Below, one piece after another: positions 1 through 64,000 of a stretch of DNA of 64,000 bases (the stretch's first letter is position 1; every line of letters begins with the position of its first letter). This stretch comes from Novosphingobium sp. (GTDB lineage: Bacteria; Pseudomonadota; Alphaproteobacteria; Sphingomonadales; Sphingomonadaceae). The notes under the pieces are model-generated. The model worked only from the letters and a program-made list of their open reading frames with translations, was not told the origin of the DNA and did not search any database. A program made the position numbers and the translations under genes. Location: the NCBI GenBank assembly GCA_004211435.1, contig SECS01000016.1:1-64000 (forward strand), in the 5' to 3' direction.

Positions 1-98
1 ATCGGCGGCAGCGTCAGCGGCGGACGCGTCGCGCGCGCCACACCGGCACCGCAACCTTCGCCCCGCGCGACGCGTCCGCCGCTGACGCTGCCGCCGAT
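1..98. repeat. 35-bp perfect inverted repeat at the window edge
   Basis: Bases 1-35 are the exact reverse complement of bases 64-98, with a 28-base spacer. The match starts at the first base of the window, so it may extend further left. It lies inside an open reading frame. A perfect arm of this length in coding DNA is unusual: it is either a real large hairpin or a fold-back artefact at a contig end. Confidence 0.85.
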
Positions 99-156
99 CA
101 CGCCGGAGCCGGCCCCCGCCGCACCGGCGGCCGAAGCTTCCCCAGCTTCACAATAA
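1..156 (+). CDS. C-terminal end of an unidentified protein (5' end outside window)
   Basis: The frame beginning at base 1 stays open for 51 codons and ends with TAA at 154-156. The translated tail is rich in Pro and Ala and has no motif I recognise. cpoB follows after about 120 bases on the same strand; in many proteobacteria pal sits there, but this tail does not look like Pal. The first 98 bases also form a large perfect inverted repeat, so the first third of this reading frame may be a sequence artefact. The 118 bases between the stop and cpoB show no clear promoter or terminator. Confidence 0.4.
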   Translation: MGGSVSGGRVARATPAPQPSPRATRPPLTLPPITPEPAPAAPAAEASPASQ

Positions 157-274
157 CCAAGGCTCGACAGCGGGGCGTCGCTGCGGCAATCAGCTTGTGC
201 GACCGTATGGTTAATGCTCGGTTCGGTCGCATGCTGGCAGGCCGTGGCCTGAGGATACGGGAACAGGTGCGATA

Positions 275-1279
275 ATGACGACATGGCTCGGGCGGGTGCG
301 CCCGGTGAAGGCGGCGACACTGTCCGCCCTGGCGGTGGTGCTGATCTGTTCGGCCCAGGTGGCCTTCGTGACCCCCGCCTTCGCGCAGGACACCATGGCC
401 GAGGCGCGGATCCGCAAGATGGAAGCCGAAATCCGCGCGCTGCAGCGGCAGGTCTTCCCAGGCGGCGACGGCAAGTTCTTCACACCCGAGATCGGCTCCG
501 GCCAGACCACGACGGCCACCCCCAACGCGCCCGCAAGCACACCCGTCACCGATCTGCTGACGCGGATGGAGACGCTGGAGACGCAGCTCCAGCGGCTGAC
601 CGCGCAGGTCGAGCAGACGGCAAACCGCGTGGCGCTGATCGAGGCGCGCCTGGGTCCGGCGCCGACCGATGCCGCGCCGGCGATCACCGTTCCCACGCCC
701 GCGCCGGCTGCCGCCGTCGCGACGCCTGCTCCCACGCCAGCCGCGGTCGTCACCCCGACTCCGAAGCCGACTCCCGCGGCAACGCCGGTCGCGACGCGCC
801 CCGCTGCGTCAACGGCGGCCGCCAGCGGCCCGGCCTCGGCCCAGCGCGTCGCCGCGGTCCGCGCGATCCAGAAGCCCGCGACCAACGACACGGGCGAGGA
901 CGAATATTCTTACGGCTTCCGCCTCTGGGAAGCGAAGTTCTATCCCGAAGCGCAGCAACAGCTGAAGATGTACGTCGATCGCTACCCGCGCCACGCGAAG
1001 ATCAGCTATGCGCGCAACCTGCTCGGCCGTGCCTATCTCGACGACGGCAAGCCGCGCGATGCGGCGACCTGGTTCCTGCAGAACTTCCAGTCGGACAAGA
1101 CCGGCGCGCGCGCCTCGGACAGCCTGCTGCTGCTCGCGGAATCGATGCGCCAGCTCAAGGACACCAGCCGCGCCTGCATCGCCCTCGCCGAATTCGCCGA
1201 GACCTATGCGAGCGAGGCCGCCGGACGGCTCAAGAGCCAGTACGACGTCACCCGCAACGGGGTGAAGTGCACCAAATAA
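275..1279 (+). CDS. cpoB: Cell division coordinator CpoB (Tol-Pal system YbgF)
   Basis: 334 aa. An N-terminal signal peptide (hydrophobic run about 14-35, likely cleavage after AFA) sends it to the periplasm. A short coiled-coil segment follows (about 40-60 and 90-125), then a Pro/Ala/Thr-rich linker (about 125-200), then C-terminal TPR repeats (from about 210, starting EDEYSYGFRLWEAKFYPEAQ). This coiled coil-linker-TPR order is that of YbgF/CpoB, which couples PBP1B-type peptidoglycan synthesis to Tol-Pal during outer-membrane constriction. tilS starts two bases after its stop, an arrangement common in alphaproteobacteria. The linker is longer than in E. coli. No strong ribosome site precedes the ATG. 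Confidence 0.85.
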   Translation: MTTWLGRVRPVKAATLSALAVVLICSAQVAFVTPAFAQDTMAEARIRKMEAEIRALQRQVFPGGDGKFFTPEIGSGQTTTATPNAPASTPVTDLLTRMETLETQLQRLTAQVEQTANRVALIEARLGPAPTDAAPAITVPTPAPAAAVATPAPTPAAVVTPTPKPTPAATPVATRPAASTAAASGPASAQRVAAVRAIQKPATNDTGEDEYSYGFRLWEAKFYPEAQQQLKMYVDRYPRHAKISYARNLLGRAYLDDGKPRDAATWFLQNFQSDKTGARASDSLLLLAESMRQLKDTSRACIALAEFAETYASEAAGRLKSQYDVTRNGVKCTK

Positions 1280-1280
1280 G

Positions 1281-2252
1281 GTGGCGGCTCTCGATCCCGC
1301 GCTGATCGGCCGCTTCGTTCGGGACCTGGAAGCGCTGCGGCGCGAGCCGGGCAAGCTGGGCCTCGCGGTCTCGGGCGGTCCAGACAGTCTGGCGCTGTTG
1401 CTGCTCGCCGCGGAGGCGCTGCCGGGCGCGATCGAAGCGGCAACGGTCGATCACGGTCTGCGCGCCGAAAGCGCCGCCGAAGCCACCGAGGTCGCGCAGC
1501 TGTGCGCTCAGCTCGGCGTGCCGCACGCAGTGCTTGCCGTCACCGTGGCTCATGGCAACGTCCAATCCGAAGCGCGGGCCGCGCGCTATGCGGCGCTCGC
1601 CGAATGGGCTGCGGCGCGCGGGCTCGATGCGGTGCTGACCGCGCATCATGCCGACGACCAGGCCGAGACGCTGCTGCTGCGGCTCAACCGCGCGAGCGGT
1701 GTCGCCGGGCTCGCAGGCGCGCGCGCGCGCGGCCAGGTGCCGGGCACCGACATTTCGCTGCTTCGTCCGCTGCTCGCCTGGCGCAAGGCCGAGCTTGAGG
1801 CATTCGTCGCCGCGGCGGGCGTCACCGCCGCACAGGATCCGAGCAATGCCGACGATCGCTTCGATCGCGCGCGGCTGCGCAAGGCGCTGGCCGAAGCGGA
1901 CTGGCTAGACGTTTCCGCCGTGGCCGAGAGCGCGGGCCATCTCGCCGACGCCGATGCCGCGCTCGACTGGGCGGCGCGGCGCGAGTGGAGCGAATGCGTC
2001 TCGGCCGAAGGCCTCGGTGTGACCTACCGTCCCCAGGCGCCGCGCGCGATCGCGCTGCGCGTGCTGACGCGGATCGTCGTGCAGATGGACGGCGAGGAAC
2101 CGCGCGGCAGCGCCGTGGCGCGGCTGTTCGACAGGCTGCTGGCAGGCGAGACCGCCTCGATCGGCAGCCTCGTCGTGCGGCCCGCGCGCGGCGTGTGGAC
2201 TTTCATGAAAGCGCCGGTGCGGCGGGCGCCGAAGAAAGATCCTCCCCTGTAA
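1281..2252 (+). CDS. tilS: tRNA(Ile)-lysidine synthase TilS
   Basis: 323 aa from a GTG start two bases after the cpoB stop, so probably translated from the same message. TilS ligates lysine to C34 of tRNA-Ile(CAU) using ATP, changing AUG reading to AUA. The PP-loop motif SGGPDS is at residues 31-36, and the downstream ATVDHGLR and TAHHADDQAETLLLRL segments are typical of the N-terminal nucleotide-binding domain. The protein is of the short alphaproteobacterial type with a reduced C-terminal region. Its last codons and stop lie inside a palindromic intergenic repeat (2238-2365), so the C-terminal residues were supplied by the repeat. Confidence 0.93.
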   Translation: MAALDPALIGRFVRDLEALRREPGKLGLAVSGGPDSLALLLLAAEALPGAIEAATVDHGLRAESAAEATEVAQLCAQLGVPHAVLAVTVAHGNVQSEARAARYAALAEWAAARGLDAVLTAHHADDQAETLLLRLNRASGVAGLAGARARGQVPGTDISLLRPLLAWRKAELEAFVAAAGVTAAQDPSNADDRFDRARLRKALAEADWLDVSAVAESAGHLADADAALDWAARREWSECVSAEGLGVTYRPQAPRAIALRVLTRIVVQMDGEEPRGSAVARLFDRLLAGETASIGSLVVRPARGVWTFMKAPVRRAPKKDPPL

Positions 2253-2365
2253 GGGGAGGGGGACCGCTCGCGAAGCGAGTGGGGGAGGGGTGTCACGTCA
2301 TCGAGAGGGGAACACCCCTCCGTCATTCACTACATGAATGCCACCTCCCCTTGCAGGGGAGGATC
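2238..2365. repeat. Palindromic intergenic repeat, copy 1
   Basis: A 128-base element bounded by 22-base terminal inverted repeats (2238-2259 and 2344-2365) that match at 21 of 22 positions. Each terminus is itself a hairpin of the CCTCCCC/GGGGAGG type. Two further hairpins lie inside (around 2264-2282 and 2323-2341). A second copy of the same design is at 37520-37644. Both sit immediately downstream of a coding region in the same orientation. It is a REP/MITE-like element with no coding capacity. Confidence 0.8.
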
Positions 2366-2375
2366 TCGAGAAAAC

Positions 2376-3029
2376 TCAGCTCGTCAGCGAATCGCCCATG
2401 CCGACTTGCTTGCCGCGGGTGATGTAGACCTTGTCGCCGACCTTGGTGGTCTCGAACACCTTCTTGGCGAATTCGAGCGGCATCGAGATGCAGCCGTGGC
2501 TGGCATAGCCCCAGCGCACGTTGCTCGCGTGGAGCGCGACGCCGTCGTTGGTCAGTCGCTGCATATAGGGCATCTCGGCATCATAGAGGTTCGAGGTGTG
2601 CTGCGCCTTCTTCTGCATGATCGGGAAGACGCCGAGAGGGGTCGGCTTGTCCTGGGTGCCGAGCAGCACGGCCGAGGCACCGATCTCGTAGCCGCCCTTG
2701 AAGATCGAGAGCACGCGCGCATCGAGATCGACCGTGACGACGATCGGACCGTCGGGCACGTCCTTGTCGTCCCAGTGCCATTCGCCGTACTTGATCGCGC
2801 CCTCGATCGGCAGGATGCGCTTGATCGTGAAGCCCTCGTCGACCGCTGGGCTCGCGCTAGCCGCAGGCACGGGCGTGGCCGGGGCCGCCGCTGCCACCTG
2901 AGCCGCAGCGCCCTTCCGTGCCACCGGCGGCGCCTTGTCCTGATGCGCGACGATCATCGTTCCGGCCACCGCGACCAGGCCGACGACAGCGGCTCCCAGC
3001 AGGACTCGTCCGTTGATCAGGCTCGGCAT
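2376..3029 (-). CDS. L,D-transpeptidase (YkuD domain)
   Basis: 217 aa. An N-terminal membrane anchor or signal (about 8-28) is followed by an Ala/Pro-rich spacer and then a YkuD catalytic domain (about 95-210). The active-site signature is clear: H167 and S177-H178-G179-C180, with C180 the acylating nucleophile. These enzymes form 3-3 cross-links in peptidoglycan or attach proteins to it, and resist most beta-lactams. It lies downstream of the ppc gene on the same strand with a 57-base gap and may have its own promoter. A second, unrelated transpeptidase-fold protein is at 28939-29649. Confidence 0.9.
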   Translation of the reverse strand: MPSLINGRVLLGAAVVGLVAVAGTMIVAHQDKAPPVARKGAAAQVAAAAPATPVPAASASPAVDEGFTIKRILPIEGAIKYGEWHWDDKDVPDGPIVVTVDLDARVLSIFKGGYEIGASAVLLGTQDKPTPLGVFPIMQKKAQHTSNLYDAEMPYMQRLTNDGVALHASNVRWGYASHGCISMPLEFAKKVFETTKVGDKVYITRGKQVGMGDSLTS

Positions 3030-3086
3030 CGCGCGTCTCTCACAGGTTGGAACGGGCGCTTATGGCACGCCACGCGTTAACAGCCG

Positions 3087-5870
3087 CTAACCGTGCGCGC
3101 CGAAGGAATCGGCGATCGCCGTGGTGATCCGCAGCGCCAGACCCTGCGACCGCGCAAGCGGGTCGATGAAGTCGCGGTGGATCGCGGCATAGGAGGTCGC
3201 ACCCTCGTCGGGATAGTCGCTCGGCTGGGCCACGTCGAAATCGCCGATCTTGGGGAAGGAGATCGGGAAGGCACGACGCAACTGGCCCAGCGCCTCGTCG
3301 ATGCGCAGGGTGAAGACCATCTCGATCACGTCTTCGCGGCTGATGTCGTTGGCCTGGCTGAACGGCGGCACCATCACCGCACGCAGGAACATGTGCTGGA
3401 GCAGCGCGATACGGATCGACTGGAGCACGCCGAGGTTGCGCCGCGCGTGCTCGCGATCGGCGAGCGGCGCCTCGTCGGGCAGCAGCGCCAACAGGCGGTG
3501 GAGCTTCAAGGAATCCACGCGCAGCCGCGAGGCGAAGCGGCGGAACACGCCGGCGCGATCGTCCTTGGTCAGGTATTCGCCCAAGGTCAGACAGGCATCG
3601 GCGATGTGCTGCTCGTTGCCGCGATAGGGGCGGCTGGCCCAATAGGCCGAGTTGAACAGCTCGCCATAGGCCGCGACGGTCTTGATAGAAGCGAGCGCGT
3701 TCGAGGCGCGCACGAGCCGGACGAGCTGACGCCCGCGCGGACTGTCGCGCAGCAAGGCGGCGATTTCCTCGCGGTTGCCCTCGGCCGCCGTGCCGATGCC
3801 CGCGATCACGTTCACCGGAAAACCTAGCTGCTGGAGGATCGCATTGTGCGGGATCGCGCGGATCTGGCGCAGGCTCATCGTCCGGTCGGCGGCGAGGTCC
3901 GACTGGCGCCGCGACTTGCGGCTGCCCGTATCGTTGAGCATGCCGAGCCCGAAGGCGGTCAAGGCGCGCGAATAGGTGGCGCTGCCCAGATGTTCTTGCT
4001 GAACTCTGCGCACGGCGCGGTAGAAATCGAGGCTGAGGTCGGTGCGGCGGTAGAACGGATCGGTCGGGGCCTGGGCGTCAGCCTCCCACAAAGGCTGCTC
4101 GGCAAAGCGCGTGAGCGTGGCGAAGGCCAGCTCGGGCGAACCGAAGAACAGGTAGCCGTCACCGCCCTGGAACGAGACCTCGGGTTCGAGCTTGATCCCC
4201 GCGCGCAGGAAGCGCCGCCGCGCCCAAGGCGACATCGGCCAGGCCAGGCGGTCTTCGAAGCTCGTGGGATGAGCGCCGCGCCCCATCGATTCGCCGTGGG
4301 TATTGAACACCAGCGCCGAGACGTCGGTCAGCCCGTTCGCGGCCATCGCCTCGGCCAGGCGACCCTGGAGGCGCTCGATCGCCAGTGCGGCGGGGATCTG
4401 GCCGACGAAGCGACCGGCGTCGGAAAAGCCCGTCTGGATCGAGACCCGGCCGCGCTTGCGCGCATAGTCGCGGTAGGCCTCTTCCTCGAGCACCGCATCG
4501 AGGAAACGCCCGCCGTGTTCGAGCGCGGACTCGGTCTCGAACAGCGGCGAGACGTCGACCTTGTCCTCGATCCCGAACAGCCGCGCGAAATAGAGCGCAG
4601 CGAGCACCGTCGTCGGCTGCTCGCATTCGGCGACGAGCATGCGGATCGGCGCGTCGGCGTCAACGTGGGCGAGGATCTGCGCCATCGCCAGGAACTGGCG
4701 CACGGCGGTCGAGTTCTCGATCGCCAGGGCCGCAAAGTTCGAGCGCAGCGGCTTGGCCGCGGCCAGCATCTCGCGCATCTTCACCAGCGCCGCCTGGCTC
4801 GCGAGATCGAGCTTGCCCTCCGGGTCGATGCGACGGCGGATCGCGTTCTGCAGCTGCGAACTGTTCACGCGGAAATGGATCCAGCCCATGCCGAGCCCGT
4901 CGGCACGCATCGCCGCGGCGGCGACGAGCAGCACGCGGGCGGTGTCGGCATCGGCGGTGCGCGCCTCGTCCTCGAGCTCGGCGATCACCGGCGCGAGGCT
5001 GACGAGGCGATCGGCGTGATCCTCGGTGAGCTGGTTGGCGGCGGCGGAAACCGCGGCGGGATCGGTCAGATCGCCGCCGAAGATCTCGACCATGCGGTCG
5101 GTGTGCGCACCGGCGCGCGCGAGCCGGTCGGCGATCGCGGGCGCGGCGTCGCGCAAGGTTCCGGCGTAGCGCGACAGACGCAGAGCCTTCTCGATCAGGC
5201 GATAGCGCACCGAGGTGGCCCAGCCGATATCGGTGCGGCCGTCCATGTCGTAGCCGACCCAGCTGGCCAGACGCACGGGCATCGGCTGGAACGAGCGCCA
5301 GCGCTTGGGCCAGCGCGCGGCGGCGACATCGAACAGCAGGCCGGCGATCCGGTCGCGCGCATCCTGCGCGCGCGCCATGGCGGCCATCGCTGCCTCGTGC
5401 TCGGTATCGAGCGTGATGTGATCGCGGTCGTGCGGCGCGACGCAGGTGGTCTGCTCGCTGATCTCGCCCGATGAAGCCGAGGCCGCGACCGCCTCGGTCT
5501 GCGCCTTGGTCAGAAGGAAGGTCGGGTGCGCGGTGAAGACGACATGCGCGAGCGGCCGCTGCCAGCGCGCGGCGAAGGCGACGAAGTCCTCCTCGCCCGC
5601 GAGCTCGCGCAGGCGCGCGTCGTTGGCTTCGGGCTCGAGCGGCGCGACGAGCCGGTGCAGCCGCGCGGCGCGGGCGCGCAGGCCCTCGCATTCGAGCTCC
5701 GCCACCAGCCCCTCGACCGCATCGAGCGAGAGCTCGCCGCTTTCGAGCTGGCGCGAGAGTTCTAGCCCGAGCTGGAAGACCGGATTGAACAGTGGCGTTT
5801 CGGCGGTGCGAGCGTGGAGCTCCTGCAAGCGCCGATCGAGATCGTCGACCCCGAGAACCACCGAACTCAT
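3087..5870 (-). CDS. ppc: Divergent phosphoenolpyruvate carboxylase
   Basis: 927 aa, close to the usual PEPC length. The ATG at 5870 overlaps the eda stop (ATGA), which fixes the start. PEPC makes oxaloacetate from PEP and bicarbonate. Recognisable blocks are TAHPT (113-117, catalytic His H115), HFRVNSSQ (332-339), GSRKSRR (649-655) and RAIP (671-674). Several canonical motifs are altered: GYSDSxKD reads GFSDAGRF (481-488), FHGRGGxxGRGG reads NTHGESMGRGAH (523-534), and the C-terminal QNTG is missing. It is the last gene of the Entner-Doudoroff operon, consistent with anaplerosis from the PEP/pyruvate produced there. The family assignment is firm. Full catalytic competence is an inference. 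Confidence 0.75.
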   Translation of the reverse strand: MSSVVLGVDDLDRRLQELHARTAETPLFNPVFQLGLELSRQLESGELSLDAVEGLVAELECEGLRARAARLHRLVAPLEPEANDARLRELAGEEDFVAFAARWQRPLAHVVFTAHPTFLLTKAQTEAVAASASSGEISEQTTCVAPHDRDHITLDTEHEAAMAAMARAQDARDRIAGLLFDVAAARWPKRWRSFQPMPVRLASWVGYDMDGRTDIGWATSVRYRLIEKALRLSRYAGTLRDAAPAIADRLARAGAHTDRMVEIFGGDLTDPAAVSAAANQLTEDHADRLVSLAPVIAELEDEARTADADTARVLLVAAAAMRADGLGMGWIHFRVNSSQLQNAIRRRIDPEGKLDLASQAALVKMREMLAAAKPLRSNFAALAIENSTAVRQFLAMAQILAHVDADAPIRMLVAECEQPTTVLAALYFARLFGIEDKVDVSPLFETESALEHGGRFLDAVLEEEAYRDYARKRGRVSIQTGFSDAGRFVGQIPAALAIERLQGRLAEAMAANGLTDVSALVFNTHGESMGRGAHPTSFEDRLAWPMSPWARRRFLRAGIKLEPEVSFQGGDGYLFFGSPELAFATLTRFAEQPLWEADAQAPTDPFYRRTDLSLDFYRAVRRVQQEHLGSATYSRALTAFGLGMLNDTGSRKSRRQSDLAADRTMSLRQIRAIPHNAILQQLGFPVNVIAGIGTAAEGNREEIAALLRDSPRGRQLVRLVRASNALASIKTVAAYGELFNSAYWASRPYRGNEQHIADACLTLGEYLTKDDRAGVFRRFASRLRVDSLKLHRLLALLPDEAPLADREHARRNLGVLQSIRIALLQHMFLRAVMVPPFSQANDISREDVIEMVFTLRIDEALGQLRRAFPISFPKIGDFDVAQPSDYPDEGATSYAAIHRDFIDPLARSQGLALRITTAIADSFGAHG

Positions 5871-6481
5871 GCGCGGAGTCCGCTGGCGGCGCGCGCGGCG
5901 GTCTCGATCGCGGCGACGTCGGGCGCGCCCTTGGGTACGACCCACGAGCCGCCGACGCAGAGCACGGCATCGAGCGCGAGCCACTCGCGTGCCGAGGCGA
6001 AGCTGATCCCGCCGGTCGGGCAGAAGCGCGCCTCGCCAAAGACGCTCGCGAGCGCCGATAGGGTCGGGATCCCGCCCGATGCCACCGCCGGGAAGAACTT
6101 GAAGCGGTTGAGGCCCAGATCGAGCCCGCGCATGATGTCGCCCGCGTTCACCGTGCCCGGCAGGAACGGCACGTCGGCCGCGATCGCCGCCTTGCCCAGC
6201 GTTTCGGTCAGCCCCGGCGAGACGATGAACTCGCTACCGGCTTCGAGTGCGGCGTCGAGCTGGGCCGGATTGAGTACCGTGCCCGCGCCGACGATCGCGC
6301 CGGGCACCTGCTTCATCGCGCGAATCGCGTCGAGCGCAGCCGGGGTGCGCAGGGTGACTTCGAGCACGGGCAGGCCACCCGCGACCAGCGCCTGCGCGAT
6401 CGGCACGGCGTGCGCGACGTCCTCGATCACCAGCACCGGGATCACGGGCGCGGTCAGCATGATGGTTTCGATGCGGCTCAT
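5867..6481 (-). CDS. eda: KDPG aldolase
   Basis: 204 aa, normal length. 2-dehydro-3-deoxy-6-phosphogluconate aldolase splits KDPG into pyruvate and glyceraldehyde 3-phosphate, the final Entner-Doudoroff step. The Schiff-base lysine is K128 in RFKFFPA and the general base is E41 in EVTLRT. The VGAGTVL and PTGGIS segments line the TIM-barrel active site. Its ATG overlaps the glk stop and its stop overlaps the ppc ATG, both as ATGA, so the three genes are probably translationally coupled. Confidence 0.95.
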   Translation of the reverse strand: MSRIETIMLTAPVIPVLVIEDVAHAVPIAQALVAGGLPVLEVTLRTPAALDAIRAMKQVPGAIVGAGTVLNPAQLDAALEAGSEFIVSPGLTETLGKAAIAADVPFLPGTVNAGDIMRGLDLGLNRFKFFPAVASGGIPTLSALASVFGEARFCPTGGISFASAREWLALDAVLCVGGSWVVPKGAPDVAAIETAARAASGLRA

Positions 6482-7437
6482 GACGATGCGTGCTCCCTGG
6501 CAAAGGCGGCAGCGGCGCCGAACAGGCCCGGCTGCGGATGGGTGACGAGTTTGACCGGTACGGTCTCCATGCGCGCACGGTAGCGCGCCTTGTCGCAGAA
6601 CCGCGCGTGGAACCGACTGTCGGCGATCAGGTGCAACAGCCGGTTGGTGAGCCCGCCGGTCAGCGCCACGCCCATGGCGCCGTGCGCGAGCGAGAGATCG
6701 CCGGTGGCGGCGCCATAGCTCGCGAGAAACAGATCGAGTGCTTCGACGAGCACCGGTTCGCCGCCGGCGATGGCCGCTTCCCAGAGCGCCGCATCGTTGC
6801 GAGCGTCATCGGGCGAAAGCGCGCGCACCACGTCGCCGAGACCGGGACCCGAGACCACGCGTTCGACCGAGGTCCGGCCGTACTTCGCGCTGACGACCGC
6901 GCTGACCCGCTGTTCGGTCTCGTCGAGCGGCGCGAAATGGATGTGCGCGCCCTCGGTTTCGAGCACGACCGGCCCGCCAGCGGTGCGCTGGAGCACCGCG
7001 ACGCCGAGCCCGGTGCCCGGTCCCAGTACCGAGATGGCCCCATGATCGGGCAGCGGGACGTCAGGGCCGCAGACGTGGACGAAATGCTCGGGGTCGAGCG
7101 CGTGGACCGCATGAGCCATGGCCCCGAAATCGTTGAGCAACAGCACCTGGTCGAGGCCGAGGTCCTGCTCGATCGTATCGGGATAGACGATCCAGTCGGA
7201 GTTCTTGAAATCGACCGGCCCGCCCGTGACCGGTCCGGCAATCCCGAGCGAGGCAAGGCGCGGCAGGGGTTCGCCGAGTTGTTCGCCATAGGCCTGCCAG
7301 GCAGAGGGCAGCCCGGAATGCTGCTTGGTCGGCAGGATCACCGGTTCGCCGAGCGAGATCACGCGCCCCTGCGCGACCTCTGCCAATGCGAAGCGGGCAT
7401 TGGTCCCGCCGATATCGCCAACGACGATGCGGGTCAC
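6478..7437 (-). CDS. glk: Glucokinase
   Basis: 319 aa from a GTG at 7437, preceded by a GAGGTGGGGGA ribosome site. An upstream in-frame ATG would run into edd and is rejected. Bacterial ROK-unrelated Glk family: phosphate-binding [10 protein letters not shown] at residues 7-16, substrate loop with [12 protein letters not shown], and the [12 protein letters not shown]-binding loop. It phosphorylates glucose to glucose 6-phosphate, the feed for Zwf encoded in the same operon. It starts 16 bases after the edd stop and overlaps eda by 4 bases. Confidence 0.93.
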
Positions 7438-7453
7438 CAGATCTTCCCCCACC

Positions 7454-9268
7454 TCACAGGCCGGCCATCTCCAACATCGCCGAACCGCCCTGCTCGGCGC
7501 CGCCGGCGAGATGGCGGAACACGGCAAAGAGCTCGCGCCCCATGCCGGCCGAGGCCTCGCGGCATTGCGCGGGTTCGCGCCCCGAAAGGTCGGTCAGCAC
7601 GTCGAGCCGCCCCTCCTCGGCGCTGAGGCGGACGAGATCGCCGTCCTGCAGCAGCGCCAGCGCGCCGCCGTTCAGCGCCTCGGGGGTAATGTGGATTGCC
7701 GCGGGCACCTTGCCCGAAGCGCCCGACATGCGCCCGTCGGTGACCAGCGCGACCTTGTGGCCGCGGTCCTGGAGCACGCCGAGCGGCGGGGTCAGCTTGT
7801 GCAGTTCGGGCATGCCGTTGGCGCGCGGTCCCTGGAAGCGGACGACGACGATCACGTCCCGGTCGAGCTCGCCGGCCTTGAAGGCGTCGGTCACGCCCTC
7901 CTGCGTGTCGAACACGCGCACCGGCGCCTCGATCGTCCAGCGCGCGGGATCGACCGCGCTGGTCTTGAACGTGCCACGGCCGAGATTGCCCTGGACCAGC
8001 CGCATGCCGCCATCGGCGAGGAAGGGGTCGGCGACCTTGCGCAGGATAGCCGGATCGCCGCTGGTCTTCGGGCCATCGCGCCAGGCCAAAGCTTCGCTCT
8101 CGAGCCAAGGCTCGCGCGCATAGTCGGCCATGCCCCCCGCAGCGATCGTCAGCACATCGGCATGGGCGAGGCCGGTCTCGAGCAGTTCGCCGATCACGTA
8201 GCTGATGCCGCCCGCGGCGTGGAAGTGGTTCACGTCGGCCGCCCCGTTGGGATAGACGTGGGCGATCAGCGGCACGGCAGCCGACAACTGGTCGAGGTCT
8301 TCCCAGTCGAGCTGAATTCCCGCCGCGCGCGCCATGGCCGGCAAGTGGATCGCATGGTTGGTCGAACCGCCCGTCGCCAGCAGGCCGACGCAGGCGTTGA
8401 CGATCGCCTTCTCGTCGACGACCTGCGCCATCGGCCGCGGATCGCTGCCGTTGCGCCCGATCGCCGCCAAGCGGTGGACCGCGGCGCGGGTCAGCGCCTG
8501 CCGCAGCGGGGTGTTCGGCGGCACGAAGGCGGCACCCGGCATATGAAGCCCCATCAGCTCCATCATCATCTGGTTCGAGTTCGCGGTGCCGTAGAACGTA
8601 CAGGTTCCGGGCGAATGGTAGCTCGCGCTCTCGCTCGCCAGCAACTCGGCGCGGCCGACCTTGCCCTCGGCATAGAGCTGGCGGGTCTTCTGCTTTTCCT
8701 TGTTGGAAATGCCCGAGGGCATCGGTCCCGAAGGAATGAACACCGCGGGCAGATGGCCGAAGCGCAGGGCGCCGATCATCAGGCCGGGGACGATCTTGTC
8801 GCAGATGCCCAGCAGCGCCATGCCGTCGAACATCGCATGGCTCATGGCCACGGCGGTCGACATCGCGATCGTGTCGCGGCTGAACAGCGACAGCTCCATG
8901 CCGTCGAAACCCTGGGTCACGCCGTCGCACATCGCCGGCACGCCGCCCGCGACCTGCGCCGTGGCGCCGACCTCGCGCGCATAGAGCTTCATCTGCTCGG
9001 GATAGCGGCCATAGGGCTGATGCGCCGAGAGCATGTCGTTATAGGCGGTGACGATGCCGAGGTTCGGCCCGCGTCCCGTGGCGATCGAATCCTTGTCTTC
9101 GAGCGCGGCGGCGAAGCCGTGCGCGAGGTTCGAGCAGGAGAGGAAATCGCGGCTGCCGTGCTTGTCGCCCTCGCGCGCCATGAGATCAAGATAGCGCTGC
9201 CGGCTCTCACGCGACTTGGCGACGATCCTTTCGGTGACGCGGGCGACCTCAGCGTTGAGATTGCTCAT
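7454..9268 (-). CDS. edd: Phosphogluconate dehydratase
   Basis: 604 aa, normal for Edd of the IlvD/Edd family. It dehydrates 6-phosphogluconate to KDPG. Cluster-ligand cysteines are visible in [13 protein letters not shown] and [13 protein letters not shown], which hold the [4Fe-4S] centre; the C-terminal [20 protein letters not shown] block is also typical. An AGGAGGT ribosome site lies seven bases before the ATG. It is the second gene of the operon, 49 bases after zwf. A [4Fe-4S] dehydratase is oxygen-sensitive, and the Fe-S carrier Mrp is encoded at 47538-48521. Confidence 0.95.
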
Positions 9269-9317
9269 GGCCTTACCTCCTGATCTTCACGCCCTTTGCA
9301 CACAACGCATCCGTTCA

Positions 9318-10757
9318 TCACTCGTGCCACGTCACACCGTCGCGTTCGGCCAGCGCGATCGCGGCTGATGGCCCCCAAGAACCGGCCGTGTAATTCTTCG
9401 GCGTGGCGCCCTGCTCTACCCAGGAGGCACGGATCGCGTCGACCCAGTCCCATTGCGCCTCGACCTCGTCGCGACGCACGAACAAGGTCTGGTCCCCCTC
9501 GATCAGGTCGAGCAGCAAGCGTTCGTAGGCGATGCGCCGCTCCTTGCCAGCAAAGGCGTTCTGCATGGCGATGTTGAGCGGCACCGGGCGCAGTCGGATG
9601 CCGCCGCGATCGAGCCCGGGCACCTTGGCCATCAACGACAGCGTGATGTTTTCTTCGGGCTGAATGCCGATGACGAGCCGATTGGGTTCGGCCTTGGCCC
9701 CCTTCCCGGCGAAGATCGAATGCGGCACCTTGCGGAACTGGACGACGATTTCGGTCACGCGCTCGGGCAGCCGTTTGCCGGTGCGCAAATAGAAGGGCAC
9801 GCCCTTCCAGCGCCAATTGTCGATGTACGACTTGATCGCAACGAAAGTCTCGGTGTCCGAATCCTTGCCCAGCTCGTCGTCGTAGCCGGGCACGGCCTTT
9901 CCTTCGATCGCGCCAGCGCGATATTGGCCGGTGACGGTCTCGTCGGGGCCGACGCTGCGCAGGGATCGCAGAACCTTGACCTTCTCGTCGCGCACGGCCG
10001 TGGCGTCGAAGCTCGACGGCGGCTCCATCGCCACCAGCGAGAGCAGCTGGAGCATGTGGTTCTGCACCATGTCGCGCAGCGCGCCAGCATCGTCGTAGAA
10101 CGAGACGCGGCCTTCGAGGCCGACGGTCTCGGCGACGGTGATCTGGACGTGATCGATATGCGCCGCGTTCCACAGCGGCTCGAACAGGATGTTGGCGAAG
10201 CGCAGCGCGAGAAGGTTCTGGACGGTTTCCTTGCCCAGATAATGGTCGATGCGGAAGATGCGGTCCTCGGGAAAGGCGCTCGCCACGGCGTCGTTGATGT
10301 GCCGGCTCGATTCCAGATCGGTGCCGAGCGGCTTTTCGAGGCACATGCGCACCGTGTCGCCCGTCAGCCCCGCGCGTTCCAGGCCGTGGATTGTCGGCTC
10401 GAACAAACTCGGCGCGGTCGACAGGAAGATGGCCAGGCCCTGCTCGGGTTTGCCGACCTTGTCGGCCAGCGCAGCGAAGCCGTCCTGCTGGGTCGCATCG
10501 AGTGGTTGATAATGGAGCCGCTCGAGAAAACTGTCGAGGCTGCCGCGGCGCTCTGCCGGCAGGAACGTCTCCAGCGCTTCGCGCGCGAGCGCGCGAAAGC
10601 CCTGGTCGTCGAGCTCCGAACGCGCCGTACCGATGATCTGCAGCTTTGCCGGCAGCAGGTCGTCCGCATCGAGCGCGCAGAGCGAGGGCAACAGCATCCG
10701 CTTGGACAGATCGCCGGTCGCGCCGAAAAGAAGAAGCCGGTCTGCGGTGAAACTCAC
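9318..10757 (-). CDS. zwf: Glucose-6-phosphate 1-dehydrogenase
   Basis: 479 aa from a GTG at 10757, placed eight bases after an AGGGG ribosome site; this start gives the family's usual N-terminus and length. Earlier in-frame ATGs at 10859 and 10838 would add an atypical leader. The nucleotide-binding GATGDL is at 12-17 and the active-site RIDHYLGKE at 169-177. It oxidises glucose 6-phosphate with NAD(P)+ to 6-phosphogluconolactone and is the first gene of zwf-edd-glk-eda-ppc. No pgl (lactonase) gene is in the operon. The 113-base divergent region upstream contains an inverted repeat (10810-10840). Confidence 0.93.
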   Translation of the reverse strand: MSFTADRLLLFGATGDLSKRMLLPSLCALDADDLLPAKLQIIGTARSELDDQGFRALAREALETFLPAERRGSLDSFLERLHYQPLDATQQDGFAALADKVGKPEQGLAIFLSTAPSLFEPTIHGLERAGLTGDTVRMCLEKPLGTDLESSRHINDAVASAFPEDRIFRIDHYLGKETVQNLLALRFANILFEPLWNAAHIDHVQITVAETVGLEGRVSFYDDAGALRDMVQNHMLQLLSLVAMEPPSSFDATAVRDEKVKVLRSLRSVGPDETVTGQYRAGAIEGKAVPGYDDELGKDSDTETFVAIKSYIDNWRWKGVPFYLRTGKRLPERVTEIVVQFRKVPHSIFAGKGAKAEPNRLVIGIQPEENITLSLMAKVPGLDRGGIRLRPVPLNIAMQNAFAGKERRIAYERLLLDLIEGDQTLFVRRDEVEAQWDWVDAIRASWVEQGATPKNYTAGSWGPSAAIALAERDGVTWHE

Positions 10758-10809
10758 TCTTGAATCCCCTGCCGTAAGCGCTGCACTGGTATCCGTCCCG
10801 GCAAGCTCC

Positions 10810-10840
10810 CCATGCGTGTTGTTTCGCACACGCAGCATGG
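10810..10840. promoter_or_regulatory. Inverted repeat in the zwf / 10871 divergent promoter region
   Basis: CCATGC at 10810-10815 pairs with GCATGG at 10835-10840, and GCGTGT at 10814-10819 pairs with ACACGC at 10828-10833. The repeat lies midway between the zwf GTG (10757) and the divergent GTG at 10871. That placement suits a regulator acting on both units. It does not resemble the gammaproteobacterial HexR site. Confidence 0.35.
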
Positions 10841-10870
10841 CACGGCAAGAGTCGGCCACGGAGGCAAAGC

Positions 10871-12496
10871 GTGAGCAAGCACTATGATGCGCTGATTCTG
10901 GGCGGCGGGCACAACGGTCTGGTCTGTGCCTTCTACCTGGCGCGGGCCGGCCTGCGCGTGCGCGTGCTCGAACGCCGCCACCTGGTCGGCGGCGCGGCAG
11001 TCACCGAGGAATTCGCGCCCGGATTTCGCAATTCGACCGCCAGCTATACCGTAAGCCTGCTCCAGCCCAAGGTCATCGCCGACATGCGGCTGCACGAGCT
11101 CGGCCTGCGGATCGTCGAGCGACGGCTGTCGAACTTCCTGCCTTTCGAGAACGACCACCTGAAGCTCGGCGGCGGCATGGCGCGCACCAGGGCCGAATTC
11201 GCGCGCTTCTCCCCGCGCGATGCCGAGGCCTATCCGGCCTACGACGCGGCGCTCGAAAAGGTCGCCGACGTCCTGCGCGGGCTGGCGCTGGAGATCCCCC
11301 CAAACGCCGGCGGCGGCCTGGCCGAACTGGTCGCGGCAGCGCGCCAGGGCTGGCCGCTCGGCAAGCTCGATCTCGCGGCACAGCGCGATCTGCTCGCGAT
11401 CTTCACCAAGTCGGCGCGCGAATTCCTCGACTTCTGGTTCGAGGACGACCGGATCAAGTCGGCCTTCGCCTTCGACGCGGTGGTCGGCAACTGGGCCGGC
11501 GTCTCGACGCCGGGCTCGGCCTATGTCCTGCTCCACCACGTCTTCGGCGAAGTGAACGGCAACAAGGGCGCCTGGGGCCACGCCATCGGCGGCATGGGCG
11601 CGATCACTCAGGCCATGGCCGCGGCCTGTATCGACGCCGGCGTCGAGATCAGCCTGGAGGCGCCGGTGGCGCAGGTGCTGGTCGATGGCGGCAAGGTCGC
11701 GGGCTTGCGGTTGGAAAGCGGCGAAGAGATCATAAGCCCGCGCGTTGCGGCCAATGTCGGGCCGGCCCTGCTCTATCGCCGGATGATCGATCCCGGCGAT
11801 CTCGACGCCGATTTCCGCCGACGCATGGCCGGTTTCAAGACCGGTTCGGGCACCTTTCGCATGAACGTGGCGCTGTCCGAATTGCCCGACTTCAACGTGC
11901 TGCCGGGGAAGACACTCGCCGATCACCATACTGCCGGCATCGTGATCGCCCCCGGGCTCGATTACATGGACAAGGCCTGGGACGATGCTCGCGCGCACGG
12001 CTGGTCGCACGAACCGATCGTCGAGATGCTGATTCCCTCGACGCTCGACGACAGTTTGGCCCCGCCCGGCGCACACGTCGCAAGCCTGTTCTGCCAGCAG
12101 TTTGCGCCCGAATTGCCGGATGGTCGTTCGTGGGACGACGAACGCGAAGCGGCCGCCGACCGCATCATCGACACGGTGACGCGGCACGCGCCCAATTTCC
12201 GCGCCAGCGTGATCGCGCGGCAAATCCATTCACCGCTCGATCTCGAACGCAAGTTCGGCCTGGTCGGCGGCGACATCTTCCACGGCCGCATGAGCCTAGA
12301 CCAGCTCTGGTCGGCGCGGCCGGTGCTCGGCCAGGGCGACTATCGCGGGCCGATCCGGGGGCTCTACCTCTGCGGCTCGGGCGCGCATCCGGGCGGCGGC
12401 GTGACCGGCGCGCCGGGGCACAACGCCGCGCAGGCGATCCTTTCCGATCGGGCATTGCCCGCACGCCTCCTGAGCCGCTTCCACCGGCCGCGCTGA
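10871..12496 (+). CDS. FAD-dependent oxidoreductase, phytoene desaturase/PYROXD2-like
   Basis: 541 aa from a GTG with GGAGG just upstream. The N-terminal Rossmann FAD site is DALILGGGHNGLVCAFYLARAGLRVRVLERR (about 6-36), followed by the GGAAVTEE block of the amine oxidase/phytoene desaturase superfamily. The C-terminal GLYLCGSGAHPGGGVTGAPGHNAA segment completes the FAD fold. This subgroup (PYROXD2-like) is common in alphaproteobacteria, with no clear substrate. There is no carotenoid gene nearby, so a role in carotenogenesis is not supported. phoR starts 18 bases downstream. Confidence 0.8.
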   Translation: MSKHYDALILGGGHNGLVCAFYLARAGLRVRVLERRHLVGGAAVTEEFAPGFRNSTASYTVSLLQPKVIADMRLHELGLRIVERRLSNFLPFENDHLKLGGGMARTRAEFARFSPRDAEAYPAYDAALEKVADVLRGLALEIPPNAGGGLAELVAAARQGWPLGKLDLAAQRDLLAIFTKSAREFLDFWFEDDRIKSAFAFDAVVGNWAGVSTPGSAYVLLHHVFGEVNGNKGAWGHAIGGMGAITQAMAAACIDAGVEISLEAPVAQVLVDGGKVAGLRLESGEEIISPRVAANVGPALLYRRMIDPGDLDADFRRRMAGFKTGSGTFRMNVALSELPDFNVLPGKTLADHHTAGIVIAPGLDYMDKAWDDARAHGWSHEPIVEMLIPSTLDDSLAPPGAHVASLFCQQFAPELPDGRSWDDEREAAADRIIDTVTRHAPNFRASVIARQIHSPLDLERKFGLVGGDIFHGRMSLDQLWSARPVLGQGDYRGPIRGLYLCGSGAHPGGGVTGAPGHNAAQAILSDRALPARLLSRFHRPR

Positions 12497-12514
12497 ACCG
12501 ATACAAGGCGACAC

Positions 12515-13501
12515 ATGGCACTAGACGGCGTCCACCTGCTCGAACAGATTCAGACCCCCGCGCTCGCGGTCGCGCGCGGGCAGGTGGTATTCGCCAATGC
12601 CGCGGCCAAGGCGCTGCTCGGCAGCCATATCGTCAGCCAGGACGTGCGCATCGCCATCCGCAATCCCCAGGCGGTCTCGGTGATTCTCGACGACGCCGGC
12701 GGTTCGGCACGGATCGACGGGCTTTCGGTCGGCGGCTCGGTCTGGGAAGTCGATTGCCAGGTCGTGGGTCCGGGCGAACGACTCGTCACGCTCTACGATC
12801 TCTCGGTCCAGGCCAGCACCGCGCGTGCCCATGCCGACTTCGTCGCCAATGCCAGCCACGAACTGCGCACCCCGCTCGCCGCGATCATCGGCTATGTCGA
12901 AACGCTGCTCACGCCCAAGGCCGGCAACGACCCGGCGACGCGCGAACGCTTCCTCGAGATCATCCGCCACGAGTCGCTGCGCATGCAGCACCTGGTCGAG
13001 GACCTGATGTCGCTGTCGCGGATCGAGGCGGTCAAGCACGAGGTCCCCTCGGACGAGGTCGACATCGCCGTCCTCGCGCGCGAGGTCGCGGGCGAATTCC
13101 GCGAGGGCACCAACGTCTCGGTCGGCGCCAATTGCGAGAGCGCAATCATCGCCGGTGACCGCGGGCAGATGGCGCAGGTCATCCGCAACCTCATCGACAA
13201 CGCGCTCAAGTACGGCAAGCCCGGTGGGCCGGTCCACGTCACGCTCGAGGCGACGCATACGGGCTGGCTCTCGGTCACGGTGCGCGACGAGGGCGAAGGC
13301 ATCGCGCCCGAACACCTGCCGCGGCTGACCGAGCGCTTCTACCGCGCCGACACCAGCCGCAGCCGCGCGGCCGGCGGCACCGGCCTGGGCCTGTCGATCG
13401 TCAAGCACATCGTCGAGCGCCACCGCGGCCGCTTCGACATCGCCACCCGGCTGGGCGAAGGCACGACCGCCTCGCTGATGCTGCCGCTGCGCAAGGGCTG
13501 A
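12515..13501 (+). CDS. phoR: Phosphate regulon sensor histidine kinase PhoR
   Basis: 328 aa. A PAS-like region (about 8-95) is followed by a HisKA domain with phospho-acceptor H115 in NASHELRTPLA, then an HATPase domain with the N box (QVIRNLIDNALKYG), G1 (DEGEGI) and G2 (GGTGLGLSIV) boxes. No membrane segment is visible, so this is a soluble PhoR that presumably senses through the PstSCAB-PhoU complex encoded next. It phosphorylates PhoB (18439-19125). The Pho box lies after phoR, so phoR is outside the main PhoB-driven transcript unless read through from upstream. Confidence 0.9.
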   Translation: MALDGVHLLEQIQTPALAVARGQVVFANAAAKALLGSHIVSQDVRIAIRNPQAVSVILDDAGGSARIDGLSVGGSVWEVDCQVVGPGERLVTLYDLSVQASTARAHADFVANASHELRTPLAAIIGYVETLLTPKAGNDPATRERFLEIIRHESLRMQHLVEDLMSLSRIEAVKHEVPSDEVDIAVLAREVAGEFREGTNVSVGANCESAIIAGDRGQMAQVIRNLIDNALKYGKPGGPVHVTLEATHTGWLSVTVRDEGEGIAPEHLPRLTERFYRADTSRSRAAGGTGLGLSIVKHIVERHRGRFDIATRLGEGTTASLMLPLRKG

Positions 13502-13511
13502 TCGGCGCACG

Positions 13512-13527
13512 GCCGCCTTTCGGCGGC
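13512..13527 (+). terminator. Hairpin after phoR
   Basis: GCCGCC (13512-13517) and GGCGGC (13522-13527) form a perfect 6-bp stem with a TTTC loop, ten bases after the phoR stop. No T-run follows, so it is at best a weak terminator separating phoR from pstS. Confidence 0.4.
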
Positions 13528-13584
13528 ATCAGAACCATTTCGCACGACAGGCGCCGAGAATGCCTTATTTTCCGGGTCCTCGAT

Positions 13585-13617
13585 GCGTCATCGATTTGTC
13601 ATAGAACTGTCATCGAA
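13585..13617 (+). promoter_or_regulatory. Pho box, three tandem 11-bp PhoB repeats
   Basis: Three consecutive 11-mers, GCGTCATCGAT (13585-13595), TTGTCATAGAA (13596-13606) and CTGTCATCGAA (13607-13617), match the PhoB direct repeat with core TGTCAT and 11-base periodicity. The last begins 55 bases before the pstS ATG, where PhoB would replace a -35 element. This marks pstS-pstCAB-phoU-phoB as a PhoB-activated, phoB-autoregulated transcript. Confidence 0.85.
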
Positions 13618-13661
13618 GACCAATAGGAGCGCCTCATAACCGGAGGCTAAGGGGTCTTTCC

Positions 13662-14705
13662 ATGGGTATCATCCGTAATCTTGCCGTTGCCGCAGTTTCC
13701 ACGCTCGCGCTTGCCGCTTGCGGCAGTTCGGGCGGCGGATCCGCGGGATCGCGCGACTTCGTGCGCGCCGTCGGCTCCTCGACCGTCTATCCCTTCGCCA
13801 CGGCCGTCGCCGAAAAGGCCAGCGCCGGCGGCAAGTCGCCGGTGATCGAATCGACCGGCACGGGTGCCGGCATGAAGCTGTTCTGCGCCGGCGTCGGCGC
13901 CAGCCACCCCGACATCGAGAACGCCTCGCGCCGGATCAAGAAGTCCGAGTTCGAAGAGTGCAAGAAGAACGGCGTGACCGAGATCGTCGAGATTCAGGTC
14001 GGCCTCGACGGCATCGCCTTCGGCGAAGCGAAGGGCGGCCCCGGCATGGCCCTGACCCCCGTCGACGTCTACAAGGCGATCGCCGCCAACCCCTTCGGCA
14101 AGCCCAACACCGCCAAGCTGTGGAGCGAGGTCAACCCCGCCCTGCCGGCGATCCCGATCCTGGTCTACGGCCCGCCCTCGACCTCGGGCACGCGCGACGC
14201 ACTGGCCGAGCTGATCCTGACCAAGGGCTGCGAGACCGACGCCGCGACCAAGGCACTCAAGGAATCGAACGCCGACCAGCACAAGAAAATCTGCACCGAA
14301 GTCCGCGACGACGGCGCCTATGTGGACTCGGGCGAGAACGACAACCTGATCGTTCAGAAGATCGCGCAGAACCCCAAGGCGGTCGGCGTGTTCGGCTTCT
14401 CCTTCCTCGAAGAGAACCCCGACAAGCTCAAGGGCGTCACGATGTCGGGCATCGCGCCGACCTATGCGACGATCTCGGACTTCACCTATCCGGGTGCGCG
14501 TCCGCTGTTCCTCTACGTCAAGAAGCAGCACCTGAACGCCACCCAGGGCCGCCTGGCGGCCTATGTCGCCGAATGGGCCAAGGCCTGGGGGCCTGACGGC
14601 TACCTGAAGGCGAAGGGCATGGTCGTCGCCCCCGAGGACGTTCGCGCCAAGAGCGCCGACATCGCGGCGAAGATGACCCTGCTGGACCCGTCGGGCCTCA
14701 AGTAA
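13662..14705 (+). CDS. pstS: Phosphate ABC transporter substrate-binding lipoprotein PstS
   Basis: 347 aa. A lipoprotein signal peptide ends with the lipobox LAAC (C20), so it is anchored on the periplasmic side. The phosphate-binding loops VGSSTVYPFA (about 37-46), ESTGTGAGMKLFC and PSTSGTRDAL are typical of the PstS family. It delivers inorganic phosphate to PstCA and is the first gene after the Pho box. It is slightly longer than E. coli PstS and of the alphaproteobacterial type with a KNG-containing insert around residue 105. Confidence 0.94.
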   Translation: MGIIRNLAVAAVSTLALAACGSSGGGSAGSRDFVRAVGSSTVYPFATAVAEKASAGGKSPVIESTGTGAGMKLFCAGVGASHPDIENASRRIKKSEFEECKKNGVTEIVEIQVGLDGIAFGEAKGGPGMALTPVDVYKAIAANPFGKPNTAKLWSEVNPALPAIPILVYGPPSTSGTRDALAELILTKGCETDAATKALKESNADQHKKICTEVRDDGAYVDSGENDNLIVQKIAQNPKAVGVFGFSFLEENPDKLKGVTMSGIAPTYATISDFTYPGARPLFLYVKKQHLNATQGRLAAYVAEWAKAWGPDGYLKAKGMVVAPEDVRAKSADIAAKMTLLDPSGLK

Positions 14706-14724
14706 GGCCGGATAGCCCCTTACC

Positions 14725-16089
14725 ATGACCTCGAACATCGTCCTCGCGGCGATCCTCGCCTTGGGCATCGTCGGCTGGTTCGCCGCGCGGTCCAAGGCGC
14801 GATTGCTCTACACCGGCCGCGGCTCTCTGCATTCGATGCCGGGCTATCACGGCTGGTACGTCGCGCTGTGGCTGATCGTTCCGGCCCTGATCGCCTGGGC
14901 GGCCTGGCAGGCGATCATGCCGGGCCTCGTCGAAACGGCGATCCTGGCCCAGCCGATTGCCGCCAAGCTGCCGACGATCGACATGGACCGCGCCGCCGTG
15001 CTGTCCGAGGCCTGGAACCTGGCGCGCGATCCGGGCGCGGCGGCGTTCAACCCGCTCGCCACCGAATTCGCCGAGCCGTTGCGCGATCTCCAGTTCCGCT
15101 ACTCCATGATCGGCGGGGTGCTGGCGCTGGTGCTCGCTTTTGCTGGCGGCGCCTATGCCTTCACCCGCGTCCGTTCGGGCTTCCCGGCACGCACGCGGAC
15201 CGAACGCACGGTGATGTTCCTGCTGCTGCTGGCCTCGCTGGTCGCGATCCTGACGACGATCGGAATCGTCGTCTCGCTGCTCTACGAGACCGGCCTGTTT
15301 TTCAGCCAGATCTCGCCGATCGACTTCCTCACCGGCCTCCACTGGTCGCCCAAAGATGTCGCCGACGGCGCGGACTTCGGCGCGGTGCCGCTGTTCTGGG
15401 GCACGATCTACATCGGCGCGATCATCGCCATGATCGTCGCGATCCCGCTCGGGCTGATGAGCGCGGTCTACCTGACGCAATATGCCACGCCGACGGCACG
15501 CAAGGTGCTCAAGCCGATCCTCGAAATCCTCGCGGGCATCCCGACCGTGGTCTATGGCTACTTCGCGGCGCTGACCGTGGCGCCAATGGTGCGCGACTTC
15601 GCCGAGATGATGGGCAAGGACAATCCCTCGACCGAAAGCGCGCTCGCTGCGGGCCTGGTCATGGGCGTGATGATCATCCCCTTCGTATCCTCGATGGCCG
15701 ACGATTCGATGGCGGCCGTGCCGCAGGCGATGCGCGACGGCAGCCTGGCCATGGGCGCGACCGAGAGCGAAACCATCAAGCGGGTTCTGCTGCCCGCCGC
15801 GTTGCCCGGCATCGTTGCCGGCGTGATGCTCGCAGTCAGCCGTGCGATCGGCGAGACGATGATCGTCGTCATGGCCGCCGGCGCCGCCGCGCGCCTGTCG
15901 GCCGATCCGTTCGCTTCGATGACCACGGTGACCTATCAGATCGTCCAGCTGCTGACCGGCGACCAGGAGTTCAACAGCCCCAAGACGCTGTCGGCCTTCG
16001 CGCTCGGCCTCGTGCTGTTCATCATCACGCTCGTCCTCAACATCGTCGCGCTGCGCGTCGTGAAGCGGTTCCGCGAAGCCTATGACTGA
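14725..16089 (+). CDS. pstC: Phosphate ABC transporter permease PstC (long form)
   Basis: 454 aa, longer than the E. coli protein because of extra N-terminal membrane segments (about 3-20, 45-70 and 130-150) before the conserved permease core. The BPD transporter domain runs from about 225, with the EAA-like loop VPQAMRDGSLAMGATESETIKRV near 330-350. It forms the inner-membrane channel with PstA. It starts 19 bases after pstS and overlaps pstA by 8 bases, indicating coupled translation. Confidence 0.92.
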   Translation: MTSNIVLAAILALGIVGWFAARSKARLLYTGRGSLHSMPGYHGWYVALWLIVPALIAWAAWQAIMPGLVETAILAQPIAAKLPTIDMDRAAVLSEAWNLARDPGAAAFNPLATEFAEPLRDLQFRYSMIGGVLALVLAFAGGAYAFTRVRSGFPARTRTERTVMFLLLLASLVAILTTIGIVVSLLYETGLFFSQISPIDFLTGLHWSPKDVADGADFGAVPLFWGTIYIGAIIAMIVAIPLGLMSAVYLTQYATPTARKVLKPILEILAGIPTVVYGYFAALTVAPMVRDFAEMMGKDNPSTESALAAGLVMGVMIIPFVSSMADDSMAAVPQAMRDGSLAMGATESETIKRVLLPAALPGIVAGVMLAVSRAIGETMIVVMAAGAAARLSADPFASMTTVTYQIVQLLTGDQEFNSPKTLSAFALGLVLFIITLVLNIVALRVVKRFREAYD

Positions 16090-16966
16090 CACCTGGCAAT
16101 CCGCCGCGGCCCAGCGCCGCCTCGCCAAGCGCCACGCCGCCGAGCGCCGCTTCCGTGCGATAGGCCTGGCCTCGATCGTTATCTCGCTGCTGTTCCTGGC
16201 CGTCTTGCTCTTCACCATGGCGAAGAACGGCATCGGCGGACTCAGCCTGGACTTTCTCCTCGGCTCGGATTCGACCGATGCATCGACGGCCGGCGTCTGG
16301 GGCGCGGTCAAGGGCTCGCTGCTGACCATGCTGGTGACCCTGGCGCTGTCCTTCCCGATGGGCGTCCTCGCGGCGATCTATCTCGAGGAATTCGCGCCGA
16401 AAAACCGCTGGACCGAATGGGTCGAGGTCTCGATCAACAACCTCGCGGCGGTGCCTTCGATCATCTTCGGCCTGCTCGGCCTCGCGGTGTTCATCAATCT
16501 CGCCCATCTGCCGCGCTCGTCGCCGCTCGTCGGCGGCATGACCCTGGCGCTGATGACCATGCCGGTCATCGTCATCTCCGGCCGCAACGCGATCAAGGCC
16601 GTGCCACCGTCGATCCGCGACGCGGCCTTGGCCGTGGGCGCGAGCCCCGTGCAGACCGTGTTCCACCACGTCCTGCCGCTGGCCCTGCCAGGCATCCTCA
16701 CCGGCACGATCATCGGCATGGCGCGCGCCCTGGGCGAGACCGCGCCGCTGCTGATGATCGGCATGCGCGCCTTCGTCTCGACCCCGCCGGGCGGGATCAC
16801 CGATCCGTCGAGCGTGCTGCCCATGCAAATCTTTCTGTGGTCTGACGAAATCGACCCCGGTTTCGTGCAGAACACCTCGGCAGCTATCATCGTGCTGCTG
16901 GTGTTCCTCCTCGCGATGAATGGTGTGGCCATTTATTTGCGCAACAAGTTCGAGACCCGCTGGTAA
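16082..16966 (+). CDS. pstA: Phosphate ABC transporter permease PstA
   Basis: 294 aa with about six membrane segments. The first spans about 25-47. The conserved cytoplasmic EAA loop is [31 protein letters not shown] (about 177-207), and the C-terminus ends in [10 protein letters not shown]. It pairs with PstC as the transmembrane core of the high-affinity phosphate importer. Its start lies within the end of pstC, and pstB follows two bases after its stop. Confidence 0.93.
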
Positions 16967-16968
16967 TC

Positions 16969-17733
16969 ATGGCAACGACACCCAAAATCTCCGCGCGCAA
17001 CGTCGACGTGTTCTACGGCGCCAAGAAGGCGATCGACCAGGTGTCGATCGACATAGACGAGGGCATCGTCACCGCCTTCATCGGCCCTTCGGGCTGCGGC
17101 AAGTCGACCTTCCTACGCACGCTCAACCGCATGAACGACACGATCGCCTCCTGCCGCGTCGAAGGTTCGATCAAGCTCGATGGCGAGGACATCTACGACG
17201 GCCGCATGGACGTCGTGCAACTCCGCGCCCGCGTCGGCATGGTGTTCCAGAAGCCGAACCCCTTCCCCAAGTCGATCTTCGAGAACGTCGCCTATGGCGC
17301 GCGCATCCACGGCCTGGCCGCGGGCAAGAGCGAGATGGACGAGATCGTCGAGAAGGCGCTGCGCCGCGCCGGCCTGTGGGACGAGGTCAAGGACCGGCTG
17401 ACCGACGCCGGCACCGCGCTCTCGGGCGGCCAGCAGCAGCGCCTGTGCATCGCGCGCGCCATCGCCGTCAGCCCCGAAGTGATCCTGATGGACGAGCCCT
17501 GCTCGGCGCTCGACCCGATCGCGACCGCGCGCATCGAGGAACTGATCGACGAGCTCAAGGAGCGTTACGCGATCGTGATCGTTACCCACTCGATGCAGCA
17601 GGCAGCGCGCGTCTCGCAGCGCACGGCCTTTTTCCACCTCGGCGTCATGGTCGAGTATGGCGACACCGACGCGATCTTCACCAATCCGCGCGAAGAACGG
17701 ACCAAGGACTACATCACCGGCCGCTACGGCTGA
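16969..17733 (+). CDS. pstB: Phosphate ABC transporter ATPase PstB
   Basis: 254 aa. Walker A is GPSGCGKST (about 39-47), the Q-loop is in VFQKPNPFP, the ABC signature is LSGGQQQR, Walker B ends in [12 protein letters not shown], and the H-loop is VTHSM. All are diagnostic of PstB, with its characteristic CSALDPI. It hydrolyses ATP to drive phosphate import and transmits transporter state to PhoR with PhoU. It is part of the Pho-box transcript. Confidence 0.96.
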
Positions 17734-17746
17734 CGGGGAAACCGAT

Positions 17747-18439
17747 ATGGCAGAACATACCGTCAAGGCATTCGACAGCGAGATCAGTCAGCTTCGCGGC
17801 CTCATCGCCGAGATGGGCGGCCTCGCTGAAGTCGCGATCCGCGACGCGGTCGATGCGCTCGCCCGGCACGACGAGGACAAGGCCAAGCAGATCGTCGCCG
17901 CCGACGCGCGGATCGACGCGCTCGAGGCCGAGGTCGATCGCCTCGCCGTCCGCGTCATCGCGCTGCGCGCGCCGATGGCCGACGACCTGCGCGACGTCAT
18001 CGCCGCGCTCAAGATCTCGGGCGTGATCGAGCGCATCGGCGACTATGCCAAGAACATCGCCAAGCGCGTCGGCCACATGGAAGGGCGCGCCAAGATCGGT
18101 CCGCTGACCCTGGTGCCGGCCATGGCCGAGATCGCCCAGGGCATGGTCCGCGACGTGCTCAACGCCTATGGCGCGCGCGACAGCCTGCTCGCGATCGAGG
18201 TGATCAACCGCGACGAGAAGCTCGACAACTTCTACAACAGCCTGTTCCGCAACCTCGTCACCCACATGATGGAGAACCCGGCAACGATCTCCAGCGCAGC
18301 ACAGCTGCTGTTCGTGGCACGCAATCTCGAACGTATCGGCGACCATGCGACCAACGTCGCGGAGATGGTCTATTTCGCCGCGACGGGCCAGTACTTCTCC
18401 GAGAAGGATGGTCCGCGCGACACGAGTGGAGTGGTCTGA
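17747..18439 (+). CDS. phoU: Phosphate signalling complex protein PhoU
   Basis: 230 aa from the ATG at 17747, preceded by GACGGGGAAACC; an upstream in-frame ATG at 17657 lies inside pstB and is rejected. It has two PhoU three-helix repeats, each with the metal-binding E/DxxxD pattern (ISGVIERIGDYAKNIA near 100-115 and LFVARNLERIGDHATNVAEM near 190-210). PhoU links PstSCAB to PhoR and keeps the kinase quiet when phosphate is plentiful. The stop codon shares one base with the phoB ATG (TGATG). Confidence 0.95.
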   Translation: MAEHTVKAFDSEISQLRGLIAEMGGLAEVAIRDAVDALARHDEDKAKQIVAADARIDALEAEVDRLAVRVIALRAPMADDLRDVIAALKISGVIERIGDYAKNIAKRVGHMEGRAKIGPLTLVPAMAEIAQGMVRDVLNAYGARDSLLAIEVINRDEKLDNFYNSLFRNLVTHMMENPATISSAAQLLFVARNLERIGDHATNVAEMVYFAATGQYFSEKDGPRDTSGVV

Positions 18440-19125
18440 TGAAGCCTTCGATCCTGGTCGTCGAAGACGATCTCGCGCTCTGCGAACTGCTCACCTGGAA
18501 CCTCGGCGCCGAAGGCTACGAGGTCCGCTCGACCGGCGACGGCGAGGAAGCCCTGCTGATGGTGCGCGAACAGGCGCCCGACGCGATCATTCTCGACTGG
18601 ATGATCGAACAGGTCCCCGGCATCGAGGTCTGCCGCCAGCTGCGCAAGGACAAAGCGACCGCGCGCGTGCCGATCCTGATGCTCACCGCGCGCGGCGAGG
18701 AAGAGGACCGCATCCGCGGCTTCAAGACCGGCGCCGACGACTACGTCACCAAGCCGTTCAGCCCGCGCGAGCTGATGGCGCGCGTCGAGGCGCTGCTGCG
18801 CCGCAGCCGTCCGTCGCTGGCCGGCGACGTGCTCGTGTTCGGCGATCTCGAGCTCGACTTCGCCTCGCACCGCGTGCGCCGCAAGGGCGAAGCGCTGCAC
18901 CTGGGCCCGACCGAGTTCAAGCTGCTGCGTTATTTCATGGAACGCCCCAACCGCGTGCTCTCGCGCCAGCAGATCCTCGACGGCGTCTGGGGCATGGATT
19001 CGGACATCGACGAGCGTACGGTCGACGTCCACATCCGCCGCCTGCGCAAGGCGATCAACCGCGACGGCGAGAGCGATCCGATCCGCACGGTCCGCGCCGC
19101 CGGCTATTCGATGGACGCTTCGTAA
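18439..19125 (+). CDS. phoB: Phosphate regulon response regulator PhoB
   Basis: 228 aa OmpR/PhoB-family regulator. The receiver has the acidic pocket E9-D10-D11, phospho-acceptor D53 (ILDWM) and K102 region (DDYVTKPF). The C-terminal winged helix (about 130-225) contains LGPTEFKLLRYFMERPNRVLSR and VDVHIRRLRKAI. It is partner of PhoR (12515-13501) and expected binder of the box at 13585-13617, so its own gene is under positive feedback as the last gene of the operon. Confidence 0.95.
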   Translation: MKPSILVVEDDLALCELLTWNLGAEGYEVRSTGDGEEALLMVREQAPDAIILDWMIEQVPGIEVCRQLRKDKATARVPILMLTARGEEEDRIRGFKTGADDYVTKPFSPRELMARVEALLRRSRPSLAGDVLVFGDLELDFASHRVRRKGEALHLGPTEFKLLRYFMERPNRVLSRQQILDGVWGMDSDIDERTVDVHIRRLRKAINRDGESDPIRTVRAAGYSMDAS

Positions 19126-19168
19126 AGCCGCTGGACATCCGCACAGCTTTTCCCATACCGCGCCTGTA

Positions 19169-19180
19169 GAACACCTGTTC
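19169..19180. promoter_or_regulatory. GAACA-CC-TGTTC palindrome before the LLM gene
   Basis: A perfect 5-bp-arm palindrome, 20 bases upstream of the ATG at 19201, flanked by CGCCTG and CAGGCG that extend the dyad. Related TGAACA motifs lie before the genes at 32045 and 40239. It looks like a repressor operator. Confidence 0.45.
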
Positions 19181-19200
19181 AGCAGGCGGGGAGAGCGTGC

Positions 19201-20202
19201 ATGTCCAAACTGACCATCGGCTTCCTTTACGACTTTCGGAATCCGCCACAGTGGCAGCGGCCGTGGCAAGCGCTTTACGCCGAAACGCTCGACGCGATCG
19301 TCGAGACCGAGCGGCTCGGCTTCGGCGCGGCCTATGTCCCCGAACACCATCTGGCCGATGACGGCTATCTGCCGACACCGCTGACCCTGCTCGCGGCGAT
19401 CGCCGCGCGGACCAAGACCATGCGGCTCGGCACCGGCGTCGCGCTCGCCCCGCTCTACGAACCCGTCCGCTTCGCGCAGGAAGCGGCGATGATCGACCTG
19501 CTGTCGCAAGGGCGGCTCGATCTCGGCCTGGCCATCGGCTACCGCAAGCGCGAGACCGCGGCCTTCGGCGTCGATTTCACCCTCCGCGGCGCGCGCTTCG
19601 ACGAATTCCTCCAGATCGTCACCCGGCTCTGGGCCGGCGAGACCGTCGATTTCGCTGGCAAGCATTTCAACATTACCGGCGCCAGGCTGAGCCCGCCGGC
19701 GCCGCAGGGCCGCGTCCCGCTCTACATCGGCGGCTTCTCCGACAAGGCGCTCGATCGCGTCGCACGCTATGGCGACGGCTATATCGGCAATGCCGAGATC
19801 TGGGACTCCTACGCCGCCAAGCTGCAGGAACGCGGGCGCGATGCGGCCTCGGTCGGCGTACGCATACCGGCGCTCACCCATTTCATCGCGCGCGATCCCG
19901 AAGCGGCGATGGAAGAGCTCGCGCCGCACTTCCTCCACGTCAACAACAGCTACGCCGAATTCTTCGCCGAGGATCAGGCGCTGGGCATGGGCGGGATGAA
20001 GCCCAAGACGCTCGACGAATACAAGGCCAGCGGCGAATTCAAGATCCTGACGCCCGAAGAGGCGATCGCCAAGCTGAAGGATCTCCAGGCGCGGATGCCG
20101 CTCGAACACTATCTGCTCGGCATGCCGCCGGGCCTGCCGGTCGAGCGGTTTCTGCACTACGCCCGCGATATCGCCGAGGACGTGCTGCCCGCTTTCGCCT
20201 AG
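19201..20202 (+). CDS. LLM-class flavin-dependent oxidoreductase
   Basis: 333 aa, a luciferase-like monooxygenase fold. The N-terminal strand KLTIGFLYDFRNP and the block GFGAAYVPEHHLADDGYLPTPLTLLAAIAARTKTMRLGTGV are typical of the F420/FMN-dependent family. The central SQGRLDLGLAIGYRKRETAAFGV carries the usual flavin-binding pattern. The substrate is unknown. A GGGGAG ribosome site lies eight bases before the ATG. An IclR regulator gene follows on the same strand after 50 bases, which suggests a small regulated catabolic unit. A second LLM gene is at 35343. Confidence 0.82.
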   Translation: MSKLTIGFLYDFRNPPQWQRPWQALYAETLDAIVETERLGFGAAYVPEHHLADDGYLPTPLTLLAAIAARTKTMRLGTGVALAPLYEPVRFAQEAAMIDLLSQGRLDLGLAIGYRKRETAAFGVDFTLRGARFDEFLQIVTRLWAGETVDFAGKHFNITGARLSPPAPQGRVPLYIGGFSDKALDRVARYGDGYIGNAEIWDSYAAKLQERGRDAASVGVRIPALTHFIARDPEAAMEELAPHFLHVNNSYAEFFAEDQALGMGGMKPKTLDEYKASGEFKILTPEEAIAKLKDLQARMPLEHYLLGMPPGLPVERFLHYARDIAEDVLPAFA

Positions 20203-20252
20203 GAGCAAGCCGCAAGCTTGCATTCCCCGCCCTGCTCCGCTCTATCGGCGCA

Positions 20253-21068
20253 ATGGGGCTATCGCCGGGAACACGCACGCCGACCGATGAGCGCGGGTCG
20301 CAGTCGCCGCAGTCGGTGACGCGGGTCATCCGCATTCTCGAGGCGCTCTGCACGAGCCCCGGGCCGATGAGCCTGGCCGATCTCGCGCGTACGCTCAGCG
20401 CGCCCAAGTCGAGCCTCGCGGCGCTGCTGCGCGGGCTGGCCGAGGAAGGCTTCGTCATGGCCGCCGATGGTGCCTGGCAGCTCGGCCCCGGCGCCTTCGG
20501 CCTGTCGAGCGCGCTGCTCGAGGCGCGCCGACGACTGCAGAGCTCGGACCTCGTGCGCGAGGGCATGCGCCGGCTGGCCGAGCGCTGCGGCGAGACCGTG
20601 CTGTTCGGCGTCGGCGACGAGGACGGCGAGACCTTGACCTATGTCGACGTGATCGAGAGCCAGAAGACCGTGCGCTTCATCGTGCCCGTCGGCGACCGCC
20701 GGCCGCTCTATTCGACCGCGGGCGGCCGCGCGCTGCTCGCGGCGGGATCCGAGGCGGACTTGCGCCGCTATCTCGAACGCGTGAAGCCCGAAGCCTTCAC
20801 CACCGAGACGCTGACGGGCAAGCGCGCGCTGGTCGAGGCGATCGCCACCGCGCGCGCGGCCGGCGTGGCGCAGACGATCGACCAGGCCTCCGAAGGCGTC
20901 ACCGGCACCGCCGCAGCGATCCGCGATGCGGCGGGCACGGTCCTGGGGGCGCTGATCGTCGCCGCGCCGAGCCTGCGACTGCAGGACCGGCTCGACGAAC
21001 TCGAGCGCCTGGTGCGCGACGAGGCCGCGACGATCTCACGCAGCCTCGGCTATCGCGCGCCGGCCTGA
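20253..21068 (+). CDS. IclR-family transcriptional regulator
   Basis: 271 aa. An N-terminal winged helix (about 20-85, with MSLADLARTLSAPKSSLAALLRGLAEEGFV) is followed by the IclR effector-binding GAF-like domain, with the characteristic VPVGDRRPLYSTAGGRALLA segment near 145-165. It probably responds to an aromatic or short organic acid ligand. It follows the LLM oxidoreductase gene and converges with the NTF2-like gene, leaving only four bases between the two stops. No ribosome site is obvious at the chosen ATG. Confidence 0.88.
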   Translation: MGLSPGTRTPTDERGSQSPQSVTRVIRILEALCTSPGPMSLADLARTLSAPKSSLAALLRGLAEEGFVMAADGAWQLGPGAFGLSSALLEARRRLQSSDLVREGMRRLAERCGETVLFGVGDEDGETLTYVDVIESQKTVRFIVPVGDRRPLYSTAGGRALLAAGSEADLRRYLERVKPEAFTTETLTGKRALVEAIATARAAGVAQTIDQASEGVTGTAAAIRDAAGTVLGALIVAAPSLRLQDRLDELERLVRDEAATISRSLGYRAPA

Positions 21069-21072
21069 GCCC

Positions 21073-21573
21073 TCACTTCTTGGCGTTGAGCGCCAGCATC
21101 AGCTTCATGAAATCGTCCTCGCCGATCAGCGCCTGCTTGGGCGCGAACAGCGTGAACAGCCAGTGGCCGTCGGCTTGGCGGCGGCATTCCATCAGGCCGT
21201 CGGCGATCGCCGAAGGGCTGCCGAGGCCCTGGACCGGTGCCGGACCCTCGCCCGCATAGTTGATGTTGGTGAAGTGGATCGTCGCCTTGTCGGCATCGGC
21301 CTCGTCGAACACGACGCGGACATTGGTGAAGATGTGGCGGCCGGTGCGCTGACCGTCCTTCTGGTACTTCTTCACGTTCTCGTTGCGCGTGTCGTAGAAG
21401 CCCTGGATCGCGGCCCTTCCCTCGACATTGATGCCGCCCGTGCGGAACGCGCCGTCTTCGGCATAGTACCGGCCGACCTTCTCCGAACCGTGGTCGAGCT
21501 CATAGGCGAAATCGTAGAGCATCTGCTGGAGCTCGAAAGCCGCGTGCAGCTGTTCCGCGGTGAATTTGCGCAT
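21073..21573 (-). CDS. NTF2-like (SnoaL) family protein
   Basis: 166 aa from the ATG at 21573, which has GGGAGAGAG upstream; an in-frame ATG at 21624 lacks a ribosome site. The cone-shaped NTF2-like fold is suggested by YDFAYELDHGSEKVGRYYAEDGAFRTGGINVEGRAAIQGFYDTR at the N-terminus and by the C-terminal GLMECRRQADGHWLFTLF strands. Such proteins act as small dehydratases, isomerases or hydroxylating-dioxygenase-like subunits in catabolism. The specific function is not readable here. Confidence 0.75.
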   Translation of the reverse strand: MRKFTAEQLHAAFELQQMLYDFAYELDHGSEKVGRYYAEDGAFRTGGINVEGRAAIQGFYDTRNENVKKYQKDGQRTGRHIFTNVRVVFDEADADKATIHFTNINYAGEGPAPVQGLGSPSAIADGLMECRRQADGHWLFTLFAPKQALIGEDDFMKLMLALNAKK

Positions 21574-21658
21574 GTCTCTCTCCCTGGGAAAATCGGCCTC
21601 TTCGGTACCATAACCACGCCCCATCGGGCTGGCGAGAGGCCTCCGCGCGCCCGAGCGA

Positions 21659-22438
21659 TCAATCGACCGGGTAGGCCTTGATCGGCTTGAGCTTGTCGAA
21701 GCTCTCCTCGCCCGGCTTGTCTTCGAGCGGCTTGAACTCGATGTCAGGCGCTTCGACCTTCTTGTCCGGCAAGCGGTCGAGGAAATCGCGGATCACGGTC
21801 AACCGGCCGCGGTGCTGGTCGTTGAAATCGACGAGGGTCCAGGGCGCCTGCTTGGTGTGCGTCGCCACCAGCATGGCCTCGCGCGCCTGGGTATAATCAT
21901 CGTACTTTTCGCGCGCGACGAGATCGATCGGCGAGAGCTTCCAGCGCTTGAGCGGGTCCTCGGCGCGCTCGCGCAGGCGCTCTTCCTGCTCGACCTGGTC
22001 GCAGGTCAGCCAGTATTTGAAGAGCAACACGCCGTCCTGGACGAGCAGCTTCTCGAACCGCGGCGCCTGGTCGAGAAAGGCCGCGACCTGTTCTTCGGTA
22101 GCGAAGCCCATGACCTTCTCGACGCCGGCACGATTGTACCAGGAACGATCGAACAGCACGATCTGGCCGCTCGTCGGCAGGTGGCCGACATAGCGCTGGA
22201 AATACCACTGGCCCTTCTCGTCGTCGCTGGGCTTGCTCAGCGCCACGACCTTGCACTGGCGGCTGTTGAGATGGCTGGCGATGGCGTTGATCGCCCCGCC
22301 CTTGCCCGCCGTATCGCGCCCCTCGAACAGCACGACGATCCGCGCGCCCGTCGCCTCGGCCCAGCGCGCCATGGCGACCAGGTCTTCCTGCAGCGGTTCG
22401 AGCAGCTCGAGGTACTTCTTCTTCTTGAGCTTGCCCAT
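21659..22438 (-). CDS. ppk2: Polyphosphate kinase 2 family protein
   Basis: 259 aa from the ATG at 22438 with AGGAG upstream. The PPK2 P-loop kinase fold is clear: Walker A GRDTAGKGG (40-48), Walker B LFDRSWYNR (95-103, D97), and the lid region EDPLKRWKLSPID. PPK2 enzymes transfer phosphate between polyphosphate and nucleoside di- or monophosphates, usually favouring NTP regeneration. It lies 2.5 kb from the pst/pho operon and ten bases downstream of uppP, both phosphate-handling genes. Subclass and direction of reaction are not decided by the sequence alone. Confidence 0.9.
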   Translation of the reverse strand: MGKLKKKKYLELLEPLQEDLVAMARWAEATGARIVVLFEGRDTAGKGGAINAIASHLNSRQCKVVALSKPSDDEKGQWYFQRYVGHLPTSGQIVLFDRSWYNRAGVEKVMGFATEEQVAAFLDQAPRFEKLLVQDGVLLFKYWLTCDQVEQEERLRERAEDPLKRWKLSPIDLVAREKYDDYTQAREAMLVATHTKQAPWTLVDFNDQHRGRLTVIRDFLDRLPDKKVEAPDIEFKPLEDKPGEESFDKLKPIKAYPVD

Positions 22439-22448
22439 CCGCCGTCTC

Positions 22449-23258
22449 CTATGTGCTGAGCAGGACCACCGCGAGAATGCCTGCAACGATGCGGTACCAG
22501 GCGAAGGGCGAGAAGCCCGAGCGGCTGACGAAGGCGACGAAGGCCTTGATCACCACCAGCGCGACGATGAACGAAACGACGAAGCCCACTGCGATCTCGT
22601 TCCAGCCGACCGGGCCGAGCCCGCCAGCGAGCGACGCGCGGCTGTCCCACAGCTCGAGCGTGGTCGCGCCCATCATCGTCGGCACGGCCAGGAAGAAACT
22701 GAACTCCGCGGCGGTGCGCCGCTCGATGCCCATCGCGAGCGCGCCCATGATCGTCGCGCCCGAGCGGCTGACGCCCGGGATCATCGAGATGCACTGGAAC
22801 AGCCCGACACCCAGCGCCTGGCCGACCGGCAACTGCGCGACACCCGTCGGCCCTCCGGGCTTGGCCCAGCGCTCGATGCCCAGGATCGCGATACCGCCCA
22901 GGATCAGCGCCCAGCCGACCACGAGCGGACTGCCCAGCAGCACGTCGATGTAGTCCTTGAGCGCGAGCCCGAGTACCGCCGAAGGGATGAAGGCGACGAG
23001 CAGGTTGCGCACGAAGGCGACGCTCATCGGCTGCCAGCGCAGGAGGCCCGTGCCAACGGCCCAGAAGGTCCGCCAGTATTGCACGATCACCGCGAGGATC
23101 GCGCCGAGCTGGATCACGACGTTGAACACCTTCCAGGTGTTCGCGTCATAGCCGAAGATCTCGGAAGCGAGGATGAGGTGCCCGGTCGAGGAGACGGGGA
23201 TGAACTCGGTGAGGCCCTCGACTATGCCGAGGAGGATCGCGGTGAGGGTCAGGTCCAT
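22449..23258 (-). CDS. uppP: Undecaprenyl-diphosphate phosphatase UppP/BacA
   Basis: 269 aa integral membrane protein with about eight segments. The catalytic N-terminal block is GIVEGLTEFIPVSSTGHLIL (10-29) and the second signature is MIPGVSRSGATI (about 164-175). It dephosphorylates undecaprenyl diphosphate to recycle the lipid carrier for peptidoglycan synthesis and confers bacitracin tolerance. It is likely co-transcribed with ppk2, ten bases downstream. Confidence 0.95.
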   Translation of the reverse strand: MDLTLTAILLGIVEGLTEFIPVSSTGHLILASEIFGYDANTWKVFNVVIQLGAILAVIVQYWRTFWAVGTGLLRWQPMSVAFVRNLLVAFIPSAVLGLALKDYIDVLLGSPLVVGWALILGGIAILGIERWAKPGGPTGVAQLPVGQALGVGLFQCISMIPGVSRSGATIMGALAMGIERRTAAEFSFFLAVPTMMGATTLELWDSRASLAGGLGPVGWNEIAVGFVVSFIVALVVIKAFVAFVSRSGFSPFAWYRIVAGILAVVLLST

Positions 23259-23312
23259 GCGCGTGCGGTGATGAAGGACCGCACGGCCAAGTCAAGTTGC
23301 ATTGCGGTAATC

Positions 23313-23341
23313 TGGCGCCGCCCCTCGTCGGGACGGCGCCA
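23313..23341 (-). terminator. Hairpin terminator after the M13 peptidase gene
   Basis: TGGCGCCG (23313-23320) pairs perfectly with CGGCGCCA (23334-23341), with further CCCC/GGGA pairing inside. It starts six bases beyond the stop of the minus-strand peptidase gene. No T-run follows on the minus strand, so efficiency is uncertain. Confidence 0.5.
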
Positions 23342-23346
23342 AGGGA

Positions 23347-25497
23347 TCACCAGATGCGCACGCGCTGGTCGGGCGGCAGGTACAGCTTCTCTCCCGGCTT
23401 GACGTCGAACGCCTTGTACCACTCGTCGAAATTGCGGACGATGCCGTTGATCCGGTACTCGCCGGGCGAATGCGGATCGGTGACGAGGAACTGGCGCGCC
23501 TGCTCCTCGCGGGTCTTGCCGCGCCAGACCTGTGCCCAGCCGAGGAAGAAGCGCTGGTCGCCCGTGAAGCCGTCGATCACCGGGGCTTCCTTGCCGTTCA
23601 GCGAGAGCTTGTAGGCGCGATAGGCGAGGCTGAGCCCGCCGAGATCGCCGATGTTCTCGCCCAGGGTCAGCGACCCATTGATGCAGGCCTTTTCGCTGCC
23701 GGCCTTGCTGCCGTCGAACGGGCAGAAGGCGTTGTACTGGCCGACGAGCTTGCCGGTCAGCGCCTCGAATGCGGCCTTGTCCTGCGGCGTCCACCAGTCG
23801 CGCAGGTTGCCGCGGCCGTCGGACTTGGCGCCCTGGTCGTCGAAGCCGTGACCCATCTCGTGGCCGATCACCGCGCCGATGCCGCCGTAGTTGACCGCAG
23901 GATCGGCCGAGAGCGCGAAGAACGGCGGCTGCAGGATCGCCGCAGGGAAGACGATCTCGTTGAAGGTCGGGTTGTAATAGGCGTTCACCGTCTGCGGGAA
24001 CATGAACCATTCGGCGCGATCGACCGGCTTGCCGAGGCGGGCCATCCGGAACTCGGTTTCCCACTTGGACGCGGCGAGCCGATTGGCCAGCGGCTTGGTC
24101 GCATCGATCACCAGCCCGTCATAGGTCTTGTAACTCGCCGGCGCGCCGATCTTCGGGGTGAAGGCATCGAGCTTGGCCTGGGCTTCCTTGCGCGTCTCCG
24201 GACCCATCCACTTTAGCTCGGCCAGGTTGGCCGCCATCGCCTTGCGCAGGTTGGTGACGAGATCGTCCATCGCCGCCTTGTTCGCCGGCGGGAAATAGCG
24301 CTGGGCATAGACCTCGCCGAGCAGTTCGCCGATCTGCCCCTCGACCGCGGAAATCCCGCGGCGCCAACGCGCGCGCTGCTGCGGCTGACCGCCGAGCACG
24401 GTGCCGTAGAAGGCGAACTGCGCCTCGTCGATGTCCTTGGGCAGATAGGCCGCGTGGTCGCTGAGGAAATGCGCGGTGAGATAGGCTTTCCAGGTGTCGA
24501 TCGGCGTTGCCGTGATCAGCGCGAGCGTCGCCGGTACGCCGCCGCCGAGCTTGGTCTTCAGATCATCGGGCGTGATCTTGGCTGCGGCGATTTCCGCGGG
24601 CGTCGGCGGCATCTGCGGCACGATCACCTCGGTCGCGGCGCCGGCCCCGGCATCGGCCAGGAACTTCCGCACGAGCCCCGGCGCCAGGGCATCGAGCGCG
24701 GCAAGGCTCAGCTTGTTGTAGGTGAGGTCGCGGTTGCGCTGCATCGCACGATCCCAATGGGTGCGCGCGAGCGCGGTCTCGAGATCGAAAACCGACTGCG
24801 CCGCGACACGCGCGTTCGCATAGCCGGCCTTGCCGAGCATCAGGGTCAGGAAGTCGAGGTACTTGGCACGGATGTCGCGGAACTTGGGAGTGTCCGCCAG
24901 GTAGTAGTCGCGATCGGGCAGGCCGAGGCCGCTCTGACCGAGATAGAGCGCGTAGATGTCGCTCTGCTTCTCGTCGGCATCGACGCCCGCGCCGATCGGC
25001 GATTCGATCCCCGGCGTGGCGAACAGCGCCATGAGATCGTCAGTGGTCTTTGCCGCAGCGATACGGTCGAGCACCGGACGCGCGGGCGCGAGGCCGGCCT
25101 TGTTGATCGCCGCCGTGTCCATGAACGCCTTGTAGGCATCGGCGACACGCGCTTCGGCGGTGCCACGCGCGGGCTTGCTCGCGGTCAGCTGGTTGAGGAT
25201 CGCGTGCAGCCGGTCCTCGGACAGGTCGCGCAGGGTGATGAAGGCGCCGATCCGCGTCTTGTCGGCGGGCATCGCGGTGACGTCGTCCCACTTGCCGTTG
25301 ACGTAGCGGTTGAAGTCGTCGCCGGGCTTGGCGGCGGGGTCGATCCACTGGGTCTGGACGCCGAACTTGCCCCAATCCTCCTTGGCGGGCTGGGTGGCCG
25401 CGGCAGGCTTCGCGGGCGCCTCGGCAAAGAGCGGCGCGGAGAGCGCCAGGGTGGAAACGGCGGTAACGGCCAGGACGGCGCGACGGATCAAGGGCAT
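23347..25497 (-). CDS. M13 family zinc metallopeptidase (PepO/neprilysin type)
   Basis: 716 aa, full length for the family. A signal peptide (about 1-25, ending SAPLFAEA) exports it. The zinc site HEMGH is at 546-550 and the third ligand is in ENIGDLGG (from E614). The NAYYNPTFNEIVFPAAIL segment upstream of the zinc motif is the substrate-binding strand typical of M13. It is a periplasmic or secreted oligopeptidase of broad specificity. It is followed by uppP on the same strand with its own hairpin between them. Confidence 0.93.
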   Translation of the reverse strand: MPLIRRAVLAVTAVSTLALSAPLFAEAPAKPAAATQPAKEDWGKFGVQTQWIDPAAKPGDDFNRYVNGKWDDVTAMPADKTRIGAFITLRDLSEDRLHAILNQLTASKPARGTAEARVADAYKAFMDTAAINKAGLAPARPVLDRIAAAKTTDDLMALFATPGIESPIGAGVDADEKQSDIYALYLGQSGLGLPDRDYYLADTPKFRDIRAKYLDFLTLMLGKAGYANARVAAQSVFDLETALARTHWDRAMQRNRDLTYNKLSLAALDALAPGLVRKFLADAGAGAATEVIVPQMPPTPAEIAAAKITPDDLKTKLGGGVPATLALITATPIDTWKAYLTAHFLSDHAAYLPKDIDEAQFAFYGTVLGGQPQQRARWRRGISAVEGQIGELLGEVYAQRYFPPANKAAMDDLVTNLRKAMAANLAELKWMGPETRKEAQAKLDAFTPKIGAPASYKTYDGLVIDATKPLANRLAASKWETEFRMARLGKPVDRAEWFMFPQTVNAYYNPTFNEIVFPAAILQPPFFALSADPAVNYGGIGAVIGHEMGHGFDDQGAKSDGRGNLRDWWTPQDKAAFEALTGKLVGQYNAFCPFDGSKAGSEKACINGSLTLGENIGDLGGLSLAYRAYKLSLNGKEAPVIDGFTGDQRFFLGWAQVWRGKTREEQARQFLVTDPHSPGEYRINGIVRNFDEWYKAFDVKPGEKLYLPPDQRVRIW

Positions 25498-25559
25498 GGG
25501 GGCTCCCGGTAAGATGCGGAAGCCAGGCTACCTAGACTGCCCTGCTCTAGGCAAGGAGG

Positions 25560-27425
25560 TCATTCGACGGACGAAAACTGCCGTTCGTCGAATTGCAGCG
25601 AGGCCAACCGGGCATAAAGCCCGCCGGCGCCGCTGAGTTCCTCGTGCGTGCCCTGTTCGACGATTCGGCCCTTGTCCATGACGACGATGCGATCGGCCTG
25701 GCGCACGGTCGACAGGCGGTGCGCGATGACCAAGGTGGTGCGGCTGGCCATCAAGCGATCGAGCGCATCCTGGACCAGCCGCTCGCTTTCGGCGTCGAGC
25801 GCCGAGGTCGCCTCGTCGAGCAGCAGGATCGGCGCATCGCGCAGCAGTGCGCGGGCGATGGCGATGCGCTGGCGCTGTCCACCCGAAAGGCGCGCACCGT
25901 CTTCGCCGAGGAAGGTGTCGAGGCCTTCGGGGAGCTCGCGCAGGAAACCCTCGGCATTGGCCGCGCGCGCGGCATCCCAGATCGCCTCGTCGCTGGCCTC
26001 CCAATGACCATAGCGCAGATTGTCGCGCGCCGAGGCGGCGAAGAGCACGCCTTCCTGCGGCACCAGCGCCATGCGGCGACGAATGTCGGCGGGATCGGCC
26101 GAGATCAGCGGCACACCGTCGAGCTTCACCGTGCCCTGATGCGGATCGTAGAAGCGCTCGGCGAGCTGGAAGATCGTCGACTTGCCCGCGCCCGAGGGGC
26201 CGACGATGGCGACGGTCTCGCCGGGCTCGACCGCCAGACTGAAGTCGACCAGCGCGGCGAATTCGGGCCGTGATGGATAGCGGAACGAGACGCGCTCGAA
26301 GGCCAGCTGACCGCGCGGCTCGGGCAGGACCATCGGCCGCGCGGGCGGCGCGATCGTCGGCTTCTCGTTGAGCAATTCGTTGAGCCGGCTGGCGGCACCG
26401 GCGCCGCGCAGCAGGTCGCCGTAGACCTCGGTCAGCGAACCGAAGGCGCCCGCCACCAGCCCGCCGGTCAGCACGAAAGCGGCGATCGTGCCGCCGCCGA
26501 TCTCGCCGGTCGCGACGGCAAGCGCACCGCGCCACATCAGCAGGACCAGCGCACCGAAGACGAGGACCATGATCGTTGCGGTCATCGCCGCGCGGATCGT
26601 GATGCGGCGCTTGGCCGTGGCAAAGGTGCGCTCGACCTCATCGGCGAAGCGCGCGCGTTCACGACCTTCCTGGTTGAACGCCTGGACCACGCGGATCGCA
26701 CCGAGCACTTCGGCGGTGATCGCGCCGATCCCGGCGACGCGATCCTGGCTCGTGCGCGAGACGTTGCGCAGCCGCCGGCCGAACCAGACGATCGGCAGGA
26801 CCACGAGCGGGATGCCGACGACGAGGCCCAGGGTGAGCATCGGCGCGAGGAAGAACAGGTAGATCACGCCGCCGACGCCGGTGATCAGATTGCGCAGCGC
26901 GACCGAGACGGTCGTGCCGACCACGGTCTCGATGATCGCCGTGTCCGAGGTCATCCGCGAGGAGATCTCCTTCGGGCTGTTCGCCTCGAAGAAGCTCGGT
27001 GCCAGGCGTAGCAGGTTGTCCTGTACGCGCAGCCGCAGGTCGCCGACCACGCGCTCGCCGAGCCAGGATACGAAGTAGAAGCGCACGGCCGTCGCCAGGC
27101 CGAGCACGATGACGATCATCAGCAGATAGTAGAAGGCATGGTTGATCGTCTCGACCGCGGCGTTGGGGCCGAAGGCCTGATCGATGATCGCCTTGAACCG
27201 CGCAGGGATCGCGATCGTCGCCGAGGAGGTCGTCAGCAGCGCGAGCACCGCGATGGCGATCTGCTTGGGATAGGCGAGCGTCAGCTGCCAGATCATCCGC
27301 AGCGGCCCGAGACTGCGCGCAGGCTTGCCTTCGGGCAGGGCCTCGGGCTCGCTCGTCGACTCCCCCGCAGACTCCGGGCCTTCGGCGGAAAGCGGCGCTT
27401 CGGCCTCGATACTTTCGGCGGTCAT
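25560..27425 (-). CDS. ABC exporter, fused permease-ATPase (MsbA/LmrA-like)
   Basis: 621 aa half-transporter. The N-terminal exporter membrane domain (about 45-340, six segments) is followed by an ATPase domain with Walker A GPSGAGKST, Q-loop VPQEGVLF, signature LSGGQRQRIAIARALL, Walker B LLLDEATSALD and H-loop AHRLSTV. It works as a homodimer. The substrate could be lipid A, other lipids or drugs; the N-terminal Glu/Pro-rich extension of about 40 residues is atypical for MsbA. It stands alone between the peptidase gene and the divergent phaZ gene. Confidence 0.88.
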   Translation of the reverse strand: MTAESIEAEAPLSAEGPESAGESTSEPEALPEGKPARSLGPLRMIWQLTLAYPKQIAIAVLALLTTSSATIAIPARFKAIIDQAFGPNAAVETINHAFYYLLMIVIVLGLATAVRFYFVSWLGERVVGDLRLRVQDNLLRLAPSFFEANSPKEISSRMTSDTAIIETVVGTTVSVALRNLITGVGGVIYLFFLAPMLTLGLVVGIPLVVLPIVWFGRRLRNVSRTSQDRVAGIGAITAEVLGAIRVVQAFNQEGRERARFADEVERTFATAKRRITIRAAMTATIMVLVFGALVLLMWRGALAVATGEIGGGTIAAFVLTGGLVAGAFGSLTEVYGDLLRGAGAASRLNELLNEKPTIAPPARPMVLPEPRGQLAFERVSFRYPSRPEFAALVDFSLAVEPGETVAIVGPSGAGKSTIFQLAERFYDPHQGTVKLDGVPLISADPADIRRRMALVPQEGVLFAASARDNLRYGHWEASDEAIWDAARAANAEGFLRELPEGLDTFLGEDGARLSGGQRQRIAIARALLRDAPILLLDEATSALDAESERLVQDALDRLMASRTTLVIAHRLSTVRQADRIVVMDKGRIVEQGTHEELSGAGGLYARLASLQFDERQFSSVE

Positions 27426-27495
27426 CGCGCGCCCTTACAACCACTGCGGGCCGAGGGAAAGCGTGTGCCGCACAAGCTGGCGGACAAGCCGGTCC

Positions 27496-27544
27496 ATTGT
27501 GCGCCAGCTCACGCGGCGCCCGTAAAAATGCCGCATTGCACAAT
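27496..27544. promoter_or_regulatory. Inverted repeat in the ABC exporter / phaZ divergent region
   Basis: ATTGTGC (27496-27502) pairs with GCACAAT (27538-27544). PHA-responsive PhaR regulators bind TGC/GCA-rich dyads, and TTGCAC half-sites are known from other genera, so an operator controlling phaZ is plausible. The 46 bases between the repeat and the phaZ TTG leave room for a leader. Confidence 0.3.
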
Positions 27545-27589
27545 CGGTCTCGAAGTCCCAGATTACGGGCATGCTTCAGGAGTCGACCC

Positions 27590-28834
27590 TTGCTCTATAA
27601 GGCCTACGAGTTGCAGCGCGCCATGCTCACCGGCGCGAGCGTCTGGGCATCCGTTACCGCGGAAATGCTCGCGAACCCGCTGTCGCCGTTCGGCGCCTTC
27701 GGTTTCGGCTCGGTAATGTCCTCGGCGCTCGACGTCTTCGCCCATGCGGCCGCGCCGCGCGGCAAGCCCGCCTTCGACATCGAGAGCGTCACCGTCGATG
27801 GCGAGACGCATGCCGTAACCGAGGCGATCGTGCTCCACCGCCCCTTCGGCAACCTGCTGCGCTTCACCCACGCCGGACTGGCCGAAGATGCGCCCAAGCT
27901 GCTGATCGTCGCGCCGATGAGCGGACACTACGCCACGCTGCTGCGCGGCACCGTCGCGCGCATGGCCGAGCGCGCCACCGTCTACATCACCGACTGGGCC
28001 GACGCGAAGACCGTTCCGGTGGAGACCGGCCGCTTCGATCTCGACGACTACATCGATTACCTGATCGCCTTCCTCGAGCACATCGGCCCCAACACTCACG
28101 TGATCGCGGTCTGCCAACCTTCGGTGCCGGCACTCGCCGCGACCGCGATCATGGGCGCCGACGGCAACCCGTGCCGGCCGACCACCCTGACGATGATGGG
28201 CGGGCCGATCGACACGCGCGAGGCGCCGACCAGCGTCAACGACCTCGCGACGACGCGGCCCTTCTCGTGGTTCGAGAACACGGTCATCGCCACGGTCCCC
28301 GCGATCTATCCGGGCGCGGGTCGCAAGGTCTATCCGGGCTTCCTCCAGCTCGCCGGCTTCATGTGGCAGAACATCAACACCCACCTGCAGAGCCACTACC
28401 AGATGTTCGAGCACCTGGTCGCCGGTGACGAGGACAGCGCCGATTCGACCAAGGCGTTCTACGACGAGTATCGCTCGGTCTGCGACATGACCGCAGAGTT
28501 CTACCTCCAGACGATCGAGCACGTGTTCCAGCGCCATTCGCTGCCCAAGGGCGAGTTCGTCCACCGCGGCAAGCCGATCGATCTGACCGCGATCCGCGAC
28601 ACCGCGATCCTCGCGATCGAGGGCGAGAAGGACGACATATCGGGCATCGGCCAAACCAAGGCCGCGCTGACGCTCGCTTCCAAGCTCGCGGCGAGCCGCA
28701 AGAAATACCATCTCGCGCCCGACGTGGGCCACTATGGCATCTTCAACGGCAGCAAGTGGCGCAAGTCGATCGCGCCGGTGGTCGAGGCCTGGATGGCGCA
28801 GCACGACAAGGCACGGCTGAAAGTCGTCGCCTAA
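27590..28834 (+). CDS. phaZ: Intracellular polyhydroxyalkanoate depolymerase
   Basis: 414 aa from a TTG at 27590 with CAGGAG eight bases upstream; the product then begins LYKAYELQRAM, the family's usual N-terminus. The lipase-box-like VCQPSVP has nucleophile C175, and the expected triad is completed by D348 or D349 (EGEKDDIS) and H381 (GHYGIFNG). A Cys in place of Ser is characteristic of the PhaZa1-type enzymes that degrade native PHB granules in the cytoplasm. Its presence implies stored PHA, although no phaC is in the window. It is divergent from the ABC exporter gene. Confidence 0.92.
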   Translation: MLYKAYELQRAMLTGASVWASVTAEMLANPLSPFGAFGFGSVMSSALDVFAHAAAPRGKPAFDIESVTVDGETHAVTEAIVLHRPFGNLLRFTHAGLAEDAPKLLIVAPMSGHYATLLRGTVARMAERATVYITDWADAKTVPVETGRFDLDDYIDYLIAFLEHIGPNTHVIAVCQPSVPALAATAIMGADGNPCRPTTLTMMGGPIDTREAPTSVNDLATTRPFSWFENTVIATVPAIYPGAGRKVYPGFLQLAGFMWQNINTHLQSHYQMFEHLVAGDEDSADSTKAFYDEYRSVCDMTAEFYLQTIEHVFQRHSLPKGEFVHRGKPIDLTAIRDTAILAIEGEKDDISGIGQTKAALTLASKLAASRKKYHLAPDVGHYGIFNGSKWRKSIAPVVEAWMAQHDKARLKVVA

Positions 28835-28938
28835 AAACCGCCGTGCACGGCCGGAATGCACGTTAATTCCGTTCAAGAGTGGAACCGCTTTCAATCCGAT
28901 ATGGCGATTTCTTCACGTTCTCCCTATATCGGAAAGCT

Positions 28939-29649
28939 ATGTCGGCGGGATTGAAACGACGGGATGTCATCAAGGGCGGGCTCATCGGAGCCGCTGCGCT
29001 CGCCGTGCCGGCGCGCGCACTGGCCGATCCGCTGGGCGATGCCTTCGACCACACCTTCGTGCCGCCGGCAGCTCCCGCAGCGCCGACGCCCCCGGCGCTG
29101 ACCGTTCCGGCGGTTCCCGATCCCAACCCCGTCTACGATCGCCGCGTGCTCGAGATTGCCCAGCGCGAGGTCGCGCGTGCCGGCAATGCCGTCTGGCGCC
29201 GCGACATCGCAGGCATCGCCGATTTTGCTCGCCCTTCGTCGCTACCGCGATTCCACTTCGCCAATCTCGAGAACGGCACGGTCCGCTCGTTCCTCGTCGC
29301 CCATGGCCGCGGCTCGGATCCCGAGCATGACGGCTGGCTCAAGCAGTTCTCGAACGTACCCGGCTCGGAGGCCACCTCGCGCGGCGGCTACCTGACCTGC
29401 GAATGGTACAAGGGCAAGTACGGCACCTCGATCCGCCTGGTCGGGCTCGATCCCGACAATTCGCTCGCCCTGCCCCGCGCGATCGTCGTCCATCCGGCCT
29501 GGTACGTCGATCCGTCGATGGTCTCGAAGTGGGGCAAGATCGGCCGCAGCGAGGGCTGCTTCGCCATGGCACCGGGTGATTTCAACGAGGCACTCTGGCA
29601 CCTTTCGGGCGGTCGCCTGCTCTACGCCGACCGCATCACCTTGGTCTGA
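28939..29649 (+). CDS. Tat-exported murein L,D-transpeptidase catalytic-domain protein (YkuD_2 type)
   Basis: 236 aa from the ATG at 28939 (GGAAAG upstream). The N-terminus LKRRDVIKGGLIGAAALAVPARALA is a twin-arginine signal. The mature domain contains H185 (IVVHPAWYV) and GRSEGCFAM with C207, the His/Cys pair of the YkuD_2 family. Substrates are presumably peptidoglycan stem peptides, though Tat export of such a protein is notable. It follows phaZ by about 100 bases. A classical YkuD enzyme is encoded at 2376-3029. Confidence 0.8.
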   Translation: MSAGLKRRDVIKGGLIGAAALAVPARALADPLGDAFDHTFVPPAAPAAPTPPALTVPAVPDPNPVYDRRVLEIAQREVARAGNAVWRRDIAGIADFARPSSLPRFHFANLENGTVRSFLVAHGRGSDPEHDGWLKQFSNVPGSEATSRGGYLTCEWYKGKYGTSIRLVGLDPDNSLALPRAIVVHPAWYVDPSMVSKWGKIGRSEGCFAMAPGDFNEALWHLSGGRLLYADRITLV

Positions 29650-29760
29650 TCGCACCGCGGCAACGTCGCGACCACGATAATGTCCATGATTTGAACCGGA
29701 TTCTCGGCCAGCACCTGCCGGCCAATCGACACACGCGAATACCAATGTTACGGCACCGTC

Positions 29761-30357
29761 ATGGAAGCCGCCGTCAGTCGTATCAGCAGGGAAGGCCCCA
29801 GCGACGCCCGCCAGGTACGCTCGCGCAACGCATTGACCGGTGCCCTGCTCGAACTGCTCGAGGAAAAACCGTTCGACCAGCTGACAATCCGCGAGATCTC
29901 GGCGCGCGCAGGAACGGGCTACGCCACGTTCTTCCGCCATTATCCGACCAAGGAAGCCCTGCTCAGCGATGTCGCCTCGGAAGAAATCGCCGACCTGCTC
30001 GCCCGCACGCTGCCGGTGCTCTACGATTCCAACAGCTTTGAATCGACGCGCGCGCTGTGCGGTCACGTCGCCGAGCACCGCAATCTCTGGGCCGCATTGC
30101 TGACGGGCGGCGCCGCGGGGATCGTTCGCGAGGAATTCATCCGCCAGGCCCGGCAGCTGCCGCGCGACATGGTCGAGCGCAAGTCGTGGCTCCCCGCCGA
30201 CCTCGGCGTGGTCTACGGCACCGGCGGAACGATCGACCTTCTCGCCTGGTGGCTTTCGCAGGACGAGGCCTATTCGCCCGAAGAGATCGCCGCGATCCTC
30301 AATCGCCTGATCATCGCCCCCCTTATCAGCGGTGAACGCTCACCCGCTTCGGCATAG
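29761..30357 (+). CDS. TetR-family transcriptional regulator
   Basis: 198 aa. The N-terminal helix-turn-helix is DQLTIREISARAGTGYATFFRHYPTKEALLSDV (about 38-70), a standard TetR DNA-binding domain. The C-terminal ligand domain has no assignable specificity. It lies upstream of the xdhC-type gene on the same strand with a 43-base gap, and could control it or the neighbouring genes. No ribosome site is clear at the ATG, so translation may begin elsewhere or be weak. Confidence 0.85.
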   Translation: MEAAVSRISREGPSDARQVRSRNALTGALLELLEEKPFDQLTIREISARAGTGYATFFRHYPTKEALLSDVASEEIADLLARTLPVLYDSNSFESTRALCGHVAEHRNLWAALLTGGAAGIVREEFIRQARQLPRDMVERKSWLPADLGVVYGTGGTIDLLAWWLSQDEAYSPEEIAAILNRLIIAPLISGERSPASA

Positions 30358-30400
30358 GGCTGCCTTGCCGTTCTATGAGACGGTACATATCATAGCTGTG

Positions 30401-31384
30401 ATGATCGAAGACGACGTGATCGCCGATGCCGACTGGCCCCTGTTCGGCTGGAGCGACGACGTGCGCCCCATGCTGGCCCGCGCCCTCGCCGCCGGCCGGC
30501 CCGCTGCATTGGCCACGCTCTACAAGGTCGAAGGCAGCGCCCCCCGCGGACCGGGCGCGCAGATGCTGTTCGACGGCCGCCAGGCCAGCGGCTATTTCTC
30601 GGGCGACTGTATCGAGGGCGACGTTGCCCGCCATGCCGCCGAAGTGCTGGCAGACGGCGCGCCGCGCCGTCTCCACTACGGCATGGGCAGCCCCTGGATC
30701 GACATCCGGCTGCGTTGTGGCGGAGCGCTGCACGTCCTGCTCGAAAGGATCGATCCCGACAGCCCGGCGGCGCAGGCCCTGCTCGAGAATGCGCGCGAGC
30801 GCCGCCCCTGCCTCTGGTCGACCGACGGAACCGATCAGCAAGTGCTCGTGGGCGACGACGCGCCCCTGCTCTCGCTGACCCAGGATCCTCTGCGGATCGA
30901 GCGCCGCTACGATCCGCCGCGGCGGCTGATCGTCTCGGGCGGCGATCCTGGCGCCCTGGCTCTGGCGCAACTCGCCGCCGAAGCTCAGTTCGAAACGCTG
31001 CTGCTGCGCCCCGGAGGACCCGAGGGCCCTTCCCCCTTCTCCAAGGTCACCTATCTGCGCGGCGAACCGTCGGCGCTCCTGCCCGAGATCGGCGTCGATC
31101 GCTGGACCGCCTATGTCGGCGCGACGCACGAGGATCATCATGACCTCGGCGGCTGCCTCCACGCGCTGCGCCACGGCGCCGGCTATGTCGCTATGATCGG
31201 CGCCAAGTCGCGTGCACCCACGCGGCTCGCGGCGCTCGCAGCCGCCGGCGCGACCGCAGAGGAACTGGCCCGCCTGCACCTGTCGCCGGGCATCGCCGGG
31301 CTAGGCAAGGCCCCCTGGGAGGTCGCGGTGGGCATCCTGGCCGAGATCATGCAGGCGTTGAACCCCACCCGGGAACGCGCGTGA
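30401..31384 (+). CDS. XdhC/CoxI family molybdenum-enzyme maturation protein
   Basis: 327 aa from the ATG at 30401. An N-terminal XdhC/CoxI domain (ALATLYKVEGSAPRGPGAQMLFDGRQASGYFSGDCIEGDVARHA, about 36-80) is followed by a Rossmann-like XdhC C-terminal domain (RRLIVSGGDPGALALAQLA near 175, GYVAMIGAKSRAPTRLAAL near 265). XdhC binds molybdenum cofactor and helps insert the sulfurated form into xanthine-oxidase family enzymes. Its stop overlaps the next gene's GTG (GTGA). A likely client, the hydroxylase large subunit, is encoded at 45299-47536. Confidence 0.88.
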   Translation: MIEDDVIADADWPLFGWSDDVRPMLARALAAGRPAALATLYKVEGSAPRGPGAQMLFDGRQASGYFSGDCIEGDVARHAAEVLADGAPRRLHYGMGSPWIDIRLRCGGALHVLLERIDPDSPAAQALLENARERRPCLWSTDGTDQQVLVGDDAPLLSLTQDPLRIERRYDPPRRLIVSGGDPGALALAQLAAEAQFETLLLRPGGPEGPSPFSKVTYLRGEPSALLPEIGVDRWTAYVGATHEDHHDLGGCLHALRHGAGYVAMIGAKSRAPTRLAALAAAGATAEELARLHLSPGIAGLGKAPWEVAVGILAEIMQALNPTRERA

Positions 31385-31953
31385 CCACGCCGCTCGTCGC
31401 GGTCGTCCTGGCCGCCGGCGCTGCACGGCGCTTCGGTGGCGACAAGCTCTCCGCGTCGTTCCGCGGCGAACCGCTGCTGCATCACGCGATTCGCGCTGCG
31501 CGTGCGGCGCCAGTCGAACGCGTCATCGTCGTCTGCGGCGATCGCGTCGATTTCGGCGACTGGCCGGCAGTCCCCCCGATCGAGCGCGTGTGCATCGCAA
31601 GCACCGCGCTTTCCGAATCGCTCCAGGCCGGCGTCGCCGCGGCTGGTGAAGTCACGGGGGTCTTCATCTTCCTCGGCGACATGCCGCTGATCCCGCACGA
31701 CGTCGCGGCCCGGCTCGCCGCGGTTCTGGACGATCGCTTCGCTGCCGTGCCCCGCCACGCGGGCAAGAACGGCCATCCCGTCCTGCTGGCGGCGCGCGCC
31801 TTTCCCGAGATCGCCCGGCTGGCGGGTGACGAGGGCGCGGGCCGCCTGCTCAAGCAGCGCGACGACCTGGCTTTCGTCGAAGTGGCCGACGACGGTATCC
31901 TGCTCGACGTCGATCGCGCCGAGGATCTCACCCGCCTGCAAGCCCGGCGCTGA
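31381..31953 (+). CDS. Molybdenum cofactor nucleotidyltransferase (MocA/MobA-like)
   Basis: 190 aa from a GTG overlapping the xdhC-type stop by four bases. The N-terminal VVLAAGAARRFGGDKL is the MobA-like NTP-binding signature, and GDMPLI (about 100-105) is the conserved metal-binding DMP motif. MocA attaches CMP to molybdopterin to make the dinucleotide cofactor used by xanthine-oxidase family enzymes of the CO dehydrogenase or isoquinoline oxidoreductase type. The coupling with XdhC supports this over a guanylyltransferase role. Confidence 0.88.
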   Translation: MTTPLVAVVLAAGAARRFGGDKLSASFRGEPLLHHAIRAARAAPVERVIVVCGDRVDFGDWPAVPPIERVCIASTALSESLQAGVAAAGEVTGVFIFLGDMPLIPHDVAARLAAVLDDRFAAVPRHAGKNGHPVLLAARAFPEIARLAGDEGAGRLLKQRDDLAFVEVADDGILLDVDRAEDLTRLQARR

Positions 31954-31975
31954 CAAGCTTCCGCTCGACATCGGC

Positions 31976-31989
31976 TGAACATCTGTACA
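31976..31989. promoter_or_regulatory. TGAACA-TC-TGTACA dyad before the OYE gene
   Basis: An imperfect palindrome (one mismatch from TGAACAnnTGTTCA) 55 bases upstream of the ATG at 32045. It resembles the sites at 19169-19180 and 40211-40224. Confidence 0.4.
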
Positions 31990-32044
31990 AATTGCTTGGC
32001 GAACGCGCCGCTCAGAAGGCGTGAGTGACATTCCCGGAGAGCCC

Positions 32045-33193
32045 ATGACCGATTTCAGCGGCCTGTTCACACCGTTCCAGCTCGGCAGGTTCACCCTGCC
32101 CAACCGCTTCGTCTTCCCGCCGATGGGGCTCGAGGTCTGCGAAGGTGGCATCCCCGGTGACGATGCCGCCGAATACTACGCACGGCGCGCGCAGGGCGGC
32201 GCCAGCCTGGTGATCACCGAGGGCGCCTATATCGATCACCCTTCGTCTGGCGACAATCCGATGCTCGGCCGCTTCCACGGCGACGACGCCTGGGACGCCT
32301 GGCGCAACGTCGCCACCAAGGTCCACCGCGAGGGCGGGATCTGCCTGCCCGAACTCTGGCACGTCGGCCTCGTCTACCGCGGCCCCGACGTGCTCGTCGG
32401 CAACGACGTCGAATTCCGCGACGAGCTCGGTCAGGTCAGCCCCTCGGGCTACATCGCGCCTGGCAAGCAGGTGACCGAGGGCATGACCCAGGCGCAGATC
32501 GACGAGGTCATCGCCGCCTATGCACGCGGCGCGGCCAAGGCGGTCGAGCTCGGCTTCGACGGGATCGAGCTCCACGGCGCGCACGGCTACGTCATCGACC
32601 AGTTCCTGTGGAAGGCGCTCAACCACCGCAGCGACCGCTATGGCGGCTCGCCGCGCGCGCGCGGCCAGTTCGCCGCCGAAGTCGTGCGCGCCTGCCGCGC
32701 GCAGCTCGAACCCGGCATGCCGATCATCATGCGCATGTCCAACTGGAAGATGGTCGATTTCAACGCGCGCCTGGCCGATACGCCCCAGGAGCTCGAAGCG
32801 CTGCTCGCACCGATCGTCGAGGCCGGGGTCGAGCTGTTCGACTGCTCGCAGCGCCGCTTCTGGGAACCCTGCTTCCCCGAGATCGACGATCGCAATCTTG
32901 CCGGCTGGGTCAAGGCGGTGACCGGCGTGCCGACCTGCACGATCGGCTCGATCGGGCTCGATCTCGATTTCCTGGTCAGCCTCAGCGAAGGCAAGACCGC
33001 CGAGCTCGATCTGGCCAAGCTCGACGAGCTGATGCGCCGCTTCGATCGCGGCGACTTCGACCTGATCGCGGTCGGTCGCGCGATGATCGCCGAACCCGAT
33101 TGGCCCAAGCTGGTCCAGGCCGGCGCGCTCGATCAGCTCAAACCTTTCGCGACCAGCCTGATGGCCGATCCGCTCATGGCGCATGTAAAATAG
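32045..33193 (+). CDS. NADH:flavin oxidoreductase, old yellow enzyme family
   Basis: 382 aa from the ATG at 32045 with CGGAGAG upstream. TIM-barrel OYE features include LPNRFVFPPMGL (FMN site), the active-site ELWHVGLVYRG, and HGAHGYVIDQFLWKALNHRSDRYGGS, followed by the C-terminal DLIAVGRAMIAEPDWPKLV phosphate-binding region. There is no C-terminal [4Fe-4S]/FAD extension, so this is a single-domain enzyme that reduces activated C=C bonds using FMN. The substrate is unknown; the setting suggests catabolism of a cyclic or unsaturated compound. Confidence 0.87.
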   Translation: MTDFSGLFTPFQLGRFTLPNRFVFPPMGLEVCEGGIPGDDAAEYYARRAQGGASLVITEGAYIDHPSSGDNPMLGRFHGDDAWDAWRNVATKVHREGGICLPELWHVGLVYRGPDVLVGNDVEFRDELGQVSPSGYIAPGKQVTEGMTQAQIDEVIAAYARGAAKAVELGFDGIELHGAHGYVIDQFLWKALNHRSDRYGGSPRARGQFAAEVVRACRAQLEPGMPIIMRMSNWKMVDFNARLADTPQELEALLAPIVEAGVELFDCSQRRFWEPCFPEIDDRNLAGWVKAVTGVPTCTIGSIGLDLDFLVSLSEGKTAELDLAKLDELMRRFDRGDFDLIAVGRAMIAEPDWPKLVQAGALDQLKPFATSLMADPLMAHVK

Positions 33194-33198
33194 GGAAG

Positions 33199-33225
33199 GT
33201 GAGGCGCGCGTCAGCGGCGCCTCAC
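33199..33225 (+). terminator. Hairpin after the OYE gene
   Basis: GTGAGGCGC (33199-33207) and GCGCCTCAC (33217-33225) form a perfect 9-bp stem five bases after the OYE stop. There is no T-run, but the position fits a terminator for the plus strand, and it also flanks the minus-strand small gene at 33247. Confidence 0.6.
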
Positions 33226-33246
33226 GAATTCACCCGCTCGATGAAT

Positions 33247-33432
33247 TCAGAGCAGGTGTGTCTTGAGCGGGGCGCTTTCGCCGCCCAGCGAAAGCTGCGA
33301 GAGCGAGAACCAGCGCCGCGGGCTGCCATTGATGCCCTCCAGTCGCGCATGATCGTCCTTGATCGCCAGAACCCGGCGCAACATCCGTTCGCCTTTGGCG
33401 AAAACAATCGATCCAATCTGAATTTGCCGCAT
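33247..33432 (-). CDS. Small hypothetical protein, 61 aa
   Basis: 61 codons with a convincing ribosome site (GGAGGAAG, four bases before the ATG at 33432). The product is basic and begins MRQIQIGSIVFAKGERML, with the later segment VLAIKDDHARLEGINGSPRRWF. The alternation of short strands resembles a small SH3- or KOW-like barrel, but I do not recognise a family. It sits between the OYE terminator and the TetR gene, on the same strand as the latter. The ribosome site and hairpin-bounded position favour a real gene. Confidence 0.5.
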   Translation of the reverse strand: MRQIQIGSIVFAKGERMLRRVLAIKDDHARLEGINGSPRRWFSLSQLSLGGESAPLKTHLL

Positions 33433-33537
33433 GGCGCTTCCTCCGAGTCGATTAACCTAAGATAAACCAAGTCCGACCAATCTCAAGCGACTCAGTAGAC
33501 TTTTTACCCCACCTTGCGCACGGCCCGTCGCGCGCCG

Positions 33538-34281
33538 TCAGATCCCGTCACGCAGTTTTTTATTCAACGAATCCAATACCTCGGCCACCTCTGCGGCATG
33601 GGCCCTGAGCCGCCGGTTCTCGCGTTCGATCAGTCCCCGATCCTGCGCAGGCAAGGCCCCATGCAGAAACAGTCGCACGCAGTAGCGCGTGTGGCGATCG
33701 ATCGAGTCGTCGTCGAACGCAACACCCCAGGCGGCCGTGCTCGCCGGACCGCCGACGACGAGGTGGAGGAACGCCAGCGCCGCCTCCTGGGCTTCGGGCG
33801 CGGGGGCATCGGCGGGCAGCAGGCGGCGACGGAACAGGTCGGCCAGATAGTCCAGGGTCGGCTCGGTCCCCATGCGCGTGTTGGCGGCGGCGATTTCGGG
33901 CATGGAAACCGAGACCGCGTTGCTCAGCCGCAGCAGCCGCAGGCCCGCAGGGCTGAGGATGTTGGTCAGGAGCATCTGCGCGATCGCCAGCAGCGCCTTT
34001 TCCAGGTCGTCGACCTCGGCCGCACGCAGCCGCGCCACGGGCACCATCCACTCGTCGATCGCGCGCGCCAGCGCCGCCTTGAACAACGCTTCCTTGTCGG
34101 CGTACCGCGCATAGACCGTACGCTTGGCCATGCCCGCCGCGGCGGTGATCGCGTCGATGCTCGTGCGCTCGAAGCCGTGCTCGAGGAACAGGTCGAGCGC
34201 AATGTCGAGCAATTGCTCGTCGCTGAGCGTCGGCCGCCCGGGCCGGCGCAGGATCGGTGGCGATGTTTGCATTTCGGCCAT
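33538..34281 (-). CDS. TetR-family regulator, divergent from the dioxygenase-LLM cassette
   Basis: 247 aa. The DNA-binding domain GRPTLSDEQLLDIALDLFLEHGFERTSIDAITAAAGMAKRTVYARYADKEALF (about 15-66) is typical of AcrR/TetR proteins, and a C-terminal domain of about 130 residues (TetR_C-like) binds the effector. It is transcribed away from the cassette at 34433-37514. Two matching palindromes, one directly in front of its own ATG and one before the cassette, suggest autorepression and cassette control by this protein. Confidence 0.88.
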   Translation of the reverse strand: MAEMQTSPPILRRPGRPTLSDEQLLDIALDLFLEHGFERTSIDAITAAAGMAKRTVYARYADKEALFKAALARAIDEWMVPVARLRAAEVDDLEKALLAIAQMLLTNILSPAGLRLLRLSNAVSVSMPEIAAANTRMGTEPTLDYLADLFRRRLLPADAPAPEAQEAALAFLHLVVGGPASTAAWGVAFDDDSIDRHTRYCVRLFLHGALPAQDRGLIERENRRLRAHAAEVAEVLDSLNKKLRDGI

Positions 34282-34288
34282 CGCCCGA

Positions 34289-34301
34289 CATTGAAACGAT
34301 G
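34289..34301. promoter_or_regulatory. Putative TetR operator 1
   Basis: CATTGAAACGATG, an imperfect palindrome of pattern CATnGnnnCnATG, ends eight bases from the start codon of the TetR gene (34281, minus strand). Its central ten bases, TTGAAACGAT, recur exactly in operator 2. Binding here would block the regulator's own expression. Confidence 0.5.
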
Positions 34302-34361
34302 CAAGTGACTATTCAAGCCAATTCCGCAAAAAACGCTCTCGACGGTATCATATCGGCTTGC

Positions 34362-34374
34362 TATTGAAACGATA
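34362..34374. promoter_or_regulatory. Putative TetR operator 2
   Basis: TATTGAAACGATA, pattern TATnGnnnCnATA, shares TTGAAACGAT with operator 1 exactly 73 bases away (about seven helical turns). It lies about 60 bases before the first dioxygenase ATG, within an AT-rich stretch suited to a promoter. Confidence 0.5.
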
Positions 34375-34432
34375 AGAGTAACAAATGATCTGCAGCCGAG
34401 TCGGCCTGACGGACATGGAGAGGATGCCAGCC

Positions 34433-35314
34433 ATGGCGCTTTCGTCGATCGATCTGTCCCCCCGCATGGGATCGCAGGTGGACATCACCAAGGCCGACCT
34501 GCTCAGCGGCGAACGCGCGCAGGATATCCGCGCGTTGCTCGACGCGCGCGGCGTGCTGTTGTTTCGCGGGATCGCACCCGACGATGCCGAGCTGCGCACG
34601 ATTTCGCGCTCGCTCGGCGACCTGCGGCTCGGTGCGTCGAAGCGCGGCACCGACGGGCGCACGCTCAACGAAGGCGAAGAGGGCGTGATGAAGATCTCGC
34701 TCGATAGCAAGGTGAACCCGGACTACGCGCGGTTCCTGCCCGGCAACCACCTCTGGCACATGGACGGCACCTACGAGCCGGTACCGCCGCTGGCGACGCT
34801 GTTCACCCCGTTCAAGCTGTCGCAGACCGGTGGCGACACCTGCTTCGCCAACACCTATGCCGCCTTCGAGGACCTGCCCGAGGGCGAGCGCGCCGCGCTC
34901 GAACAACTGCGCGTGGTCCACACGATGCAGGCGGCGCTGTTCCCGGTGATGCGCGACGTCACGCCCGAGGAATTCGCGGTCTGGTATAGCTATCCGCAGC
35001 GCTCGCATCCGCTCGTCTGGCACCATCGCTCTGGCCGCAAGTCGCTCGTGCTCAGCACCTCCGGCGCTTATGTCGAGGGCATGGCCCAGGCCGAGAGCCA
35101 CGACCTGCTCGAACGGCTGATGCGCCACGCGACGCAGGACGAGTACGTCTATCGCCACAAGTGGCAGCTCGGTGATCTCGTCATCTGGGACAACACCGGC
35201 GCCATGCACCGCGTCCTGCCCTTCGACCGCGAGAGCGGCCGCGAGTTCCACCGCGCCACGCTCAACGGCGAGGAACCAATCACATCGACCAGCGAACGCC
35301 TGGTCTCCGCCTGA
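34433..35314 (+). CDS. TauD/TfdA-family Fe(II)/2-oxoglutarate dioxygenase (first)
   Basis: 293 aa from the ATG at 34433 with GGAGAGGA upstream. The iron facial triad is H109-M-D111 and H259 (NTGAMHR), with R274 the expected 2-oxoglutarate anchor. The family oxidises taurine, phenoxyacetates, alkyl sulfates and similar compounds, releasing succinate and CO2. The segment SKRGTDGRTLNEGEEG is unlike TauD or TfdA, so the substrate is open. It is first gene of a three-gene cassette with an LLM monooxygenase (28 bases on) and a second dioxygenase. Confidence 0.87.
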   Translation: MALSSIDLSPRMGSQVDITKADLLSGERAQDIRALLDARGVLLFRGIAPDDAELRTISRSLGDLRLGASKRGTDGRTLNEGEEGVMKISLDSKVNPDYARFLPGNHLWHMDGTYEPVPPLATLFTPFKLSQTGGDTCFANTYAAFEDLPEGERAALEQLRVVHTMQAALFPVMRDVTPEEFAVWYSYPQRSHPLVWHHRSGRKSLVLSTSGAYVEGMAQAESHDLLERLMRHATQDEYVYRHKWQLGDLVIWDNTGAMHRVLPFDRESGREFHRATLNGEEPITSTSERLVSA

Positions 35315-35342
35315 CAATCAAGACTTTCGAGGAGAGAACATC

Positions 35343-36431
35343 ATGCAGATCGGCGTCCATCTTGGCTTCCAGAACCTCCACGGCATGCCCGACATGGAGT
35401 TCTTCCGGAAGGAAACGCAGATCGCCATCGAAGCCGAGGCCATGGGCTTCGACTTCGCGGCAATGGTCGAGCACCACTTCACCGACTATGCCGCCTGCCC
35501 CGATCCGCTGCAGGCGCTGTCCTACGTCGCAGCCAAGACCAAGACGATCAAGCTGATGCCCGCCGCGGTGATCCTGCCGTGGAACGATCCCGTGCGCGTG
35601 GTCGAGAAGGTGGCCATGCTCGACTCGCTGTCCGAAGGCCGCGTGATCCTGGGCATGGGTCGCGGCGCCGCACGACGCGAGTTCAACGGTTTCCGCAAGG
35701 ACATCGCCGACAGCCGCGAGCTGTTCGACGAGGCCGCACTGATCATCATGGACGGGCTCGAGACCGGCACGGTCAAGGCCAACACCAAGCACTTCCAGCA
35801 GCCCGAGGTCGAGATCCGGCCGCGTCCCGAGGGTTGGACGCGCGACCGCATGCTGATGGTCTCGATGTCGCCGAGCTCGGCCGAGGTTGCCGCCGAATAC
35901 GGCCTCAAGGCGCTGCGCTTCAGCCAGGGCGACTGGTCGCACTCGATGAAGGAGATCAACGCCTATCGCTCGACCTTCGAGGCCAAGCACGGCAAGAAGG
36001 CCCCGCCCTTCGTGATCTCGGATTTCGTCGTCTGCGTCGACACCGAGGAGCAGGTGGCCGAATATACCGACGAGTATTTCGCCAAGCAGTTCTACCAGGT
36101 CGCCAACCACTACGAATGGGGTGGCGAGCACTTCAAGAACATGCCCTCCTATGCCACCTACGTCGCGCTGGGCGATGCGATGAACGCCGCCGGCGGGCCG
36201 GAAAAGGCCTACAAGGATTACATCGGCGGCAACCTGATCGGCACGCCCGCACAGCTGATCGAGAAGGATGCGATGCGCAAGGCGACCGTGGGCGACTACG
36301 ACATCATCGCCAACTTCTCCTACGGCGGCATGTCCTACGACCGCGTCTACGACCAGATGAAGCGCTTCGCCGACAAGGTCATGCCCACCTTGCGCGAGAG
36401 TGCTTCGGCCGAACCCGTCGCAGCCGAATAA
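35343..36431 (+). CDS. LLM-class (bacterial luciferase-like) flavin monooxygenase
   Basis: 362 aa from the ATG at 35343 with GAGGAGAG upstream. Luciferase-like TIM barrel: EAEAMGFDFAAMVEHHFTDYAACPDPLQALSYVAAKTKTIKL near 30-70, LDSLSEGRVILGMGRGAARREFNGF near 95-120 (flavin phosphate region), and VSMSPSSAEVAAEYGLKALRF near 175-195. It needs reduced flavin, but no flavin reductase gene is adjacent. It lies between two 2-oxoglutarate dioxygenase genes, suggesting sequential oxygenation of one substrate. A hairpin (36444-36483) separates it from the second dioxygenase. Confidence 0.87.
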   Translation: MQIGVHLGFQNLHGMPDMEFFRKETQIAIEAEAMGFDFAAMVEHHFTDYAACPDPLQALSYVAAKTKTIKLMPAAVILPWNDPVRVVEKVAMLDSLSEGRVILGMGRGAARREFNGFRKDIADSRELFDEAALIIMDGLETGTVKANTKHFQQPEVEIRPRPEGWTRDRMLMVSMSPSSAEVAAEYGLKALRFSQGDWSHSMKEINAYRSTFEAKHGKKAPPFVISDFVVCVDTEEQVAEYTDEYFAKQFYQVANHYEWGGEHFKNMPSYATYVALGDAMNAAGGPEKAYKDYIGGNLIGTPAQLIEKDAMRKATVGDYDIIANFSYGGMSYDRVYDQMKRFADKVMPTLRESASAEPVAAE

Positions 36432-36443
36432 AACGATGAACAT

Positions 36444-36483
36444 GACAGGGCCGGTCTTGCACACTCGCAGGGCCGGCCTTGTC
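36444..36483 (+). terminator. Hairpin between LLM and second dioxygenase genes
   Basis: GACAGGGCCGG (36444-36454) pairs with CCGGCCTTGTC (36473-36483) through eleven base pairs including one G-U, followed by CTATTTC. It could be a partial terminator that lowers expression of the downstream dioxygenase, or a stabilising structure at the end of the first message. Confidence 0.5.
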
Positions 36484-36554
36484 CTATTTCGTCAAGGCAA
36501 GCCCTTCGCTTTCGTGATAGGCGCGGCGCAAATATGCGATTCCAGGAGAATGTC

Positions 36555-37514
36555 ATGACTCTCGACGTGAGGCCTCTGACCGCAGGCCGTGCATTCGGCG
36601 CCCGCATCGGCGGGCTGACGCTCGCCCAGACGCAGGATCCCGCGATCCGCGCGGAGATCAATGCGCTGTTCGAAGCCAAGGGCGTCATCGTCTTCGAAGA
36701 CGTCGAGCCCTCGGGCCAGATGCACGTCGCGCTCAGCGACGTGTTCGGTCCGCTCAAGGAGCACCCGAGCAAAGCCGTGCCGCGCGTCGACGATGCCATG
36801 CCCGGTGTGATCGACATGACTTACACCCCCGGCACCGACGGGCTCATGTCGATCGGCGGACGCAAGACCGCGCAGTGGCTGCCCTGGCACTTCGACCACG
36901 CCTACAACAACGAGCTCAACCGCGCCGGCGTCCTGCGTGCGATCGACATTCCGCCCGACGGCGGCATGACCGGCTTCGCCGACGGCATCGAGCTCTACGA
37001 AGCGCTCTCGCCCGATCTGCGCGCGGCGATCGAGGGCAAGAATGTGCTCTACCGGATGAACGTCATCATGGCGAACTTCCACTTCGGTGCGCCCGAAGGC
37101 TTCGCCGTGCTCAGCGAGAACTCGCACGCCCAGGCGGTGATGGATGCCGCCGCCGACGTGCCGCGCGCGATCCACCCGGCGGTCTGGACGCGCAGCTCGG
37201 GTGAGAAGGTGCTCCACGTCTCGCCGTGGATGGCCGAAGGCTTCGAAGGCGACGAGACCCCCGAAGGCAACGCCCTGCTCCAGGCGGTCTGCGCCGAGAT
37301 CTTCGAAAAGGCGCAGGCGCTGTCCTACTTCCACAAGTGGAAAGAGACCGACATGCTGATCTGGGACAACTGGCGCGTGCTCCACGCGGTCAGCGGCCAC
37401 GACCCGCAATACGGCCGCCGCATGCAGCGCACGACGATCAAGGGCGACTACGACCTCGGCTATTTCGAGAACGGCGCGACGAACACCAACCGCATCGTCG
37501 AACGGGCTTATTGA
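36555..37514 (+). CDS. TauD/TfdA-family Fe(II)/2-oxoglutarate dioxygenase (second)
   Basis: 319 aa from the ATG at 36555 with CAGGAG nine bases upstream. The iron ligands are H112-F-D114 and H277 (WDNWRVLHAV), with R288 or R292 in the following strand for 2-oxoglutarate. It begins MTLDVRPLTAGRAFGARIGGLTL, much like TfdA and TauD. It is clearly diverged from the first dioxygenase of the cassette, so the two probably act on different intermediates. A palindromic repeat begins five bases after its stop. Confidence 0.88.
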   Translation: MTLDVRPLTAGRAFGARIGGLTLAQTQDPAIRAEINALFEAKGVIVFEDVEPSGQMHVALSDVFGPLKEHPSKAVPRVDDAMPGVIDMTYTPGTDGLMSIGGRKTAQWLPWHFDHAYNNELNRAGVLRAIDIPPDGGMTGFADGIELYEALSPDLRAAIEGKNVLYRMNVIMANFHFGAPEGFAVLSENSHAQAVMDAAADVPRAIHPAVWTRSSGEKVLHVSPWMAEGFEGDETPEGNALLQAVCAEIFEKAQALSYFHKWKETDMLIWDNWRVLHAVSGHDPQYGRRMQRTTIKGDYDLGYFENGATNTNRIVERAY

Positions 37515-37519
37515 TCCAC

Positions 37520-37644
37520 GATCCTCCCCGGTATGGGGAGGGGACCGTCAGCCTAGCTGGTGGTGGAGGGGCGCAACCTTCACGGAGACGGGGACACCCC
37601 TCCGTGAGGCCGGCGGCCTGCCAGGTCCCCTACAGGGGAGGATC
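37520..37644. repeat. Palindromic intergenic repeat, copy 2
   Basis: A 125-base relative of the element at 2238-2365, in the same orientation and again just after a stop codon. The termini GATCCTCCCC and GGGGAGGATC match copy 1. The internal hairpins have different sequences but keep pairing (for example CAGC/GCTG here against CTCGC/GCGAG in copy 1), which indicates selection or origin by structure. Confidence 0.8.
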
Positions 37645-37660
37645 TTATGCCAAGCTCAAA

Positions 37661-37694
37661 CCAAAAGGGCGGAACCGTTGCCGGTCCCGCCCTT
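37661..37694 (-). terminator. Rho-independent terminator of the DUF4136 gene
   Basis: On the minus strand AAGGGCGGGACC pairs with GGTTCCGCCCTT (one G-U) around a GGCAAC loop, followed by TTTTGG. This is a strong terminator 27 bases after the stop at 37721. Confidence 0.8.
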
Positions 37695-37720
37695 CTTCGT
37701 CCCTCGCTGGGAAGCTGAAA

Positions 37721-38398
37721 TCAGCCGCGCTTGTTTTCGGGCGCGACGCTGATGCGCACCGTCTCGCCCGAATTGCCCGGGAAGTTGGTGAACATCGCCT
37801 CGACGAGATTCGGCACGACATAAGGCAGGCGGTTCGAGGTCGAGACCGCTTCGGCCTTGCCTTCGAACAGGCGCTGGCCGTCGGCACGGCGATCGATCTT
37901 CACTTCGATGCCGCTGGTGAAGACGGTGTAGCTCTCGACGCCGCCCTGGTCGAACCAGGGGTCGTACCAGCCATAGTTCCACAGGCCGGGGCGATAGAAG
38001 CCGGGGCCATAACCGAACCCGCCGCGATAGCCGCGCCAGGGCCCCCAATAGGAACCCGCGCCGAAGCTGGTCGAACGCACGCGCTCACGGCCCTTGTCGA
38101 CGCCGTAGTCGAAGCGGACCAGCAGCGTCGCGTTCGCGGGCTCTGCGACCGGGGTATAGCCCTGCTGCGCCAGCTTGGCCTCGACAAGCCGAGCATACTG
38201 CCCGAACTCGATACCGCCGGCCATCGACGGATCGTCGGCAACCACCGCAAAGGTCTGGCCCGAAGGCGCGGGAAGCTGCGACTGGAAGCGCGACACGTTG
38301 GCGTTGAACGGCGAAGCGCAGGCGGTCACCGCGAGCATCAGAACCGCCGCGGCGGCGGCCTTGATCCGGCCGAGGTGGGATTGCGGATTGGCGAACAT
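37721..38398 (-). CDS. DUF4136 domain-containing lipoprotein
   Basis: 225 aa from the ATG at 38398 (GGAGAG upstream; the adjacent ATG at 38401 is the alternative). The lipoprotein signal ends LMLAVTAC, giving an N-acylated Cys near residue 28. The middle region has a Gly/Tyr/Trp/Arg-rich stretch (GSYWGPWRGYRGGFGYGPGFYRPGLWNYGWYDPW) typical of DUF4136 proteins, and the C-terminal half holds the VPNLVEAMFTNFPGNSGETVRI end. It is probably an outer-membrane-associated protein of unknown role. It has its own terminator. Confidence 0.82.
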   Translation of the reverse strand: MFANPQSHLGRIKAAAAAVLMLAVTACASPFNANVSRFQSQLPAPSGQTFAVVADDPSMAGGIEFGQYARLVEAKLAQQGYTPVAEPANATLLVRFDYGVDKGRERVRSTSFGAGSYWGPWRGYRGGFGYGPGFYRPGLWNYGWYDPWFDQGGVESYTVFTSGIEVKIDRRADGQRLFEGKAEAVSTSNRLPYVVPNLVEAMFTNFPGNSGETVRISVAPENKRG

Positions 38399-38474
38399 CA
38401 TGACTCTCCAGGGGGCCATGACCTAACTGCTTGGCGCCCGATAGTTTTACGAACGAGCCGTAGTCTCGCGCGGC

Positions 38475-38491
38475 TGAACATCGCTTGAACA
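38475..38491. promoter_or_regulatory. GAAC-N7-GAAC direct repeat (SOS-box-like)
   Basis: GAAC at 38476-38479 and 38487-38490 are spaced by seven bases, the pattern of the alphaproteobacterial LexA site. It lies in the 267-base divergent region between the DUF4136 and esterase genes, 78 bases from the nearer start. About two such matches are expected by chance in 64 kb, so this is weak. Nothing else is evident in the divergent region. Confidence 0.25.
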
Positions 38492-38665
38492 TTTGGGGGC
38501 GAAACGGGGTCTCCGCAAGATGGATCGTGTCGCGATTTTGCGCGCAAGCGGTCGCTCGTCGCCTTTTCCATATCCGTCATTGCGGAACTGCGTATCGGGG
38601 CCTTCCGGCGCGGCGGCGAGCGCTCTACAGCCGAATGCAAAGCTGCAGAGAGGGACCATCCATCG

Positions 38666-39535
38666 ATGACCATATCGCTTCCGCCCTTGCGCGCGGGCCG
38701 CGCCGCGCCCGCGGATCTGCTCGAGCGCCGGGCGCAGATGCAGGTCATGGTCGATGCGGGCACCTGGAAAACCGAGAAACCTCCGGTTGAAAACGAGCTC
38801 GGCGGACTGCGCACACTGCGCTTCAAGCCCGAGGGCACCCCGCGCGGCCATGTCCTTCAGCTTCACGGCGGCGGTTTTCGCATAGGCCGCCCCGAATTCG
38901 AGAGCCTCTTCGCCGAAGCCCTGGCCAAGGAATGCGATGTCGAGCTCGTCGTCCCGCAGTACCGCCTCGCGCCCGAGGGACCTTTTCCAGCCGGCCTGTC
39001 CGACGCACTCGCCGCGCTGACCGCGCTGCGCGAAGAAATCGGCGACGCGCCGCTGATCGTCTGCGGCGATTCCGCAGGCGGTGGTCTGGCAGCCTCGCTC
39101 GGCCTGCTCAGCGCGCTGGGCAGCGCGCCGCGGATCGATGGGCTGGTGCTGCTCTCCCCTTGGCTCGACCTGCGCGTCACCGCCGGCTCCTATGCGGCCA
39201 ATGCCGCCTTCGACGCGATGTTTTCGAAGGAATCCGCCGATGTCGCGGCCGAGCTCTACCTCCAAGGCTTCGATCCGGAGCATCCGCTGGCCTCGCCGCT
39301 GCTCGCACCGATCACCGCCTATCCGCCCACGCTGATCAGCGTAGGCACAGGCGAAGTGCTTCGGGACGATTCGCAGCTGTTTCATGACAAGCTCCTCGCC
39401 GCCGGTGTGAACTCGACGCTCTGCGCGATCGACGGCATGGAGCATGTCGCGGTGATCATGGGCCTCCAGCGCCCCGGCGCGGCCGAAACTTTCGCCGCCG
39501 TGACCGCCTTCGTGGAGCGCCGGCTTGCGCGTTGA
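38666..39535 (+). CDS. Alpha/beta-hydrolase, HSL-type esterase
   Basis: 289 aa. The hormone-sensitive-lipase signature is complete: oxyanion HGGG (67-70), nucleophile S136 in GDSAGGG, an acid near D234-D235 and catalytic H260 (MEHVAVIM). It hydrolyses short-chain esters or lactones, and the steroid- or terpenoid-ester subfamilies are similar. The following lipoprotein gene begins inside its last codons, so the two share a transcript. It is likely cytoplasmic, with no signal peptide. Confidence 0.87.
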   Translation: MTISLPPLRAGRAAPADLLERRAQMQVMVDAGTWKTEKPPVENELGGLRTLRFKPEGTPRGHVLQLHGGGFRIGRPEFESLFAEALAKECDVELVVPQYRLAPEGPFPAGLSDALAALTALREEIGDAPLIVCGDSAGGGLAASLGLLSALGSAPRIDGLVLLSPWLDLRVTAGSYAANAAFDAMFSKESADVAAELYLQGFDPEHPLASPLLAPITAYPPTLISVGTGEVLRDDSQLFHDKLLAAGVNSTLCAIDGMEHVAVIMGLQRPGAAETFAAVTAFVERRLAR

Positions 39536-40127
39536 CCGCCTGATCCTCTCGCTAGCCTTGCCGCTAGCCTTGGCCGCCTGCGGCAAGGCCGACGTGCCGG
39601 AGCCTAGTCTGGTCGGCGATTTCGCCGCGCCCGGCGCCTATGCCATCGCCGGCGACACGCTGACCGTGTGGAAGCGCGTCCAGCAGCCCGGTGGAGCTTG
39701 GCGCTTCCATTCGTGGTCGATCACCCCGGGCGGCTCGATCGAGTATCTCGAGGAGCTCGAAAGGGTCGGCGCGCCGGAAAACCCCGAGGAAGCCCAGGAC
39801 TTCAGCGAGCAGCGTCGCAGCTTCACCCTGCCCCAGGCCGAGTTCGAAGCGCTGCGCGCGCAGGCCGCGCTGCTGCGCCCGCAGGCCCTCGGCCCCGAGG
39901 ATCCCGTCGGCGGCTATGCGGGCGAGGTCTATCCGACGGGCTGCATCTTCGATCCCGCGCAGCCGCGCATCGCCGGGATCAACTTCCTCAACGGCAAGAG
40001 CTGGGGCAATTTCGCGCTGCAGGCGAGCTGTGCGGGCGGCAAGGCACGCGAGGCGAGCGCGGTGATGGCTGAGATATTCGACCGCCTGACCCGCGCCACG
40101 CCACCGCCGAAAGTCCCACACCGCTAG
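39525..40127 (+). CDS. Hypothetical lipoprotein
   Basis: 200 aa from a TTG at 39525, overlapping the esterase gene by 11 bases, with GGAG about nine bases upstream. The signal LILSLALPLALAAC has a lipobox Cys at about residue 19. The rest is soluble, with two later cysteines (in TGCIFDP and LQASCAGG) that could pair. I do not recognise a family. Coupling to the esterase gene suggests a related envelope role, but that is inference. Confidence 0.65.
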   Translation: MRVDRLILSLALPLALAACGKADVPEPSLVGDFAAPGAYAIAGDTLTVWKRVQQPGGAWRFHSWSITPGGSIEYLEELERVGAPENPEEAQDFSEQRRSFTLPQAEFEALRAQAALLRPQALGPEDPVGGYAGEVYPTGCIFDPAQPRIAGINFLNGKSWGNFALQASCAGGKAREASAVMAEIFDRLTRATPPPKVPHR

Positions 40128-40210
40128 CCACTTCGCCGTGCCTAGGCGATGTTGTACGATCGCCCGCAAAAGCCGCTTCCCAGCCCGGCTATTCGCGCTA
40201 AGGGCAATGT

Positions 40211-40224
40211 TGAACACCTGAACA
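40211..40224. promoter_or_regulatory. TGAACA-CC-TGAACA motif before the broken SDR gene
   Basis: It sits 15 bases upstream of the ATG at 40239 and shares GAACACCTG with the palindrome at 19169-19180. Preceding bases TGTT add a TGTTGAACA dyad. Confidence 0.35.
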
Positions 40225-40238
40225 GCGGAGAGCGAATC

Positions 40239-40887
40239 ATGACCTACCGAGTAGCCCTCGTCACCGGCGCAGCCGCCGGCATCGGCGCCGCCTGCGCCAA
40301 GCGTCTGGCCAAGGACGGCGTGGCCGTCGGCGTGCTCGATCTCGACGAAGCCCGCTGCGCCGAGACGGTCGAAGCAATACAGGCGGCAGGCGGCAAACGC
40401 TGGCGTCACCGACTTCACGCCCTTCGAGGAACTGACCGAGGAACGCTGGGATCTCATCTATGCGGTCAACGTGCGCGGACCGTTCCTGCTGACCCAGGAA
40501 GTCCTGCCCGACATGAAGGCGGCGAAGTGGGGCCGCGTGGTCAACATCTCGTCCTCCTCGGCACAGACCGGAGCGATCAACATGATCCCCTACTCGTCGT
40601 CGAAGGGCGCGGTGGTGACGATGACGCGTTCGATGGCGCAGGAATTCGGCCCCTACGGCATCACGGTGAACAACATCCCGCCGGGCTCGGTGATGGGCAC
40701 GATCATGTCCGAGGCGAACCGCGATCGCTTCCAGATTCCGACCGAGGTCCTGCTGCAGACGATCCCGGTGCGCCGCATGGGCGAGCCGAACGACATCGCC
40801 AACGCCTGCGCCTGGCTCTGCCTCGACGAGACCGGCTACGTCACCGGCCAGACCATCGGCGTCAACGGCGGCCGCGTCGTCACCTGA
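40239..40887 (+). pseudogene. SDR oxidoreductase broken by an internal out-of-frame deletion
   Basis: The ATG at 40239 (GGAGAG upstream) opens a normal SDR N-terminus, MTYRVALVTGAAAGIGAACAKRLAKDG, up to AAGGK at about 40395. From 40396 the SDR continues in another frame with NAGVTDFTPFEELTEERWDLIYAVNVRGPFLLTQ, then the catalytic YSSSK and the C-terminal DETGYVTGQTIGVNGG to TGA at 40887. About 40 codons between beta-D and the NNAG motif are missing, and the frame changes at the junction. No full-length product can be made without a frameshift. It was probably FabG-like. Confidence 0.85.
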
Positions 40888-40936
40888 TCCGCGATATCGA
40901 ACGCTTCATCGGCCGACACGATGGGGGAACGGTATC

Positions 40937-41365
40937 CTGACAGAGTCGTTTCCCCCCGCGGTTCCCGCCGCGGCCCAGCAAAGGTGGCGCGACAGCGACC
41001 GCGACGGCCGATCCGACCGCCGCGAATGGAACCGCGACCGCGACCGTGACGGCCGCCCCGACCAGTTCGACCGCTACGACAATCGCCGGGGCTGGAACGG
41101 CTCGCAGCGCAACCGCAACGAGTGGCGCTGGAACCGTTACAACCGCCAGGCGGGCTACAACGGCTACAACGGCCGTTGGCGCGAGGGTCAGCGCTACGGC
41201 AACTGGAACAACAGCCGCTATTATGTGAACGACTGGGGTTCGTACAATCTGCCGGCCCCGCGTCGCGGCTATCGCTATTATCGCGACGACAATGGCGACA
41301 TCATCATGGCGGCAATCGGCACCGGCATCATCGGTCTGATCCTGGGCAGCCAGCTCGGCCGCTGA
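40937..41365 (+). pseudogene. Headless RcnB-like protein remnant
   Basis: An open frame ending at TGA 41363-41365 encodes an Arg/Asp/Asn/Trp-rich region (DRDGRSDRREWNRDRDRDG, NRNEWRWNRYNRQAGYNGYNGRW) and a C-terminal hydrophobic end (NDWGSYNLPAPRRGYRYYRD, IIMAAIGTGIIGLILGSQLGR). This is the layout of RcnB/CigR-type exported proteins. There is no ATG, GTG or TTG in frame ahead of the repeats and no signal peptide, so the 5' end has been lost. It lies 50 bases after the broken SDR gene, so one event may have damaged both. Confidence 0.6.
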
Positions 41366-41370
41366 TGCGA

Positions 41371-41410
41371 AAACGAGCGGAGCGGCCGATCGCTCGGCCG
41401 CTCCGCGTTT
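41371..41410. terminator. Strong bidirectional terminator
   Basis: CGGAGCGGCCGA (41378-41389) and TCGGCCGCTCCG (41394-41405) form a perfect 12-bp stem with a TCGC loop, flanked by AAACG and CGTTT that also pair. It ends the RcnB-like unit and could also stop transcripts from the opposite side. The 140 bases after it show nothing further. Confidence 0.8.
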
Positions 41411-41547
41411 CGGTCCAGTCTGGCTGGATCGAGCTGGAGTGTCTGCAGCCACCCCACTCGGCGCGGTGGCGGCGGAAGGGGGAAGTACCGCCAGCCTGAC
41501 CGTGCTGACACCGATGTAGGTCGCCTCAGACGCAATACAAGCCGCGC

Positions 41548-42861
41548 TCAGACCCGGTCGAGCGCCTGCTCGAAGTCGGCGATCAGGTCGTCGGCGTCTT
41601 CGATCCCGATCGATATCCGCACCAGGCTGTCGCTGATTCCGAGCAGCGCCTTGCGTTCGGGCGCGACCGAGAGGTGCGTCATGGCGGCGGGATGGCTAGC
41701 CAGGGTCTCGGTGCCGCCAAGGCTGACCGCGAGCTTGGCAATCTTGAGCGCATCGAGGAACGCGAAGGCCTCTGCCTCCCCCCCTTTCAGATAGAGCGAG
41801 AAGGTCGATCCGGCGCCCGTGCAGTGGCGGCGATGGATATCGGCCTGGCGGCTGCCTTCCTCGAGAAAACCGAGATAGCCAACGCGCTCGATCTTTGGGT
41901 GCTCGCGCAGCCAGGCGCAGACCTTGGCCGCGTTCTCGCCCGCGCGGCTCATGCGCAGTTCGAGCGTCTCGAGGCTGCGCAGCAACATCCAGGCCGTGTG
42001 CGGATCGGTGATCGTCCCAATGACGTTGCGCGTCGCGCGGATCGCGCCGATCGCCGCTTTCGATCCGACCGCCGCGCCGGCGACAAGGTCCGAATGACCG
42101 CCGACGTACTTGGTCAGGCTGTAGACCACCACGTCGGCACCGTGCGCGAGCGGCTTCTGCCAGAGTGGACCGAGGAAGGTGTTGTCCATCACGATCAGCG
42201 GGCGCTCGTCGTGGCTCGTGAAGACAGCGTCGCGGGCATCGCGCACGGCCTCGATGTCGACCAGACTGTTGGTCGGGTTGGCCGGGCTTTCGAGGAAGAT
42301 CAGCGGCACGCGCGCCGATCCGGCATCGCGCAGCACCGCCTCGATCTCCTCGCGCGTGGCGCCGGCGGGAAAGTCGAGCCACTTGACGCCGAGCCGGCCG
42401 AGCAGCTTGCCGATCAGGGTTTCGGTCGCAGCATAAAGCGGCGCCGAATGGACGATGACGTCGCCCGGTCGCGCATGGGTGAGCAGGATCGTCGCGATCG
42501 CCGACATGCCCGAGGAAAATGACAACGCCGCTTCGGCGTTTTCCCAGATGGCAAGGCGGCCTTCGAGGATTTCCTGATCGGGGCCATTGAAGCGGCCATA
42601 GACCAGCGCATCGGCCTGAGCCGCGCCCGGTCCGGTCAGTGCGGCGAAATGCCGTTTACCGGCAGCCGCGCTCTCGAAGGCGAAGGTGGAGGTGAGGAAG
42701 ATTGGCGGCTTGAGTGCGCCCTCGGACAGGACGGGATCGTAGCCATGACCCATCATCAGGGTGGAGGGCCGCAATTGTCGACCTTCGATCTTCCGGGTCT
42801 CGCGTTTGGAACCGCGGCTCGCCTTGGTGCCGCCCGTCGCCGTGTCGTCCGCTTCGTCCAT
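41548..42861 (-). CDS. Cys/Met metabolism PLP-dependent enzyme (cystathionine gamma-synthase family)
   Basis: 437 aa from the ATG at 42861 with CTGGAGG upstream; longer in-frame extension runs through the tRNA gene and is rejected. PLP-binding lysine is K251 in VVVYSLTKYVGGHSD, with D226 (VMDNTF) for the pyridine nitrogen and SSGMSAI near 117 for the phosphate. An N-terminal extension of about 30 charged residues precedes the fold. Cystathionine gamma-synthase, gamma-lyase and methionine gamma-lyase cannot be told apart here. It lies downstream of tRNA-Val on the same strand. Confidence 0.88.
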   Translation of the reverse strand: MDEADDTATGGTKASRGSKRETRKIEGRQLRPSTLMMGHGYDPVLSEGALKPPIFLTSTFAFESAAAGKRHFAALTGPGAAQADALVYGRFNGPDQEILEGRLAIWENAEAALSFSSGMSAIATILLTHARPGDVIVHSAPLYAATETLIGKLLGRLGVKWLDFPAGATREEIEAVLRDAGSARVPLIFLESPANPTNSLVDIEAVRDARDAVFTSHDERPLIVMDNTFLGPLWQKPLAHGADVVVYSLTKYVGGHSDLVAGAAVGSKAAIGAIRATRNVIGTITDPHTAWMLLRSLETLELRMSRAGENAAKVCAWLREHPKIERVGYLGFLEEGSRQADIHRRHCTGAGSTFSLYLKGGEAEAFAFLDALKIAKLAVSLGGTETLASHPAAMTHLSVAPERKALLGISDSLVRISIGIEDADDLIADFEQALDRV

Positions 42862-42903
42862 GCTCGCCTCCAGAGGCAGGAACCGACGAAGTGGAACTTG
42901 GCT

Positions 42904-42921
42904 CCCGCTATGGCAAGCGGG
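42904..42921 (-). terminator. Hairpin between tRNA-Val and the PLP-enzyme gene
   Basis: CCCGCT and AGCGGG form a perfect 6-bp stem with a six-base loop, nine bases after the tRNA 3' end on the minus strand. It could be a tRNA terminator or a processing signal in a joint transcript. No T-run follows. Confidence 0.4.
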
Positions 42922-42929
42922 ACCTGCGA

Positions 42930-43005
42930 TGGTGGGCGCTGACGGGCTCGAACCGCCGACCCTCTCGGTGTAAACGAGATGCTCTACCAACTGAGCTAAG
43001 CGCCC
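42930..43005 (-). tRNA. tRNA-Val (anticodon TAC)
   Basis: A 76-nt cloverleaf on the minus strand. The acceptor stem GGGCGC (5') pairs with GCGCCC (3'), the D-loop is AGCTCAGTTGGTAGAGC, the anticodon stem TCTCG/CGAGA carries loop TTTACAC with anticodon TAC, and the T-arm contains GGTTCGAGCC. The 3' ACCA is encoded. The hairpin upstream (43015-43035) may belong to the promoter side or to the end of the regulator gene at 43206. Confidence 0.97.
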
Positions 43006-43205
43006 GATCGCAGGAAATCGCGCTTTAGGCGATTTTCCCGCGCGGTCAATCGCGACGCAACGCGGTCACAGCGCCGTTACGACCGCATCCTCCTGTTTTT
43101 TCGGCCGGATGTCGATCGACGAGATTTGCCTCGACCTGCGCCTCCATGTCCATTTTGCTCTCGTCGGCCATTGCGGCGCAAGGCCCAACTCGTTTCGCGC
43201 GCCTG

Positions 43206-44237
43206 CTAGATCAGCCGCGAAGCATTCGCGTCGAGTTCCAGGAAATAGCGCGCCATGGCATCGGCGGCGCGGTCGGTGAGGACGAGGAAGGCACGTCGCC
43301 GGTCGGTGTCGTCCTCGACTCGTTCGATCAGGCCCGCTTCGGTGAGTTGGCCGATCCAGCGCAGCGCGGTGGTCGGCGGCACGCAGGAAGCGATGCACAG
43401 CGAGGTGACCGAGACCCGCTTGTGTTCGACCCGCGCGGCGGTGAGGTCGAGCAGCATGTCCCAGGCGGGATCGGCGAAGAGTTCACCGTCGAAGAACCGC
43501 CCTCGAAGCTGGCGCTGGCGCAGGATTCGGCGCAGCAGCCGCGGATCGGGCAGAGGCGGTCGCGTCTGGCGAGTAGCGCGCGCGCCCTCGTCCTCGGCTG
43601 AGGGCGCGATCGGACCGCCAATCGGATTCGCCGGAGGATGGGCGAAATCGCGCTTGAACGCCTCGAAGCGGAAAGCACTGTCGGGGCCATGGCCATGCGT
43701 CGGGCCGCTCAGCCGGTCGAGCCGCTCGGCGATCTGCGCGACCTGCTCGGTCAGGCGCAGCAACATGAGCCGATCGGTTTCCGTCAATTCGCGCAATCGC
43801 AGTTGCGGGACTTTGGCGAGCACCCGGCCAAGCGCGATCACGCGCTCGGCCCGGCTGGGATCGACGAGAAATTGCGGGTTCGACTGGTCCATGCATGCGA
43901 ACACGTCGTCGAGCGCCTCGACCGTGGTCGAGACCACGAGTTGGGCGCCGCTGTTCGCCGCGCGCAGATCGAGCCGCGCCAGCGCAGCAAGCATGCTGCC
44001 GTCGATCACCGGACAATCGAGCAACACGACTTCACCCAAAGGCCGCGCTTCGCCCTCAAGCAGGCTCGCGATCCCGTCGGTCCGCATGATGCGGAAGCCG
44101 GCGGACTGAGCATCGTCGCGCATCTCGTCGCGCAGATGCACACGATCGGCAAAGACCGAAAGGCCGAGCGGCAGCCCGGCGGCGTCGCTCGCGCCGCTGT
44201 CGCGCACCGACGAATAGGCGAAATGGGCTTGCGGCAT
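43206..44237 (-). CDS. Receiver-like/MarR-type winged-helix regulator
   Basis: 343 aa. Residues about 25-145 form an alpha/beta region resembling a degenerate response-regulator receiver (VVLLDCPVIDGSMLAALARL, with strands and helices alternating). The C-terminal part (about 225-335) is a MarR-like winged helix with RVSVTSLCIASCVPPTTALRWIGQLTEAGLIERVEDDTDRRRAFLVLTD. I associate this two-part design with sphingomonads, but its targets are not clear to me. The upstream region has GAAC-N7-GAAC (44265-44279). The 200 bases downstream, before tRNA-Val, hold only a small hairpin. Confidence 0.75.
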   Translation of the reverse strand: MPQAHFAYSSVRDSGASDAAGLPLGLSVFADRVHLRDEMRDDAQSAGFRIMRTDGIASLLEGEARPLGEVVLLDCPVIDGSMLAALARLDLRAANSGAQLVVSTTVEALDDVFACMDQSNPQFLVDPSRAERVIALGRVLAKVPQLRLRELTETDRLMLLRLTEQVAQIAERLDRLSGPTHGHGPDSAFRFEAFKRDFAHPPANPIGGPIAPSAEDEGARATRQTRPPLPDPRLLRRILRQRQLRGRFFDGELFADPAWDMLLDLTAARVEHKRVSVTSLCIASCVPPTTALRWIGQLTEAGLIERVEDDTDRRRAFLVLTDRAADAMARYFLELDANASRLI

Positions 44238-44264
44238 GAGGTTCCGACTCCGATTCCGAATTCA

Positions 44265-44279
44265 GAACGAGAGTAGAAC
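44265..44279 (-). promoter_or_regulatory. LexA/SOS-box-like GTTC-N7-GTTC
   Basis: On the minus strand this reads GTTCTACTCTCGTTC, flanked by TT before and TG after, matching the alphaproteobacterial SOS consensus GTTC-N7-GTTC. It lies 28 bases upstream of the regulator ATG at 44237, where a repressor would block a promoter. The chance expectation is about two matches per 64 kb counting both strands. Confidence 0.4.
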
Positions 44280-44315
44280 AAAGGGGGGTTAAGTCAAGAA
44301 TGGAGGCTTAGCATA

Positions 44316-45296
44316 TCACAGCCAGCCGCTCAGCTCGCGTCGAACCAGACTTTCGAGCATGGCCATGCCCGCGTCCGTGACGTTCAGACAGTCGAGCGTG
44401 GCATAGTCGCTGCCCCCCGCGGCAAGGAACTGCTCACGCCCGCGAATCGCCAGTTCCTCGCGCGTTTCCAGGCAATCGGCCGAGAAGCCCGGCGCGACCA
44501 CCGCAAGCCGCCGGGTGCCCTTGACCGCCTCGGCCGCAAGCACGACGTCGGTCGCGGGCTCGAGCCACTTGGCGCGGCCAAACCGTGACTGGAAACTGGT
44601 CTCGATCCGCAGGTCCTTGCGCGCCAGCCCCTCGCCCAGCAGCCGCGCGGTCTCGAGGCACTGGGAATAGTAAGGATCACCCAGCGTGTGCGTGCGCTCG
44701 GGCATACCGTGAAAACTCAGCAGCAGTACCTCGGGCGCGAAAGGCAGCGCGGCGAGCTGACGCTCGATATCGGCCTTGAGCGCGGCGATATGCGCAGGGT
44801 CGTCATAGTAGGCGGGCAGCGTCCGGATCGCCGGCTGCCAGCGCAGCTTCCCCAGTGCCGCCCCGACCGCGTCCATCGCCGAGGCTGTCGTCGCCCCCGA
44901 ATACTGGGGGTATAGCGGTGCGATGAGGATGCGACCGCAGCCCTCGGCCTGGAGCTTGTCCAGCTCTGCGGCGATGCTCGGATTGCCGTAACGCATGGCC
45001 CAGCACACCGTGGCCTCGGCCCCAAGGCGCGCCTGCAGGCCCTCGGCCTGAGCGCGAGTGATCGCCGCGAGCGGCGAGCCTTCCTCGGTCCAGACCAAGC
45101 CATAGGCATGGGCCGACTTCTTCGGCCGCGTGTTGAGGATCACTCCGCGCAGGATTGGCTGCCAGACCAGCGGCGGGATCTCCACGACGCGGCGGTCCGA
45201 GAGGAATTCGGCCAGATAGCGGCGCACGGCCTGCGGCGTCGGCGCGTCGGGCGTGCCGAGATTGACCAGCAGGACGCCGATCCGGTGTGCGGTCAC
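44316..45296 (-). CDS. hemH: Ferrochelatase
   Basis: 326 aa from a GTG at 45296; GGAGGA lies ten bases upstream, inside the previous gene's last codons. It inserts Fe2+ into protoporphyrin IX in the last step of haem synthesis. Conserved features include VNLGTPDAP near the N-terminus, YPQYSGATTAS (129-139), the metal-site H196 in SFHGMPERT and E277 in SADCLETREEL. It is directly downstream of the molybdopterin hydroxylase gene (two-base gap) and forms a unit with that gene and mrp, all metal-cofactor functions. Confidence 0.95.
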   Translation of the reverse strand: MTAHRIGVLLVNLGTPDAPTPQAVRRYLAEFLSDRRVVEIPPLVWQPILRGVILNTRPKKSAHAYGLVWTEEGSPLAAITRAQAEGLQARLGAEATVCWAMRYGNPSIAAELDKLQAEGCGRILIAPLYPQYSGATTASAMDAVGAALGKLRWQPAIRTLPAYYDDPAHIAALKADIERQLAALPFAPEVLLLSFHGMPERTHTLGDPYYSQCLETARLLGEGLARKDLRIETSFQSRFGRAKWLEPATDVVLAAEAVKGTRRLAVVAPGFSADCLETREELAIRGREQFLAAGGSDYATLDCLNVTDAGMAMLESLVRRELSGWL

Positions 45297-45298
45297 GC

Positions 45299-47536
45299 TC
45301 AAATCTCCTCCGACAGCAGCGGCAGTTTGCGAAAGCGCAGCCCCGTGGCCGAGAACAGCGCGTTCGACAAGGCCGGTGCCGCGACGGCAACACCGAGTTC
45401 GCCCGGGTCGGCCGCGGGCGCGTCGCTGTCGACGAAGGTCACGCGGATCTCGGGGCAGTCGGCCAGCAAAGGCAGCGAGAGCTCGGCGAGCCGGCCACTC
45501 GTGGGCAGGCCATCGGCATAGCCCGTGCTTGATCCGAGCGCGAGACCGATGCCGAAGACCAGTCCGCCCTCGATCTGTTGACGGGCGATGTCGACGTTGA
45601 TCACCCGACCGATGTCGACGACCGCATCGATCCGGTCGACCCGGACACCTTCCGCGTCCCGCCTTGCGGTGGCGACCACGGCGATGCGACCGTCGCCGAT
45701 GGCATGGCAAGCCACGCCCTGCCCGCTCGCCTCGACACCCCCGCCCCATTCGGCCTGCTGGGCGACGCGCTGGAGGCAGTGGATCAGCCGCGGATCGTGC
45801 CCGAGCATGGCGATGCGAAACGACAGCGGTTCCTGCCGCGTGTGATGCGCTAGCTCGTCGACGAAGCTCTCGTTGAAGAAGGCCGTATAGCCATGGGCAT
45901 TGCCGCGCATGCGCCCCGTGGGCAGGTCGATCGTCGCCGGGGCATGTTCGACAACCATGTTCGCCACGCGATAGGGCGGGATCGCGCCTTCGACCGCGAG
46001 GGCATCGCCCTCGCCGGCACTGGCCTTGATCGCAGCGCGATCGCCCATGCCATCGAACAGCCGGCGGCCGAATTCGTGCGCGGTCGCGGGCAGCGCCAGC
46101 CGCGCCTTCCAGCCGACCACGGCATTGGCGGCATCGGTCCGTGCTGCGAGCACCGCGGTCACCGGCGTGCGCGGCGGACCGGCGACGGCCTCCTGCCAGC
46201 GTGACCAGATCAGTTGCACGGGCCGACCGACGGCCTTGGCGATCACCGCAGCCTCGATCGCATGGTCGTGTTCGAGCCGGCGATCGAAGCTGCCACCCGC
46301 GGGCATCGGATAGAGCACACAGTCGCGTAGCGAGACCCCTGCCGCTTTGGCGGCGGCGCGGCGCATTGCCTCGGGCGCCTGGCTCGCGACCCAGAGCTCG
46401 AGCCGGCCTTCGGCGAACCGCGCGGTGGCGCTGGCGGTCTCGAGCGTGGCGTGAAGCGCCGGGGCGACGTCGTAGCGCCGCGCCAGCGAGAACTTGCGCT
46501 TGAGCGTGCTCGGATCGCCGCGTTCGAGCAGGGTCGTGGCCTCGCCCTTGCGCAGCGCCTCGTCGAGTGCGCTCTCGATCCGACCGCTGTCGGCGCGCTT
46601 CTTGGCGATGAAATTCGGCGCGATCTCGGCGAGCGCGCGCTCGGCCGCCCACCAGGTGTCGGCCACGGCCGCGAGCCAGCGCTTGCCTCTGACGAACTCG
46701 ATCACCCCCGGCAGCCCCGCCGCGCGCTTGCGATCGTAGGAGGCGAGTTCGGTCTCGCCGATCGGCCCGTGGCGGATCGCGGCGAAGACCATGTTCGGCA
46801 AGCGCACGTCGCCCGCAAAGCGATGGCTGCCGTCGACCTTCGAGGGGAGGTCGAGCCGCGGAAAACGCAAGGCGCTGACCTGCACTTCCTTGGCCGGGCT
46901 TGTCCGCAGCACGGGCGCGTCGGGCGGATCGAAGTCCGCAGCCGCCGCTGCCAGCGCGCCAAACGGCAGGCGTCGCTTGCCCTGGACGACGAAACCGTTC
47001 TGCGTATCGCAGCCGCTCGCATCGACGCCCCACTTTTCCGCCGCCGCCTGGATCAGCAGCGAGCGCGCGCTCGCCGCCGCAACCCGCGCCGGATATTCGT
47101 AGGCGGCAAGCGAAGTGCCGTCGGCGGTGACGGTGAAGACGTTGTCCTGCGCCCAGTGCCGCGTGATCGGACTGCCGACGCTGGCGATCCGCGGAAACAG
47201 CGGCATCCACAGCTCGGCCCAGCGCGAAGCCAGCGGCAGGTTGATGTAGAGCGGGCTCGGCGGTGCGGGCTCTATCGCCACCTGGCGCCAGTCGGCACCG
47301 AGCTCGACCGCGACGATCTGGGCGATCAGCGTGCCGATGCCCTGGCCCATCTCGAGCTGCGGCACGGCGACCGTGACGACGCCATCCTTGCCGATGCGCA
47401 GCCAGGCGTCGAAGCCGACCTCGCCCGCTTCGGGCGCGAGCGGCGGCTCGTAATGGCGCGGGCGCAACGCATAGCCGATCGCCAGCCCGCCGCCGGCCAA
47501 GGCCCCGATCAGGATGCCACGGCGGGTGACGGCCAT
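45299..47536 (-). CDS. Xanthine-oxidase family molybdopterin-binding subunit (isoquinoline 1-oxidoreductase beta-like)
   Basis: 745 aa from the ATG at 47536, one base after the mrp stop. The N-terminus AVTRRGILIGALAGGG is a twin-arginine signal, as in IorB-like periplasmic enzymes. Mo-cofactor regions include VPQLEMGQGIGTLIAQIVAVELGADW (about 45-70), MRGNAHGYTAFFNESFVDELAHHT, and the C-terminal GELGVAVAAPALSNALFSATG with the active-site Glu region. The usual partner, a small [2Fe-2S] subunit, is not encoded next to it. XdhC- and MocA-like maturation genes lie at 30401-31953. Confidence 0.87.
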   Translation of the reverse strand: MAVTRRGILIGALAGGGLAIGYALRPRHYEPPLAPEAGEVGFDAWLRIGKDGVVTVAVPQLEMGQGIGTLIAQIVAVELGADWRQVAIEPAPPSPLYINLPLASRWAELWMPLFPRIASVGSPITRHWAQDNVFTVTADGTSLAAYEYPARVAAASARSLLIQAAAEKWGVDASGCDTQNGFVVQGKRRLPFGALAAAAADFDPPDAPVLRTSPAKEVQVSALRFPRLDLPSKVDGSHRFAGDVRLPNMVFAAIRHGPIGETELASYDRKRAAGLPGVIEFVRGKRWLAAVADTWWAAERALAEIAPNFIAKKRADSGRIESALDEALRKGEATTLLERGDPSTLKRKFSLARRYDVAPALHATLETASATARFAEGRLELWVASQAPEAMRRAAAKAAGVSLRDCVLYPMPAGGSFDRRLEHDHAIEAAVIAKAVGRPVQLIWSRWQEAVAGPPRTPVTAVLAARTDAANAVVGWKARLALPATAHEFGRRLFDGMGDRAAIKASAGEGDALAVEGAIPPYRVANMVVEHAPATIDLPTGRMRGNAHGYTAFFNESFVDELAHHTRQEPLSFRIAMLGHDPRLIHCLQRVAQQAEWGGGVEASGQGVACHAIGDGRIAVVATARRDAEGVRVDRIDAVVDIGRVINVDIARQQIEGGLVFGIGLALGSSTGYADGLPTSGRLAELSLPLLADCPEIRVTFVDSDAPAADPGELGVAVAAPALSNALFSATGLRFRKLPLLSEEI

Positions 47537-47537
47537 G

Positions 47538-48521
47538 TCAGGCCTTTTGATCATCCAGCCAGGTCGCCACCTGCCGCGCGATCGACGCGAAGGCCTCAGC
47601 CTGCGGCCCCTCGCCCGCGGCCGGCGGCTCGCCGGCATCGCTGGCCTTGCGAATCTCGAGGTCGAGCGGCACGCGGCCGAGGAAAGCGTGCCCCATCGAC
47701 CTGGCGGCCGCCTCGGCGCCGCCCTGGCCGAAGGGATCGCTGATCTCGCCGCAATGCGGGCAGGCATAGCCGGCCATGTTCTCGACCATGCCGATCACTG
47801 GCACTTCGCTCTGCTCGAACAGCTGAATCGCACGCGTCGCGTCCATCAGCGCCAGGTCCTGCGGGGTCGAGACGATCACCGCGCCGGCCGGCTTGAAGCG
47901 CTGGAGCATGGTCAGCTGGACGTCGCCCGTGCCCGGCGGCAGGTCGAGCAGCAACACCTCGGCGTCGCCCCAGTCGGCATCGACGAGCTGCGACAGGGCA
48001 TTGCCCGCCATCGGTCCGCGCCAGGCGATCGCCTGCCCCGGCTCGATGATGTGGCCCATCGACAGCACGGGCACGCCCCAAGGGCTCTGCACGGGTACGA
48101 GCTTCTTGTCGCGCGCGGTCGGCTTCTGGCCCTCGGTGGCGAGCAGGCGCGGCTGCGAGGGGCCGTAGATGTCGGCATCCACGAGCCCGACCTTCTTGCC
48201 GAGGCGCGCGAGGGCCACGGCGAGGTTGGCCGACAGCGTCGATTTGCCGACGCCGCCCTTGCCCGATCCGACCGCGATCAACCGGCGCTGCGGTTTCTCC
48301 GCACGGTCCGCGGTCATTGCCACGCGCACTTCGCCGACCCCGTCCTGCCCGCGCAACGCGCCCTTGACCGCGATCTCGAGTTTGTCGCGCTCGAGCCGGT
48401 CGAGCCCGGCGACGTCGAGCACCAGGGTCGCGACGCCGTCGGCCAGCCGCAGCGACTGCAGCCTTTCCCGCGCCAGGGGCGGCAAGGCCGCTTGCAAAGC
48501 GCTGTGGTCGTCGCCGCTCAT
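47538..48521 (-). CDS. mrp: Mrp/ApbC Fe-S cluster carrier ATPase
   Basis: 327 aa. An N-terminal MIP18/DUF59-type domain (about 1-75) precedes the P-loop ATPase with deviant Walker A SGKGGVGKST (86-95), and the cluster-binding CPHC is at 254-257. It delivers Fe-S clusters to apo-enzymes in the cytoplasm. Clients encoded here could include Edd. It is first gene of the minus-strand group mrp-hydroxylase-hemH and is divergent from hflK, with a 108-base intergenic region. Confidence 0.93.
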   Translation of the reverse strand: MSGDDHSALQAALPPLARERLQSLRLADGVATLVLDVAGLDRLERDKLEIAVKGALRGQDGVGEVRVAMTADRAEKPQRRLIAVGSGKGGVGKSTLSANLAVALARLGKKVGLVDADIYGPSQPRLLATEGQKPTARDKKLVPVQSPWGVPVLSMGHIIEPGQAIAWRGPMAGNALSQLVDADWGDAEVLLLDLPPGTGDVQLTMLQRFKPAGAVIVSTPQDLALMDATRAIQLFEQSEVPVIGMVENMAGYACPHCGEISDPFGQGGAEAAARSMGHAFLGRVPLDLEIRKASDAGEPPAAGEGPQAEAFASIARQVATWLDDQKA

Positions 48522-48629
48522 CGTTCGTCCCTACTGCGAAACACTATGTCACACGCCCATAGGGCGTCTGGGGCGGAAAAAGCAAAGGCAGGCACTGTTT
48601 TTGTCGCGAATGCTTCCTATAAGTGCCGC

Positions 48630-49820
48630 ATGACAACGAACGGAAGTGCCCCAAGATCCGGGCTCATGCGCGGCGTTCTGGCCATGGCTGGACGTCGCAG
48701 CCCCTGGGGCGGCGGGGACAAAGACGACGATCAGAGCGGTGGAGAGGCCGAGGGAGGCAGCGACAGCGAAGGGGGTTCCGACCCGTCGCGCGGACCGCGC
48801 AACCCCTGGCTGCCACCGAGCGGTGGCGAGACGCCGCCACGGCGCTCGCCCTCGATCGACGACATATTCCGTTCCAAGGACCGTCGGCGCCCCGGCGGAG
48901 GCGGCGGTGGTGGCGGCATGCCGCGCCTGCCGCAGCGCCCCGACGGCAAGAGCTGGTTCCCGCTGATCGCCGGCGGCATCGCGCTGATCTGGCTCGGCTT
49001 CTCGACCGTGCATATGGTCGGCCCCAAAGAGCAGGGCATCGTCACCACCGGCGGCAAGTATTCGCGCACGATCAGCCCGGGCGTCTCGCTGACGCTGCCC
49101 TGGCCGATCGAGAACGTGACCGTGACCGACGTCACCTCGATCAACCGCTTCACCATCCCCGAAGGCGAAGGCGAGAAGCTGATGCTGACGAGCGACCAGA
49201 ACCTGGTCGACCTGTCCTATCTCGTGCGCTGGAACATCAAGAACCTGAAGCTCTACTCGTTCCAGCTCGCCGATCCCGACCAGACCGTGCGCGAGGTCGC
49301 CGAAGCGGCGATGCGCGCCTCGGTCGCCGAAGTGTCGCTGCGCGATGCCATGGGCGGCGCCGGCCGCGCCACGATCGAACAGAACGTGCGCGATCGCATG
49401 CAGGCCGTGCTCGACGCCTACCGCGCTGGCGTGGTCATCCAGGGCGTGGAGATCAAGAAGGCCGATCCGCCGACCAAGGTCGTGCCCGCCTTCCAGCAGG
49501 TCACCGCCGCGCAGCAGGACGCGCAGCGCGATCTGTCCAATGCCCAGGCCTGGGCGCAGCAGCTCACCGCCCGCGCGCAAGGTGACGCCGCCGCCTTCGA
49601 CAAGGTCTACGAGCAGTACAAGCTTTCGCCCGAGGTGACCAAGCGCCGCATGTATTACGAGACCATGGAGCGCGTGCTCGGTAGCAACGACAAGGTCGTC
49701 GTCGAGGCCAATGGCGTAACGCCGTACCTGCCGCTGCCCGAACTGCGCCGGAAGGCGGCCACCGCCACCGAGGCACCGGCAGTCACGCCGGTCGCCCCGG
49801 CATCGCAGGGAGGCCAGTGA
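48630..49820 (+). CDS. hflK: FtsH protease modulator HflK
   Basis: 396 aa from the ATG at 48630; ATGs at 48666 and 48684 are possible alternatives, since none has a strong ribosome site. A Gly/Asp/Ser-rich cytoplasmic tail (about 20-105, with RNPWLPPSGG and a run of Gly) precedes a single membrane anchor (109-127) and the SPFH domain (about 130-320). It assembles with HflC into a periplasm-facing cage that restrains FtsH. Its TGA shares one base with the hflC ATG. Confidence 0.93.
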   Translation: MTTNGSAPRSGLMRGVLAMAGRRSPWGGGDKDDDQSGGEAEGGSDSEGGSDPSRGPRNPWLPPSGGETPPRRSPSIDDIFRSKDRRRPGGGGGGGGMPRLPQRPDGKSWFPLIAGGIALIWLGFSTVHMVGPKEQGIVTTGGKYSRTISPGVSLTLPWPIENVTVTDVTSINRFTIPEGEGEKLMLTSDQNLVDLSYLVRWNIKNLKLYSFQLADPDQTVREVAEAAMRASVAEVSLRDAMGGAGRATIEQNVRDRMQAVLDAYRAGVVIQGVEIKKADPPTKVVPAFQQVTAAQQDAQRDLSNAQAWAQQLTARAQGDAAAFDKVYEQYKLSPEVTKRRMYYETMERVLGSNDKVVVEANGVTPYLPLPELRRKAATATEAPAVTPVAPASQGGQ

Positions 49821-50665
49821 TGAACTTCGCGAACCTCTGGGAAGACCACAAGGCCAGCCTGACCGTGATCATCGTCGCGCTGATCGCGCTCGCCTCGAGT
49901 GTGATCGTCGTGCCCGAGACCGAACAGGCCGTCGTCATCCGCTTCGGCCAGCCCGAGCGCGTGATCAACCGCTTCCGCCCCAACGTCGATTTCGGCGAAA
50001 CGGGTGCGGGCCTGTCGTTCCGCATCCCGATCGCCGAGCGGGTGGTGCGCATCGACAAGCGCGTCCTCGCCGTCGACATGGAGCGCCAGCAGGTGCTCTC
50101 GAGCGAGCAGCAGCGGCTCGAGGTCGATGCCTATGCGCGGTTCCGCATCATCGACCCGGTCAAGATGGTCCGCACCGCCGGCACCACGGAGCGCGTGGCC
50201 GAGCAGCTCCAGCCGATCCTCAGTTCGGTGCTGCGCCAGGAACTGGGCAAGCGCACGTTCCAGTCGCTGCTCACCGCCGACCGCGGCCTGGCGATGGTCC
50301 AGATCCGCAAAGGTCTCGACCGCGAGGCGCGCGAATACGGTGCCCAGGTGATCGACGTGCGGATCAAGCGCGCCGATCTGCCCGAGGGCGCGCTCGAAAG
50401 CGCCTTCTCGCGCATGCAGGCTGCGCGCGAGCAGGAAGCCACGACGATCCGCGCCCAGGGCCAGAAGAACGCGCAGATCCTGCGTGCCCAGGCCGAAGCC
50501 GACGCGGCGAAGACCTATGCCGAAAGCTTCGGCAAGGATCCGGCTTTCTACGATTTCTATCGTGCGATGCAGTCTTACGACTATACCTTCTCCAACGGAC
50601 AAGGTGCGACGACGATCCTGCTGTCGCCGGACAACGAATATCTGAAGCAGTTCAAGGGTCGCTAG
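49820..50665 (+). CDS. hflC: FtsH protease modulator HflC
   Basis: 281 aa from the ATG at 49820, overlapping the hflK stop (TGATG) with GGGAGG upstream. An N-terminal membrane anchor (about 15-33, LTVIIVALIALASSVIVV) is followed by the SPFH domain and the long C-terminal helix (EQEATTIRAQGQKNAQILRAQAEADAAKTYAESFGKDPAFYDFYRAM) typical of HflC. It is partner of HflK in the inner membrane. The degP gene follows 150 bases later. Confidence 0.95.
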   Translation: MNFANLWEDHKASLTVIIVALIALASSVIVVPETEQAVVIRFGQPERVINRFRPNVDFGETGAGLSFRIPIAERVVRIDKRVLAVDMERQQVLSSEQQRLEVDAYARFRIIDPVKMVRTAGTTERVAEQLQPILSSVLRQELGKRTFQSLLTADRGLAMVQIRKGLDREAREYGAQVIDVRIKRADLPEGALESAFSRMQAAREQEATTIRAQGQKNAQILRAQAEADAAKTYAESFGKDPAFYDFYRAMQSYDYTFSNGQGATTILLSPDNEYLKQFKGR

Positions 50666-50816
50666 GAACAGGCGCCAGGAACCGATATCGGCCTCGCGCG
50701 CTCAAACCTTTCGACCTTTAAAGCCGCCATTCAAACTGGGTTAAGCCAACCGGGCCTGAATTCGCGGTGCTAAGACGAGGTGGCCCTGCCGCCGGAGACA
50801 AAGGAAACTGAAGGAC

Positions 50817-52376
50817 GTGAAGCCCGTGCGATACGCCTATGGAGTCACCACTGCGCTGCTGCTCGGCGGCGCCGCCATCTCGCTCGCAACCGGCATTCCC
50901 GCCGGTGCGCAAGTCGCGCAGAACGACACCAGCCAAATGCAGAACGTCGTTCCGCGGGCCGGCGCTCCCGCCAGCTTCGCCGATCTGACGCAGCAGCTCG
51001 CGCCGGCCGTGGTCAACATCTCGACCCGCCAGCGCGTCCGCGTGGCCAACCAGAACCCCTTCGCGGGCACGCCGTTCGAAGATCTCTTCGGCGGCGGGGG
51101 CGCCGCACCCGGTGGTCGCGGCGGCCAGCCGCAGACGCGCGAAGCACAGTCGCTCGGTTCGGGCTTCATCATCTCGGCCGACGGCTATGTCGTGACCAAC
51201 AACCACGTCATCACCGCCGACGGTCAGGGCGAGGTGGAATCGATCACCGTGACCATGCCCGACGGCACCGAGTATCCGGCCAAGCTGATCGGCCGCGACC
51301 AGGCCTCGGACCTCGCGGTGCTCAAGATCACCACGCCCAAGGCCCTGCCTTTCGTGAAGTTCGGCGACAGCCGCTCGGCGCGTGTGGGTGACTGGGTGAT
51401 CGCCATCGGCAATCCCTTCGGCCTTGGCGGTACCGTGACCTCGGGCATCATCTCGGCCGTCTACCGCAACACCGGCTCTGGCTCGGCCTACGATCGCTAC
51501 CTGCAGACCGACGCCGCGATCAACCGCGGCAACTCGGGCGGCCCGATGTTCGACATGCGCGGCAACGTCATCGGCATCAACAACGCGATCTTCTCGCCCA
51601 CCGGCGGCTCGGTCGGCATCGGCTTCGCGATTCCCGCCGAGACCGCGGCGCCGATCGTCGAGCGCCTCAAGACCGGCCAGTCGATCGAGCGTGGCTACCT
51701 GGGCATCCGCATCCAGCCCGTCAACGAGGATCTCGCAGACTCGCTGGGTATCGCGCACAACAAGGGCGAATTCGTACAGGCGGTCGAGCCGGGCCAGGCC
51801 GCGGCCAATGCCGGCATCAAGCCCGGCGACGTCGTCGTCAAGGTCGACGGCAAGGACGTGACGCGCGACCAGACGCTGTCGTTCATCGTCGCCAATGTCG
51901 CGCCGGGCAAGCGCATCCCGGTCGAGCTGATCCGCGACGGCAAGCGCACGATCGTGACCGCCACGGTCGGCAAGCGCCCGAGCGAGGAAGAACTCGCGCA
52001 GAACACCTTCGACCAGGACCAGAGCCAGGACGAAGACCAGTTCAACAAGCCGCCGACCAAGCAGGGCCAGGGCGTGTCCGAGCAGGCACTCGGCCTTTCG
52101 GTCCTGCCGCTGACGCCGACGATCGCGCGCCAGCTCGCCGTGCCCGAGACGACCCGCGGCGTCGTGATCAATGCGGTCGATCCCTCGTCGGACGCGGGCA
52201 GCAAGGGCCTGCAGCGTGGCGACATCGTGCTCTCGGCCAATTACCAGGACGTCTCGACGCCGGCCGAACTCGAAGCCGCGATCAAGGCAGCGAAAACGCA
52301 GAGCCGCAACGCCGTGCTGCTGCGCATCCAGCGCCGCGGCCAGCCGGCGACCTACGTGCCGATCCGCATCCGGTAG
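50817..52376 (+). CDS. degP: Periplasmic serine protease/chaperone of the DegP/HtrA family
   Basis: 519 aa from a GTG at 50817 with AAGGA upstream. A signal peptide (about 8-32) is followed by a trypsin-like domain with triad H130 (TNNHVI), D165 (SDLAVL) and S240 (GNSGGP), then two PDZ domains (about 270-370 and 425-515). It degrades or refolds misfolded envelope proteins. The 151-base upstream region showed no convincing sigma-E or EcfG-type promoter. It has a strong terminator and is grouped with hflK-hflC. Confidence 0.95.
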   Translation: MKPVRYAYGVTTALLLGGAAISLATGIPAGAQVAQNDTSQMQNVVPRAGAPASFADLTQQLAPAVVNISTRQRVRVANQNPFAGTPFEDLFGGGGAAPGGRGGQPQTREAQSLGSGFIISADGYVVTNNHVITADGQGEVESITVTMPDGTEYPAKLIGRDQASDLAVLKITTPKALPFVKFGDSRSARVGDWVIAIGNPFGLGGTVTSGIISAVYRNTGSGSAYDRYLQTDAAINRGNSGGPMFDMRGNVIGINNAIFSPTGGSVGIGFAIPAETAAPIVERLKTGQSIERGYLGIRIQPVNEDLADSLGIAHNKGEFVQAVEPGQAAANAGIKPGDVVVKVDGKDVTRDQTLSFIVANVAPGKRIPVELIRDGKRTIVTATVGKRPSEEELAQNTFDQDQSQDEDQFNKPPTKQGQGVSEQALGLSVLPLTPTIARQLAVPETTRGVVINAVDPSSDAGSKGLQRGDIVLSANYQDVSTPAELEAAIKAAKTQSRNAVLLRIQRRGQPATYVPIRIR

Positions 52377-52403
52377 GCGGGAAGGAACTGTCCGCAAGAT
52401 GGT

Positions 52404-52437
52404 TGGGGGGGCTCGCAGCGATGCGCGCCCCCTTTGT
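52404..52437 (+). terminator. Rho-independent terminator of degP
   Basis: A G-run at 52405-52411 pairs with CCCCC (52428-52432); an inner CGCA/TGCG stem has a GCGA loop; TTT follows. The position, 28 bases after the stop, fits degP. Confidence 0.7.
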
Positions 52438-52496
52438 CGTATAGGGCGGAGCTTAGCCCGAGCCGAGGCTCAAACCCCGCTCCTTCCTCCCGCGTC

Positions 52497-52517
52497 AGCC
52501 TGAACCTGTTTCAGGCT
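52497..52517. repeat. Short palindrome AGCCTGAA / TTCAGGCT
   Basis: Eight-base perfect arms around a five-base spacer, in the 227-base region between degP and the convergent PBP1A gene. Similar CCTGAA-TTCAGG dyads are common intergenic elements in sphingomonads, by my recollection. The rest of this region shows nothing else. Confidence 0.55.
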
Positions 52518-52603
52518 CTATCGGGCGGGAAACGTGGATGTGGTGCGGAAATACCCGACGGCGAGACTGTGCCGACTGATCCGAGCTTCGGTGACGGCGG
52601 AGG

Positions 52604-54775
52604 TCAATTCCCCGGAGTTGGCGTCGGACGGGGCTGGACGCCCGGCTGACCTGCGCGCGGTGACGGGACGGCGCCCGGTCGCACCGGGTTCGCGTCGCGC
52701 TGGCGACGGCCGGTGGCCTGGTCGAGGAAATCGTCGTTCGCCGCGGGCGGCGAGCCGTCCTGCTGGAACCCGATGTTGTCACCCTGCCCTTCGGCCGGCG
52801 GCTCGCCCGGCCCCTTGTCGGTGTCGCCGGGACGGATCATGTTGCCCTGATCGTCGGTGTAGTAATATTCGTTGGGATCGCCCTGGAGCTGCTCGTCGTC
52901 GGGCTCGAGCTGCCAGTCGGGCAGCTTGAGTTCCGTGTCGAACTTCTCGACCGGGCGCCGGGCCACGGCATAGCGCATGTAGGCGGCGAAGGCGCGGGCC
53001 GGCGCCGTGCCGCCCTGGAGGCCGGGAACGGCCTTGGCGTCGTCGCGCCCCATCCACACGCCGGTGGTCACGCCGCTCGAGAAGCCGACGAACCAGCCGT
53101 CCTTGTTCGAGCTGGTCGTGCCGGTCTTGCCCGCCACCGGCCGGCCGATCTGCGCCGCCTTGCCGGTGCCCGTGGCGACGGCCGACTGCAGCAGGTCGGT
53201 AATGCCCGCAGCGACATATTGCGGCACCAGCAGCTCGCCGCGCGGCGCCGGACGGCGATAGATTTCCTCGCCGTCGGTCTTGGTCACCTTGAGAATGCCG
53301 TAGGGTTCGACCGAAGCCCCTTTGGCCGAGACCGAGGCGAAAGCGCGCGTCATGTCGATCAGCCGCACGTCCGAGGTGCCGAGCACCATCGACGGCAAGG
53401 TGTTGACCGGTGTGGTGATGCCGAAGCGCCGCGCCATCGAGGCGACCGCGCCGAAGCCGACCTCGTTGCCGAGCTGTGCCGCAACGGTGTTCTTCGAATA
53501 GGCGAAGGCCGTGCGCACGTCGATCTCGCCGGCATAGCCGCGGCTCGAATTGTGCGGGCTCCAGCCCTGGATCGTGACCGGCTCGTCGACCACGCGATCG
53601 TCGGGCTTGTAACCGGCTTCGAGCGCAGCGAGGTAGACGAACAGCTTCCAGGCCGAGCCCGGCTGGCGCACGGCATTGGTCGCGCGGTTGTAGTTCGAGC
53701 TGACGTAGTCGGTGCCGCCGACCATCGCGAGCACGGCGCCGTCGCGGTCGAGGCTGACGAGCGCGCCCTGCGCGCCCTTGGGCGCATTGGCGGCGACCGC
53801 CGCCGTGGCCGCGCGCTGCATGCCCGGATCGAGCGTGGTCCAGACCTCGATCGGCTCGTCGTTGTCAGGCAGGATCAGGTCGAGCTGCGGCAGCGCCCAG
53901 TCGGTGAAATAGCGCGCCGAATTCTGGCCCGCTTCGGGTGCGGGCTTGACCCCTTCGAGATCGGCCGAGGCGCGTTGCGCCGCGGTGATCGCGCCGGCGT
54001 CTTCCATGACCGCGAGGACAACCTCGGCGCGCTCCTTGCCCGCCTTGGCATCGGCGGTCGGCGAATAGCGCGAGGGCGCCTTGACCAAGCCGGCGATGAT
54101 CGCCGCCTCGGCCAGCGACAACTGTTTGGCGTCGTGGCCGAAGAACTTGCGGCTCGCCGCGTCGATGCCATAGGCGCCGCCGCCGAAATAGACCTTGTTG
54201 AGGTAGAGCTCGAGCACCTGGTCCTTCGAGAACTGCCACTCGAGCGCCATGGCCAGCACGGCCTCGCGGATCTTGCGGTCGAAGGTGCGGTTGTTGTTGA
54301 GGAACACCGTGCGCGCGAGCTGCTGGGTGATCGTCGAACCGCCCTGGCGCCAGCGGCCGCTCTCCACGCGAACCATCAGCGAGCGGACGATGCCGATCGG
54401 ATCGACGCCGATGTGCGAGCGGAAGCGCCGATCCTCGACCGAAACGGTCGCGTCCTTCATCACCTGCGGGATCTGGTCGTAGGGAATCCACTTGCCGTAG
54501 CTCGGCCCGAGCGAGACCAGTTCGGTGCCGTCGCGCGCGCGCACGACGATCATCTGGCCGACCTGGCTCGACTTCAGCTTGTCGTAAGTCGGCAGCGACT
54601 GCGCCGCGACGAGTACCGAAACCACGATGACGATCGCCGCCAGCAGCGCGCCGGCGGAGCCCCAGATGGCTGCACCGCGCACGAAGCGCCAGAACCGCGA
54701 GCGGGTCTTCTTCGGCTTTTCGGGTGGAGACGGGGGCGAACTCTGCGGTTTGCGCAGGTTGTCGTTGCGTGCCAT
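52604..54775 (-). CDS. Penicillin-binding protein 1A-type bifunctional peptidoglycan synthase
   Basis: 723 aa. A cytoplasmic tail (about 1-27) and membrane anchor (about 35-58) lead to a GT51 glycosyltransferase domain with E114 in EDRRFRSHIGVD and GGSTITQQLARTVFLN. The transpeptidase domain has S374-A-W-K377, the SKN motif in AYSKNTVAAQLG and K550-T-G. The C-terminal tail of about 110 residues is rich in Asp, Gly and Pro and ends in Pro/Arg repeats. It polymerises and cross-links murein at the inner membrane. It converges with degP. Confidence 0.93.
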   Translation of the reverse strand: MARNDNLRKPQSSPPSPPEKPKKTRSRFWRFVRGAAIWGSAGALLAAIVIVVSVLVAAQSLPTYDKLKSSQVGQMIVVRARDGTELVSLGPSYGKWIPYDQIPQVMKDATVSVEDRRFRSHIGVDPIGIVRSLMVRVESGRWRQGGSTITQQLARTVFLNNNRTFDRKIREAVLAMALEWQFSKDQVLELYLNKVYFGGGAYGIDAASRKFFGHDAKQLSLAEAAIIAGLVKAPSRYSPTADAKAGKERAEVVLAVMEDAGAITAAQRASADLEGVKPAPEAGQNSARYFTDWALPQLDLILPDNDEPIEVWTTLDPGMQRAATAAVAANAPKGAQGALVSLDRDGAVLAMVGGTDYVSSNYNRATNAVRQPGSAWKLFVYLAALEAGYKPDDRVVDEPVTIQGWSPHNSSRGYAGEIDVRTAFAYSKNTVAAQLGNEVGFGAVASMARRFGITTPVNTLPSMVLGTSDVRLIDMTRAFASVSAKGASVEPYGILKVTKTDGEEIYRRPAPRGELLVPQYVAAGITDLLQSAVATGTGKAAQIGRPVAGKTGTTSSNKDGWFVGFSSGVTTGVWMGRDDAKAVPGLQGGTAPARAFAAYMRYAVARRPVEKFDTELKLPDWQLEPDDEQLQGDPNEYYYTDDQGNMIRPGDTDKGPGEPPAEGQGDNIGFQQDGSPPAANDDFLDQATGRRQRDANPVRPGAVPSPRAGQPGVQPRPTPTPGN

Positions 54776-54904
54776 TTGGCTAGCTGGCCCCTCCGGTGGA
54801 CGCGCAGTTCAAGACAGTGCCGTCCGTTGCACGAAACATGCATAACACAGGGTTAACGGCAGGCACCATAGCCCCCTAGCTGCAGGCCAGGGGGCTGGCA
54901 AAGC

Positions 54905-55303
54905 CTATTCCTTGGGCTTGAAATCGAGCGAGGCGCTGTTGATGCAATAGCGCAGGCCGTTCTCGCCCGGTCCGTCAGGAAAGACGTGGCCGAGATGACC
55001 TTCGCACTTGGCGCAGCGCACTTCCGTGCGCACCATGCCGTGCGACACGTCGCGCAGTTCTTCGACCGCGTCCTCGGCCATCGGTTCGGTATAGCTCGGC
55101 CAGCCCGAACCCGAATTGTACTTCTTGTCCGAAGCGAACAGCGGCGCCCCGCAGCCCGCACAGACATAATCGCCTTCGGCCTTGTTCTGCTCGTATTCGC
55201 CGGTGAAGGCGCGCTCGGTGCCGGCGTGACGCAGGATCTGGTACTGCTCGGGGGTCAGCTTCTCGCGCCACTCGGCATCGGTCAGCTTCAGCTTGTCGGT
55301 CAT
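54905..55303 (-). CDS. msrB: Peptide-methionine (R)-S-oxide reductase MsrB
   Basis: 132 aa from the ATG at 55303 with AAAGGAG upstream. It reduces methionine-R-sulfoxide in proteins. Zinc ligands are C48, C51, C97 and C100 in two CxxC pairs; catalytic C120 is in RYCINSASL. The substrate pocket [10 protein letters not shown] is intact. The usual resolving Cys near residue 63 is replaced by Ser, so another thiol or direct thioredoxin reduction would be needed. No signal peptide is visible, so it acts in the cytoplasm. Confidence 0.94.
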
Positions 55304-55355
55304 GAAAGGCTCCTTTGCCGACGAATATGGAAGTCGGCCGGAGATGGTGCAAGCG

Positions 55356-55802
55356 TCAGTGAAGATGCTCCACCAGCAGCACCACACCGTCGTGCCCCGA
55401 AACACGCATCCTGGTGCCAGGTTCGGCATCGGGCCCCTTGGCCAGCCACTCGCTGTCGCCCTGCTTGACCCGGCCGTTGCCGCCGTCGATCGCATGGGTC
55501 ACGACCACCATTTCACCGACCAGCCGCGCGCCGCGATCGTTCATCTTGGGATCGGCGCCCTCGATCGGATTGGCCGTCAGGTAGCGCTTGCCCGTGAAGA
55601 CCGAGACGATCGCCAGAACGGCGAAGATCACGACCTGCACGGCCAGACCGAGCGGCAGGGCCCAGGTCAGCACACCGGTGATCAGAGCCGCCCCGGCCAG
55701 CCAGATAAGGAACACGCCGGGCACTGCCATTTCCGCGGCGGCGAGGACCAGGCCTATGGCCAGCCAGTGCCAGTGCGAACCGAGAGCCTCGAACCACTCC
55801 AT
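55356..55802 (-). CDS. NfeD-like membrane protein (short form)
   Basis: 148 aa. Membrane segments lie at about 12-30, 35-50 and 53-70, followed by a cytosolic OB-fold domain (about 85-148, [33 protein letters not shown]). Its ATG shares one base with the upstream stop (TAATG), so it is translationally coupled to the SPFH protein gene. NfeD/SPFH pairs are thought to organise membrane microdomains or to work with membrane proteases. Confidence 0.9.
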
Positions 55803-56716
55803 TACTTGGGATCCCTGCCCAGCGCTTCCTTCGCCAGTTCACCGATGCCGCCGAGCGTGCCGATGAGCTGCGTCGCCTCGACGGGGAAAAGGATGGTCTT
55901 GGCATTGGGCGAGGTCGCGAACTGGCTGACCGCCTCGGTATACTTCTGCGCGATGAAGTAGTTGAGCGCCTGACTGCCCGACTTGGCGATCGCATCGGAC
56001 ACCATCTGCGTCGCCTTGGCTTCGGCCTCGGCCTCGCGTTCGCGCGCCTCGGCGTCGCGGAAGGCGGCCTCGCGGCGGCCCTCGGCCTGGAGAATCGCGC
56101 CCTGCTTCTCGCCCTCGGCGCGCAGGATCTCCGATGCGCGGCTACCCTCGGCCTCGAGGATCTGCGCGCGCTTCTCGCGCTCGGCCTTCATCTGCCGCGC
56201 CATGGCATTCGAGATGTCGGCCGGCGGCCGAATGTCCTTGATCTCGACACGCGTGATCTTGAGGCCCCAGGGCGACGTCGCATGGTCGACCACGATCAGC
56301 AGCTTGGCGTTGATCTCGTCGCGCTTCGACAGCGTCTCGTCGAGGTCCATCGACCCCATCACCGTGCGCAGGTTGGTGGTCGTCAATTGCATGATCGCGA
56401 CATAGAGGTTCGACACCTCGTAGGCCGCCTTGCCCGCGTCGAGCACCTGGAAGAACACCACCGCGTCGACCCCGACCATGGCGTTGTCCTTGGTGATGAT
56501 CTCCTGCCCGGGAATGTCGAGCACCTGCTCCATCATGTTCACCTTGTGGCCGACGCGGTCGATGAACGGGATGATCAGATGGAGCCCCGGCGTCGCCGCC
56601 AGGGTATACTTGCCGAGCCGCTCGATCGTGTAGACGTAACCTTGGCGAACGACGCGAACGCCCATCAGCAGGAACACGAAGACGACGACGATCAGCGCAA
56701 TCAGGAACCCGCCCAT
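55802..56716 (-). CDS. qmcA: SPFH/band-7 family protein, QmcA-like
   Basis: 304 aa from the ATG at 56716. An N-terminal membrane segment (about 3-20) is followed by an SPFH domain (VRQGYVYTIERLGKYTLAATPGLHLIIPFIDRV, then IPGQEIITKDNAMVGVDAVVFFQV) and a long Glu/Ala coiled coil (about 175-235). It is the stomatin-like partner of the NfeD protein. With hflK-hflC it gives two separate SPFH systems within 8 kb. Confidence 0.9.
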   Translation of the reverse strand: MGGFLIALIVVVFVFLLMGVRVVRQGYVYTIERLGKYTLAATPGLHLIIPFIDRVGHKVNMMEQVLDIPGQEIITKDNAMVGVDAVVFFQVLDAGKAAYEVSNLYVAIMQLTTTNLRTVMGSMDLDETLSKRDEINAKLLIVVDHATSPWGLKITRVEIKDIRPPADISNAMARQMKAEREKRAQILEAEGSRASEILRAEGEKQGAILQAEGRREAAFRDAEAREREAEAEAKATQMVSDAIAKSGSQALNYFIAQKYTEAVSQFATSPNAKTILFPVEATQLIGTLGGIGELAKEALGRDPK

Positions 56717-56781
56717 ATGCCCAAAACTCCCCACCAGATGTGTGCAGTCTAGCACGCGCCGCGGCGGAGGAAAGCGGCTTG

Positions 56782-57678
56782 CTAGATCTCGACGAACTGC
56801 GGCGCCGGCGGCGCGCCGCGCAGCCGCTCGGCATCGCGCGCCGGCGGCAGCCCGAACATGCGCGCATATTCGCGGCTGAATTGCGAGGCGCTTTCATAGC
56901 CGACGCGATGCGCGGTGGTCTGGGCATTGGCCTCGACGATCAGCAACCGCCGCGCCTCCTGCAGCCGCATCGCCTTCTGGTACTGCAGCGGGCTCATCGC
57001 CGTCGCCGCCTTGAAATGGCGGTGGAACGAGGCACGGCTCATACCGGCGAGATCGGCAAGCCCATCGATGCTCAACGGCTGCTCGTAGTGCGCGCGGATC
57101 TGGTGGATCGCGCGGTGGATCCGCGAGAGCCGGCTGTCGGCGCGCGCGATCTGCTGGATCGTACCGCTGTCGTCGCTCTGCACCAGGCGATAAAGAATCT
57201 CGCGGCGGATCATCGGCGCGAGCACGGCGATATCCTGCGGCGCGTCGAGCAGTTCGATCAGCCGGCGGACCGAGCCGAGCAGTTCGCGCGTCACCCCGCT
57301 GACGAAGAAGCCGGCATCGCGGCCGACCGGGCGTTCGGGCAGGTCGGCGATCACCGAGGCCAGCAACGGACGGTCGATCGTGATCGACAGGCCGACATAG
57401 GGCTGGTCGACGCTCGCCTCGATCACGCAGCCCGCCGCGGGCAGTTCGACCGAGGCGACGAAATAGGTGCTCGGATCGTAGCGCACCGTGCGGTCGCCGA
57501 TCGTCACGAGCTTGGCGCCCTGGAGGATGACGCAGAACATCGGATCGTAGACGCCGGGCACCGGCGCGGTCGGCGCGGTCACGCGGTTGAGCCGTACCCC
57601 GTCGAGCGCGGTCTCGACCAGTCCCCCGGGGCAGTGGCGATGCGCTATCTCCAGTAGGCGATTGAGGTCATCATGCAT
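56782..57678 (-). CDS. AraC-family transcriptional regulator
   Basis: 298 aa. An N-terminal AraC_N-type cupin-like effector domain (about 20-165, with YDPMFCVILQGAKLVTIGDRTVRYDPSTYFVASVELPA) is followed by two helix-turn-helix motifs at the C-terminus (SIDGLADLAGMSRASFHRHFKAATAMSPLQYQKAMRLQEARRLL, about 205-250). It is divergent from the SDR gene at 57839 with 160 bases between them. This arrangement is common for activators of SDR or aldo-keto reductase genes. Confidence 0.9.
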   Translation of the reverse strand: MHDDLNRLLEIAHRHCPGGLVETALDGVRLNRVTAPTAPVPGVYDPMFCVILQGAKLVTIGDRTVRYDPSTYFVASVELPAAGCVIEASVDQPYVGLSITIDRPLLASVIADLPERPVGRDAGFFVSGVTRELLGSVRRLIELLDAPQDIAVLAPMIRREILYRLVQSDDSGTIQQIARADSRLSRIHRAIHQIRAHYEQPLSIDGLADLAGMSRASFHRHFKAATAMSPLQYQKAMRLQEARRLLIVEANAQTTAHRVGYESASQFSREYARMFGLPPARDAERLRGAPPAPQFVEI

Positions 57679-57838
57679 GGGCGAGAGATGCGCATATGGC
57701 CGAAAGGCTGCAAGGGTCGAGATCTTCCTGCGTACCGTTTGAGACGATCGGGCAAGGATCGGAGCCTATCAGGCGAGGCCTTCAACCGGTTCCATCCCAT
57801 CTCCCGATCATCATTCACGCAAGGAGAAGGGACCACCC

Positions 57839-58822
57839 ATGTCTGCAACGATCGAAAAGACCAAGACCTTCGGCGCCCTGTCGACCACCGACAAGGTGCT
57901 GGCCGGCCTGGATCTCAAGGGCAAGCGCTTCCTCGTGACAGGCGTCTCCGCCGGGCTCGGCATCGAGACCGCCCGCGCGCTCGTCGCCCACGGCGCCCAG
58001 GTCGTCGGCACGGCGCGCGATCTCGCCAAGGCCGAACGCGCCACGGCACCGGTTCGTGAGGCTGCCTGGGAAAACGGCGGCTCGTTCGACGTCGTCGAGG
58101 TCGATCTGGCTTCGCTCGCCAGCGTCCGTGCGGGCGCCGATGCAATCGCCGCGGCCGGCCTGCCGTTCGACGTCATCATCGCCAATGCCGGCGTCATGGC
58201 CTGCCCGCTGGGCAAGACCGCGGACGGCTTCGAAACGCAGTTCGGCACCAACCACCTCGGCCACTTCGTCCTGATCAACCGCCTGGCCCACCTGCTCAAG
58301 CCCGGCGGGCGGCTGGTCAATCTCTCGTCTTCGGGCCACCGCTATTCGGACGTCGACCTCGAGGATCCGAACTTCGAGCACACGCCCTACGAGGAATTCC
58401 AGGCCTATGGCCGCTCGAAGACCGCGAACATCCTGTTCGCCGTCGAGTTCGACCGGCGCCACCGCGATCGCGGCGTGCGTGCAACGGCCGTGCATCCAGG
58501 TGGCATCCTGACCGAACTGAGCCGTCACATGCCCGATGGCGCGCTCGACGACCTCCTGCAGAGCATCAACGAGCAGAACGCCGCGGCGGGCCAGCCGCCG
58601 ATGGCCTGGAAGACGATCCCGCAAGGCGCCGCGACCAGCGTCTGGGCGGCGGTGGTCGCCCCGGCCGACGAGATCGGCGGCCAGTTCTGCGAGGACTGCC
58701 ATGTCGCAGAGGTCAGCGACGTTCCGGGACTGACCGGCGGCGTGCAGCCTTATGCGCTCGACGCCGACAACGCCAAGGCGCTCTGGGCCAAGAGCGAGCA
58801 GATGGTCGGCGAGACCTTCTGA
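57839..58822 (+). CDS. Short-chain dehydrogenase, retinol-dehydrogenase-like
   Basis: 327 aa, longer than a classical SDR. The cofactor motif TGVSAGLG (34-41) and NAG (116-118) are intact, and the catalytic Y190-xxx-K194 is in YGRSKTAN. An N-terminal extension of about 25 residues and a late QPYALDADNAKALWAKSEQMV end are typical of the WWOX/retinol dehydrogenase-like group. AAGGAGAAGG provides the ribosome site. Likely controlled by the divergent AraC protein. The substrate is unknown. Confidence 0.88.
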   Translation: MSATIEKTKTFGALSTTDKVLAGLDLKGKRFLVTGVSAGLGIETARALVAHGAQVVGTARDLAKAERATAPVREAAWENGGSFDVVEVDLASLASVRAGADAIAAAGLPFDVIIANAGVMACPLGKTADGFETQFGTNHLGHFVLINRLAHLLKPGGRLVNLSSSGHRYSDVDLEDPNFEHTPYEEFQAYGRSKTANILFAVEFDRRHRDRGVRATAVHPGGILTELSRHMPDGALDDLLQSINEQNAAAGQPPMAWKTIPQGAATSVWAAVVAPADEIGGQFCEDCHVAEVSDVPGLTGGVQPYALDADNAKALWAKSEQMVGETF

Positions 58823-58846
58823 CGGCCGGAGAACCGAAGAGAAACG

Positions 58847-58876
58847 AAGGCCCGGCGCTCACCCGCCGGGCCTTTT
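58847..58876. terminator. Strong bidirectional terminator
   Basis: AGGCCCGGCG (58848-58857) and CGCCGGGCCT (58864-58873) form a perfect 10-bp stem followed by TTT, and preceded by A residues that give a T-run on the minus strand. It separates the convergent SDR and dienelactone-hydrolase genes. Confidence 0.88.
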
Positions 58877-58880
58877 CGCG

Positions 58881-59750
58881 TCAGAGCTTGGCGTAGAGCG
58901 CCAGCAATCGGCCCCAGGCGCGATCGGCCTGGGCCGCATCGTAGACCGGCGAATCGGGCACGCACCAGCCGTGATCGGCCGGATAGACCTCGATCTCCGC
59001 CGGGCGCTTGGCGGCATCGGCGGCGGCGCGCAAAGCGTCCTTGTCGCCGGGTGCGCGCGCATCGTCGTTGCGTGCGATGGCGAAGAGGTAGGAGGCCTTG
59101 GTCTTGTCGAGCAGCTTCGCCGGGCTGTCCGCCGCATCGCCGACCAGGCCGCCCCCATGGAACGAGGCCGCCGCGCCGACGCGGTCGGGCGCCGCAAAGG
59201 CCGTGCGGACGGTGAAAGGCCCGCCCATGCAATAGCCCTGGGTGCCGATCTTGCGACGCTTGTCGACCGCGGCCTGGCCGTCGAGCCAGGCGGCATAGGC
59301 CTTGCCGTCGCGCGTCACCGCCTCCGCCGTCAGCGCCTGGCGCAGCGGCGTGATCTTGGCCTGGCCCTCGGGCGTACGCCATTCCGCGAAAGAGGCGAGC
59401 ACCGGCGCCTTCGCGCCGCGATAGTATTGATTGACCACGAGCACGGCATAGCCTTCCGCCGCCAATCGCCGTGCCATGACCTGCTTCGCCTCGCGCAGGC
59501 CGGCGATGTCGGGCCAGAGGATCACGCCCGGATGCGCGCCCTTGGCGGGGTGGACGAAGAAGGCGTCGCAGGTGCCGTCGGGCGTCGGCACCTGCACCGT
59601 GCGTTCGGTCAGACCGGCGGCGGCCGCCGCAGCCCCGCTCCAGGTCAGCATGGCAGCACCTGCCGCGCCCATGGCGGCGAAATCGCGGCGAGTCAGGCCC
59701 TTGCGGGTGAGCGCGGTATCCGCAGCGGTCTCGGTGAATTCATCGCACAT
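58881..59750 (-). CDS. Dienelactone hydrolase family protein with Tat-type leader
   Basis: 289 aa. The triad is C174 (GYCMGG), D229 or D230 (ARNDD) and H260 (ADHGWCVPD), the Cys-Asp-His pattern of dienelactone hydrolase. The N-terminus begins MCDEFT and then contains LTRRDFAAMGAAGAAMLTW, a twin-arginine-like leader starting near residue 19, which suggests periplasmic export. It is a close paralogue of the next gene (59799-60605), which lacks this leader. A 48-base gap separates them. Confidence 0.87.
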   Translation of the reverse strand: MCDEFTETAADTALTRKGLTRRDFAAMGAAGAAMLTWSGAAAAAAGLTERTVQVPTPDGTCDAFFVHPAKGAHPGVILWPDIAGLREAKQVMARRLAAEGYAVLVVNQYYRGAKAPVLASFAEWRTPEGQAKITPLRQALTAEAVTRDGKAYAAWLDGQAAVDKRRKIGTQGYCMGGPFTVRTAFAAPDRVGAAASFHGGGLVGDAADSPAKLLDKTKASYLFAIARNDDARAPGDKDALRAAADAAKRPAEIEVYPADHGWCVPDSPVYDAAQADRAWGRLLALYAKL

Positions 59751-59798
59751 GCATGGTCGCTCCGCTTGCCCCGCCTCTGACCACCTGCATAACGCGCG

Positions 59799-60605
59799 TC
59801 AGAGCTCGGCGTAAAGCGCCAGCAGCCGATCCCAGGCACGATCGGCCTCGGCCTCGTCGTAAGCCGGCGCATCGGGCACGCACCAGCCGTGATCGGCGGC
59901 ATAGACTTCGATCTCGGCCGGGCGTCCGGCCGCTGCCGCCGCTTCGCGCAGCACGTCCTTGGCCTCCGGCTGGCCGGCGTCGTCGTCGCGGCCCGGCAGG
60001 ATCAGGAAGGCAGCCTGGGTCTGCGCCATGATCCGGTGCGGGCTGTCGGGCGCCTCGGTGACAAGGCCGCCCCCGTGGAAGCTCGCGACCGCGCGGACGC
60101 GCTCGGGAACAGCCGCGGCGGTGCGGAAGGCCTGACCACCGCCCATGCAATAGCCCTGGGTGCCGAGCCCGCGCGCCGTGTCGACCGACGCCTGCGCGTC
60201 GAGGAAGGCGGCATAGGCCTTGGCATCGCGTGCCAAGGCATCGGGCGTCAGCGCGGCGATCAACGGCATGATCTTCGCGCGCGCTTCGGCATCGCGGAAA
60301 GTGTCGAAGCCGATCGCGAGCGGCAGGCTGGCGTTGCGGTAATACTGGTTCACCACGAGTACGGCATAGCCCGACGAGGCCAGCCGCCGCGCCATCGCCT
60401 GCTTCGCGGGCCGCAGGCCGATCGCATCGGGCCAGAAGATCACGCCGGGATGCTTGCCCTCGCCCGGATGGACGAAGAAGGCCTCGCAGGTGCCGTCCGC
60501 CGTGATCACTTCGACCATGCCCTCGCTGAGCCCCGGATAGATCTGCTCTTCGCGATCGGCCATCGCCTGCTGCGGCTGCCGGAGCCCCGTGAATTCGTCG
60601 CACAT
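59799..60605 (-). CDS. Dienelactone hydrolase family protein (cytoplasmic paralogue)
   Basis: 268 aa from the ATG at 60605 (GGAGAGG upstream; 60608 is the alternative). It shares the MCDEFT start and the GYCMGG (C153) and DHGWCVPD motifs with its neighbour, and is similar along most of its length, but has no export leader. DLH enzymes open dienelactones in chlorocatechol routes and act on related lactones or esters. It is divergent from an SDR gene at 60704, with a 98-base region between. Confidence 0.87.
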   Translation of the reverse strand: MCDEFTGLRQPQQAMADREEQIYPGLSEGMVEVITADGTCEAFFVHPGEGKHPGVIFWPDAIGLRPAKQAMARRLASSGYAVLVVNQYYRNASLPLAIGFDTFRDAEARAKIMPLIAALTPDALARDAKAYAAFLDAQASVDTARGLGTQGYCMGGGQAFRTAAAVPERVRAVASFHGGGLVTEAPDSPHRIMAQTQAAFLILPGRDDDAGQPEAKDVLREAAAAAGRPAEIEVYAADHGWCVPDAPAYDEAEADRAWDRLLALYAEL

Positions 60606-60703
60606 CATCCGCTCTCCGCTTGTTCGCTGTCGCGTCGATGCTAGCCTCGACGCCTGTAGTCGGCAACGCGCGCCCACCGCGACAACCAAAGAGCAGGATT
60701 TCC

Positions 60704-61456
60704 ATGAACTTCACCGACCAGCACGTCGTCATCACCGGCGGCTCGACCGGCATCGGCCGCGCCACGGCCGAGGCGATCGTCGCGGCCGGCGGCAAGGTGA
60801 CGCTGATCGCGCGCCGCGCCGACGTGCTCGAAGTCGCCGCGCGCGAAATCGGCCCCGCCGCAAGCTGGATCACCGCCGACGCGGGCGACAAGGAATCGTT
60901 GCTCGCCGCGCTCGATGGCGCCGTCGCAATCCACGGGCCGATCGACGGCCTGTTCCTCAACCACGGCACCGAGGGCATGTTCGCGCTGACCCCCGACTAC
61001 AGCGACGAGGCCTTCGAGCGCGTGATGCGCGTCAACGCCTTCTCGCTGTTCTGGGCCGTGCGCCACGTCCTGCCGGCGATGGCGGCGCGTGGGCGTGGCG
61101 CGATCCTGATCACCTCGAGCCTCGGCGGCGAGACGGGCATGGTCGGCAACATCGGCTATTGCACGAGCAAGCACGCCGCGATCGGCATCGCGCGCACGAT
61201 CGCGATGGAGGGCGCCGCCGCCGGCGTGCGCTGCAACTGGCTGTCGCCGGGCTTCATCGACACGCCGATGCTCGGCGACGTGCCCGACGCTTTCAAGGCG
61301 CAGATGGCCCAGCGCGTCCCGCAGAAGCGCGTCGGCACTTCGGCCGAGGCCGGCGCTGTCGCCGCCTTCCTGCTGTCGGACCTCGCCAGCCACGTCACCG
61401 CGCAGGGCCTCGCGGTCGACGGCGGCTTGCTCGGAACCTTGGTCATAGAGCAGTAA
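60704..61456 (+). CDS. SDR-family NAD(P)-dependent oxidoreductase
   Basis: 250 aa from the ATG at 60704 (CAGGA upstream). TGGSTGIG (11-18) binds the cofactor, and the catalytic set is S138/S139, Y152 and K156 (YCTSK). The NNAG motif reads NHGTE (86-90), a departure seen in some SDRs. R37-R38 after beta-2 suggests NADP preference. A glycerophosphodiesterase gene follows after 23 bases, so they may be co-transcribed. The substrate is not readable. Confidence 0.87.
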   Translation: MNFTDQHVVITGGSTGIGRATAEAIVAAGGKVTLIARRADVLEVAAREIGPAASWITADAGDKESLLAALDGAVAIHGPIDGLFLNHGTEGMFALTPDYSDEAFERVMRVNAFSLFWAVRHVLPAMAARGRGAILITSSLGGETGMVGNIGYCTSKHAAIGIARTIAMEGAAAGVRCNWLSPGFIDTPMLGDVPDAFKAQMAQRVPQKRVGTSAEAGAVAAFLLSDLASHVTAQGLAVDGGLLGTLVIEQ

Positions 61457-61479
61457 CACGCGGCGTTCAGGACGGCCCG

Positions 61480-62541
61480 ATGCTATCACGTCGCACCCTG
61501 ATCGCCGCCGGAGCCGGCATGACTTTCGCAAGCGCCTTCCCCGCCGCCGCACGCCCCAGCCGGCCGGCCAAGCCACTGGTCCTCGCGCATCGCGGCGCCT
61601 CGGCGCTCCGGCCCGAGCACACGTTGGCGTCCTATGCCAAGGCGATCGAGGATGGCGCCGATTTCGTCGAGCCCGATCTCGTCGCGACCAAGGACGGCGT
61701 GCTCGTCGCGCGGCACGAGAACGAGATCGGCGGCACGACCGACGTCACCGATCATCCCGAATTCGCCGGCCGCAAGGCCACCAGGACGATCGACGGCCAG
61801 CCGCTGACCGGCTGGTTCACCGAGGACTTCACCCTGGCCGAGCTCAAGACCCTGCGCGCCAAGGAGCGGCTCGGTGCGGTGCGGCCCGAGAGCCAGGGCT
61901 ACGACGGTCAGTTCCAGATCGTCACCTTCGACGAGATCGCCGATTTCGTCGCCGCCGAAGCCGCCGCGCGCGGGCGGACGATCGGGCTGATCCCCGAGAT
62001 CAAGCACTCCACCTATTTCGCCGGCATCGGCCTGCCGCTCGAGCCGCGCTTTCTAGCGGCCCTGCGCACGCATGCCTATCTGCGCCGCGCGCCGGTGATC
62101 GTGCAGTCGTTCGAGACCGAGAACCTCAAGGCACTGCGCTCCAAGCTCGGCGAGTTCGCCAATGTCCAGCTGCTGCAACTGGTCGAGCCCTCGCCACAGA
62201 CCGCGGCGATGCTGACGCCGGCCGGGCTCGCTACGATCGCGACCTATGCCGACTGGCTCTCGCCCAACACGCGCGCGATCATCCCGACCCTGGCCGACGG
62301 TAAGCTGGGCGCGCCCAGCGGGCTCGTCGAAGCCGCACACCGCGCCGGGCTACTTGTCAGCGCCTGGACCTTCCGGCCCGAAAACCGCTTCCTCCCCGCC
62401 GACCTGCGCGACGGCGCGGGCGACGACGCGCGCAACCCCAAGGGCAGTGTCGCCGAAATGCGCCGCTACCTCGCCGCCGGGCTCGACGCCCTGTTCACCG
62501 ACGACCCGGCGCTCGGCCGCGAAGCCGTCGACAAGACCTAG
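61480..62541 (+). CDS. Glycerophosphodiester phosphodiesterase, exported
   Basis: 353 aa from the ATG at 61480 (CAGGA upstream); the long upstream extension in this frame is the shadow of the SDR gene. The leader SRRTLIAAGAGMTFASAFPAAA is a Tat-like signal, giving a periplasmic enzyme as in GlpQ. Catalytic residues are H37-R38 (LAHRGAS), E64 and D66 (VEPDL), H79, and the later IPEIKH metal-site Glu. It hydrolyses glycerophosphodiesters to glycerol 3-phosphate, useful under phosphate limitation. No Pho box is evident before it. Confidence 0.92.
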   Translation: MLSRRTLIAAGAGMTFASAFPAAARPSRPAKPLVLAHRGASALRPEHTLASYAKAIEDGADFVEPDLVATKDGVLVARHENEIGGTTDVTDHPEFAGRKATRTIDGQPLTGWFTEDFTLAELKTLRAKERLGAVRPESQGYDGQFQIVTFDEIADFVAAEAAARGRTIGLIPEIKHSTYFAGIGLPLEPRFLAALRTHAYLRRAPVIVQSFETENLKALRSKLGEFANVQLLQLVEPSPQTAAMLTPAGLATIATYADWLSPNTRAIIPTLADGKLGAPSGLVEAAHRAGLLVSAWTFRPENRFLPADLRDGAGDDARNPKGSVAEMRRYLAAGLDALFTDDPALGREAVDKT

Positions 62542-62553
62542 GACGCCCTTCCG

Positions 62554-63387
62554 ATGCCCCGTTCCGTCTCCCCCTTGCGCGTCAACCACATGAACGCGGT
62601 GCTGCGCGACATCGACACCAGTGTCGCGCATTTCGAGAAGGCCTTCGGCGCCGAATTTCTCGCCGACATGCCGCAAAAACAGTTCCACGCCTGCCTGTTC
62701 GAGATCGGCCAGGTGATCTTCGAGCTGTTCGTGCCATACGACTTCCTCGTCAGCGCGCGGCTCGGGCCGCACTACGTCGGCCTCGAATGGCAGGCCGACA
62801 TGGACGAAGTCCGCGCCGCGCTGGCCGATCACGGGATCGGCACGGTCCGCGACATCGGCCTCGCGCTCCACACCGATCCGGCTGACTGCTTCGGCGTCGC
62901 TCACGAGTTCTACGCGGGCGAGTTCCACTCGCGGACCTGGGACGCGCTCGGCGGCGAGCCGATGAAATCGCCCACGCACTGGCGCGACGAGCACCCGCTG
63001 GGGCTCACCGGGCTGATCGGCTATACGCAGGTCGTCGAGGACATCGACGCGGCGACCGCCTTCTATGAAAGCTTCTTCGGCGCCGAGCGCCTGTTCGCCG
63101 AGGATCGCCCGGCGATCGCCGGGCAAGCCGTGGGTCTCCGCGTCGCCGATGCGGTGGTCGAACTGCTGATGCCGACGCGGCCGGGCTGGCTGGTCGAACG
63201 CCTGCGCCGTCAGGGCCAGGGCATTCTCTCGACCGTGTTCGGCGTGCGCGATCTGGCGCAAGTGCGCCGCTATTGCGTGGCGCAGAGCATTCCTCTGGAT
63301 TTTGGCACCAAGCAAAACCGGGTCGCGGTGCCGTCCGAAGCGAACCACGGGATCCTGTTCGAGTTCGCCGAAAATCCTGGCGCATAG
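62554..63387 (+). CDS. VOC-family protein with two glyoxalase-like domains
   Basis: 277 aa. Two beta-alpha-beta-beta-beta modules are seen: about 8-125 (RVNHMNAVLRDIDTSVAHFEKAFGAEF) and about 150-272 (GLIGYTQVVEDIDAATAFYESFFGAERLF). VOC enzymes include extradiol dioxygenases, glyoxalases and epimerases, with metal ligands spread over both modules. H12, E42-E56 region and E268 are candidate ligands, but the set is not certain. It starts twelve bases after the glycerophosphodiesterase stop. The function is unknown. Confidence 0.8.
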   Translation: MPRSVSPLRVNHMNAVLRDIDTSVAHFEKAFGAEFLADMPQKQFHACLFEIGQVIFELFVPYDFLVSARLGPHYVGLEWQADMDEVRAALADHGIGTVRDIGLALHTDPADCFGVAHEFYAGEFHSRTWDALGGEPMKSPTHWRDEHPLGLTGLIGYTQVVEDIDAATAFYESFFGAERLFAEDRPAIAGQAVGLRVADAVVELLMPTRPGWLVERLRRQGQGILSTVFGVRDLAQVRRYCVAQSIPLDFGTKQNRVAVPSEANHGILFEFAENPGA

Positions 63388-63475
63388 CCGCAGCTTCGGG
63401 GCGCTTCGTCGCGGCTGTCGCGCGGCGGTCGCCGCCCCGTCCTAGGTCGTTTCCGAACCTTTGGAGACGTCGCCC

Positions 63476-64000
63476 ATGCCGTTCGCCCGCCGCGCCGCCG
63501 CCCTGCTCCTGCTCTGCGGCCCCGCGCCCCTCGCGGCACAGGACATGCCCACGATCCTGCCTAACGACTACGTGCTGCACGACATCTTGAACCAGCAGCG
63601 CATCGAAGCATCGATAGGCCGCCCGAATGCCACCAGGGCCCGTCCCACTCCCGCTGCCCGGTCTGCGGCGACCACCAGCTACCGCCCCTCGCCAGCGGTC
63701 AGCGCCCGCGTCCGCGAGCAGTTCACGACCGCGATGACGCGCGTGGTCGGTGCGCAAGGCAGCCGCCAACTCGCGGGCGCGCTCAGCGCCGGCGACCCGG
63801 TGCGCAACTGGCTGCAATTCGTCGGCAGCGATGGGCTACGCGGCGGCGATGCGGCCGATGCGCTCGCAAGCTACTGGATCCTCAACTGGGTCATGGCCAA
63901 CGATGCCGATAGCGACCGCAGCCAGGCGCTTGCCGTGCGCGCGCAGGTGCGCGGCGTGCTGCTCGCCAATCCCGGCTTCACCCGTCTGACCGAGGCCCAG
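63476..64000 (+). CDS. Exported protein of unknown function (3' end outside window)
   Basis: 175 codons to the window edge, with no stop; GGAG ten bases upstream of the ATG at 63476 supports the start. A signal peptide (about 1-22, ending APLAAQ) is followed by a Pro/Arg/Ala-rich linker and a helical domain beginning about residue 80 (VSARVREQFTTAMTRVVGAQGSRQLAGALSAGD), with a Trp-containing block SYWILNWVMANDADSDRS. I do not recognise the family. The 88 bases before it show nothing notable. Confidence 0.7.
   Translation, partial: MPFARRAAALLLLCGPAPLAAQDMPTILPNDYVLHDILNQQRIEASIGRPNATRARPTPAARSAATTSYRPSPAVSARVREQFTTAMTRVVGAQGSRQLAGALSAGDPVRNWLQFVGSDGLRGGDAADALASYWILNWVMANDADSDRSQALAVRAQVRGVLLANPGFTRLTEAQ

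Follow-up and report, generated by a model that had tools for sequence, protein, structure and literature searches.

A TetR-family regulator with a heptad-patterned tail and phased, putative twin operators in Novosphingobium: a candidate for a short repression loop

Between a TetR-family regulator gene and a divergent cassette of oxygenase genes in Novosphingobium sp. lie two copies of a short motif, CATTGAAACGATG (34289-34301) and TATTGAAACGATA (34362-34374), in a stretch of 64,000 nucleotides that we refer to as the window. The questions that this locus raises are whether the two copies are operators, and what their separation might say about the way the regulator works. The first-pass annotation had described them as 13-bp imperfect palindromes with an identical 10-base core, lying 73 bases apart. 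Direct reading of the sequence bears out both copies, their places and the 73-bp separation; a core is indeed common to both, but it comprises 11 bases (ATTGAAACGAT) instead of 10, and as palindromes the 13-mers are imperfect, with four of five pairs matching.

By domain content, the regulator is a member of the TetR family. The N-terminal domain (PF00440) scores 52.1 bits against a curated cut-off of 24, and the AefR-like C-terminal domain (PF14246) 36.3 bits against 22; at E<=0.001 Pfam returned these two domains only, and no LacI-type HTH with a sugar-binding-like domain was found. Among the NCBIfam matches listed for six proteins, including the TetR, both TauD and the LLM products, none exceeded a curated cut-off. 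The first cassette gene is likely to start at 34433, because in the close relative L047 the ATGs matching 34385 and 34424 are out of frame (as judged by eye); the alternative ATG at 34385 overlaps operator 2. The nearest solved chain to its product is 5bke, a 2,4-D dioxygenase (1.2e-33), which hints at oxygenolytic catabolism and leaves the substrate unfixed. A link to steroid catabolism was also considered, because the progesterone cluster of Caenibius tardaugens contains a TetR gene and an LLM, as the matched part of PMC12239570 describes. The gene order across 29761-37514 is TetR, XdhC-like, nucleotidyltransferase-like (by eye), old-yellow-enzyme, TetR, TauD, LLM and TauD, and is kept in genome G006 (L062, open reading frames read by eye), where there is an extra SDR-like gene. 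The features of the locus are collected in Table 1.

Table 1. Features of the regulator-cassette locus, in window positions.
Feature	Position	Strand	Remarks
TetR-family regulator, 247 aa	33538..34281	-	Pfam TetR_N 5.5e-14 and TetR_C_7 (AefR-like) 6.3e-9
Regulator C-terminal tail, residues 210-247	33541..33654	-	Heptad-patterned, shuffle p 0.032; AF2 helix 215-244
Putative operator 1, regulator side	34290..34312	+	ATTGAAAC-gatgcaa-GTGACTAT; axis 34301; leave-one-out PWM 20.5 bits (threshold 0.95)
A6 tract, near middle of inter-operator DNA	34328..34333	+	Seen in the sequence; AAA weakly conserved there in relatives
-35-like element TCGACG	34339..34344	+	TGAC conserved at this offset in relatives
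-10-like element TATTGA	34362..34367	+	17 bp from the -35-like element; overlaps operator 2
Putative operator 2, cassette side	34363..34385	+	ATTGAAAC-gataaga-GTAACAAA; axis 34374; leave-one-out PWM 31.7 bits
TauD/TfdA-family dioxygenase, cassette gene 1	34433..35314	+	Pfam TauD 6.3e-57 (for 34385-35314)
Luciferase-like monooxygenase (LLM), cassette gene 2	35343..36431	+	Pfam Bac_luciferase 9.9e-48
Second TauD-family dioxygenase, cassette gene 3	36534..37514	+	Pfam TauD 6.2e-44

Taken from the window alone, the evidence for the twin motif is modest. The 4.49-Mb genome has exactly two occurrences of the core ATTGAAACGAT, each of them at the TetR/TauD intergenic locus (the pattern read backwards occurs once), and an 11-mer repeat of this kind arose in 0.25% of 2000 shuffles of the 103-bp intergenic stretch. 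The copies might nevertheless have arisen as repeats by chance, or might be -35-like TTGAAA boxes, and in neither case would they serve as operators; 11-mer direct repeats less than 100 bp apart are in fact common in the window (20 pairs, against a shuffle mean of 9.8 and a maximum of 17 in 30 shuffles). What decides the matter, and confirms the motif, is its conservation across relatives. The search for TetR relatives covered 61 related genomes, 397 genomes of the family (nine with E<=1e-25, six of them from outside the genus) and 195 genomes of the genus (38 with E<=1e-40, the window's own included); the relative in Novosphingobium sp. JCM 18896 is 93% identical. We examined 73 TetR loci, counting the window, and in 32 of them a TauD relative, 58-100% identical to that of the window, is divergent from the TetR gene, an arrangement that the six best loci of other genera (L035-L040) lack.

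The motif was scored in these loci with a 23-bp leave-one-out PWM, the threshold being the 99th percentile of the best scores reached in 1200 shuffled regions. Loss of the motif in close relatives that keep the gene pair had been proposed as a check; at least one site above threshold is present in 30 of the 32 divergent TetR-TauD loci, window included, which favours the earlier assignment of the motifs as putative operators of the adjacent TetR gene and cassette. In the remaining two loci (L095 and L056) its place is taken by a perfect AACACC-N5-GGTGTT dyad, beside divergent pairs whose TetR identity is 42-47%. Conservation of this extent stands strongly against chance repeats, and in the consensus TTGAAA is not followed, 17 bp on, by a -10-like block, so that the motif was rejected as a -35 box; we regard either form of this explanation as extremely improbable.

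A search of the genus with WTTGAAACGNNNNNGGTRACAAW, allowing at most one mismatch, gave 40 matches in 28 of 195 genomes against two for the reversed control, an excess that is partly built in because the pattern derives from the TetR-TauD sites. By coordinates, 31 of the matches lie at TetR-TauD loci, and the other nine, which lie outside the loci that shaped the pattern, also speak against chance. Six of these nine were inspected. Three (L141, L142 and L143, in genomes G013, G553 and G592) stand immediately before an LLM gene that has been relocated away from TauD, and the same three genomes hold a short-tailed, single-operator TetR (L007, L086 and L084). The operator would here follow its target gene, which gives independent support for regulation, and the regulator probably does control the cassette enzyme genes. 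The other three sites (L144-L146) were found by eye to lie upstream of other kinds of genes, or of none that could be placed, and may be chance matches. At up to three mismatches the motif had 18 matches in the window's own genome, two of which are the known sites, whereas the reversed control had 24, and no wider regulon emerged there; an earlier and different pattern, at up to one mismatch, had given five against two. More distant TetR paralogues (34-42% identity; L036, L037, L038, L009, L010, L045, L046 and L059-L061) have no divergent TauD and show, by eye, a related dyad, TAATGAAAC-N7-GTNNCATTA. At L044, in the window's own genome, two sites of this type lie 128 bp apart, one of them under the PWM threshold.

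The 13-bp palindrome itself does not survive as the recognition unit. In the averaged motif the dyad symmetry is strongest about offset 11, which scores 7.07 (runner-up, 2.88), and the 13-bp palindrome, at offset 5, scores 1.71, a value summed over 11 column pairs against 17 for offset 11. Since the dyad axis lies 6 bp to the right of the 13-mer axis, each 13-mer basically consists of a left half-site and part of the spacer. As judged from the alignment of relatives, the conserved putative operator is a 23-bp dyad, ATTGAAAC-N7-GTNNCAAT, present in two copies (Table 1), the first of which starts 9 nt before the start codon of the TetR gene. The averaged motif thus has the dyad symmetry, beside a divergent target gene, expected of a TetR-family operator; in the single window copies the symmetry is weak, with the 8-base arms matching at five of eight positions and other registers reaching six of eight.

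Comparison also places the cassette-side site on a predicted promoter. Across 30 loci, TGAC is found at offset -23 from this site exactly in 13 and with at least three of its four bases in 18, and at no other offset from -48 to -4 does it reach seven. In relatives TATTGA, or a similar sequence, stands 17 bp after this -35 element and overlaps the left half-site. Four of the single-site loci (L041, L086, L007 and L084) have no such -35. Judging from position, a dimer bound at operator 2 should block RNA polymerase, because the operator overlaps the -10 box. The promoter of the TetR gene was not located.

Twin sites are present in 23 of the 32 divergent loci, and they are spaced at 73 bp (16 loci), 74 bp (three), 72 bp (one), 62 bp (two) or 63 bp (one), that is, at seven or six helical turns. 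The helical phase between the two putative operators, a mark of looping repressors, is thus conserved in all 23 loci, and the sole large change in spacing amounts to approximately one turn. The suggestion that the separation in the window represents about seven turns is accordingly strengthened by a phase constraint across relatives, which is compatible with cooperative or looped binding. Among the 16 loci at 73 bp, the 50-bp interval has pairwise identities of 0.16-0.82 (median 0.38) and falls into 11 groups at 60% identity, and the flanks vary from 62 to 193 bp between TetR and site 1 and from 52 to 144 bp between site 2 and TauD (SD 34 and 18, respectively, against 3.7 for the inter-site spacing). 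The spacing has therefore been held as sequence and flanks drifted. Because of shared ancestry there are fewer independent cases than loci; as a rough guide, the chance that a change falls in phase is 0.2 per change, 6.4e-5 for six and 0.02 for the two large ones, if net changes are taken as uniform over 1-15 bp and the six events, which were picked by eye, as independent. The distal site is weak in several loci (e.g., 3.5 bits in L076 and 7.9 bits in L077), and L006 has a degenerate second site at exactly -73 that scores -1.5, under the threshold, and was left out of the twin count.

The arrangement might alternatively be described as two independent, non-interacting operators, whose fixed spacing reflects the geometry of back-to-back promoters. 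The matched passages of PMC3511530 describe two operators in the divergent intergenic region of the classic TetR/tetA system, and in the window each operator has an evident place of its own, one beside the TetR start and one on the cassette promoter. Six of the seven short-tail loci, moreover, have a single site. Independent operators should tolerate small indels, yet every one of the 23 spacings falls within 72-74 or 62-63 bp, even where the intervening sequence has largely diverged, and the association of twin sites with the regulator's tail, described below, would have to be a coincidence. We consider this account unlikely, though it retains an appreciable share of our belief.

The window regulator extends 38 residues beyond residue 209. 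AlphaFold models were made for the window protein and for L047; for the former, the pLDDT blocks over residues 221-247 are 64-77 in a model that is poor as a whole (mean pLDDT 46) and that says nothing on oligomers. Comparison of the loci shows that long tails (31-52 residues, often heptad-patterned) accompany the twin sites. The regulator has a tail of at least 30 residues at 25 of the 32 loci, and twin sites accompany it at all of them except L006 and L056 (23 loci); none of the seven short-tailed loci has twin sites, six having a single site and L095 none by this PWM. L056 combines a 32-residue tail and a different dyad with the absence of twin sites. The tails are diverse in sequence and length, and by our custom score the heptad pattern reaches a shuffle p<0.05 in 15 of 28 and fails in 13.

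In a phylogeny from which the tail was excluded, tail state must have changed at least four times. The starred clade of 31 rows (97/92) contains all of the long-tailed proteins together with the short-tailed L085, L095 and L097, and the short-tailed, single-site TauD loci L082, L084, L007, L041 and L086 lie outside it on unstarred branches. L085 is nested in a mostly long-tailed clade and has neither the tail nor the second site. There is one independent contrast between tail and twin sites on starred branches and there are two on all branches (sign test p 1); nearly all draws point in the expected direction, with too few contrasts for significance. Three further regulators (L087, L083 and L034) have tails and no divergent TauD, and L087 and L083 are without clear twin sites. 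Upstream of L034, weak sites at 210 and 284, with one below threshold at 136 (by eye), form 74-bp steps. The EENRRLR-like zippers in the tails of L034, L087, L008 and L056 may be similar to zippers found in IS3 OrfA transposases, from which the tail might derive.

The reading that we favour, and that we consider reasonably probable, is that of an autoregulated TetR-family repressor in which the tail joins two dimers to form a short repression loop of the LacI or Rco type. We infer binding, repression, tetramerisation, looping and a ligand as follows. A dimer of the 33538-34281 product on operator 2 would cover the -10 box of the TauD-LLM cassette promoter, and a second dimer, on operator 1 at the TetR start, would provide autoregulation. 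Being approximately seven turns apart, the two dimers would sit on the same face of the helix, where the coiled-coil C-terminal tails could bridge them into a dimer of dimers, and the short repression loop so formed would close both promoters. A ligand, perhaps a substrate of the cassette, would release the repressor and open the loop. Loops this short are costly without DNA bending, which counts against looping.

A real phase constraint might also have another source, such as a bending protein (HU/IHF-like), contacts with RNA polymerase or curved DNA, with the tail serving dimer stability or some other partner. The A6 tract and the weakly conserved AAA near the middle of the interval fit such a source, as does the diversity of the tails in sequence and length. 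The interval consensus, however, holds little beyond the -35 and the weak AAA as far as the consensus shows, and long tails and twin sites occur together in 23 of 25 loci. We find this explanation improbable.

LacI has a C-terminal coiled-coil tetramerisation helix, with which the tail found here may be comparable. According to the matched passages, LacI loops of 65-86 bp function in vivo (PMC5081198) and LacI repression is phase-dependent (PMC1762422), and the present locus resembles these short loops in the separation of its two putative operators (six to eight turns) and in an apparent dependence on phase. The two differ in that Pfam gives TetR domains alone here, and in that the tetramer and loop are ones we infer. 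For Rco of pLS20, the passages of PMC4207663 describe a loop across a 75-bp spacer and the abolition of proper regulation by a 5-bp insertion. Rco shares with the arrangement proposed here a short loop, divergent promoters and one operator that overlaps the promoters; in those passages, however, Rco is not presented as a TetR-family protein, and its operators are repeats of an 8-base motif. It has, moreover, a p53-like tetramerisation domain, according to the matched part of PMC9986798.

Compared with TetR/tetA, as described in the matched passages of PMC3511530, the locus has the same basic plan: the gene for a dimeric HTH repressor is divergent from its target, the short region between the two holds a pair of palindromic operators, and autoregulation is probable here. 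It differs in its longer, 23-bp dyad, in operators that lie 72-74 or 62-63 bp apart in phase, in the extra heptad-patterned tail of the regulator and in its targets, which are TauD/LLM oxygenases. Another unusual member of the TetR family is Mce3R, which is built not as a single-domain dimer but as two fused TetR units with a nonpalindromic site; in the matched passages of PMC11667970 DNA looping appears just as the title of a reference. Among the literature matches listed, which consisted of titles and the starts of abstracts and covered the literature in part, there was no report of a TetR-family repressor that loops DNA through a C-terminal coiled coil.

Few kinds of bacterial regulator are as common as the TetR-family repressors, and the usual picture of these is of a simple dimer bound to its operator. 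The regulator described here, TetR-like in its domains, may be LacI- or Rco-like in its mechanism. We give even weight to the view that a TetR clade of Novosphingobium gained both a coiled-coil tail and a helically phased second operator, and so became a LacI-like looping repressor; its relatives would then represent a natural phasing experiment, in which one turn was lost (73 to 62-63 bp) and the phase left unchanged. If tail, second operator and phase do go together, they would reveal a way in which a plain repressor can be turned into a looping switch, and the clade offers both natural spacing variants and tail-less relatives as material for testing this.
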